Notes under the pieces: generated by a model
Database searches by the model: none
What the model was told of the DNA's origin: nothing
The model's input: the letters and a program-made list of their open reading frames with translations, nothing else
From: a virus
IMG/VR virus record: IMGVR_UViG_3300046804_003239
Span: 1-32,084 of that record
Direction: 5' to 3' (one strand)
Length of the DNA: 32,084 nucleotides
Position numbers and translations under genes: made by a program
Shown here: piece by piece, positions 1 to 32,084 of the stretch
Position numbering within the stretch: the stretch's first letter is position 1
Layout of the letters: every line of letters starts with the position of its first letter

Positions 1-3000
1 GCATTTGAAAAAACAATATCTATAGATTCTAAAATTTATTCGGATAGTATCATTTTACAGTCAAAATCAATTCAAGATTATACAGAATCTATTGGGAATA
101 GAGTTTTGACAATAGATAACATAAGTAATCTATTCACTAACGAATCCCGATCGGAAAGGTTTTCTATTGTTGATGAATATAGTTTTTATTCTTCTAGATC
201 TAAAAAATACATAATCTTTATTTTTGATAGGAGAAATACAAATAAAAGACAAATGCTTTTGGTTTCTAGTCTATCTAGTAATTCAAGTATATTTTTAAAT
301 CAATATGGAAGAGTAGAAACATTGGAAGATTTGGGATATTTTGATGCGGATATGTTTGGATTGGGTGGAAGATTACTATTTTATCCCACAGACTATGAGT
401 TTAATAACTATTACATTAATGCAATTGCATATTCATTAAGTGACTCAATATCGGGAATAGGAACATTAAACTTAGGAGATACTGCTACAGTCTCCAGTAG
501 CAAAAAAACTCTACCTCAAGGAACTAACACATCACAAAATATAGTTGGAATTGCATCCACATATAGAGCTTCTAAATTATTAGTTCTATATAGTTCTTAT
601 GATGAGTCTTACTTTGAATATGATGAGATTACTGTTCTTCATGATGGTTCAAATGTTGAGTTATTGGAGTATGGACAACTATCAACTGATACTACAGGTA
701 CTTTAGGGTCATCTGGACTTGGAACTTATAGTGCTTCTTTATCTGGATCAAACTTAAATATTAATTTTACCCCAAATGTTGGATTGGGAGTTACTTATAT
801 TCTAAATACTGTTCAGATTTCTATTGCAAATACTTCCTCTACTGGGATCTCTACTTTAGCGTTAAGCACTGGATTATTAGATTCGACAATTACAAATATC
901 CCATCTAATCCAACTCCAGTAAAAAATGTAGTCTCAGAGTACTTGAATCCACATTCTGGTAGTTATTGTTTTATAAGTATTGAAGATACCACTAATAAAC
1001 AATACCAAGTATCAGAAATTATATTAGTCAATGATAAATCATCAGCGTCTATGACGGAGTTTGCTGTTCTCACAACAAACTCGATTCTTGGAAATTTTGA
1101 CGTTTCAACTACAGGACAAAAAACACAACTTAATTTTACTCCAATAGCAAATGCAGATATTCAAGTTAGAGTATATCAAAATGCGTTAAAAGTAAAAAAT
1201 GAAGAAAGTTTAGTTAATTTTAAAAGTTTGGAAAATGCATTTATTGAATGTGAATTTGCATCTTATGAGGGAACAAATATTGATTTGAGAAGAGATTTTG
1301 AGATTAAACATAAAAATCTACCAATATTTAAGAGAAATTTTGTTGGCAGCTCTACAAGTGTTATTGACACTATAAACAACATAATTATTATCCCGAATCA
1401 TTTCTTCACCAATGGTGAAGAGGTAGTTTATAACTCAGATTCAATATCAACAGAAAAGTCTATAGGAATAGTTACGGAAAGTGTTCCTGGAATTGGATTA
1501 ACAAACAAATTACCAAAATCTGTTTATGTAATTAAAGTAGATAACTCCACAATAAGACTTGCTTCTTCTGCAGAAAATGCTCTAAAAAGACGCCCATCTC
1601 CTTTGATTATTTCTTCTGTTGGAATTGGATCAACACATTCTCTGACATCAAAAAATCAAAATTCAAAAGTTCTTATTGGAATTGATAATATTATTCAATC
1701 TCCAATAGTATCAACCGCTGTTACCACATCAATTATATCACAAGTTTATACAACTACAGAGGAAATATCAGTCTCCGGCATTACTTCTTTCTTTAATGAA
1801 GATTTGATAAAAATTGATGATGAAGTGATGAAAATAGATACGGTCGGGTTTGGCAGTACAAATGTGCTGTATGTAAGGAGAGGATGGATGGGAACGGGAA
1901 TATCGACTCATCTCCCAGGATCTCTCGTCACAAAACTTTCGGGAAGTTATAATATAACTGAAAGCACGATTAATTTTGCAGAAGCACCAAGAGGATTTGA
2001 TCCTATAGGAACCACAACTAAAGGTCCAAATGAAGTTGATTACATTGGTATTTCTACTTCTTATAGTTTTTCTGGAAGATCATTTATGAGAAGTGGAGAA
2101 ATAGATTCCACAGATGATGCCTACAGTAAAAATTACATTCTCGATGATATTTCTGACCAATTTACAGGATATACTACATCATTTGTTTTAAAATCAAATG
2201 GACTAGACGTACCCAACATAACTAATGACAATGGTATCATACTCATAAATCAGGTATTCCAATCTCCAAAAAGACTTGATTCTGCTATCAATCTAACTGG
2301 AGATTATTATTTGAAAGGTGATGTTGGAATTACAAGTATTAACTTTACAGGATCGATATCATCAACCTCATATGACGTAAATACATCCAGTATTCCTTCT
2401 GGGGGAATACTAGTTTCTGTCGGTTCTTCGATGGGACTTGGTTATCAACCTTTAGTTGCTGCTGGTGGAACTGCTATTATTTCTGGTTTTGGAACCATTT
2501 CTTCTATTAGTATCGGAAACAGTGGTTCTGGTTATCGTTCTGGACTTCAAGTAGTTAATGTTGGAGTTAAAACAGAAAGTATTAATAGTCCAAACATTAA
2601 ATATATTGGAATCGCGTCAGTGAGCAATGGAAATATTGTAAGTGTTGCTATTACAAATCCAGGAATCGGATATACTTCATCAAATCCACCTATAGTGGTC
2701 TTTGACTATCCATTAAGTTATTCAAATATTCCATTAGTTTATAGTAGCTCTTCTCCCGTCTCTGGATTTGGAACTGGTGCCACTGTAAATATTCTGGTTG
2801 GATTGGGATCTAGTATAGTTGATTTCGAACTTACAAACCTTGGGTATGGATATGGGCAAGGAGAAATTCTTACGATTGGAATAGGTGGATCTGTAGGAAT
2901 TCCCACAGATACTTTATCAACATTTAATGAGTTTACTTTGTCTGTTGATAGAACTGCAATTGACAGTTTCTCTGGATGGACACTTGGAAGTTTATTGTCA

Positions 3001-4488
3001 ATTGATCCTTTGGATTCTTTGTTTGATGGGCAAACAACGCTATTTCCAATAACTGTCGATGGTATACCTCAATCAATAAGAGCGAGGAGAGGATCTGATA
3101 TTGATATTCAATCAACATTATTGGTTTTTATAAATGATATTTTACAGTCTCCCGGAAATGCATATATTTTTAATGGCGGAAGTTATATAACATTTACGGA
3201 ACCACCAAAAGTTGGAGATACCTCTAAAATTTTATTCTATCAAGGAACTTATTCTGTTGATATTATTAATGTTGATATTCTGGAGACAATAAAAGTTGGC
3301 GATAGTGTTACTTTATATGATCAAAATATAGCATATGAAGAAAGTGATAGATCTGTTACTAATATAAGATCTTCCGATAGTGTAAATACAAACATTTATC
3401 CAGGTCCAGGAATAAATAAAGACCAAAATTATCTTCGTTCTTTAAACTGGTGCAAACAAACAGAAGATAAACTTATCGACAATAATCCAATACCAAAAGA
3501 TAGACCAATATATGAACCTCAGATTTATCCAAGAACAAATCTAATACAATCCGTTGGTGTAGGGTCAACTGTAATTTTTGTTGAAAGTGTTAAAACATTT
3601 TTCAATAATTTAAAAGAAAACTCAACAAAACAAAATAGTATTGTGATTATTTCTCAAGATTCGACAGTTGGTGCTTCTGCAACCGCTATTGTGTCCTCTG
3701 CAGGAACAGTGACTTCTGTATCCATTACCAACAGTGGAATTGGATATACTGTTGCACCATCAGTAACTATAGCAAATCCAGTTGGTCTTGGATTCACTCA
3801 AAGATCTGTAGCAATTTCATCTATTACCTCAGGTAAAGTTACTTCCATTACAGTCACTTCACCGGGGACGGGATATACTTTTACAAATCCACCATTAGTA
3901 TTAATTGAAACACCCAAAGTCTCTTCCAATATTGAAGAAATTTCTTCAGTAGTTTATTCAGGAGATTTTGGAATTATTTCTGGAATTTCTACAGTTTCTG
4001 TAGGAGGTGCTTCTACTGGGATTGTTTTTGATCTCGTAATACCTAAAGATTCTTTCCTAAGAGATTCTTCTGTAGTTGGTTCTGCAGTGACTGTGAGTGG
4101 AATACAAACCGGATATTATTTCGTAGTTTACAACTCAAATGTGGGTAAAGGCGTAACTTCTTTAAATGGTAACGGATCAATAGTTGGTGTTGGAACTTCA
4201 TTCTTAGATAATATTTATCAAGTATCATCGGTATCAATAGCAAAAACTGATGTTGTTGGATTTGGGTCTACTTATGCCGCAAGAGTTACTGTGAGTGTGG
4301 ATAATTATAATGGATTAACAGGAATAGGGTATAGTAGGTTTTTTGGAGAATATAGTTGGGGTAGAATTTATACCCCAAGTAGACCTGATCCAAAAGATTT
4401 TTCATCATATAACACTGGAATCTCTGGCGTGTCATCTTCTCCATTAGTAATACGCAAAAATCCATTAAAATATTTTAATTATACTTAA
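1..4488 (+). CDS. Large virion structural protein in the gp7 position (5' partial)
   Basis: The reading frame is open from the first base of the window, so the gene is cut by the left edge; 1495 residues are visible, and the first in-frame start-like codon (TTG at 106) is unlikely to be the true start. The product resembles the very large structural proteins that marine T4-like cyanophages carry just upstream of gp8, where T4 has the wedge protein gp7. A typical stretch reads QTTLFPITVDGIPQSIRARR (from base 3031), followed by a Trp-Cys-Lys-Gln segment near 3448. No transmembrane or enzymatic motif is seen. At least five short beta repeats with a G-x-G-Y core occur (about 2497-2550, 2638-2695, 2812-2870, 3715-3772, 3844-3906), plus a module with 'IDDEVMKID' and 'RRGWMGTG' at about 1765-1960. 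Family membership as a baseplate-region structural protein is fairly sure; equivalence to gp7 rests on position only. Confidence 0.75.
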   Translation, partial: AFEKTISIDSKIYSDSIILQSKSIQDYTESIGNRVLTIDNISNLFTNESRSERFSIVDEYSFYSSRSKKYIIFIFDRRNTNKRQMLLVSSLSSNSSIFLNQYGRVETLEDLGYFDADMFGLGGRLLFYPTDYEFNNYYINAIAYSLSDSISGIGTLNLGDTATVSSSKKTLPQGTNTSQNIVGIASTYRASKLLVLYSSYDESYFEYDEITVLHDGSNVELLEYGQLSTDTTGTLGSSGLGTYSASLSGSNLNINFTPNVGLGVTYILNTVQISIANTSSTGISTLALSTGLLDSTITNIPSNPTPVKNVVSEYLNPHSGSYCFISIEDTTNKQYQVSEIILVNDKSSASMTEFAVLTTNSILGNFDVSTTGQKTQLNFTPIANADIQVRVYQNALKVKNEESLVNFKSLENAFIECEFASYEGTNIDLRRDFEIKHKNLPIFKRNFVGSSTSVIDTINNIIIIPNHFFTNGEEVVYNSDSISTEKSIGIVTESVPGIGLTNKLPKSVYVIKVDNSTIRLASSAENALKRRPSPLIISSVGIGSTHSLTSKNQNSKVLIGIDNIIQSPIVSTAVTTSIISQVYTTTEEISVSGITSFFNEDLIKIDDEVMKIDTVGFGSTNVLYVRRGWMGTGISTHLPGSLVTKLSGSYNITESTINFAEAPRGFDPIGTTTKGPNEVDYIGISTSYSFSGRSFMRSGEIDSTDDAYSKNYILDDISDQFTGYTTSFVLKSNGLDVPNITNDNGIILINQVFQSPKRLDSAINLTGDYYLKGDVGITSINFTGSISSTSYDVNTSSIPSGGILVSVGSSMGLGYQPLVAAGGTAIISGFGTISSISIGNSGSGYRSGLQVVNVGVKTESINSPNIKYIGIASVSNGNIVSVAITNPGIGYTSSNPPIVVFDYPLSYSNIPLVYSSSSPVSGFGTGATVNILVGLGSSIVDFELTNLGYGYGQGEILTIGIGGSVGIPTDTLSTFNEFTLSVDRTAIDSFSGWTLGSLLSIDPLDSLFDGQTTLFPITVDGIPQSIRARRGSDIDIQSTLLVFINDILQSPGNAYIFNGGSYITFTEPPKVGDTSKILFYQGTYSVDIINVDILETIKVGDSVTLYDQNIAYEESDRSVTNIRSSDSVNTNIYPGPGINKDQNYLRSLNWCKQTEDKLIDNNPIPKDRPIYEPQIYPRTNLIQSVGVGSTVIFVESVKTFFNNLKENSTKQNSIVIISQDSTVGASATAIVSSAGTVTSVSITNSGIGYTVAPSVTIANPVGLGFTQRSVAISSITSGKVTSITVTSPGTGYTFTNPPLVLIETPKVSSNIEEISSVVYSGDFGIISGISTVSVGGASTGIVFDLVIPKDSFLRDSSVVGSAVTVSGIQTGYYFVVYNSNVGKGVTSLNGNGSIVGVGTSFLDNIYQVSSVSIAKTDVVGFGSTYAARVTVSVDNYNGLTGIGYSRFFGEYSWGRIYTPSRPDPKDFSSYNTGISGVSSSPLVIRKNPLKYFNYT

Positions 4489-4494
4489 TAAATA
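4487..4494 (+). promoter_or_regulatory. Candidate late promoter core AATAAATA before gp8
   Basis: The octamer matches the T4 late promoter core TATAAATA except for its first base. It overlaps the stop codon of the preceding gene and ends 16 bases before the gp8 start, which would leave a very short leader. It belongs to a set of nine similar motifs in the intergenic gaps. Confidence 0.4.
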
Positions 4495-4509
4495 ACTAAA
4501 AAAGATAAA

Positions 4510-6084
4510 ATGTCTGCAATCATAACCGATCAGTTTAGGATATTAAGTGCAAAAAACTTTGTAATGGAGGCGAGTTCTTCTTCAAATTCATATTATTCAT
4601 TCATTGGATTACCAAATGCTACAGATTATTCATCTTCTTGGAACTCAAACCCCCCAGCACCAAAAGACAGTTTTGAGCAAGAAGATGATTATTGGGATAC
4701 CATGATTGCCTTGAAAAAGATTTCTGCCGGAGATATTCGTCAGGTTGTGAGAAAAGATGTTTGGGCTTCTGGAATAACATATGATATGTATCGTCATGAT
4801 ATTAGTAGAACAAAGGTCTCAAAACCATCTGGGGCAACGAGTTTATACTCATCAAATTATTATGTAATGAATCGTGATTATAGGGTTTATATTTGTTTAT
4901 ATAATGGAATAGATCCAGAAAACCCTACAGGTAAACCTTCACTAGATGAACCCTTATTTACAGATTTAGAGCCAAGATCTGCTGGAGATAGTGGTGATGG
5001 ATATATTTGGAAATATTTGTATACTATTACCCCAAGTGAAATTGTAAAATTTGACTCTACAAATTTTATGCCCGTTCCCAATGATTGGGAAACAAATAGT
5101 ACAAATCAATCCGTTAGAAACAACGCTTTAATAGGCGGACAGTTAAAAATAGTAACAATAACAAATCGTGGAGTAGGTTTAGGTACAGCAAATAAAACAT
5201 ATACAAATGTACCAATTAAAGGTGATGGGGAAGGCGCAAGAGCAACTATCGTAATAAATAACGAATCGAAAGTAGATACAATCACTATTTCTGACGGTGG
5301 TTTTGGATATACTTATGGAACTGTTGACATTATTGCCGGAAATATTCCCGTTTATGCAGGATCAACCCCACCGGTTTTTAATGTAATTATTCCACCACAT
5401 GGAGGACATGGAGCAGATATTTATAGAGAGCTTGGCGCACATAGTGTTTTGATTTATTCCCGAATTGAAAATGATATAGAAAACCCAGATTTTATAGTGG
5501 GAAATCAAATCGCAAGAGTTGGTATTATTGAAAATCCAGAAGCATATGATTCAGAAACTATTTTAAATTTAGATAAAGCAAGTGCAGTTTATGCATTAAA
5601 GTTGGTCGGTTCTGGATACAGCTCCGCAACTTTTATTGCGGACAGTATGTTCACTCAAACCATTGGAATTGGATCTACTGCTGTTGGTAGAGTTATTTCT
5701 TATGATCAAACAACAGGAATTTTAAAATATTGGCAGGATAAAAGTCTTGTTGGATTTAATAGTGATGGATCTTTAAATTCAAATCCACTTTATGGATATG
5801 AATTAAATAGATTTACATCAACTACCTCATCTGGGGGATCATTAAATATTATTGGTGGTAGTACAATATTAGGAATTGATACTAATTTTGGAACAGCATC
5901 TAATCCAAGTACAAGTTTAGTAATAAATAATAGAACATATTACCTTGGACAATCTTTTATAAATGGAATATCACTTCCAGAAGTTAAAAAGTATTCTGGC
6001 AATATAATTCATGTTGATCATAGATCTTCAATCACAAGATCTACAAACCAAAAAGAAGATATAAAAGTTATTTTGCAATTCTAA
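4510..6084 (+). CDS. 8: Baseplate wedge protein gp8
   Basis: This is a wedge subunit of the baseplate, which in T4 joins the gp7/gp10/gp6/gp53 complex. It resembles T4 gp8 along its length: an N-terminal 'ITDQFRILSAKNF' segment, 'RQVVRKDVWASG' (residues 77-88, T4 has a similar 'PRRDWGD' site), the diagnostic 'GDGYIWKYLYTI' (162-173, T4 'GDGYVWEYLFEI'), and the extreme C-terminus 'DIKVILQF' (T4 ends in 'EINILFTF'). At 524 residues it is much longer than T4 gp8 (334). Part of the excess is an insert at about 211-280 with beta repeats ('TITISDGGFGYTYG'), and a second lies at about 360-470. It follows the large structural gene by 21 bases, and the next gene starts 6 bases after its stop. ATG start; no clear Shine-Dalgarno. 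Confidence 0.88.
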   Translation: MSAIITDQFRILSAKNFVMEASSSSNSYYSFIGLPNATDYSSSWNSNPPAPKDSFEQEDDYWDTMIALKKISAGDIRQVVRKDVWASGITYDMYRHDISRTKVSKPSGATSLYSSNYYVMNRDYRVYICLYNGIDPENPTGKPSLDEPLFTDLEPRSAGDSGDGYIWKYLYTITPSEIVKFDSTNFMPVPNDWETNSTNQSVRNNALIGGQLKIVTITNRGVGLGTANKTYTNVPIKGDGEGARATIVINNESKVDTITISDGGFGYTYGTVDIIAGNIPVYAGSTPPVFNVIIPPHGGHGADIYRELGAHSVLIYSRIENDIENPDFIVGNQIARVGIIENPEAYDSETILNLDKASAVYALKLVGSGYSSATFIADSMFTQTIGIGSTAVGRVISYDQTTGILKYWQDKSLVGFNSDGSLNSNPLYGYELNRFTSTTSSGGSLNIIGGSTILGIDTNFGTASNPSTSLVINNRTYYLGQSFINGISLPEVKKYSGNIIHVDHRSSITRSTNQKEDIKVILQF

Positions 6085-6090
6085 AAAACC

Positions 6091-9000
6091 ATGCCACAAA
6101 ACACTAATCTCAATATATTTCCTTATTTTGATGATTTTGATGTCACTAAAAACTTTTATAAAGTTCTTTTTAAACCGGGATATCCAGTACAAGCAAGAGA
6201 ATTAACTACAATACAATCAATATTACAAAATCAAATAGAACAATTTGGATCACACTTTTTTAGAGATGGATCTGTAGTTATTCCGGGAGCAGCTAGTTAT
6301 AATAATGAAATATTTGCAATTAGACTGCAAAATGAATTTAATGGGGTTGATGTTTTTTCTTATATTCCATACCTTGTGGGAACGTCAATATCAGGTAAAA
6401 ACAGTGGAGTTAGAGCTCACATTGTAGCGGCTATTCCATATACAGTGTCAGAAAAAGAAAGTACAACTTTATATGTAACTTTTTTAGATTCGGATTATAA
6501 AACTTCTTCATATGCTTCATTTATTAATGGAGAAGAATTATTAGTTGAAACAGAAATTTCCGGTGTCCCTAGTTTTTCAGATCTAAACTCGTCAATATCA
6601 ATTGGATTTGGAGAATCTTTTGCTAAGGTTGAGACATTGGATTCTACGTATAATGCATCTGTCGCATCTTTGAAGTCTGGTGTTTTTTATATTAGAGGAA
6701 CTTTTGTAAATGTATATGAAGATTTCATTGTTTTGGGGCAATATTCTAATAAACCAAGTTATAAAGTAGGTCTTAGAATATTAGAAGATATAGTGACTGG
6801 ATATGAAGACGATTCTTTAAATGATAATGCCCAAGGATTTTCAAATTATTCTGCTCCCGGAGCAGATAGATTTTCTATAAAAACGTATTTGGATAAGATT
6901 CCTCTAGATGAAGACCAAACCGAAGATTTTATTGAACTTTTTAGGGTAAGAGATGGAGTTTTAATATCAACAACAAATGATCCGCAATATAATGTATTTT
7001 TAGATCAAATAGCAAGAAGAACATACGATACCAATGGTGATTTTTATGTGAATCCACCAAATATAAAGGTAAGAGATACTCTAAATGATTTTTTTGGAAA
7101 TAATGGAATTTTTTCAAAAAATCAAATAACTTATAATAATAACGTAGCGTCGGAAAGTCTAGCAACATATCAAATATCTCCATTAAAAGCATATATCAAA
7201 GGATACGAAGTAACTACAATCAGTCCTACATTTTTAGATTTTGATAAGCCCAGGACAGTAAAAACTTTATTGAATCAAGAACTAATTTATAGTACTGGGT
7301 CTACATTTAGATTAAACAGAGTAACTGGATCACCTAGAATTGGATTATCTACATCATATACCTTAAGTCTAAGAGATTCTAGAGTTGGACTAAATTCAGT
7401 TACTTCTTCAGGAAATGAAATCGGTATTTCTAGGGTTTATGACTTTTCATTAGAATCTGGTTCCTACGATACAGTATATCCAAATATAAACGAATGGGAT
7501 ATTTCTTTATATGATATACAACTTTATACCAATATAACATTAAATAAGAGTTTAGATTCTGATATTCTTTACAATATTCCGTGCCAAGTTAAAGGAAGAT
7601 CCAGTGGAGCGATTGGTTATCTGAAGGATGATGCTAGAAATTCTTCAGAGATTGTAATTTACAATACAAAAGGAAACTTTATAGTCGGTGAAAAGTTAAT
7701 CTTCAATGGTATTGAAAATACAAGAGTTTCTGTTGCAGTCACTCAACACACTATAGATGAAGTTAAATCTTTGTTTGGGAATGTTGGAACTGCATTTACC
7801 TTTAATGCTGACGTTAAACAATATCCTTCAATAAATGTCGGTTTAGTCAATATTAGTGCAAAAAGCACAAGTGGAGTATCTACAGTAACTGCATCTGATT
7901 TTAATTTTAGTGGTAAAGCAAAAGTTGGCGGTTTAGTATCATATACAGTGTCTGGTCTATCTACAGCAACTTATGCAAAAATTCAAGCAGTAGCAACAAA
8001 TTCACTTACGATAGTTGGAGTTACTACTGTGATTGGGGTTTGTGATGGTGCTTTACCTTCATCAATAATTAATCCAAGTGATTTCAAAATTCTTTCATCA
8101 AATTTACAAAAATCATTATCAAATACTCTTTACACAAACTTACCTAAAAAATCTGTTGCAAATGTAGATTTAACATCTTCTAATTTAATAATCAAAAAAG
8201 AGTATGATATTAATATCATTTCAAATTCTACTGGAGCAATTCAATCTGGATCGGATCTGACATTTTTACCTTTTGACGAAGAGCGATATGTATTAACAAC
8301 TTCATCCGGACAAAATGAAGTTTTAACTGAAGACAAATTTGTTTTTGGTTCTGGAGGAGAGACACTAACGATTAATGGACTTTCTACTAATAGTTCTTCC
8401 GGATGTAAATTAATCGCAACCTTAAGAAAAACGAATGTAAAATCAAAAGTCAAATTAAAAAATAGTATTGGTACTTTAGTTATTAATAAATCAAAATATG
8501 TTGGATCTGGTATTGGCGAAACAACATTTAATGATGGATTATTATATGGAAACTATCCATATGGAACTCGCGTTCAAGACGAAGATATTTGTTTACTTAA
8601 ACCAGAAGTAATAAATGTTTTTGGTGTTTTTGAATCAAGAACAACATCAGATCCGGTTCTTCCTAATATTACATTTGGATCTTTAAATAGTGCATCTGGA
8701 ACTATCGAAGATTTAATACTAGGAGAAGAAATAATAGGCAATCAAAGTTCTGCTATTGCAATTTGTGTAGGAAAGATTAATAGTTCAACAATTAATATTG
8801 TTTATAAGAACTCAAATACTTTTCTTGATGGAGAAACAGTAACTTTTACAGAATCTGGAATTATCGGATCTATTTCTGAGATTGGAATTGGTGATATTGA
8901 TATCACCAATAATTTTACTTTAGAAAAAGGTCAGAATAATACAACAATAGATTATTGCAAACTAGTAAGAAAATCCAAATTTAAAGAACCATCAAAAAAA

Positions 9001-11523
9001 ATAAAAGTTATTTATGAATTTGCTACATTCTCCGATTCTGATTCCGGTGATATTACAACAATTAATTCCTATGAACAATTTGATTATTGTAATTTAGAAA
9101 GAGTTAACAATACCAGTGTTTCTGATATTATTGATATAAGACCAAGAGTTTCTGATTATTCAGTGTCTGAGAATGTAAGATCTCCATTTGAATTTTTGGG
9201 AAGAACTTTTAATGAGCAACAAAACTCCGCAAAAAATATTTTAGCATCAGATGAATCTTTTATATTAAATTATTCAATATATCTTCCAAGAATTGATAAG
9301 ATCTTTTTGTCAAAAAATGGTGTATTTCAACTTATTAAAGGAGATCCTGCAGAATATCCACGTCCACCTTTGGGAGTTAGTGATTCAATAGAACTAGCTA
9401 CAATATATCTTTCGCCATATCTTTGCAAGGTTTCGGATGCAAGTCTAAGATTGACTGATCATAAAAGATATACGATGTTTGACATAAGAAAACTTGAAAA
9501 AAGAATTGAAAATTTAGAGTATTACAATTCTTTATCTTTGATCGAATCCGGGATATCTAGTCTACAAATAAAAGATTCCAATGGATTAGATAGAACTAAA
9601 TTAGGAATTTATGTTGATGATTTTTCTTCATCAACGACACAAACAAAAATTACAAACATAAAAAATAGCTTTGATCCGAAAATTTTAGAACTAAGACCAA
9701 CACATTATACAACTTCTGTTGATTTGTTATTGGGTTACTCCTCAACGATTTCTAGTCAATCTGGATTGGATAAAACACTCGATTTGCAATACTCTTCAGA
9801 TTTTGTTGGGTCTGGAATTAAAAAAACCGGAAGATCTTTAAGTTTAGACTATAGTGAAGTTTTAGAAATACAACAACCATATTCAACTAGAATAGTAAAT
9901 GTTGCTCCTTTCAGAGTTTCTTTTTATAGTGGAAAAATAAAATTTATACCATCATCTGATATTTGGATTGACGCTATTAGAATGGATTCAAATTTAATAT
10001 CTGTTGATGGAAACATTACTAGAACAAATGTTCAATTAAGTGCAAGCGAATTTGATTCACAATCAGGATTCTCTCCGATAACTTGGGGTTCTTGGTCAAC
10101 ACAATGGACAGGCGATAAAATAGAATATAATAGTGAAATAGTAAACCGTGACAGTGGTAGATATCAAGACATATATCAAACTACAATTAGAAACGGGGTT
10201 TCCTCGCGGACTGCAACTAGAGAAGTATATAAAGAAGTAATAGAAAATAAATCAATCGGTGATAAAATTGTTAGTAGTGCTGTAATTCCTTACATGAGAT
10301 CTAGGAATATAGAATTTTCGGCCACAAAATTAAAACCGTTAACAAGATTATATGCATTTTTTGATGGAATTGATATGAAAAAGTATACAATTCCAAAGTT
10401 ACTGGAAATTCAAATGACATCTGGGATATTTCAAGTTGGCGAGACTGTAACTGGTATTGTTTCCGGTACTACACAGTTTTCATTTAGAGTTGCCAAACAA
10501 AATCACAAATATGGACCATATAATTTGCCAACAGATGTATATAACTTAAATCCATATGCAAGAGAACAAATAATCCCAGAAAATTACTCAACAACATCAA
10601 AAATATTGAATATTGATACTTTTAGTTTGGCAAATAAAGTCCAAGGTGGATTTGAAGGGTATGTAGCACAAGGAATGATTTTAAGAGGACAAATATCTGG
10701 TGCAGAAGCAAAGATTTCTGATGTTAGGTTAATAACCGATAATGTCGGAACTTTGATAGGGTCCCTCTTTATCCCAAATCCAAATGGATCTACAGATCCG
10801 TCATTTACCGTTGGGAATAAATTAATGAGATTAACTAGTAGTGAAACAAATTCTCAAGTTGAAGGAATAGTTTCTACTTCCGCAGAAGGTTCATTTTTTG
10901 CCGAAGGAACTACCAATACTGTTCAGGAAAATATTCTTGTTGTTAAGAATATTGTATATGAGACTCAAACAAAGATTGAAACAAAAGCAGAATCTTCTAC
11001 GGATTCGGCAACTATTGTTGCAAGTGTTTTAATTGGAGATAACGAACCAATACCAACACCAACACCAACACCAACGGAAACACCAACACCAACACCAACA
11101 CCAACGGAAACACCAACGGAAACACCAACACCAACGGAAACACCAAAAACATATATTCTAAACATAAATTACGCAAAAGAAAAATTTGGCTCATTTGCTA
11201 AGGCAGAAATAAAAACTCTTGCTAAATCATTTGGAATTTCTAATAAAGAAATTAAAGAAGCAGATACTAAAAAAGAACAAATAAGTCTTATAAAAAAAAT
11301 AGAATCCGTATCACAAACAACACCAACTCCGGTTGATATTAACTATAAATCAGTTGGTAAAATGGTGAATAATATTCCTTTAGTAAAACAAACTGCAACT
11401 GTTACCACACAAATAGCAAAATCTGCAGGTGTTTCGGTTCCAAAAAGAATTGAATCAAAAGTTACATCATCTCAGATTCATACAAATAAAAAAAATGATG
11501 ATAAAAAAAATAAAAAAAAGTGA
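6091..11523 (+). CDS. DUF4815-family virion structural protein with Pro-Thr repeat C-terminus
   Basis: The N-terminus ('FPYFDDFDVTKNFYKVLFKP', then 'GYPVQARELTTIQSILQNQI' and 'FFRDGSVVIPGA') is characteristic of DUF4815, a family of large tail/baseplate-associated proteins of marine T4-like phages with no established molecular role. The 1810 residues include several beta modules, for example 'GVSTVTASDFNFSG' (about base 7875) and repeated 'GE-x-V-x-G' units (about 7680, 8720-8880, 10440). The end differs from the family pattern: after a 'LTSSETNSQVEGIVSTSAEG' segment (about 10837) comes a Pro-Thr-Glu repeat (residues 1655-1685), a short helical region (about 1690-1740) and a lysine-rich tail. 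In related proteins, as I recall them, a 'DPLAQSF' domain continues here; in this genome it is the separate next gene. Confidence 0.85.
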   Translation: MPQNTNLNIFPYFDDFDVTKNFYKVLFKPGYPVQARELTTIQSILQNQIEQFGSHFFRDGSVVIPGAASYNNEIFAIRLQNEFNGVDVFSYIPYLVGTSISGKNSGVRAHIVAAIPYTVSEKESTTLYVTFLDSDYKTSSYASFINGEELLVETEISGVPSFSDLNSSISIGFGESFAKVETLDSTYNASVASLKSGVFYIRGTFVNVYEDFIVLGQYSNKPSYKVGLRILEDIVTGYEDDSLNDNAQGFSNYSAPGADRFSIKTYLDKIPLDEDQTEDFIELFRVRDGVLISTTNDPQYNVFLDQIARRTYDTNGDFYVNPPNIKVRDTLNDFFGNNGIFSKNQITYNNNVASESLATYQISPLKAYIKGYEVTTISPTFLDFDKPRTVKTLLNQELIYSTGSTFRLNRVTGSPRIGLSTSYTLSLRDSRVGLNSVTSSGNEIGISRVYDFSLESGSYDTVYPNINEWDISLYDIQLYTNITLNKSLDSDILYNIPCQVKGRSSGAIGYLKDDARNSSEIVIYNTKGNFIVGEKLIFNGIENTRVSVAVTQHTIDEVKSLFGNVGTAFTFNADVKQYPSINVGLVNISAKSTSGVSTVTASDFNFSGKAKVGGLVSYTVSGLSTATYAKIQAVATNSLTIVGVTTVIGVCDGALPSSIINPSDFKILSSNLQKSLSNTLYTNLPKKSVANVDLTSSNLIIKKEYDINIISNSTGAIQSGSDLTFLPFDEERYVLTTSSGQNEVLTEDKFVFGSGGETLTINGLSTNSSSGCKLIATLRKTNVKSKVKLKNSIGTLVINKSKYVGSGIGETTFNDGLLYGNYPYGTRVQDEDICLLKPEVINVFGVFESRTTSDPVLPNITFGSLNSASGTIEDLILGEEIIGNQSSAIAICVGKINSSTINIVYKNSNTFLDGETVTFTESGIIGSISEIGIGDIDITNNFTLEKGQNNTTIDYCKLVRKSKFKEPSKKIKVIYEFATFSDSDSGDITTINSYEQFDYCNLERVNNTSVSDIIDIRPRVSDYSVSENVRSPFEFLGRTFNEQQNSAKNILASDESFILNYSIYLPRIDKIFLSKNGVFQLIKGDPAEYPRPPLGVSDSIELATIYLSPYLCKVSDASLRLTDHKRYTMFDIRKLEKRIENLEYYNSLSLIESGISSLQIKDSNGLDRTKLGIYVDDFSSSTTQTKITNIKNSFDPKILELRPTHYTTSVDLLLGYSSTISSQSGLDKTLDLQYSSDFVGSGIKKTGRSLSLDYSEVLEIQQPYSTRIVNVAPFRVSFYSGKIKFIPSSDIWIDAIRMDSNLISVDGNITRTNVQLSASEFDSQSGFSPITWGSWSTQWTGDKIEYNSEIVNRDSGRYQDIYQTTIRNGVSSRTATREVYKEVIENKSIGDKIVSSAVIPYMRSRNIEFSATKLKPLTRLYAFFDGIDMKKYTIPKLLEIQMTSGIFQVGETVTGIVSGTTQFSFRVAKQNHKYGPYNLPTDVYNLNPYAREQIIPENYSTTSKILNIDTFSLANKVQGGFEGYVAQGMILRGQISGAEAKISDVRLITDNVGTLIGSLFIPNPNGSTDPSFTVGNKLMRLTSSETNSQVEGIVSTSAEGSFFAEGTTNTVQENILVVKNIVYETQTKIETKAESSTDSATIVASVLIGDNEPIPTPTPTPTETPTPTPTPTETPTETPTPTETPKTYILNINYAKEKFGSFAKAEIKTLAKSFGISNKEIKEADTKKEQISLIKKIESVSQTTPTPVDINYKSVGKMVNNIPLVKQTATVTTQIAKSAGVSVPKRIESKVTSSQIHTNKKNDDKKNKKK
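11053..11145 (+). repeat. Six-base tandem repeat coding for a Pro-Thr / Glu-Thr-Pro linker
   Basis: Units of ccaaca and ccaacggaaaca alternate without interruption and are read as PT and PTETP. Because the units are multiples of three bases, changes in copy number would lengthen or shorten the linker without breaking the frame. The repeat joins the beta-rich body of the DUF4815 protein to a helical C-terminal segment. Confidence 0.9.
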
Positions 11524-11531
11524 GAAAAAAT

Positions 11532-11539
11532 AATAAATA
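11532..11539 (+). promoter_or_regulatory. Candidate late promoter core AATAAATA before the DPLAQSF gene
   Basis: The octamer is one base off the T4 late core TATAAATA and lies in the 33-base gap after the DUF4815 gene, ending 18 bases before the next start. Its presence supports treating the downstream reading frame as a separately expressed gene. Confidence 0.4.
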
Positions 11540-11556
11540 GTAAATAAAGATTAAAA

Positions 11557-14064
11557 ATGAAATTAATAGATCCTTTAGCACAGTCTTTTTATGTTGAAAA
11601 TAAGAGTGGTATTTTTATAACTTCAGTTGAAGTATTTTTCTTTTCAAAAGATTATGAACTTCCTGTGTCAATGCAAATAAGACCCATGCAATTTGGTTCT
11701 CCTGGAAATATAATTTATCCAGATAGTGAAATTGATTTAAATCCAGATAAGGTTCTCATATCATCTGATGCCACTATACCTACCAAATTTACTTTTGATT
11801 CCCCAATATATCTTGCTGGTGAACAATTTCATGCTATTGTTCTTTCTTCCGCTTCAGATTTATATTCCGTATATGTATCTAGATTGGGAGAGGCAGATAT
11901 TACATCAAGTATAAATGGCGAATTTGGTCAAGTGATAGTTACTAAACAGCCATCATCTGGATCATTATTTAAATCACAAAATGCATCTACATGGACTCCT
12001 AGTGATTATGAGGACCTAAAATTTAATTTATATCGGGCAAACTTTGTACCTAATGGTAATATTAATTTTTACAATCCAGATCTAGAAAAAGGTAATAAGC
12101 AGATAGCAAATCTACCAAACAACTCTTTAGAGATATTTTCAAAAAGAATTCGTGTTGGGATTGCAACCACAGTGCAGGATTCTGGGTTAACTTATGGTAA
12201 TACAGTTCTTCAACAAAACTCAACAGGAACAGGAAATTATGTTAGTTCTGCTGGACAGGCATCCGGAACACTTGGATTAATTAACTCAGGAATAGGATAT
12301 ACGCCATCAGTTGGATCTTACACATTTAACAATGTTTCATTGTCTTCTATCACTGGTAATGGAAGAAATGCAACAGCAAATATTACAGTTTCTGATGGAA
12401 AAATCGTAGCACTAGGTGCTACGGTATCAAATGGCGGAACTGGATATTCTGTTGGAGATGTTCTAACGGCAACTATAGGGAATCAATCTTTAGGAAAAAA
12501 TCTACAATTATTTGTTAGTGCTATATCTGGTGTTAATGAATTAATCTTGGATAATATTAGTGGGGAGTTTAAAACTGGAGTTGGAAAATACATAAAATAC
12601 ATTAATAATTCTGGCATAACTACAGAATTAAATTACTCTGTAGGTGGAAATGTACTGATTCAAAATGATGGATTGCAAGTAGAATCGGATGGTTTGCATA
12701 TCAAAGTAAATCACAAAAATCATGGAATGCACTCTTCAGGAAATGCAGTCAAAATTATGGGAGTTTCTTCTGACATTTCTCCAACCAAAATTTTATCAAA
12801 CCATTCATCATCTTCAACTGAAAATATCGTACTCCAAGATACTACTTATTTTTCAACTTTTGAGGGGGTTGGGGTTGGTACAACTAATCCGGGATATGCG
12901 TTAATTGACAATGAAATTATTTCCTATCATGGCGTTTCTGGAAATACTCTAACAGGAATAACTAGACAAATAGATCAAACAAAATCATTCGATTATTCTT
13001 CTGGAACTTTAATACAAAAATATGAACTTTCCGGTATTTCTCTAAGAAGAATAAATTCAACTCACAATCTATCAGATGTTACAGTCCCAAATGCAGTGGG
13101 TCTTGATCACTATTATGTTAAGGTTGATATTTCCTCGGCAGAAAAAACAGATCCACTTCCACAAGGCCAAGTCGATAGAAATACTGAAGTAACAGGATTT
13201 CCTATTTTGTCTTTTGGACAAACAAAATCTTGTGGAGGATCAAATATCTATGCATCACAAAATATTGCTTTTGAAATAGTCAAACCAATTGTAACTACTA
13301 TTACACCTAAAGGAACAACCATAAAATCTTCTATTCGGACAACATCTGGAACAAGCATAGGCGGAAAGGAATCTTCTTTTCAAGATATTGGATTTGAGCC
13401 GATTAGTTTAGAATCAGATAACTATCTCTCATCCCAAAGAATAATTTGTTCTCAGGTTAACGAAGACACTAGATTAACAAATCTTCCGGGAAATAAATCA
13501 TTAACTATGTCAATGAATTTATCTTCCGTAAACTCATATCTTTCTCCAATAATAAACTTAGATAGAGTTGGGTTAGTATTAGTGTCAAATAGAGTCGATA
13601 ATTCTATAACAGATTATGTCAACGACGATAGGGTTTCTTCTTTAATTAAAGATCCATCGGCATTTGTTTATGCAACTATTCCAATTAACTTGGAGTCTGC
13701 GGCTACTTCAATTAAAGTATATGTGACCGCACATGTAAACATCTATAATGATTTGAGATGCTTATACGCTATTTCAAATGACCCAAATGAAGAAATGGTT
13801 TATAATTTATTTCCAGGATATTCCAATCTAACAACTTCGGGACAAGTTATCGATTCGAGTCAAAATAATGGATTGGCAGATACAAAATATGATCAATCAG
13901 GTTCTATTGGATTTTCTGCAGATCAAATTAACTATAGAGAATATGAATATACCATCGATAATTTATCTCCTTTTAGGTATTATAGTATTAAATTTATAGG
14001 CACATCCACAAATCAAGCATATCCGCCTAGATTAAAAAATCTTAGAGCAATTGCTATTGCTTAA
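11557..14064 (+). CDS. Virion structural protein with N-terminal 'DPLAQSF' domain
   Basis: The 835-residue product begins 'MKLIDPLAQSFYVENKSG', followed by 'GIFITSVEVFFFSKDYELPV' and 'MQIRPMQFG'. In many marine T4-like phages this domain lies inside the large DUF4815 protein; here it is a separate gene in the same frame as its upstream neighbour, parted from it by two in-frame stops (11521 and 11545). Two G-x-G-Y beta repeats ('LINSGIGYTPS' near 12277 and 'VSNGGTGYSVG' near 12424) and one 'IDNEIISYHGVSGNTLTG' module (about 12823-13035) are present, as in other structural genes here. The C-terminus ('RYYSIKFIGTS', 'PPRLKNLRAIAIA') is beta-rich. A tail or baseplate-periphery role is inferred from relatives and context; no enzymatic motif is seen. 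ATG start. Confidence 0.75.
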   Translation: MKLIDPLAQSFYVENKSGIFITSVEVFFFSKDYELPVSMQIRPMQFGSPGNIIYPDSEIDLNPDKVLISSDATIPTKFTFDSPIYLAGEQFHAIVLSSASDLYSVYVSRLGEADITSSINGEFGQVIVTKQPSSGSLFKSQNASTWTPSDYEDLKFNLYRANFVPNGNINFYNPDLEKGNKQIANLPNNSLEIFSKRIRVGIATTVQDSGLTYGNTVLQQNSTGTGNYVSSAGQASGTLGLINSGIGYTPSVGSYTFNNVSLSSITGNGRNATANITVSDGKIVALGATVSNGGTGYSVGDVLTATIGNQSLGKNLQLFVSAISGVNELILDNISGEFKTGVGKYIKYINNSGITTELNYSVGGNVLIQNDGLQVESDGLHIKVNHKNHGMHSSGNAVKIMGVSSDISPTKILSNHSSSSTENIVLQDTTYFSTFEGVGVGTTNPGYALIDNEIISYHGVSGNTLTGITRQIDQTKSFDYSSGTLIQKYELSGISLRRINSTHNLSDVTVPNAVGLDHYYVKVDISSAEKTDPLPQGQVDRNTEVTGFPILSFGQTKSCGGSNIYASQNIAFEIVKPIVTTITPKGTTIKSSIRTTSGTSIGGKESSFQDIGFEPISLESDNYLSSQRIICSQVNEDTRLTNLPGNKSLTMSMNLSSVNSYLSPIINLDRVGLVLVSNRVDNSITDYVNDDRVSSLIKDPSAFVYATIPINLESAATSIKVYVTAHVNIYNDLRCLYAISNDPNEEMVYNLFPGYSNLTTSGQVIDSSQNNGLADTKYDQSGSIGFSADQINYREYEYTIDNLSPFRYYSIKFIGTSTNQAYPPRLKNLRAIAIA

Positions 14065-14101
14065 AGTTTATTTAAGCAAATATAAGATAAACTGATCAAA
14101 T

Positions 14102-14254
14102 ATGGGTTTGGATAATGTTAATAAGATGTTTGAATATGAGAAAATTACTAGATAGTATAGATGATATTGATTTAGTAAAAACTTTGCAAAAAAATCTTAT
14201 TTTAATTTTTTATTTAAACATCAAGAAGTTATTTCTAGTTTAGAGAAACTATAA
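14102..14254 (+). pseudogene. Small gene before gp13 broken by two compensating indels
   Basis: An ATG at 14102 opens a frame reading MGLDNVNKMFEYEK and then stops at 14153. The next frame over continues with LLDSIDDIDLVK (about 14145-14180), and the first frame resumes with NFAKKSYFNFLFKHQEVISS, ending LEKL at a TAA (14252-14254). Taking one base out of the A4 run at 14141-14144 and adding one to the A5 run at 14177-14181 restores a single 50-codon gene. Its stop would overlap the gp13 start as TAATG, the same coupling used by gp17/zinc-ribbon and by gp21 here. The restored protein looks like the short acidic/helical hypothetical proteins that T4-like cyanophages carry in the late region; its function is unknown. 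It may be a real decayed gene or an artefact of homopolymer sequencing errors. Confidence 0.65.
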
Positions 14255-15102
14255 TGGCACAACCATCTACTCGACAAGAACTCATAGATTACTGTAAAAG
14301 AAAACTTGGTTCTCCAGTATTGGAGATTAACGTTGCCGATGAACAAGTAGAAGATCTTGTCGATGATGCGGTTCAGTTTTTTCAAGAAAGACATTTTGAT
14401 GGGGTTTATCCTACATTTTACAAGTATAAAGTAACAAAAAATGATATTGATAGGGGAAGAGCAAAACCAAATACAGATGGTTCTGTTGGAATAGTAACAA
14501 CAAATGTAACTTCTAATGTAGTTGGAACTGCAACTACATTTTCTTATTTTGAAAATAGTAACTATCTACAAGTTCCTCCTAATATTATTGGTGTAAATAA
14601 GATCTTTACTTTTGATGGAGCAAATACTATCACTCATAATATGTTTAGTGTAAAATATCAGTTATTTTTAAATGATATTTATTATTGGGGAACCACAGAA
14701 CTTCTTAGTTATGCAATGGTTAAAACCTATCTTGAAGATTTGGATTTTCTTTTAAACACAAATAAACAAATACGTTTTAATAAAAGACAAGATAGATTGT
14801 ATTTGGATATTGATTGGGGATCGGTATCGGAAAATCAATACTTTATTATCGATTGTTATTCAACATTAGATCCAAATGATTACTCAAGAGTTTGGAACGA
14901 TTCATTTTTAAAACCATATTTAACCGCATTGATCAAACGTCAGTGGGGGCAAAATCTTATTAAATATGCTGGGGTCAAACTTCCGGGAGGAATAGAATTT
15001 AATGGTAGACAACTTTATGATGATGCACAAAGAGAAATAGATATTTTAATGGAGAAAATGTCTAGTACATATGAACTTCCACCATTAGATATGATTGGAT
15101 AA
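14254..15102 (+). CDS. 13: Neck protein gp13 (head completion)
   Basis: gp13 joins gp14 to form the neck that seals the DNA-filled head and receives the tail. The N-terminus 'STRQELIDYCKRKLGSPVLE' followed by 'INVADEQVEDLVDDAVQFFQ' is the characteristic start of this family in cyanophages. A C-terminal 'TALIKRQWGQNLIKYAGVKL' and 'PGGIEFNGRQLYDDAQREID' are also family-typical. Length (282) is near T4 gp13 (309). The ATG at 14254 overlaps the TAA of the broken small gene upstream, so translation was probably coupled to it. gp14 follows after 5 bases. Confidence 0.92.
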   Translation: MAQPSTRQELIDYCKRKLGSPVLEINVADEQVEDLVDDAVQFFQERHFDGVYPTFYKYKVTKNDIDRGRAKPNTDGSVGIVTTNVTSNVVGTATTFSYFENSNYLQVPPNIIGVNKIFTFDGANTITHNMFSVKYQLFLNDIYYWGTTELLSYAMVKTYLEDLDFLLNTNKQIRFNKRQDRLYLDIDWGSVSENQYFIIDCYSTLDPNDYSRVWNDSFLKPYLTALIKRQWGQNLIKYAGVKLPGGIEFNGRQLYDDAQREIDILMEKMSSTYELPPLDMIG

Positions 15103-15107
15103 AATAT

Positions 15108-16511
15108 ATGCTAAATCCATTTTTTCTAAACGGATCAAGACCAGAACAAAGTCTAATACAAGACTTAATCAATGAACAACTAAGAATGTATGGTATTGAA
15201 GTTCATTATCTTCCAAGACAGTACATCACAGAAAAAACGGTTATAAAAGAAGTTATAGAATCTGCATTTACTAATGCTTATCCAATAGAAGCATATGTAA
15301 ATACTTATGAGGGATATTCTGACAATCCGACCATACTATCAAAATTTGGAATACAAGCACTTAATGATATAACTATAACTATTTCTAGAGAAAGATTTAA
15401 AACCTATATTTCGCCACTAATTGAAGAACAGTCAGATATTAAGTTATCTACAAGACCAAAAGAAGGTGATTTGATATATTTTCCGTTAGGTGATCGTTTA
15501 TTTGAAATAAAATATGTTGAGCACGAAAAACCCTTCTATCAACTTCAAGGATTGTATACCTATGAATTAAGATGCGAATTGTTTAGGTATGAGGATGAGG
15601 TTATTAACACTAGTATTGAAGATATTGATGATAATATAAACGGAACTGATAATAATTCTATTGCAATCGGTAATCTACAAAAACTTATAATGGTTGGTGT
15701 TGGAGTTACTGCGACTGCGATTGCTAGCATTGTGAATGGTGGAGTTAGATCCATAACAGTAACTAACCGAGGTGGAGGATATACTAGTATTCCTACCGTT
15801 GGAATTTCTTCCGCACCTTCTAATGGAAAGACTGCGAGTGCAATTCCTCAGATGATAAGTGGAATAGTTGTATGTAATGATAATACAAACCCAAATGCAA
15901 AGTCAGTCCAAAGTATTCAAGTAGTAAATGCCGGATATGGATATACATCCATACCCAGTGTAAGAATTTATGGTGGTGGAGGAAATGGAGCAACCGCAAC
16001 AGCAACTATTGGTGATGGAATAGTCGGTATAATAAGTGTCACTAACTTAGGATCTGGATATACAAATCCACCTGCAATTATTTTTAGTGGAATTTCTTCA
16101 GTGTCTGCGGCCGCAACTGCTGTGATATCAGAATCGGGAGGAATATCTCAAATATACATTACAAATGCTGGTTTAGGGTATACCGAGTCTCCATCAATTC
16201 AAATTGGGAGTCCTTCATTAAATTCATCAGGAAACTTTATTTTCAATGAAATTGTTGTTGGATCTCAGAGCGGAGTTAGTGCAAGAGTGAAGTATTGGAA
16301 TTCTATTTCAAATGTACTTGAAGTTTCTCAGGTAAATGGTAATTTTATTCCAGGAGAAAATATTGTGGGATCCGCATCAAGCGCATCTCATTATCTAAGA
16401 TATATTGATACATATTTTGTTGAAGATGGATATTCTTCAAATGATGTTATAGAAGAAGAAGCGGATAAAATTATAGATTTCAGTGAAAATAATCCTTTTG
16501 GTATGCCTTGA
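15108..16511 (+). CDS. 14: Neck protein gp14 with large repeat insert
   Basis: gp14 is the partner of gp13 in the neck. Residues 1-190 ('MLNPFFLNGSRPEQSLIQDL', 'YGIEVHYLPRQYITEKT', 'EAYVNTYEGY', 'GDLIYFPLGDRLFEIKYVEH') and the end ('EEEADKIIDFSENNPFGMP') match the normal family, whose T4 member has about 256 residues. Here the protein has 467 because about 225 residues (205-430) are inserted. The insert holds four G-x-G-Y beta repeats (near 217-226, 272-280, 310-319, 350-359) and a 'FNEIVVGSQSGVSARVKYW' module (about 379-425). The frame is intact across the insert, so the repeats are presumably displayed from the neck. ATG start 6 bases after the gp13 stop. Confidence 0.9.
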   Translation: MLNPFFLNGSRPEQSLIQDLINEQLRMYGIEVHYLPRQYITEKTVIKEVIESAFTNAYPIEAYVNTYEGYSDNPTILSKFGIQALNDITITISRERFKTYISPLIEEQSDIKLSTRPKEGDLIYFPLGDRLFEIKYVEHEKPFYQLQGLYTYELRCELFRYEDEVINTSIEDIDDNINGTDNNSIAIGNLQKLIMVGVGVTATAIASIVNGGVRSITVTNRGGGYTSIPTVGISSAPSNGKTASAIPQMISGIVVCNDNTNPNAKSVQSIQVVNAGYGYTSIPSVRIYGGGGNGATATATIGDGIVGIISVTNLGSGYTNPPAIIFSGISSVSAAATAVISESGGISQIYITNAGLGYTESPSIQIGSPSLNSSGNFIFNEIVVGSQSGVSARVKYWNSISNVLEVSQVNGNFIPGENIVGSASSASHYLRYIDTYFVEDGYSSNDVIEEEADKIIDFSENNPFGMP

Positions 16512-16514
16512 TTA

Positions 16515-16522
16515 TATAAATA
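16515..16522 (+). promoter_or_regulatory. Candidate late promoter TATAAATA before gp15
   Basis: This is an exact match to the T4 late promoter core. It sits just after the gp14 stop and ends 45 bases before the gp15 start, a comfortable leader length. It would drive gp15, gp16 and genes beyond. Confidence 0.6.
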
Positions 16523-16566
16523 TAAGTTATTAATTTGATTAAATAGTACTATTATAAGTTACCAAT

Positions 16567-17568
16567 ATGTTTGAATATTTTTATAACGAAATTTTAAGAA
16601 AAACTGTAGTTGCTTTTGGATCTTTATTTAATAATATAAGTATAAAACATACTAATAATTCCGGTGAAGTAACAAGTATTATCAAGGTTCCATTGGCATA
16701 TGGACCAACACAGAAATTTCTTGCAAGACTTCAACAGTCTCCAGATTTAAGTAAACCAGTTCAGATAACATTACCTAGAATGTCATTTGAATTTACCGGT
16801 CTAACTTATGATTCCACTAGAAAATCAACAACAACACAAACTTTTACTTCAAAATCCGCAGAAGATGGAACTGAAATAAGAAAAACATACTTACCAGTTC
16901 CATACAATATGCAGTTTGAACTGAGTATTATGGCAAAATTAAATGATGACGCTCTTCAAATAGTAGAACAAATTTTACCATATTTTCAACCAGCATATAC
17001 AATGACGGTTGAGATGGTTGATTCTATTAATGAAAAAAGAGATATCCCAGTAGTTCTTGAAAATATAACTATGCAAGATGACTACGAGGGTGATTTCAGT
17101 ACAAGAAGAGTTCTTATTTATACTTTAAGATTTACGGCAAAAACATATTTATTTGGTCCTACCGCAAGTGCATCAAAAGATATTATCAAAAAAACATCAA
17201 TTGGTTTTATTGCTGGAGATACTATTACTTCTCCTACAAGAGAGGTTGTTTATTCAGTAGAACCAAGAGCAATCAAAAACTACACTGGTACTATTTTAAC
17301 AAATCTTTCTAAAGATATTTCCGCCGAAGAGGTTTTACTACCAGTTAATGATGCATCTTCCATTTCTATTAATACTTATCTCGAAATTGAGGGAGAAGAG
17401 GTATTTGTAAAATCAAAATCAGGAAATATTTTAACTGTTGATAGAGGAAGAGACAATACTACTATCACTTCTCACCTTTCAGGTGCTCAAGTTAAATCAA
17501 TAACTGCTGCGGATAATGTATTGATTGAAGATGGAGATGATTTTGGTTTTAGTGGTTCTATATTATGA
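16567..17568 (+). CDS. 15: Tail completion / sheath stabiliser gp15
   Basis: gp15 caps the sheath and tube and forms the tail side of the head-tail junction. The N-terminus 'MFEYFYNEILRKTVVAFGSL' followed by 'FNNISIKHTN' and the internal 'KTYLPVPYNMQFELSIMAKL' and 'NDDALQIVEQILPYFQP' are typical. T4 gp15 has 272 residues; this one has 333, because residues about 245-320 form an extra module ('YLEIEGEEVFVKSKSGNILT' then 'VDRGRDNTTITSHLSGAQV') that also occurs in two baseplate-region genes of this window. The ATG is preceded by an exact late promoter core. Its TGA overlaps the next ATG (ATGA), coupling it to gp16. Confidence 0.92.
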   Translation: MFEYFYNEILRKTVVAFGSLFNNISIKHTNNSGEVTSIIKVPLAYGPTQKFLARLQQSPDLSKPVQITLPRMSFEFTGLTYDSTRKSTTTQTFTSKSAEDGTEIRKTYLPVPYNMQFELSIMAKLNDDALQIVEQILPYFQPAYTMTVEMVDSINEKRDIPVVLENITMQDDYEGDFSTRRVLIYTLRFTAKTYLFGPTASASKDIIKKTSIGFIAGDTITSPTREVVYSVEPRAIKNYTGTILTNLSKDISAEEVLLPVNDASSISINTYLEIEGEEVFVKSKSGNILTVDRGRDNTTITSHLSGAQVKSITAADNVLIEDGDDFGFSGSIL

Positions 17569-17996
17569 AAATGTCAAAAAAGTTTGATGGATTAAATGAT
17601 ACTTTCAACGTTGATGGAGAAATAGTCTCAATTGAAAAAGAATCAATTCAAGAAAAAATAGAAGTAATTGCATCAACTGCAAATGATATTGAAAAAGATT
17701 ATGACTATGCAAGAGGAAATTTATATTCTCTAGTAGAAAAGGGACAAGAGGCAATTAATGGAATACTTGAGTTAGCTCAAGAAAGTGAAATGCCAAGAGC
17801 ATATGAAGTTGCTGGCCAATTGATTAAAAATACAAGCGAAATAGCAGAAAAACTTATGGCACTTCATAAAATTAGAAAAGATGTCGAAGAGGAAAAGGCA
17901 AAAGGACCAACTACAGTTAATAATGCTTTATTTGTAGGGTCAACTGCAGAACTAGCAAAACTTTTAAAACAACAATCCCAAGACAACATAGAATAA
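17565..17996 (+). CDS. 16: Small terminase subunit gp16
   Basis: The small terminase recognises concatemeric DNA and regulates the gp17 motor. The family core is clear: 'DYDYARGNLYSLVEKGQEAI' and 'NGILELAQESEMPRAYEVAG' and 'QLIKNTSEIAEKLMALHKI', a largely helical segment suited to ring formation. At 143 residues it is slightly shorter than T4 gp16 (164). Two starts are possible: ATG 17565, overlapping the gp15 stop as ATGA, or ATG 17571 (MSKKFDG); I prefer the overlapping one because ATGA and TAATG couplings recur here. Unlike T4, where gp17 follows at once, a 577-residue gene separates the two terminase genes. Confidence 0.9.
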   Translation: MKMSKKFDGLNDTFNVDGEIVSIEKESIQEKIEVIASTANDIEKDYDYARGNLYSLVEKGQEAINGILELAQESEMPRAYEVAGQLIKNTSEIAEKLMALHKIRKDVEEEKAKGPTTVNNALFVGSTAELAKLLKQQSQDNIE

Positions 17997-18002
17997 TAAA
18001 TA
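17995..18002 (+). promoter_or_regulatory. Candidate late promoter core AATAAATA before the multidomain gene
   Basis: The motif is one base off TATAAATA, overlaps the gp16 stop codon and ends 22 bases before the ATG at 18024. It suggests the gene between the terminase subunits has its own late promoter. Confidence 0.4.
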
Positions 18003-18023
18003 GATAAAAGTCAATTCATATTG

Positions 18024-19757
18024 ATGCCCAAAATTAAGTCGCATAAAACAGTTGAGCAAATTGCAAAGAAGCATCTTCTTGATGTTTCTTTCATACAAAA
18101 GCAACTTGACATGGGCGAACCTATTGAACATGAGCACACTAAAGACCACGAACTTGCCCGTGATATTGCTTTACAGCATCTTGACGAAATTCCAGATTAT
18201 TATACTCGCCTGAAAAAAATGGAAGCAGATGCTAAAAAGCATCATAAAAAGTTTAAAGATATTAAAGAAGGAAATCTACATAAATGGTATCAAAGTAAAT
18301 CGAAAGAAGGAAAACCGGGTTGGGTCAATGTAGTAACTGGTGGCACATGTGCAAGTGATGAATCAGGTGAAGGTGTCCCCAAATGTGTTTCTTCTGAAAA
18401 GAGAGCAAGTATGACTAAAGCACAAAGACTTTCTGCAGCAAGAAGAAAAAAAGCAGCAGATCCGGGTCAGCAGCAAAAAACAGGAGCTGCAAAACCAACA
18501 TATGTTTCTACAGATAAACCAAAAGAGAAAATGAAAGAAGAAATGGATGTACAAGAGGCAAAAGATAAAAAAGGCAAAGGTAGTGGCACCAAAGATGCTT
18601 GCTATCATAAAGTAAAATCACGTTATGATGTTTGGCCAAGCGCATATGCATCTGGAGCACTAGTCAAGTGTCGCAAAGTTGGCGCAGCAAATTGGGGATC
18701 CAAATCCGAAGCAGTAGAAGAGCAAAGATATTGTCCATTGTGTGATAAAAGAGAGACAAGATCTGAGTGTTCTTATGGTGGCAAAGCATGGGACAAAGTT
18801 TCCATCAAAGACCATGAATATTCAATGGCAAGATCCGAATTAAAAACCATTGTTGATGCAGTAAAAAGATTGCAGATGAAAGTTGGTAAGGGTGAAGGAG
18901 ATTTGGAAGCATGGGTACAATCAAAAATTACAAAAGCAGCAGATTACATTGATACCGCAGCAGATTATGTTGCTAGTGGTGAAATGGAGGAGCAAAAGTT
19001 AGTTGATAAAATTGTGGATGAGATGAAGTGCTGGCCTGAATATAAAAAGAAAGGTACTCAAAAGTTATTTGGAAAAACTTATAATCGTTGCGTAAAAGCA
19101 GAAGACGTAACTATTGAAGATGCCGATGGAAATACTTTTGCTGAGATTGTTGATCTGATTAAACCAGAACCTATTAAAGGATTTAAATCTCAAATAGAAG
19201 AAGCAACAAGACTTCAAGCACAAACTGGAAACGTAGTTGCAGTTACTCTTTCTTGGAGAGGAAAATATTATGGAATGAAAATGTTTTTCCCCCAAGTTAA
19301 GACTCCGACAAAAAAAGAGATTAATGATGAACTTCAAAAAGTTTATCCCGGATCCGTAGTTTTATATCATACTATTTCAGAAATTAAACCAGGTCAACCA
19401 CTCATTCAGGTATTTGGACCACAAGGAGGAAGTTTTGGAAACCCAGGTCCAAGTAAAAATTATGTGAAGACCATGGGAGAAGAAGTTAATATCGATGAGG
19501 ATTGGCAATCGGTAAATAGAAAAGATAGAACTGCAGGATTAAGTCAAAAAGCAGTAAATGCTTATCGTAGAGAAAATCCAGGTTCAAAACTTCAAACCGC
19601 AGTTACAGAAAAGAATCCAGAAGGTAAAAGAGCAAAAAGACGTGCATCTTTTTGCCGTAGGATGAAAGGTATGAAGTCTAAACTAACTTCAGCAAAAACT
19701 GCAAGAGATCCAGATAGCAATATCAACAAAGCACTTCGTCGTTGGAACTGTAATTAA
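18024..19757 (+). CDS. Multidomain Lys/Cys-rich protein between terminase genes; candidate head-internal protein
   Basis: The 577-residue product is a chain of small domains. Residues 1-70 ('MGEPIEHEHTKDHELARDIA', 'LDEIPDYYTRLKKMEADAKK') resemble DUF5661. Then come basic segments with paired cysteines: 109/121; 193/216 ('ACYHKVKSRYDVWPSAYASG'); a CPLC cluster at 237-249; a helical segment 264-320 ('EAWVQSKITKAADYIDTAAD'); 336/356 ('CWPEYKKKGTQ'); a beta domain 400-455 ('WRGKYYGMKM', 'LQKVYPGSVV'); and a C-terminal basic domain 488-577 ('AYRRENPGSK', 'KALRRWNCN'). The 400-455 domain recurs in the gene at 26421. No catalytic motif is recognised. High lysine, acidic linkers with [I/L]-x-E sites and the late-gene position suggest a protein packaged in the head and cut by gp21; that is inference. 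I start it at ATG 18024 rather than the TTG at 18021. Confidence 0.7.
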   Translation: MPKIKSHKTVEQIAKKHLLDVSFIQKQLDMGEPIEHEHTKDHELARDIALQHLDEIPDYYTRLKKMEADAKKHHKKFKDIKEGNLHKWYQSKSKEGKPGWVNVVTGGTCASDESGEGVPKCVSSEKRASMTKAQRLSAARRKKAADPGQQQKTGAAKPTYVSTDKPKEKMKEEMDVQEAKDKKGKGSGTKDACYHKVKSRYDVWPSAYASGALVKCRKVGAANWGSKSEAVEEQRYCPLCDKRETRSECSYGGKAWDKVSIKDHEYSMARSELKTIVDAVKRLQMKVGKGEGDLEAWVQSKITKAADYIDTAADYVASGEMEEQKLVDKIVDEMKCWPEYKKKGTQKLFGKTYNRCVKAEDVTIEDADGNTFAEIVDLIKPEPIKGFKSQIEEATRLQAQTGNVVAVTLSWRGKYYGMKMFFPQVKTPTKKEINDELQKVYPGSVVLYHTISEIKPGQPLIQVFGPQGGSFGNPGPSKNYVKTMGEEVNIDEDWQSVNRKDRTAGLSQKAVNAYRRENPGSKLQTAVTEKNPEGKRAKRRASFCRRMKGMKSKLTSAKTARDPDSNINKALRRWNCN

Positions 19758-19773
19758 TAGATAGGTTTTTATT

Positions 19774-21420
19774 ATGTCAAATGATGTTTATCTTGGTAAT
19801 CCGCTTCTAAAAAAAGCAAATACTCCTATTGAGTTTACTCAGGAACAAATTCTTGAGTTTGTTAAGTGTAAAGATGATCCGGTTTATTTTGCAAATAATT
19901 ATGTAAAAATTGTTACTCTGGATCATGGTCTTCAAACATTTAAACCATATCATTTCCAAGAGAAGTTAATCAATAACTTTCATAATCACAGATTTAATAT
20001 CTGCAAGATGCCCCGACAGACTGGTAAATCAACCACTGTGGTGTCCTTCCTGCTTCACTATGCCGTCTTTAACGATAATGTTAATATAGGCATCCTAGCA
20101 AACAAAGCAGCGACAGCCAGAGAGCTCCTAGATAGGTTACAGACCGCTTATGAAAACTTACCAAAATGGATGCAACAAGGTATCATATCCTGGAATAAAG
20201 GTTCTCTTGAACTTGAAAATGGAAGTAAGATCTTGGCTGCTTCTACTTCTGCTTCTGCAGTTCGTGGTATGTCATTCAATATTCTATTTTTGGACGAATT
20301 TGCGTTCGTTCCTAATCACATTGCAGATTCATTTTTTGCATCAGTATATCCAACAATTACTTCAGGTAAACAAACCAAAGTAATCATAGTTTCAACTCCG
20401 CACGGTATGAATCATTTCTACCGCATGTGGCATGATGCTGAAAAGGGTAAAAATGAATATGTATTTACGGATGTTCATTGGAGTGAAGTTCCCGGAAGAG
20501 ATGATGAATGGAAAAAGCAAACAATCGCTAACACTTCTGAACAGCAATTCAAAGTTGAGTTTGAATGTGAGTTCTTAGGATCTGTAGATACTTTGATTGC
20601 TCCATCTAAACTTAGATCTCTTGTATACGACCACCCAAAGAAAAGTAGTGGTGGATTGGATGTATATGAAAACCCTACAGAGAATCACGATTATTTAATT
20701 TCAGTTGATGTTGCTAGAGGTGTTGGAAATGATTATTCTGCATTCACTATAGTTGATATAACCACATTTCCCCACCAAGTGGTAGCAAAGTATAGAAACA
20801 ATGAAATTAAACCAATGCTTTTTCCTAGCATTATTGTGGATGTGGCAAAAAACTACAATAACGCATACATCTTATGCGAAGTTAATGATGTTGGAGACCA
20901 GGTGGCATCGATAATTCATTATGATTTGGAATATACTAATCTTCTTATGTGTTCTATGAGAGGAAGAGCAGGTCAAATAGTTGGGCAGGGGTTTTCTGGA
21001 AAAAAAACCCAACTTGGAGTTAAGATGTCAAAAACTGTGAAAAAGGTAGGGTGTCTTAATCTAAAAACTATGATTGAAGAGAATAAACTTCTCTTCAAAG
21101 ATTATGATATTATGAGTGAGTTAACTACATTTATTCAAAAACATAATTCATTTGAAGCAGAAGAAGGTTGTAATGACGATTTAGCGATGTGTTTGGTTAT
21201 ATATGCTTGGTTGGTTGCTCAAGATTATTTTAAAGAACTGACAGATCAAGATGTTAGAAAAAGACTTTATGAAGAGCAAAAAAATCAAATAGACCAAGAT
21301 ATGGCACCATTTGGGTTTATATCCGATGGGTTAGATGATGCAAGTTTTATAGATAAAGATGGGGATAGATGGTTTACGGATGAGTATGGGGATATGTCTT
21401 ATATGTGGGAATATCATTAA
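19774..21420 (+). CDS. 17: Large terminase subunit gp17 (ATPase and nuclease)
   Basis: gp17 is the packaging motor that docks on the portal gp20, hydrolyses ATP to move DNA into the head and cuts the concatemer. Motifs in order: Walker A 'MPRQTGKSTT' (residues 79-88, lysine 85), Walker B 'ILFLDEFAF' (170-178, D174 E175), coupling motif 'VSTPHG' (206-211), then the RNase H-like nuclease with D312 in 'ISVDVARG', E369 in 'LCEVNDVGD' and D468/D469 in 'CNDDLAM'. All key residues of both activities are present. The 548-residue length is close to the family (T4 610). It follows the multidomain gene by 16 bases and its TAA overlaps the next ATG. Confidence 0.97.
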   Translation: MSNDVYLGNPLLKKANTPIEFTQEQILEFVKCKDDPVYFANNYVKIVTLDHGLQTFKPYHFQEKLINNFHNHRFNICKMPRQTGKSTTVVSFLLHYAVFNDNVNIGILANKAATARELLDRLQTAYENLPKWMQQGIISWNKGSLELENGSKILAASTSASAVRGMSFNILFLDEFAFVPNHIADSFFASVYPTITSGKQTKVIIVSTPHGMNHFYRMWHDAEKGKNEYVFTDVHWSEVPGRDDEWKKQTIANTSEQQFKVEFECEFLGSVDTLIAPSKLRSLVYDHPKKSSGGLDVYENPTENHDYLISVDVARGVGNDYSAFTIVDITTFPHQVVAKYRNNEIKPMLFPSIIVDVAKNYNNAYILCEVNDVGDQVASIIHYDLEYTNLLMCSMRGRAGQIVGQGFSGKKTQLGVKMSKTVKKVGCLNLKTMIEENKLLFKDYDIMSELTTFIQKHNSFEAEEGCNDDLAMCLVIYAWLVAQDYFKELTDQDVRKRLYEEQKNQIDQDMAPFGFISDGLDDASFIDKDGDRWFTDEYGDMSYMWEYH

Positions 21421-21650
21421 TGGATTTAGATAAACAAATAAGATTTGGACATTTATTACTCACAGATAGAAGATGTAGAGTGTGCGGTGAGGTTAAAAAC
21501 TTAATGGATGAATTTTATAGAATAAGAAAAGATAGGGGACCTGTAGCATCTTCTTATTCTTACGAATGTAAACAGTGTACAATACAAAGAGTTATTGGAT
21601 TCAAGAAAAAGAAACTAAATTCAATTAAATGGGAATATCCAGATTGGTAG
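21420..21650 (+). CDS. Small zinc-ribbon protein after gp17
   Basis: This 76-residue protein has two cysteine pairs, 'CRVCGEVK' and 'CKQC', about 28 residues apart, with an aromatic/basic stretch between them and a lysine-rich end ('GFKKKKLNSIKW'). The layout is that of the zinc ribbon often found at the N-terminus of phage HNH endonucleases, but no HNH motif follows, so nuclease activity is not supported. An ATG at 21420 overlaps the gp17 stop as TAATG; an upstream in-frame GTG (21405) would add five residues, but the overlap is the commoner arrangement here. It could be a stand-alone DNA-binding factor, a packaging accessory or the remnant of a homing endonuclease. Confidence 0.7.
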   Translation: MDLDKQIRFGHLLLTDRRCRVCGEVKNLMDEFYRIRKDRGPVASSYSYECKQCTIQRVIGFKKKKLNSIKWEYPDW

Positions 21651-21689
21651 ATATTCACGTCAAGTTTCCCCTATGTAAAGTAAGTTTTT

Positions 21690-21697
21690 AATAAATA
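21690..21697 (+). promoter_or_regulatory. Candidate late promoter core AATAAATA before gp18
   Basis: The motif lies in the 81-base gap between the zinc-ribbon gene and the sheath gene, ending 35 bases before the gp18 start. Rest of the gap: a short pyrimidine run (21667-21671) with no convincing terminator hairpin. Confidence 0.45.
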
Positions 21698-21721
21698 TTT
21701 TTTAGATAAACTGAGACTTAC

Positions 21722-21725
21722 GGAG
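21722..21725 (+). promoter_or_regulatory. Ribosome binding site of gp18 (GGAG)
   Basis: GGAG is followed by a run of A and lies 6 bases before the ATG at 21732. Most genes in this window lack a clear Shine-Dalgarno; the abundant sheath protein has one. Confidence 0.65.
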
Positions 21726-21731
21726 AAAAAA

Positions 21732-23894
21732 ATGGCGACTCCTCAATTATCTCCTGGTGTACTAGTCAGAGAGGTTGACTTAACTGTAGGAAGAGCTGAT
21801 AATGTTCTAGATAATATTGGAGCAATTGCGGGTCCTTTTGCAATTGGTCCAGTTGATCAAGCGATTGACATTACAACGGAACAACAATTAATTAACACAT
21901 TTGGAAAACCAATTTCAACTGATGGACAGTATGAATATTGGATGGCAGCATCCTCCTTCCTTTCATACGGTGGAATTCTTAAAGTAGTAAGAACTGGAGG
22001 AAACACTCTTAATAATGCAAACGCAAATAGAAGCGGTATAAGCAGTTCTTCTTTACAGATCAAGAACTATGATAATTACCTTTCTAGTCATTCATCAGAT
22101 TCTGTTACTTGGGGATTTGCCGCTAAAAACCCAGGAACTTGGGCAAATAATCTTAAAGTTTGCATGATTGATGATAAGGCGGACCAAATTATACAAATAA
22201 CAGATTGTGAGTGTTTTTCTGTTGGAATGGCAGTAACAACAACCCTATCAAATCAAACTATTGCAGGTGTTGGAACAACAACCCAGTTCAATGGATACTT
22301 AAAGGGTATTATTACTGGCATCAATACCTCAGCAAGCACTATAGACGTAAAGGTAGTATCTAGAGTTTCTTCTACTGGAACTGAGACTCCGATTACATAT
22401 TCTGAAAGAAGTCAAACATCTTCATTTAGACCAGGAAATCAAATTAAAATAATTGACTCGAATGGAGAATCCCAACACAATGAGACATTAAATTCTTCAG
22501 AACAAACTGTATTGGATTGGTATAATGAGCAAACTTTACAACTCACTAATTCAACAATCTATTGGAGATCTATAGCCGATAAACCAACAACAAATAATTA
22601 TTCTTTATCTAGAAATGGAAAAAATGATGCACTTCACGTTGTTGTTATCGATGACACTGGATCTGTAACAGGTGTTCAGGGAAATATTCTCGAAAAGCAT
22701 CTGTCTTTATCAAAATCATTAGATGCATATGCCGCATCTAATGCGCCATTAAAGATATTCTGGAAGGATTACCTATCACTCAATTCCCAATATGTTTTTG
22801 CTGGACATAATCCATCTACAGGAACTAATGGAAACGTATATGCATCTGGATTTAGTTCTGGATTTACTGCAAATACTACTTCCAATGGACTCTGGAATCA
22901 ACTGGCACAGGGAGTTACTTTTGGTGTAATCGGAAATGTTTCCTATTCTTTATCTGGAGGTAAAGATTATTCTGCTTCCAATGGAATGAAAGCGGACTTG
23001 GGTAATCTAATAACTTCATATCTTTTATTTGCAAATAGAGATGAAGTTCAAGTTGATTATTTAATTGGGGGTCCAGGACTTCTGGATAGATCAGATTCTC
23101 AAGCAAAAGCAAATCAACTAATTTCGATTGCAGAAAACAGAAAAGATTGTATTGCTGTTATTTCTCCACATCGTGGAAATTTTGTTGATAATGTAAATGC
23201 AGAATCACAAACAAACGAATTAATTTCATTCTTTGCCCCACTTTCATCTTCTTCTTATGCAGTATTTGATAGTGGTTATAAGTACACCTATGATAGATTT
23301 AATAATACATTCAGATACATTCCTTGCAATGGAGATGTTGCCGGTCTGATGGTAAGAACGAATATCGTTTCTTATCCTTGGTTCTCTCCTGCTGGACAAC
23401 AAAGAGGTGTATTAAATAATGCAATTAAACTTGCTTATAGTCCAAATAAAGAGCAAAGAGATAAACTATACGCAATAAGAGTTAACTCTATTATTAATCA
23501 ACCAGGAGTAGGTATTCTTCTTTATGGAGATAAAACAGCTCTTGGTTATGCATCAGCATTTGATAGGATTAATGTTCGTCGTTTATTCTTAACGATTGAA
23601 CAATCTCTTCAAAGAACCGCTGAAGCACAACTTTTTGAATTAAATGACTCACTAACAAGATCCAACTTTAAAAATATTGTAGAACCTTACTTACGTAGCG
23701 TTAAGGCTCAAAGAGGTCTCTATGATTTCCTTGTCGTATGCGATACAACAAATAACACTCCTGATGTTATTGATAATAATGAGTTTAGAGCTGATATTTA
23801 CCTCAAACCAACAAAATCTATTAACTATGTAACTCTTACATTTGTTGCAACCCGCACAGGCGTAAGTTTTGAAGAAGTTGCGGGTACAGTTTGA
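21732..23894 (+). CDS. 18: Contractile tail sheath protein gp18
   Basis: gp18 subunits form the contractile sheath around the gp19 tube. The N-terminus 'SPGVLVREVDLTVGRADNVL' and 'AIAGPFAIGPVDQAIDI', then 'YEYWMAASSFLSYGGILKVV', are family hallmarks; the C-terminal part ('TAEAQLFELNDSLTRSNFKN', 'GLYDFLVVCDTTNNTPDVID', 'ADIYLKPTKSINYVTLTFVA') is the conserved core that packs on the tube and links neighbouring subunits. Length (720) is a little above T4 gp18 (659), as usual for this lineage. Preceded by a late-promoter-like motif and a good GGAG site, which fits a gene expressed in large amounts. gp19 follows 38 bases later. Confidence 0.96.
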   Translation: MATPQLSPGVLVREVDLTVGRADNVLDNIGAIAGPFAIGPVDQAIDITTEQQLINTFGKPISTDGQYEYWMAASSFLSYGGILKVVRTGGNTLNNANANRSGISSSSLQIKNYDNYLSSHSSDSVTWGFAAKNPGTWANNLKVCMIDDKADQIIQITDCECFSVGMAVTTTLSNQTIAGVGTTTQFNGYLKGIITGINTSASTIDVKVVSRVSSTGTETPITYSERSQTSSFRPGNQIKIIDSNGESQHNETLNSSEQTVLDWYNEQTLQLTNSTIYWRSIADKPTTNNYSLSRNGKNDALHVVVIDDTGSVTGVQGNILEKHLSLSKSLDAYAASNAPLKIFWKDYLSLNSQYVFAGHNPSTGTNGNVYASGFSSGFTANTTSNGLWNQLAQGVTFGVIGNVSYSLSGGKDYSASNGMKADLGNLITSYLLFANRDEVQVDYLIGGPGLLDRSDSQAKANQLISIAENRKDCIAVISPHRGNFVDNVNAESQTNELISFFAPLSSSSYAVFDSGYKYTYDRFNNTFRYIPCNGDVAGLMVRTNIVSYPWFSPAGQQRGVLNNAIKLAYSPNKEQRDKLYAIRVNSIINQPGVGILLYGDKTALGYASAFDRINVRRLFLTIEQSLQRTAEAQLFELNDSLTRSNFKNIVEPYLRSVKAQRGLYDFLVVCDTTNNTPDVIDNNEFRADIYLKPTKSINYVTLTFVATRTGVSFEEVAGTV

Positions 23895-23917
23895 TTTTAA
23901 TAAAAATAAAGTAAAAC

Positions 23918-23924
23918 AAGGAGG
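23918..23924 (+). promoter_or_regulatory. Strong ribosome binding site of gp19 (AAGGAGG)
   Basis: AAGGAGG is the best Shine-Dalgarno in the window and lies 8 bases before the gp19 ATG. No late-promoter-like motif occurs in this gap, so gp19 is probably read from the gp18 transcript and boosted at translation. Confidence 0.8.
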
Positions 23925-23932
23925 AATTAACA

Positions 23933-24508
23933 ATGGCATACACACTCTCATCTTTTAAAACCGCACTCAAAAATGGTGGGGCTCGTCCAAATTTATTTGA
24001 AGTTAACTTAACGATACCAACGAGTATAACTAAAGCAACTACTTATAGTGATGATACATTTTCTATGCTATGTAAAGCTGCAGCTCTTCCCGCATCAAAT
24101 GTTGCATCAATAGATGTTCCTTTCAGAGGAAGAATTTTTAAAGTTGCCGGTGACAGAACTTTTGATACTTGGACAGTCACTATTATTAATGATGAAGATT
24201 TTATGATTAGAACTACTATGGAAACTTGGATGCAACAAATTGCCCAATACGGTGACGCAAGTGGTTTTACAAAACCAGAAGAATATATGACAAATGCTAC
24301 TGTCAAACAACTTACAAGAAAATCTACAACCACCACTAAGACAGAAGAAGGCGGACTTACACCAATAAAAGCATATAAGTTTTATGACATTTTTCCAACA
24401 AATGTTTCTGCAATTGACCTTTCTTATGACACTGCGGATACTATTGAAGAATTTACTGTAGAGTTTCAAGTCCAATATTGGGCTCCGGAAGCTATTATCG
24501 CATCTTGA
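23933..24508 (+). CDS. 19: Tail tube protein gp19
   Basis: gp19 polymerises into the inner tail tube through which DNA leaves. The start 'YTLSSFKTALKNGGARPNLF' and 'EVNLTIPTSI', then 'LCKAAALPASNVASIDVPFR' and 'GRIFKVAGDRTFDTWTVTI', are characteristic of the tube fold; 'EEFTVEFQVQYWAP' closes the protein. At 191 residues it is somewhat longer than T4 gp19 (163). It lies directly after gp18 with an unusually strong ribosome binding site, fitting its high copy number. ATG start. Confidence 0.96.
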   Translation: MAYTLSSFKTALKNGGARPNLFEVNLTIPTSITKATTYSDDTFSMLCKAAALPASNVASIDVPFRGRIFKVAGDRTFDTWTVTIINDEDFMIRTTMETWMQQIAQYGDASGFTKPEEYMTNATVKQLTRKSTTTTKTEEGGLTPIKAYKFYDIFPTNVSAIDLSYDTADTIEEFTVEFQVQYWAPEAIIAS

Positions 24509-24513
24509 TCAAT

Positions 24514-24521
24514 CATAAATA
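24514..24521 (+). promoter_or_regulatory. Candidate late promoter core CATAAATA before gp20
   Basis: One base off the T4 late core TATAAATA, shortly after the gp19 stop and ending 23 bases before the portal start. Confidence 0.45.
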
Positions 24522-24543
24522 GACAAAAGACAAACAATAAATT

Positions 24544-26232
24544 ATGGCAAAATTATTTGGATTTTCTATTGAAGATACGGAACCACTGTCTCCGGGCGTA
24601 GTTTCTCCTGTTCCAGAAAATAGGGAAGATGAATCAGACTACTACCTGAGCAGTGGTTTTTTTGGATCTTATGTAGATATTGAAGGTGTTTATAGAACTG
24701 AGTTTGATCTCATTAAGAGATATCGTGAAATGGCACTCCATCCAGAGTGTGATAGTGCTATTGAAGATATTGTAAATGAAGCTATTGTTAGTGATACTAA
24801 TGATTCTCCTATTGAAATTGAGTTGTCAAATCTAAATGCTAGTGATGGGATCAAAAATAAAATAAGGAAAGAATTTAAATATATTCTTTCTCTTTTGGAT
24901 TTTGATAAGAAGTCCCACGAAATTTATAGAAACTGGTATGTTGACGGTAGACTTTATTATCACAAAGTCATTGACTTAAAAAATCCACATGCAGGAATTC
25001 AAGAATTAAGATACATTGACGCAATGAAAATGCGTTATGTGCGCCAACAGAAAAAAACGGAAAAAGATAAAAGAACTTACAGAATGTCTGGAGTCAATTC
25101 AAATGACCCAATGGAGTATGAGTTTCCACAAATAGAGGAATATTTTGTTTATAATCCCAAAATGACTTATCCAACAAGTAATCCATCATCTATGGGTGGA
25201 ACTGCTGGAATTAAATTTACAAAAGATTCTATCTCATATTGCACATCTGGTCTAGTAGATAGAAATAAAGGATCAACACTTTCATACCTCCACAAAGCAA
25301 TTAAATCACTCAATCAACTTAGAATGATTGAGGACTCTCTTGTAATTTATAGATTATCTCGTGCCCCAGAACGTAGAATTTTTTACATTGACGTTGGCAA
25401 TCTTCCCAAAGCCAAAGCAGAACAATACCTCCGCGATGTTATGATGCGTTATCGCAATAAGCTAGTATATGACGCAAATACTGGTGAAATTCGTGATGAT
25501 CGTAAGTTTATGGCGATGCTTGAAGATTTTTGGCTTCCCAGAAGAGAAGGTGGTAGAGGAACTGAAATATCTACTCTTCCCGGTGGTCAAAACCTTGGAG
25601 AAATCACAGATATTGAATATTTTAAGAAAAAACTTTATCGTTCTTTAAATGTTCCTCCATCGAGAATGGATGGTGAAGGCGGATTCAATCTAGGTCGCTC
25701 ATCTGAGATTCTGCGCGATGAAGTTAAATTTAGTAAGTTTGTTGCTCGATTAAGAAAACGTTTTTCTTATATGTTCCACGATATGCTGAAAACTCAGCTT
25801 ATCTTAAAAAATATCATCACCCCAGAAGATTGGGATATGATGGAAGAGCATATTCAATATGATTTCTTATATGATAATCATTTTGCAGAACTTAAAGACG
25901 CCGAACTTCTGAACGAAAGACTGAATATGGTTCAAATTGCAGAACCTTATGTTGGAAAATATTTTTCTCAAGATTATCTAAGAAGAAAAATTCTTCGTCA
26001 AACTGATGAAGAAATTATCGAACAAGATAAGATTATGAAAAAGGAAATTAAGGATGGAATCATTCCAGATCCAAGTATTCCAGTAGATCCTACAACAGGT
26101 ATGCCTATTGAACCTGGAACTGCTGCGATGGATCTTGGTCAACCAGTTATGGAACCGAATCTAGATTCTCAGGGAGCTGCTACTGAAGCAAGTGGAAAAA
26201 TCGCTGAAATGCCCAAGGGTGGCGAAATATAA
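24544..26232 (+). CDS. 20: Portal vertex protein gp20
   Basis: gp20 forms the twelve-subunit portal ring that nucleates the prohead and through which gp17 packages DNA. Recognised by 'GSYVDIEGVYRTEFDLIKRY', 'REMALHPECDSAIEDIVNEA', 'YRNWYVDGRLYYHKVID', 'RLSRAPERRIFYIDVGNLPK' and 'SSEILRDEVKFSKFVARLRK', all conserved in T4-like portals. Length 562 against 524 in T4; the extra lies mainly in an N-terminal acidic segment and a Pro-rich C-terminal tail ('IPVDPTTGMPIEPGTAAMDL'). A late-promoter-like motif lies before it, and an exact TATAAATA overlaps its stop codon for the genes that follow. Confidence 0.97.
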   Translation: MAKLFGFSIEDTEPLSPGVVSPVPENREDESDYYLSSGFFGSYVDIEGVYRTEFDLIKRYREMALHPECDSAIEDIVNEAIVSDTNDSPIEIELSNLNASDGIKNKIRKEFKYILSLLDFDKKSHEIYRNWYVDGRLYYHKVIDLKNPHAGIQELRYIDAMKMRYVRQQKKTEKDKRTYRMSGVNSNDPMEYEFPQIEEYFVYNPKMTYPTSNPSSMGGTAGIKFTKDSISYCTSGLVDRNKGSTLSYLHKAIKSLNQLRMIEDSLVIYRLSRAPERRIFYIDVGNLPKAKAEQYLRDVMMRYRNKLVYDANTGEIRDDRKFMAMLEDFWLPRREGGRGTEISTLPGGQNLGEITDIEYFKKKLYRSLNVPPSRMDGEGGFNLGRSSEILRDEVKFSKFVARLRKRFSYMFHDMLKTQLILKNIITPEDWDMMEEHIQYDFLYDNHFAELKDAELLNERLNMVQIAEPYVGKYFSQDYLRRKILRQTDEEIIEQDKIMKKEIKDGIIPDPSIPVDPTTGMPIEPGTAAMDLGQPVMEPNLDSQGAATEASGKIAEMPKGGEI

Positions 26233-26235
26233 ATA
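26228..26235 (+). promoter_or_regulatory. Candidate late promoter TATAAATA before the prohead core genes
   Basis: Exact T4 late promoter core, overlapping the last codons of gp20 and ending 28 bases before the gp67-like start. Confidence 0.6.
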
Positions 26236-26247
26236 AAAACGATTATT

Positions 26248-26253
26248 GAAAGG
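26248..26253 (+). promoter_or_regulatory. Ribosome binding site GAAAGG of the gp67-like gene
   Basis: GAAAGG lies 9 bases before the ATG at 26263 and supports this short gene as real. Confidence 0.5.
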
Positions 26254-26262
26254 TATTAAAAA

Positions 26263-26424
26263 ATGGATGATCTTTTAGATATGATTGCTGCTGACGAATC
26301 ACCTTCGCAGATTAGTGATAAGATTAAAGAACTTCTTTTTACAAAGTCTGCAGAAAAAATTGATGAGTTTCGTCCAGCAGTAGCAGTCTCAATGTTCAAT
26401 AGCGAAACCGAAGAGGAAGAATGA
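26263..26424 (+). CDS. 67: Prohead core protein, gp67-like
   Basis: This 53-residue gene begins 'MDDLLDMIAADESPSQISDK', continues 'IKELLFTKSAEKIDEFRPAV' and ends in a run of acids ('SETEEEE'). T4 gp67, also just after gp20, has the same plan: a short helical 'I-x-x-L-F...A...I...I-A' region followed by a strongly acidic tail, and it is a prohead core component degraded by gp21 during maturation. The N-terminus matches the short core proteins of cyanophages as I know them. It has its own GAAAGG site and an exact late promoter core upstream; its TGA overlaps the next ATG (ATGA). Identification rests on position and composition because so little sequence is available. Confidence 0.75.
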   Translation: MDDLLDMIAADESPSQISDKIKELLFTKSAEKIDEFRPAVAVSMFNSETEEEE

Positions 26425-26741
26425 AATCATTCAAACAATTCATCTCAGAATCAGTAAATATTTCTGGAGATTTTAACGGAAATCTTTACATTAATTCTTC
26501 CCAACTAGAACCACAACAAGTTGGCGAAGAATATGTTGCAGATGTTTTGTGGAATGGAAGTCTTTATAGAATGGAACTTGTATCAAATAATGGAGTTCCA
26601 TCAAAACAATCTTTAGGTGAACAGTTACAGACAGAATATCCAGGAGCAATTGTTCACCAAATTTATCCAGTGATGGAAAAAAATATTAATATTAAAAATA
26701 CGCAAAGATATCACCCATCAAAGTTGGAATGGATTGATTGA
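26421..26741 (+). CDS. Small protein with T4-like capsid-targeting N-terminus; candidate head-internal protein
   Basis: The 106-residue product starts MKSFKQFISES. T4 internal proteins start with a capsid-targeting peptide, MKTYQEFIAE, cut by gp21 after the glutamate of an I/L-x-E site; the resemblance (MK-[ST]-[FY]-x-x-F-I-x-E followed by a small residue) is close, so cleavage after Glu10 is predicted. The rest is a compact beta domain with 'VADVLWNGSLYRMELV' and 'LGEQLQTEYPGAIVHQIYPV', which recurs in the multidomain protein at 18024 ('LSWRGKYYGMKM', 'LQKVYPGSVVLYH'). It overlaps the gp67-like gene by ATGA, in the slot where T4 has core gene 68, so a core-component role is the main alternative. 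Function after packaging is unknown. Confidence 0.6.
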   Translation: MKSFKQFISESVNISGDFNGNLYINSSQLEPQQVGEEYVADVLWNGSLYRMELVSNNGVPSKQSLGEQLQTEYPGAIVHQIYPVMEKNINIKNTQRYHPSKLEWID

Positions 26742-26744
26742 TAA

Positions 26745-28064
26745 ATGGCACAGTGGAATAAGTCTATACAAGATTATCTAAACCAAGAAAGAAGTCTTTT
26801 TGAGGTTTTTATACAAGCAGATCGCTATGGAAATGTTTTTGATCCACTAGGTCAAGGGTTTTCTGGAGATCTTTTTGGACGTTTAAAAGTATCAAATCCA
26901 ATTACTCTCTTTGATTCCACTCATAGATATGAACAAGATGGAGATTTCAGTGATGTAATTGTCGGTTCTGGATCGACTGTAGGAATTATTACGCACCAAA
27001 GTACAGCAACTCTTGGAATAGGAACAACTGCTGGATGTTCTTTTGTAAGAGAAAGTAAAAGAGTATTTTCATATCAACCAGGAAAAGCATTACAAGTTCT
27101 TCAAACATTTGTAATGGAACCACCCAAAGCAAATCTAACACAAAGAGTTGGATATGCCTCATCGGAAAATGGAGTTCTTCTTGAACAGTCAACAGATTCT
27201 TCAGGAATTACGACTGCTTATTTTACAATGAGAACAAAAAGATCTGGAATTAGTACAGAAATTAGAGTTCCACAGTCGCAATGGAACAGAGATACTTTTG
27301 ATGGAACTGGATTTAGTACAAGTAATCCAAGTGGAATTAAATTAGATTTAAGTAAAGCACAAATTTTATTCAGTGAGTATGAATGGTTAGGTGTTGGTGC
27401 CGTTCGTTGTGGTCTCGTAAACGAAAATGGAATTTTTCATATATTACACATTTTCAATCATTCAAATGTGATTGATAGTACTTATATGACTACAGCAACT
27501 CTTCCAGTTCGTTACGAAATCTTTAACACTGGAATTACAACATCATCATCTACATTTAAACAGATATGCGTTTCTATTCAATCCAATGGTGGTTATGAAA
27601 AAAGGGTTGCATCAGATGTAGCAAGACAAGATGCACTAGTTTCAGTAGCATCTACATCTTTTATTCCTCTTGTAAGTATTCGTCTCAAAGCAGGAAGAGA
27701 AGATGCGGTTATTCTTCCAAATCAAATTAATGCTCTTCCAGATAGTGCAGCATCAGTTTATTATGAAGTTGCACTTATTAAAAATGCAACAATTACTGGT
27801 GGAAGTTGGATAACTTCCTCGTCTCCAAATGTAGAACAAAATACAACTGCGACTTCTATTTCTGGCGGAACAGTAGTTAGAGCAGAATATATTTCATCTG
27901 CAAATAAAGCTTCAACTCCTTTGAATGAGACTACAGAATATAATTGGGATTTACAACTTGGAAGAACTCAAGCAAAAGTTAGCGATACATATACTTTAGC
28001 AGTAAGAGCAATTTCTGGAAGTGGAAACTGCATTGGTTCTTTGAGTTTTTACGACCTAACTTGA
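26745..28064 (+). CDS. Virion structural protein of unknown function, 'FGRLKVSNPITLFDS' type
   Basis: The 439-residue protein has near its start 'LFGRLKVSNPITLFDSTHRY', a signature I know from structural proteins of many marine phages, followed by a beta-rich body ('SFVRESKRVFSYQPGKALQV', 'YFTMRTKRSGISTEIRVPQS', 'KLDLSKAQILFSEYEWLGVG') and an end with 'YNWDLQLGRTQAKVSDTYTL'. No catalytic motif is evident. T4 has no equivalent between the core genes and gp21. The place among head genes favours a head-associated decoration or fibre protein, but a tail or host-contact protein is also possible. It starts 4 bases after the preceding stop (TGATAAATG), with no clear ribosome binding site. Confidence 0.6.
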   Translation: MAQWNKSIQDYLNQERSLFEVFIQADRYGNVFDPLGQGFSGDLFGRLKVSNPITLFDSTHRYEQDGDFSDVIVGSGSTVGIITHQSTATLGIGTTAGCSFVRESKRVFSYQPGKALQVLQTFVMEPPKANLTQRVGYASSENGVLLEQSTDSSGITTAYFTMRTKRSGISTEIRVPQSQWNRDTFDGTGFSTSNPSGIKLDLSKAQILFSEYEWLGVGAVRCGLVNENGIFHILHIFNHSNVIDSTYMTTATLPVRYEIFNTGITTSSSTFKQICVSIQSNGGYEKRVASDVARQDALVSVASTSFIPLVSIRLKAGREDAVILPNQINALPDSAASVYYEVALIKNATITGGSWITSSSPNVEQNTTATSISGGTVVRAEYISSANKASTPLNETTEYNWDLQLGRTQAKVSDTYTLAVRAISGSGNCIGSLSFYDLT

Positions 28065-28070
28065 TTAAAT

Positions 28071-28078
28071 AATAAATA
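28071..28078 (+). promoter_or_regulatory. Candidate late promoter core AATAAATA before the Ala/Gly-rich gene
   Basis: One base off TATAAATA, ending 25 bases before the ATG at 28103. The context AATAAATAACTAAAA is nearly the same as that before gp8 (4487-4501). Confidence 0.45.
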
Positions 28079-28102
28079 ACTAAAAGTGTATTATTAAAAA
28101 TA

Positions 28103-28657
28103 ATGGCTCATAGACCAGTTGGTGCTGGATCTTCATTTGCATTTTCTGCAGGTGCTGCATCCACATCCTCAGCATTTTCAGTTCAATCTAATGTACTAAG
28201 GGTGGTTGCCGTTGGTGCAGCTGCTCACGTTGCTATTAGTACCGGATCAGCAGCAGCGGTAACAGATTATTATGTCCCATCAGGTCAATCGGTAACTCTT
28301 GGTCTTACCAAAGCTTCCAATAGAGTAGTTGGAATTACAACAGGAACAACTACAACAGTAATAGTACCAGAGGGAACACAAGTTCCATTCGGTGTTGGTG
28401 ACTTTGTTTCTATATCAGCAACTGGTCAACCATATTATGATATTTCTCACGCAGCAGTTCTTTCTGTTGATACCACAACAAATTTCAATGGGTATCATCA
28501 AACGAGAATGGTGATTGATTATAACTCATCAGGAATCTCAACTGCTTTTGCTGCTTCATATGCGGATGTGAAACTATCGCAAAAAATCTCCGCATATGGT
28601 GCTGGTGGCGCAGGAGTTCTTTATTATCAACAAGTACAAATCACAGGTCAAGCATAA
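28103..28657 (+). CDS. Ala/Gly-rich probable head structural protein
   Basis: The 184-residue product starts 'MAHRPVGAGSSFAFSAGAAS' and is dominated by Ala, Gly, Ser, Thr and Val. A central 'HVAISTGSAAAVTDYYVPSG' and 'TTVIVPEGTQVPFGVGDFVS' suggest a small beta domain. No signal peptide, transmembrane segment or catalytic motif is seen. Placed just before the prohead protease, with a TAATG overlap coupling the two genes, it is most likely part of the head, perhaps a decoration protein. I do not recognise a characterised family. A late-promoter-like motif precedes it. Confidence 0.6.
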   Translation: MAHRPVGAGSSFAFSAGAASTSSAFSVQSNVLRVVAVGAAAHVAISTGSAAAVTDYYVPSGQSVTLGLTKASNRVVGITTGTTTTVIVPEGTQVPFGVGDFVSISATGQPYYDISHAAVLSVDTTTNFNGYHQTRMVIDYNSSGISTAFAASYADVKLSQKISAYGAGGAGVLYYQQVQITGQA

Positions 28658-29307
28658 TGAAACTTATTACCGAAGAAATCGAATCAGTAGAAGTTCTTAC
28701 CGAAACGGTCAACGGTAAGAAGACTCTTTATATTCAAGGACCTTTTTTACAAACTGAAGTCGTTAACCGTAACGGCAGAATGTATCGTATGCCGGTCATG
28801 GAAAGAGAGGTGAAGCGTTATACTGAGCAGTATGTTAACAAAGGTCGTGCTCTTGGGGAACTTGGACACCCCGATGGTCCAACTGTAAATCTTGACCGCG
28901 TTTCCCATAAAATTGTTTCACTTCATCGTGAAGGAAATAATTTTATCGGTAAGGCACAAATTCTCTCAACCCCAATGGGCAAAATTGCAGAGTCTCTTCT
29001 TAAGGAAGGAGTAACCCTTGGCGTTTCTTCTCGTGGTATTGGATCTGTAAGACAGAATACAGAAGGATACTCAGAAGTTGGTGAAGATTTTATGCTAGCA
29101 ACTGCTGCAGATATTGTTGCTGATCCTTCTGCTCCCGATGCTTTTGTTCAGGGGATTATGGAAGGTAAAGAGTGGATTTGGGATGGTGGTATCCTAAGAG
29201 AAAAAGCAGCAGAGAACGCTAAACGTAGTATAAATACACTAGTTGATCAAAGTATTCTTGAAGAATACAAGTTATCATTATTTAATGAGTTCTTAAACTC
29301 ATTGTAA
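28657..29307 (+). CDS. 21: Prohead core protease gp21
   Basis: gp21 is the serine protease that is activated in the finished prohead and cuts the scaffold, core proteins and gp23 at I/L-x-E sites. Family signs: 'GPFLQTEVVNRNGRMYRMPV' (28-47), 'RALGELGHPDGPTVNLDRVS' (64-83) carrying the probable catalytic His71, and 'EGVTLGVSSRGIGSV' (117-131) with the catalytic serine (124 or 125). The N-terminus contains 'LITEE', a possible self-cleavage site. Length 216 is close to T4 gp21 (212). Its ATG overlaps the previous stop (TAATG). Targets in this window would include gp22, gp23, the gp67-like peptide and probably the protein at 26421. Confidence 0.95.
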   Translation: MKLITEEIESVEVLTETVNGKKTLYIQGPFLQTEVVNRNGRMYRMPVMEREVKRYTEQYVNKGRALGELGHPDGPTVNLDRVSHKIVSLHREGNNFIGKAQILSTPMGKIAESLLKEGVTLGVSSRGIGSVRQNTEGYSEVGEDFMLATAADIVADPSAPDAFVQGIMEGKEWIWDGGILREKAAENAKRSINTLVDQSILEEYKLSLFNEFLNSL

Positions 29308-29317
29308 TTTATTAATT

Positions 29318-29325
29318 TATAAATA
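29318..29325 (+). promoter_or_regulatory. Candidate late promoter TATAAATA before gp22
   Basis: Exact T4 late core, and part of the longer TATAAATAAATA (29318-29329), which contains a second overlapping copy. It ends 39 bases before the gp22 start and may also serve gp23. Confidence 0.6.
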
Positions 29326-29352
29326 AATATAGTTTATAACTAAAGGTTAAAC

Positions 29353-29358
29353 GGAGAG
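29353..29358 (+). promoter_or_regulatory. Ribosome binding site GGAGAG deciding a TTG start for gp22
   Basis: GGAG lies 7 bases before TTG 29364. The next in-frame ATG (29388) has no comparable site, so the TTG is taken as the start. Confidence 0.6.
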
Positions 29359-29363
29359 TTCAA

Positions 29364-30581
29364 TTGTCTCGTGGAGATTTACAAGAAATGGAAGTAGGCA
29401 CTAAGCAATCCAGAACCGCTGTCAATGCAAATGCAAAGGCAGCGGAAGCGATGCCAAAACTAGCATCAGGAGCAGTTGCTGGTCAAACCGGTGGATGGGA
29501 AGATCTTGGTGGACCAGATCCATCAAACTATCGCCCAGACGATGATTCAGCAAAATTAAAAACACCAGGCGGAACCCTTAAGCAAGTTAAGGATGTCGTA
29601 AACAAAGGTGCTGGAGCCGCTGACGCTATGAAAGGTCTTAAGAAGGAAGACGCTGATTATGATGAAGATGACGAACTCTTAGAAGAAACCGAAGAGGAAG
29701 AAGAAACCGAAGAGGAAGAAGAAACCGAAGAGGAAGAAGAAACCGAAGAGGAAGAAGAAATCGTAGAAGCTAAGCACGAAGAAGAGGAAGAGGGCGGTAA
29801 GAAAAAAGGTAAGAAGGAAGAAGAAGAGGAAGAAGAAGAGGAAATGGAAGAGGAGTTTAGCATCGAAGAAGATGTTAATGCTCTTCTAGAAGGTGAAGAA
29901 CTCTCCGAAGAGTTCCAAGAAAAAGCAAGAACCATTTTCGAGGCTGCTCTTCGCTCAAAGGTTTCCGATATTAAGGAAGCACTTGAGGAGCAGTATGCAA
30001 CTGCTCTTGCTGAGGAAGTAGAGGAAATCAAATCCGAACTTTCTGAGCGTGTAGATGCATACTTAGAGTATGTTGCTGACGAGTGGATGCAAGAAAATGC
30101 ACTCGTTATTGAGCAAGGTCTTAAGACCGAAATGACTGAATCATTCCTCCAAGGAATGAGAGGTCTTTTTGAAGAACATTATGTATCAATCCCTGAAGAT
30201 AAATATGATGTGCTTGAGAGCATGGTAGAAAAACTTGATGAGATGGAGACAAAACTCAACGAGCAGATTGAGAAAAACGTTTCCCTTAACAAGCGTCTCG
30301 CAGAGTCGGTTGCTGATGGAATCTTTGAACAGGTCGCTGTTGGTCTTGCAGACACACAGAGAGACAAGCTCGCTTCACTTGCCGAAAGTGTTGAGTTTGA
30401 AAGTGAAGAAGAATATCGTGAAAAACTGGAGACTTTGAAGGAATCATATTTCCCTTCAAGAGTTGTATCTCCATCGGCTAAAACTGAAACTCTTTCAGAA
30501 AGTAGCGAAGCAGTTCAAGAACCAGTTTCTGATGCAATGGCTGCTTACCTGAGAACACTTTCGGGTTTTAGAAAGAATTGA
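29364..30581 (+). CDS. 22: Major prohead scaffold protein gp22
   Basis: gp22 forms the core on which the gp23 shell assembles and is destroyed by gp21. The 405-residue protein has a polar N-terminus ('SRGDLQEMEVGTKQSRTAVN'), a long acidic low-complexity region (about 95-170) with four exact ETEEEE repeats and lysine patches, and a helical, coiled-coil-like body (about 175-360: 'YLEYVADEWMQENALVIEQG', 'LESMVEKLDEMETKLNEQIE'), ending 'AAYLRTLSGFRKN'. It is longer than T4 gp22 (269), mostly from the N-terminal acidic part. The start is TTG, supported by a well-spaced GGAG. It sits between gp21 and gp23, as in T4. Confidence 0.93.
   Translation: MSRGDLQEMEVGTKQSRTAVNANAKAAEAMPKLASGAVAGQTGGWEDLGGPDPSNYRPDDDSAKLKTPGGTLKQVKDVVNKGAGAADAMKGLKKEDADYDEDDELLEETEEEEETEEEEETEEEEETEEEEEIVEAKHEEEEEGGKKKGKKEEEEEEEEEMEEEFSIEEDVNALLEGEELSEEFQEKARTIFEAALRSKVSDIKEALEEQYATALAEEVEEIKSELSERVDAYLEYVADEWMQENALVIEQGLKTEMTESFLQGMRGLFEEHYVSIPEDKYDVLESMVEKLDEMETKLNEQIEKNVSLNKRLAESVADGIFEQVAVGLADTQRDKLASLAESVEFESEEEYREKLETLKESYFPSRVVSPSAKTETLSESSEAVQEPVSDAMAAYLRTLSGFRKN
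29685..29756 (+). repeat. Four exact copies of an 18-base repeat in the gp22 acidic region
   Basis: The unit gaaaccgaagaggaagaa is repeated four times without a mismatch and is read as ETEEEE in the gp22 frame. Exact identity at synonymous sites suggests recent expansion by slippage or unequal recombination. Copy number can change without loss of frame. Confidence 0.95.
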
Positions 30582-30587
30582 ATTTAA

Positions 30588-30593
30588 TATAAT
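30588..30593 (+). promoter_or_regulatory. Possible -10-like TATAAT before gp23
   Basis: The 54-base gp22-gp23 gap has no ATAAATA core but contains TATAAT about 42 bases before the gp23 ATG. No good -35 element is seen; chance occurrence in AT-rich DNA is possible. An AAAGG stretch about 10 bases before the ATG could act as ribosome binding site. Confidence 0.25.
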
Positions 30594-30635
30594 TCAAACG
30601 CAAAAAACAAACACTTAGTAAAAGGTAAAACGCAA

Positions 30636-32081
30636 ATGTTCCATTCCGAGCATCTGCAGGAAAAGTGGGCACCTCTCTTAGACTATAAGGGTCTTGATAC
30701 AATCAAAGATTCTCATCGTAGAGCTGTAACCGCTGTCCTGCTCGAAAACCAAGAAAGATTCTTAAAAGAAGAATCAGCATTTAATTCAGGTGGAATTACC
30801 AACCTGATGGAGACCCCAACCATGAACACCGGTTCAACTGGTGCTCCTTATGGTGCAGGTTTCGGTGGTAGTGCTGCTGCCGGCGGTCCTACTGCAGGTT
30901 TCGATCCAGTTCTGATCTCACTCATTCGTCGTTCAATGCCCAATCTGGTCGCTTATGACCTGGCTGGCGTTCAACCAATGACCGGTCCTACTGGACTCAT
31001 CTTTGCAATGCGCTCACGCTACAATAATCAAACTGGTGATGAGACATTCTACAACGAAGTAGATACCACTTGGTCAGGTCAACCAAAAGGACGTGACAAT
31101 GCTGATGGATTTACTGATGTTAATGCTGGTATGGGTACTACAACCCAATACGGCGCTAACCCAGGAATTCTGAATCCAGTTGGCGCTGGTACTTCAACAG
31201 GTGCTAATGGTTATAATGTTGGTCAAGGTATGCGTACCGACCAAGCAGAAGCTCTTGACGGTACTGGTGATGACGCATTCAACCAGATGGCTTTCTCGAT
31301 CGAGAAGGTCACTGTTACTGCTAAGAGCCGTGCCCTGAAAGCTGAGTACTCACTCGAACTCGCTCAGGACCTCAAGGCAATCCACGGTCTGAATGCTGAG
31401 GCTGAGTTGGCAAATATTCTCTCAACAGAGATTCTTGCTGAAATCAACCGCGAAGTTATCAGAACCATTTACAAGGTTGCTGAGCAAGGTGCTGTTCAGA
31501 ACGTTGCAACTCCTGGTATTTTCGACCTCGATGTTGACTCCAACGGTCGTTGGTCTGTTGAGAAGTTCAAGGGTCTTCTGTTCCAGATTGAGCGTGATGC
31601 TAACGCAATCGCTCAGAGAACTCGTCGTGGAAAGGGTAACATCATCATGTGCTCTGCTGACGTTGCTTCAGCACTGACCATGGCTGGTGTTCTTGACTAC
31701 ACCCCCGCTCTGAACGCAAACCTCCAGGTTGACGATACCGGCAACACCTTTGCTGGTACTCTGATGGGCAAATTCCGTGTATACATTGACCCATATGCTG
31801 CTAACCTGACTGCAGGCAATGCAACCCCAGGCAACCAGTATTATGTTGTTGGTTATAAGGGTTCTTCACCTTATGACGCTGGAATCTTCTATTGCCCATA
31901 TGTTCCTCTCCAAATGGTACGTGCCGTTGGTGAGAACAGCTTCCAGCCTAAGATCGGATTCAAGACCCGCTATGGTCTTGTTGCTAACCCATTTGCGGAA
32001 GGTCTCAACAAAGGACTCGGTGCTCTTACTGTTAACGCTAACCGTTACTACAGAAGAGTTGCTGTTAAGAACCTCATGTGA
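30636..32081 (+). CDS. 23: Major capsid protein gp23
   Basis: gp23 builds the hexamers of the head shell. Typical stretches are 'LQEKWAPLLDYKGLDTIKDS', 'AVTAVLLENQERFLKEE', 'FDPVLISLIRRSMPNLVAYD', 'LAGVQPMTGPTGLIFAMRSR' and 'IHGLNAEAELANILSTEILA', the last two lying in the region used for marine T4-like phage diversity surveys. The sequence resembles cyanophage gp23. 'TNLMETPTMN' gives an L-x-E site with Glu59, near the T4 maturation cut after Glu65, so removal of residues 1-59 by gp21 is predicted. Length 481 against 521 in T4. The gene is complete, ending 3 bases before the window edge, and is clearly richer in G and C than the genes at the left. Confidence 0.97.
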   Translation: MFHSEHLQEKWAPLLDYKGLDTIKDSHRRAVTAVLLENQERFLKEESAFNSGGITNLMETPTMNTGSTGAPYGAGFGGSAAAGGPTAGFDPVLISLIRRSMPNLVAYDLAGVQPMTGPTGLIFAMRSRYNNQTGDETFYNEVDTTWSGQPKGRDNADGFTDVNAGMGTTTQYGANPGILNPVGAGTSTGANGYNVGQGMRTDQAEALDGTGDDAFNQMAFSIEKVTVTAKSRALKAEYSLELAQDLKAIHGLNAEAELANILSTEILAEINREVIRTIYKVAEQGAVQNVATPGIFDLDVDSNGRWSVEKFKGLLFQIERDANAIAQRTRRGKGNIIMCSADVASALTMAGVLDYTPALNANLQVDDTGNTFAGTLMGKFRVYIDPYAANLTAGNATPGNQYYVVGYKGSSPYDAGIFYCPYVPLQMVRAVGENSFQPKIGFKTRYGLVANPFAEGLNKGLGALTVNANRYYRRVAVKNLM

Positions 32082-32084
32082 TCC

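Follow-up and report, generated by a model that had tools for sequence, protein, structure and literature searches.

The window analysed here, a 32-kb virus contig (32,084 nucleotides; IMG/VR record IMGVR_UViG_3300046804_003239), has a T4-type gene order: gp13-gp14-gp15-gp16-chain gene-gp17-endonuclease VII-gp18-gp19-gp20-phrog_1742-phrog_1645-phrog_682-gp21-gp22-gp23, in which gp17-gp20 and gp23 were named from gene order and sequence rather than by profile search. The nearest cultured phages are cyanomyoviruses, with Synechococcus phage S-SRM01 as the top match. The chain gene, flanked by gp16 (17565-17996) and gp17 (19774-21420), is present as the first-pass annotation had described it, with 577 codons opening at an ATG (an alternative TTG lies at 18021) and a product of pI 9.4.

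The chain protein matches phrog_727 (1.2e-92) and phrog_3477 (9e-84), both annotated as of unknown function, and 515 phage records match its family. Syn9 gp114 and S-SCSM1_29 belong to the same direct family (phrog_727/phrog_3477/DUF6321), whose cyanomyovirus members have so far been described only as "unknown" or structural. In the literature that we searched, we found no description of the module grammar, junctions or mini-gene counterparts reported below, and nothing beyond annotation on these domains in phages. The position of the gene alone is not new, since the gp16-gp17 interval of cyanomyoviruses was identified as a hot spot in earlier work (PMC3037559). The P-SSM2 relative lies between gp15 and gp16.

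Table 1. Modules, junctions and head-related genes discussed in the text. Positions are those of the window; a slash follows the junction glutamate.
Feature	Residues	Positions	Strand	Remarks
Whole chain ORF with stop, modular virion-associated protein	1-577	18024..19757	+	phrog_727 family
Module U1, DUF5661	1-78	18024..18257	+	Pfam match; standalone in Cr30; inside VPs20 protease
Module U2, DUF5872-like, Cys 109/121	82-146	18267..18461	+	hhalign to CRP-7 gp63 family
Module U3, CYHK unit, Cys 193/216	186-230	18579..18713	+	hhalign to CRP-7 gp64 family
Module U4, CxxC unit, Cys 237/240/249	232-262	18717..18809	+	Module profile, shuffled positions
Module U5, helical EYSMARSEL unit	263-322	18810..18989	+	Module profile; also in other phages
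Module U6, Cys 336/356	326-360	18999..19103	+	Module profile, junction counts
Module U8, beta-beta-alpha-beta unit	396-476	19209..19451	+	Paralogous to window gene 26421-26741
Module U9, DUF6321, Cys 544/576	486-577	19479..19754	+	Pfam; hhalign to CRP-7 gp65 family
Junction DIKE/GNLHKW before U2	80-82	18261..18269	+	E82 in 48/48 relatives
Junction DVQE/AKDK before U3	176-178	18549..18557	+	E178 in 43/48
Possible junction AVEE/QRYC before U4	231-233	18714..18722	+	Hydrophobic P3 unconserved in close relatives
Junction IVDE/MKCW before U6	331-333	19014..19022	+	E333 in 37/48
Junction QIEE/ATRL before U8	391-393	19194..19202	+	E393 in 48/48
Junction NIDE/DWQS before U9 core	490-492	19491..19499	+	E492 in 48/48
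phrog_1742 gene beside portal gp20, T4-type capsid-targeting-like leader and U8-type domain		26421..26741	+	
Leader MKSFKQFISE of phrog_1742 gene		26421..26450	+	Compare T4 IPII/IPIII MKTYQEFIAE
gp21-type prohead protease (Peptidase_S77), candidate processing enzyme		28657..29307	+	

The chain can be divided into eight modules (Table 1). The DUF5661-like N-terminus proposed earlier was found above the Pfam cut-off (aa 11-67, E 6e-13, 49.4 bits against 27), as was a second domain that had gone unnamed, DUF6321 (aa 500-574, E 2e-13, 51.1 bits against 28.5). U2 gives no direct Pfam match to DUF5872 in the window protein; the CRP-7 gp63 protein scores 27.3 bits against this domain, just under the 27.5 cut-off. 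Eleven cysteines are present, each kept in 47-48 of 48 relatives, and they sit where they had been reported, except that the one given as 543 is C544. With the module limits used here, U9, U8, U2 and U3 are the most basic parts (pI 9.6-10.4); U5 and the linker 361-395 are acidic.

Profiles of the eight units were searched across more than 400 loci and returned 212 multi-unit proteins, 96 of them non-redundant. Among these 96 relatives we observed 32 module architectures, so that the earlier estimate of at least six separable segments proved too low. U9 occupies the last place in 94 of 96, and U3, U4, U5 and U6 swap positions. The modules are truly independent. U5 also occurs in Flavobacterium phage immuto_191 and in S-B64 gp085. 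Many phrog_727 relatives (e.g., L002:5809-7362) carry an extra N-terminal cysteine-rich unit (CPAGQYYCYTDKKCKPIPKG) in place of DUF5661.

Structure prediction, which had been suggested as a check for each unit, gave confident modules separated by low-confidence linkers. AlphaFold2 performed poorly with 48 close relatives (pLDDT 48) and reached 62 with 99 diverse ones, with block means in the latter run of 78-87 for U2, up to 87 for U4, up to 80 for U6, 90-95 for U8 and 73-82 for U9; the low-confidence linkers are 73-80, 166-189, 300-334, 369-396 and 465-506. No solved structure matched the chain protein in sequence up to E 10, and comparison with predicted viral structures mostly brought back sequence relatives. 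The fold comparison in effect covered U8 alone, whose likeness to T7 Gp2, YkzG and phi29 p6 (Z of about 5 or less) may reflect a common small fold, and we gave it no evidence value.

Each of U2, U3, U8, U9 and DUF5661 is also found elsewhere as a gene of its own, which supports the separable units of the first-pass annotation. The clearest case is Roseobacter phage CRP-7, where three consecutive mini-genes, gp65-gp64-gp63 (84, 47 and 80 aa), lie immediately upstream of TerL. In hhalign comparisons, U9 pairs with the gp65 family (95.1%, 3e-8), U3 with the gp64 family (99.7%, 1e-25) and U2 with the gp63 family (96.8%, 2.5e-10), while every off-diagonal pairing stays at or below 10%. CRP-7 thus shares U9, U3 and U2, as well as proximity to the terminase, with the window; however, its units are three separate genes with neither junction motif nor leader, whereas the window has one chain. 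The same trio of mini-genes is found in three further contigs (L207, L226 and L249). As a gene of 70 aa, DUF5661 stands by itself in Caulobacter phage Cr30, and in Vibrio phage VPs20 it lies within the head maturation protease; DUF6321 stands alone in Pelagibacter phage HTVC033P, and in podovirus P-SCSP1l a solo U9 (DUF6321) gene lies between the capsid and adaptor genes. Two portal proteins (Phage_portal_3; L188:633-2726 and L190:2638-4686) end in U3-like and DUF5872 units.

Around solo U9 genes in 80 contigs, the most frequent neighbours are portal genes in 21 contigs, terminase clusters in 11, 11 and 9, major head protein clusters in 10 and 8 and scaffold in 8, all of these being raw counts. 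Some solo units adjoin amidase genes. Taken with the portal and protease fusions, these associations with head genes, observed here, support the link to the head that the first-pass annotation had drawn. We considered whether solo U9 of the P-SCSP1 type could be an ordered capsid component and found no support for this, as P-SCSP1u, a close relative of P-SCSP1l, has no decoration protein. A scan of bacterial genomes gave 13 matches, all but one titled MAGs and several resembling phage contigs, and among these 13 no independent cellular role for the modules was found.

The first-pass annotation had also pointed to I/L-x-E triplets as sites of the kind that gp21 cuts. The three triplets it quoted do exist, yet their role as strict gp21 sites fails on both frequency and conservation. 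The chain protein contains 5 [IL]xE, against 4.0 ± 1.7 expected by shuffling, and the mean z of the chain family is −0.31, compared with 3.5, 3.7 and 1.45 for gp21, gp22 and gp23 of the same phages. Among relatives, IEE 391 is conserved in 38%, ISE 451 in 12% and IDE 490 in 46%, whereas many [IL]xE sites of gp21 and gp22 are conserved above 90% and LME 57 of gp23 in 100%. Conserved E columns with a conserved I/L at −2 number 1 in the chain family, within DUF5661, against 2.1 expected; the corresponding figures are 11 against 2.2 in gp22 and 6 against 1.3 in gp21. From shuffling and from the conservation comparison with gp21 and gp22 we conclude that the chain does not follow the strict T4 cut rule, and our initial reading was that processing is unsupported.

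That reading was revised after a module-by-module analysis of the junctions. A relaxed motif, [VILMF]-x-E, occurs within 14 residues ahead of the module core in 32/41 cases for U2, 35/43 for U3, 10/13 for U4, 61/64 for U6, 15/16 for U8 and 47/57 for U9, approximately 2-3 times the shuffled expectation. The control spacings [VILMF]E, [VILMF]xxE and E-x-[VILMF] are mostly near expectation, with the exception of [VILMF]xxE, which reaches about twice the expectation at U2 and shows a smaller excess at U3. The glutamate nearest a module has V, I, L, M or F at −2 in 69% of cases (n = 227), against 31% of other linker glutamates (n = 2729), while hydrophobic residues are rarer at −1 (4% against 21%) and at +1 (7% against 27%). 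The p-value for the −2 enrichment, 5e-29, is inflated by relatedness, as are all p-values here. Linkers also show a weaker enrichment of unrelated patterns, e.g., E-x-hydrophobic.

Within their linkers, E82, E393 and E492 are the most conserved positions, unlike E178 and E333. The junction is independent of the preceding module; U6, for example, carries it in 33/33 cases after U3, 13/13 after U5 and 11/12 at the N-terminus. U5 shows no clear fit to the rule. The main junctions lie in or beside the low-confidence AlphaFold2 linkers, and the residues that follow the glutamate are mostly small or charged. Two of the three triplets singled out originally, IEE 391-393 and IDE 490-492, are in fact hydrophobic-x-E junctions; the third, ISE 451-453, falls where a module predicted to be folded ends. 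Judged by its sequence, the chain thus has the relaxed gp21-like substrate pattern, in which flexible linkers carry hydrophobic-x-E where domains meet. Solo modules of the CRP-7-like set, which is mostly non-T4-type, have the motif in 0/89 (0/82 for U9, 0/4 for U3 and 0/3 for U2), a control that is weaker than this fraction implies because their N-termini are short.

The third-last position of the junctions (P3) is V in 61, I in 49, L in 47, M in 33 and F in 19 (n = 209). Elsewhere in these phages this position is stricter: phrog_1742 leaders have L, I or M only, and gp22 and gp23 sites have I or L. Cutting at all six junctions would give pieces of 82, 96, 55, 100, 60, 99 and 85 aa, and the predicted U2, U3, U8 and U9 pieces (96, 55, 99 and 85 aa) resemble the solo proteins in size (80, 47, 96 and 84 aa), those of U3, U8 and U9 more closely. 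The U9 piece, if cut, would have a pI of 11.2.

A second line of evidence comes from capsid-targeting leaders. According to the T4 record, IPII and IPIII begin with MKTYQEFIAE, and in IPIII residues 4 and 7 direct targeting while residues 8 and 10 direct processing (PMC9026906). The phrog_1742 gene of the window has the N-terminus MKSFKQFISESVN, and on these sequence features we propose it as a candidate internal head protein of cyanophages. It lies in the gene interval in which T4 carries gp67 and gp68. The leader pattern MKx[FY]xx[FY][ILM]xE was found in 64 ORFs of the fetched loci, mostly phrog_1742 proteins, against 0 expected by shuffling. At the N-terminus of the chain protein itself (MPKIKSHKTVEQIAKK; relatives are similar), no such leader, with aromatic residues in positions 4 and 7 and I/L-x-E in positions 8-10, is present.

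Single modules, on the other hand, follow directly behind leaders. U9 is preceded by MKTFKQYITE in S-SZBM1_192 and elsewhere by MKTFKEFQE/GAAW, U3 by MKTFNTFFE/GKKDACY, U6 by MKTFAEFQAE/CWKTHKK and U4 by MKSFKQLRIDITE/AAEKRYCPGC. Since these leaders abut the modules directly, the leader end coincides with the place of the junction in the chain. One leader has V at P3 (MKTFKQFVIE/ATPF, L159) and an apparently homologous one has M (MKTFQQFMAE/AAPF, L138); this pair, although anecdotal, suggests that these phages may have a relaxed P3. In about 60 loci besides L010, L020 and L066, a 51-aa gene (MKTFKQFQEDWSNKYKKSIDCSNPKGFSQRAHCAGRKK...) that has MKTFKQFQE as its leader and a cysteine pair of its own lies directly upstream of the chain gene, onto which it runs by a TAATG/TGATG stop-start overlap. 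A leader-type gene directly precedes the chain gene in 61 of 167 multi-unit loci. The 51-aa gene is absent upstream of the chain gene in the window, and S-SRM01 has a comparable cysteine-pair unit, without a leader, joined in frame to the N-terminus of its chain.

Presence in virions, an expectation of the first-pass annotation, has support from published data on relatives. S-SCSM1_29 is annotated as a virion protein, and the virion proteome of S-SCSM1 was measured (PMC9602691). S-CREM2 ORF137 was identified in purified virions by 4 unique peptides at 4.1% coverage (PMC10665884, Table 3); its gene lies between gp16 and gp17 and its product ends in U8-U9. These two proteomes indicate presence in virions, not location or cutting. 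S-SZBM1_192, in which U9 follows a leader, is absent from the 30 proteins listed as detected for S-SZBM1 (PMC9146016).

It is well supported that we are dealing with a modular, virion-associated, head-linked protein family, and head-internal modular cargo is our best reading of it. The chain would consist of small folded beads, mostly basic and in several cases bearing a conserved cysteine pair, separated by disordered linkers and carried in the virion, most likely within the head alongside the DNA. Phages have such beads as mini-genes of their own among the head and packaging genes, singly behind a capsid-targeting leader or, as in the window, joined into a shuffled concatemer; the hydrophobic-x-E junction would be a relaxed gp21-type cut site at which they are freed during head maturation. 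To this explanation as a whole, a head-internal bead string released at relaxed gp21-type sites, we assign a probability of roughly 0.5. We infer the location inside the head from the leaders on homologous modules and from the portal and protease fusions; contact with DNA and cutting are likewise inferred, cutting with the least certainty. Whether the chain is actually cut stands at about even odds, because V, M or F often occupies P3 of the junctions and because the chain has no leader. More tentatively still, and at somewhat less than an even chance, the chain may be a polyprotein: T4-like marine phages would concatenate and reshuffle mini-proteins, and the prohead protease would free six or seven peptides per chain in fixed stoichiometry. 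Of the original proposal of several packaged peptides from one precursor, the separable units and the head link thus stand, but cutting at I/L-x-E as written does not.

T4 offers two points of comparison. IPI, IPII and IPIII are small proteins packaged with DNA, and MKTYQEFIAE of IPII and IPIII resembles the phrog_1742 leader and those of single modules; however, the T4 proteins are single and have one leader each, whereas the window chain is leaderless and has eight modules, junction motifs and cysteine pairs. The T4 core proteins gp22, gp67 and gp68 undergo several gp21 cuts inside the head, and some fragments are retained (PMC9026906). Those fragments are scaffold leftovers, while the putative fragments of the window chain would be complete modules that are genes elsewhere, and the window junctions tolerate V, M and F, unlike the T4 sites.

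Alternatively, a head-internal bead string may remain a single chain, with hydrophobic-x-E serving to dock it onto the gp22 core or persisting as a remnant of fused leader-bead genes. A P3 relaxed to V, M and F, a strict gp21 motif that is not conserved and the lack of a leader on the chain would all agree with this. Nevertheless, a conserved P1-like glutamate before six unrelated modules in disordered linkers suits a protease better, as do leaders that end at the same point as the junctions, and we consider an uncut chain rather unlikely. It is improbable that the protein is a DNA-packaging accessory that works with the terminase, e.g., by binding DNA, and is merely trapped in virions in small amounts. 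The gene position between gp16 and gp17, solo units immediately upstream of TerL in CRP-7 and L207 and the few peptides in S-CREM2 are what such an accessory would predict; however, other solo units adjoin portal, major head or amidase genes, the P-SSM2 gene is upstream of gp16, and phrog_1742 proteins, like some U9 proteins, carry head-targeting leaders. A structural repeat protein of the tail or the particle exterior, the main alternative named by the first-pass annotation, is very improbable, for although virion detection by itself gives no location and RN05-S has tail-fibre genes in the gp16-gp17 interval, no convincing tail or fibre family match was found in Pfam or PHROGs, the modules are linked to genes for portal, protease, capsid and terminase and to targeting leaders, and P-SCSP1u, the relative of the phage with solo U9, lacks a capsid decoration protein.

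Members of the chain family abound in marine T4-like cyanophages. Should its beads prove to be head cargo, DUF6321, DUF5872 and DUF5661 could be assigned a shared role in phage heads, and the T4 capsid-targeting leader would be seen to serve another set of cargo in cyanophages. A chain that is cut would, as far as we know, be the first case of a combinatorial precursor for phage head cargo. The junctions define exact N-termini to seek in existing mass-spectrometry data on cyanophage virions.

Finally, two other proteins of the window deserve mention. gp14 (15108-16511) contains a glycine/serine-rich insertion of GGGYTSIP-like repeats, which matches repeat segments in families of baseplate and fibre proteins, and a structural protein of 1810 aa (6091-11523) ends in a lysine-rich tail preceded by a TPTPTPTETPT linker.

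Follow-up and report, generated by a model that had tools for sequence, protein, structure and literature searches.

The window analyzed here is a 32,084-base virus record, taken over its whole length, with S-SM2 and other T4-like cyanophages as its closest named relatives. Its genome has genes for both a gp21-type protease and a gp22-type core. The open reading frame (ORF) from 26421 to 26741 runs for 106 codons from an ATG start and encodes a protein with the N terminus MKSFKQFISES. The protein belongs to phrog_1742, a family without an assigned function, and members of this family gave no match in a Pfam search or in a PADLOC search. Immediately upstream is a shorter ORF, from 26263 to 26424, that we call gp67-like from its position, size, and acidic tail only; it matches phrog_14164/2088, again with no assigned function. 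A box of the type TATAAATA, which we take to be the T4 late promoter consensus, lies 5′ of this gene, and in the 32 kb there are four such boxes on the plus strand and two on the minus strand. The features of the region are as follows.

26228 to 26235, plus strand: TATAAATA box 5′ of the gp67-like gene; T4 late-promoter-like, weak
26263 to 26424, plus strand: acidic-tailed 53-aa ORF in the position of T4 gp67 (from position and size)
26421 to 26741, plus strand: phrog_1742 ORF, 106 aa (open frame; PHROG E = 2.9e-43)
26421 to 26450, plus strand: putative T4-type capsid-targeting sequence MKSFKQFISE, residues 1 to 10 (T4 comparison, motif scans, pLDDT 37)
26442 to 26453, plus strand: predicted gp21 cleavage site I8-S9-E10/S11 (T4 gp21 consensus L/I-x-E, PMC9026906; S9, E10, and S11 invariant)
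26529 to 26669, plus strand: predicted folded beta-beta-alpha-beta domain, approximately residues 37 to 83 (AlphaFold2)
26745 to 28064, plus strand: phrog_1645 virion structural protein, 439 aa, directly 3′ of the phrog_1742 gene (PHROG; neighbor counts)
28103 to 28657, plus strand: DUF7243/phrog_682 protein, between the tagged-gene pair and gp21
28657 to 29307, plus strand: gp21 prohead protease (Peptidase_S77), presumed to carry out the processing (Pfam E = 6e-37)
29364 to 30581, plus strand: gp22 scaffold (T4_CASP), the presumed core bound by the tag

A first-pass annotation of this DNA had the tagged gene overlapping the gp67-like gene, and the two do share 4 bp (ATGA). It had also placed the tagged gene four genes before the protease; only two genes separate it from gp21, which is thus the third gene in the downstream direction. 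The gp22-like scaffold gene has a long E-rich repeat run, and its start, as listed, is TTG.

The same annotation had drawn a parallel between MKSFKQFISE-S and the T4 peptide MKTYQEFIAE, including the I-x-E at residue 10, and the T4 record bears this out: ipII and ipIII both begin MKTYQEFIAEA. According to a review of the T4 head (PMC9026906), ten residues of IPIII are enough for head entry, T4 mutants identified residues 4 and 7 of IPIII as the most important for targeting and residues 8 and 10 as the most important for processing, and gp21 cuts after L/I-x-E. MKSFKQFISE fits IPII and IPIII at all four of these positions: residues 4 and 7 are both aromatic, and the motif I8-S9-E10 ends at residue 10. 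Residues 1 to 10 are predicted to be disordered (pLDDT 37). The window protein is further like IPII and IPIII in its MK-[ST]-[FY]-x-x-F-I-x-E start, in its small size, in coming from a genome with gp21 and gp22, and in having a common tag ahead of unrelated mature parts. There are also differences. After Glu10, the window protein would be acidic (pI 4.83, net charge −5), whereas the mature parts of T4 IPI, IPII, and IPIII are basic (pI 9.0 to 9.7); its predicted cut is E/S, with Ser rather than Ala at P1′, in contrast to E/A in IPII and IPIII; and its gene lies in the head gene block, whereas the IPII and IPIII genes are in an accessory locus. T4 IPI, which in the T4 record reads MKTFKEFTS..TITEA, is like the window protein in its MK-[ST]-F-K-[EQ]-F start and small mature domain, but it has a 19-residue propeptide and a later cut site (MKTFKEF..TITE/A).

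We scanned for this peptide with a relaxed motif, M[KR]x[FYLI]xx[FYL][ILVMT]xE, that was fixed before the N termini of virion-detected proteins were looked at. The motif occurs a single time in the window. A six-frame scan of T4, covering 2,963 start codons, gave three starts: ipII, ipIII, and 61.1. A DNA pattern for the tag matched 14 times in eight whole phage records (1.57 Mb), and the reversed pattern matched 0 times. Cyanophage DNA totaling 881 kb gave 89 motif matches, of which 87 were the phrog_1742 family itself; of the remaining two, one was a chance frame and the other was a real cytidyltransferase gene. This count reflects low background, not abundance, because the loci were partly recruited through the peptide itself. 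The T4 gene 61.1 product (gp61.1, 54 aa; L010:18966-19130) starts MKTFKEFIKED, a full match to the tag, which makes it a candidate for an unrecognized T4 head protein. The term gp61.1 was not found in the literature searched.

By tblastn, the phrog_1742 family is present in 138 phage records, in 135 of them with at least 80% query coverage. Residue 1 is the start of the alignment in all of the best 60 alignments from the 138 records; in a spread sample of 60 alignments, 58 start at residue 1 and the other two match the domain only. Conservation of the N terminus in homologs, on which the first-pass annotation had staked its reading, was found: in an alignment of 18 family sequences, F7, S9, E10, and S11 are invariant, while variation is limited to K/R at position 2, S/T at position 3, F/Y at position 4, and I/L/M at position 8. 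The same residues occupy positions 4 (F/Y) and 8 (I/L/M) in 77 distinct IMG/VR family proteins, a set recruited partly through the peptide. One homolog (locus L287) has the T4-canonical E/A: MKTFKQFIKEAINISGDFNG. Conservation extends beyond residue 10, and therefore conservation alone fails to single out the tag.

Of the 80 closest IMG/VR loci, 79 have the gp67-like gene before the family gene. We examined seven cultured phages: six of them (S-SCSM1, Sf-CH8, Syn33, S-CAM9, S-SRM01, and S-SZBM1) carry the family gene between terS and terL, and in the seventh, Sf-FS3, it is far from terL. Because cultured relatives place the gene elsewhere, its adjacency to the gp67-like gene is a local arrangement of the close uncultured clade; the earlier placement of the gene beside a core gene holds for that clade but not for the cultured relatives. 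We rejected adjacency to the core gene as evidence in itself. We also rejected the family as a gp68 homolog by position; in the seven cultured relatives examined, it is not in the gp68 position.

On the downstream side, phrog_1645 directly follows the family gene in 72 of the 80 IMG/VR loci, and the locus ends there in four more. All seven cultured phages have a gene of 750 to 1,320 bp directly after the family gene, labeled as virion or structural in five. The pairing is conserved across relatives, and therefore the pair appears to move together. These counts favor the view that the family protein is a partner or chaperone of the adjoining phrog_1645 protein, its N terminus serving as a contact and not as a head-targeting signal. 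We consider this improbable, however, as it leaves unexplained both the tag on an NMNAT, a SAM hydrolase, and a kinase and the domain embedded in DUF6321 proteins, which are described below.

Enzymes have been detected by mass spectrometry in cyanophage virions. In S-SCSM1, an NMNAT was found (PMC9602691); in S-CREM2, the proteins found include a SAM hydrolase, a kinase, a cytidylyltransferase, and one that is Cas9-like (PMC10665884). The authors left cargo versus carry-over undecided (PMC9602691, PMC10665884). The N terminus of the S-SCSM1 NMNAT (ORF91) is MKSFLQFLKE/A; those of the S-CREM2 SAM hydrolase, kinase, and cytidylyltransferase (ORF154) are MKDFDSFLEE, (V)KRFDAFLTE, and MKNFSSFLTE/A, respectively. 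Two further virion-detected proteins of S-CREM2 are ORF13, which starts MKDLHSFLTE, and ORF136, which is encoded between terS and terL and starts MQTFSMFFSE. In the Cas9-like protein, a related stretch is found only internally, at about residues 17 to 26.

All four of the motif-bearing annotated coding sequences in 99 kb of S-CREM2 were virion detected, versus 25 of the 145 others (Fisher P = 0.0012). Combining S-CREM2 with S-SCSM1 (one of two) gave five of six motif-bearing genes detected (P = 0.0008), and adding S-SZBM1 (none of two) gave five of eight (P = 0.0065). These counts cover 99 of 175 kb of S-CREM2 and 65 of 178 kb of S-SZBM1. The S-SZBM1 test, with neither of the two motif-bearing genes in the 65-kb stretch detected, ran against the tag reading. 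The S-SZBM1 cytidylyltransferase (S-SZBM1_140) was detected in virions (PMC9146016, Table 1); its tag, MRFRQFIIE/A, is one residue shorter and hence was missed by the motif. S-SCSM1 ORF91, S-CREM2 ORF154, and S-SZBM1_140 are like the window protein in having a similar N-terminal tag, but they are enzymes of 286 to 409 aa, are virion detected, and have genes located elsewhere.

In IMG/VR, 49 NMNAT/cytidyltransferase loci were recruited without the N terminus in the search patterns; two of these lack the gene start, and the tag is present in all 47 that hold it. A pattern scan of IMG/VR gave at least 86 tag matches in 80 loci. Among the matches listed, all 84 that are not at a locus end are open frames of at least 40 aa (the other two are at a locus end), and these 84 starts fell into 38 BLAST groups after 14 residues were trimmed, a figure in which short proteins are possibly split too finely. 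A similar peptide therefore occurs on otherwise unrelated proteins (NMNAT, SAM hydrolase, kinase, ORF13, and the 38 IMG/VR groups), and the idea in the first-pass annotation that the motif could be used to find other cargo genes worked in practice. Peptidase_S77 was looked for in 12 of the 80 records that gave pattern matches and was found in five, including all three of those longer than 170 kb. One 107-kb record has no Peptidase_S77, and the dependence of the tag on gp21 is therefore presumptive.

These data also bear on the possibility that MKSFKQFISE is a chance or common N terminus with no targeting role. The motif is short, and its positions 2 to 10, in the relaxed form, have 18 matches within 144,257 residues of long frames. 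Nevertheless, a chance origin is very improbable given the zero matches to the reversed pattern in 1.57 Mb, the enrichment of the motif among virion-detected proteins, and the open frames behind all 84 of the listed IMG/VR matches that are not at a locus end.

The domain that follows the tag in the phrog_1742 protein occurs a second time in the window, as follows.

18030 to 19757, plus strand: DUF5661/DUF6321 protein (phrog_727), upstream of gp17, with a second copy of the domain
19176 to 19205, plus strand: KGFKSQIEE/A, tag-like; its I-x-E precedes the embedded domain by 11 residues
19236 to 19373, plus strand: embedded domain copy (profile search E = 3.8e-21; initial weak match E = 4.9e-5)

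Profile searches across all loci gave 39 distinct embedded copies. An [ILVM]-x-E lies 9 to 12 residues ahead of the embedded domain in 39 of 39, compared to a background of 18.8% of 12-residue windows; the copies are homologous and not independent, with 16 left below 75% identity. Ala or Ser follows the [ILVM]-x-E in 31 of the 39 sites, and 11 have the strict T4 form [IL]-x-E-[AS]. Two of the embedded-domain proteins, SSCSM1_29 and S-CREM2 ORF137, were detected in virions. The DUF6321 (PF19846) virion proteins (phrog_727), encoded 5′ of the terminase, are like the window protein in carrying the same domain behind [ILVM]-x-E, but they are multi-module proteins in which the tag is internal and degenerate (in the window, KGFKSQIEE/A). 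Sf-FS3 has an 82-aa tagged protein encoded directly before terL that, from alignment only, is an apparent third form.

The free protein alone gave a poor predicted fold (pLDDT 63). With 39 free and embedded sequences, AlphaFold2 predicted a beta-beta-alpha-beta domain with a mean pLDDT of 88.8 and a pTM of 0.61. When the predicted domain was compared with the PDB, no match reached an E value of 0.001, and the matches from a profile search against solved structures were not credible (best E = 0.14). With VIA-align, Z values were below 5 for the better model and up to 5.5 for the poorer model. The match to T7 Gp2 was weak (Z = 4.6; root mean square deviation of 2.6 Å over 50 residues) and was tied by ribosomal proteins and phi29 p6. 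IPI* was absent from the structure match lists, an absence that is no evidence against likeness to IPI*.

T4 internal proteins are found in virions, whereas phrog_1742 relatives were not found in two virion proteomes, those of S-SCSM1 and S-SZBM1. The S-SCSM1 family protein has no virion label in GenBank, while both of its neighbors have one (GenBank labels give 48 virion proteins versus 45 in the paper [PMC9602691]). In S-SZBM1, the family protein (S-SZBM1_191) and its tagged neighbor (S-SZBM1_192) are absent from the 30-protein virion table of the article (PMC9146016); the product of the adjoining gene, S-SZBM1_190, annotated as virion structural, is in the table (PMC9146016). For S-CREM1, 14 virion proteins were detected, and the family gene is labeled hypothetical. 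Absence from proteomes is weak evidence because the family protein yields few usable tryptic peptides. A table in PMC9026906 lists ∼360 copies for the T4 internal proteins, and therefore an equally abundant homolog should have shown in the proteomes.

Because of these absences, loss at maturation is a live rival. The family protein would then be a core component that the tag brings into the prohead core and that is lost or degraded after gp21 acts, with a role in assembly and not in infection. T4 gp68 is present at 240 copies in the prohead and 0 in the mature head (table in PMC9026906), and in this window the family gene is in the gp68 position, between the gp67-like gene and gp21. However, T4 gp68 has no such tag at its start, the seven cultured relatives examined do not have the gene in that position, and mature virions contain this domain within SSCSM1_29 and S-CREM2 ORF137. 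On balance, we regard a core component as unlikely, although less so than a phrog_1645 partner.

Judged by sequence comparison, the evidence so far marks residues 1 to 10 as a genuine T4-type capsid-targeting sequence. What we observed is the match to the T4 peptides, its conservation, the tag on virion-detected enzymes, and an [ILVM]-x-E ahead of every embedded copy. For the product of 26421 to 26741, we infer core binding, cutting, retention, and ejection. During head assembly, the tag would bind the gp22-based prohead core (through Phe4 and Phe7, if it acts like the IPIII tag) and so would carry the phrog_1742 protein into the prohead. There, gp21 would cut after Glu10 (I-S-E/S) and free a 96-residue acidic protein with the beta-beta-alpha-beta domain. 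The mature protein would most likely remain in the head among the DNA and enter the cyanobacterium along with it, in the style of the T4 internal proteins. The domain probably reaches the head in two forms because the DUF6321 virion protein also contains it, preceded by a protease-like site. That the tag works in head targeting and cutting is probable; the whole chain, from targeting and cutting through retention to ejection into the host, has about an even chance of being right.

Somewhat less likely than that is a broader reading in which T4-like marine phages have a general injection program, with metabolic and signaling enzymes (NMNAT, SAM hydrolase, and kinase) and small domains loaded into the prohead core by the tag, trimmed by gp21, and delivered to the cyanobacterium. 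As part of such a program, the 26421 to 26741 protein would reach the host in two ways, on its own and as a fragment that the protease releases from the DUF6321 protein, and it may bind a host machine (the predicted fold is nearest, weakly, to T7 Gp2). T4 internal proteins have only the leader in common and differ in the Type IV restriction enzymes that they block (PMC12373910), and this may serve as one model for the action of cyanophage cargo.

The T4-type tag on these enzymes offers a specific, testable reason to view them as truly packaged rather than carried over. The new point is that the presence of enzymes in cyanophage virions can be explained by tags of this kind. We found no prior report of a tag marking these enzymes in the literature searched; among the open-access papers searched, "capsid targeting sequence" and "cyanophage" co-occur only in the Black review, with cyanophage within a reference title. 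The tag is also a simple means to list candidate injected proteins of abundant ocean phages, and it turns phrog_1742, a family with no function in 138 phage records, into a candidate for head cargo.

Several other proteins with tags were noted. By eye, a second stretch, L..SDGHG...D, comes soon after the tag in the S-SCSM1 NMNAT (L095:38819-40045), the Cas9-like virion protein (S-CREM2 ORF12; L167:7704-10313), and S-CRM01 g128 (L166:5396-5947); perhaps it is a second packaging or binding module common to unrelated enzymes. S-SZBM1_194 (707 aa; L244:23252-25375, minus strand) has an internal FITYREFIAEG, near the T4 TYQEFIAE, which suggests fused cargo modules with internal tags. In S-CRM01, whose virions are reported to contain a kinase (PMC10665884), the kinase PKN8 (L166:2675-5140) starts MISFDQFLSEK and g129 (L166:5163-5399) starts MKKLDQFLTEK. 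S-SRM01 has tagged proteins of 447 aa (MKSFSQFLEES; L165:3825-5168), with no PHROG match, and 67 aa (MKSFQEFLFEE; L164:2793-2996). Finally, proteins of 68 to 73 aa starting MKTFKEFI[NS]EEGYD share contigs with a cytidyltransferase gene (L157:6641 and L158:8984).
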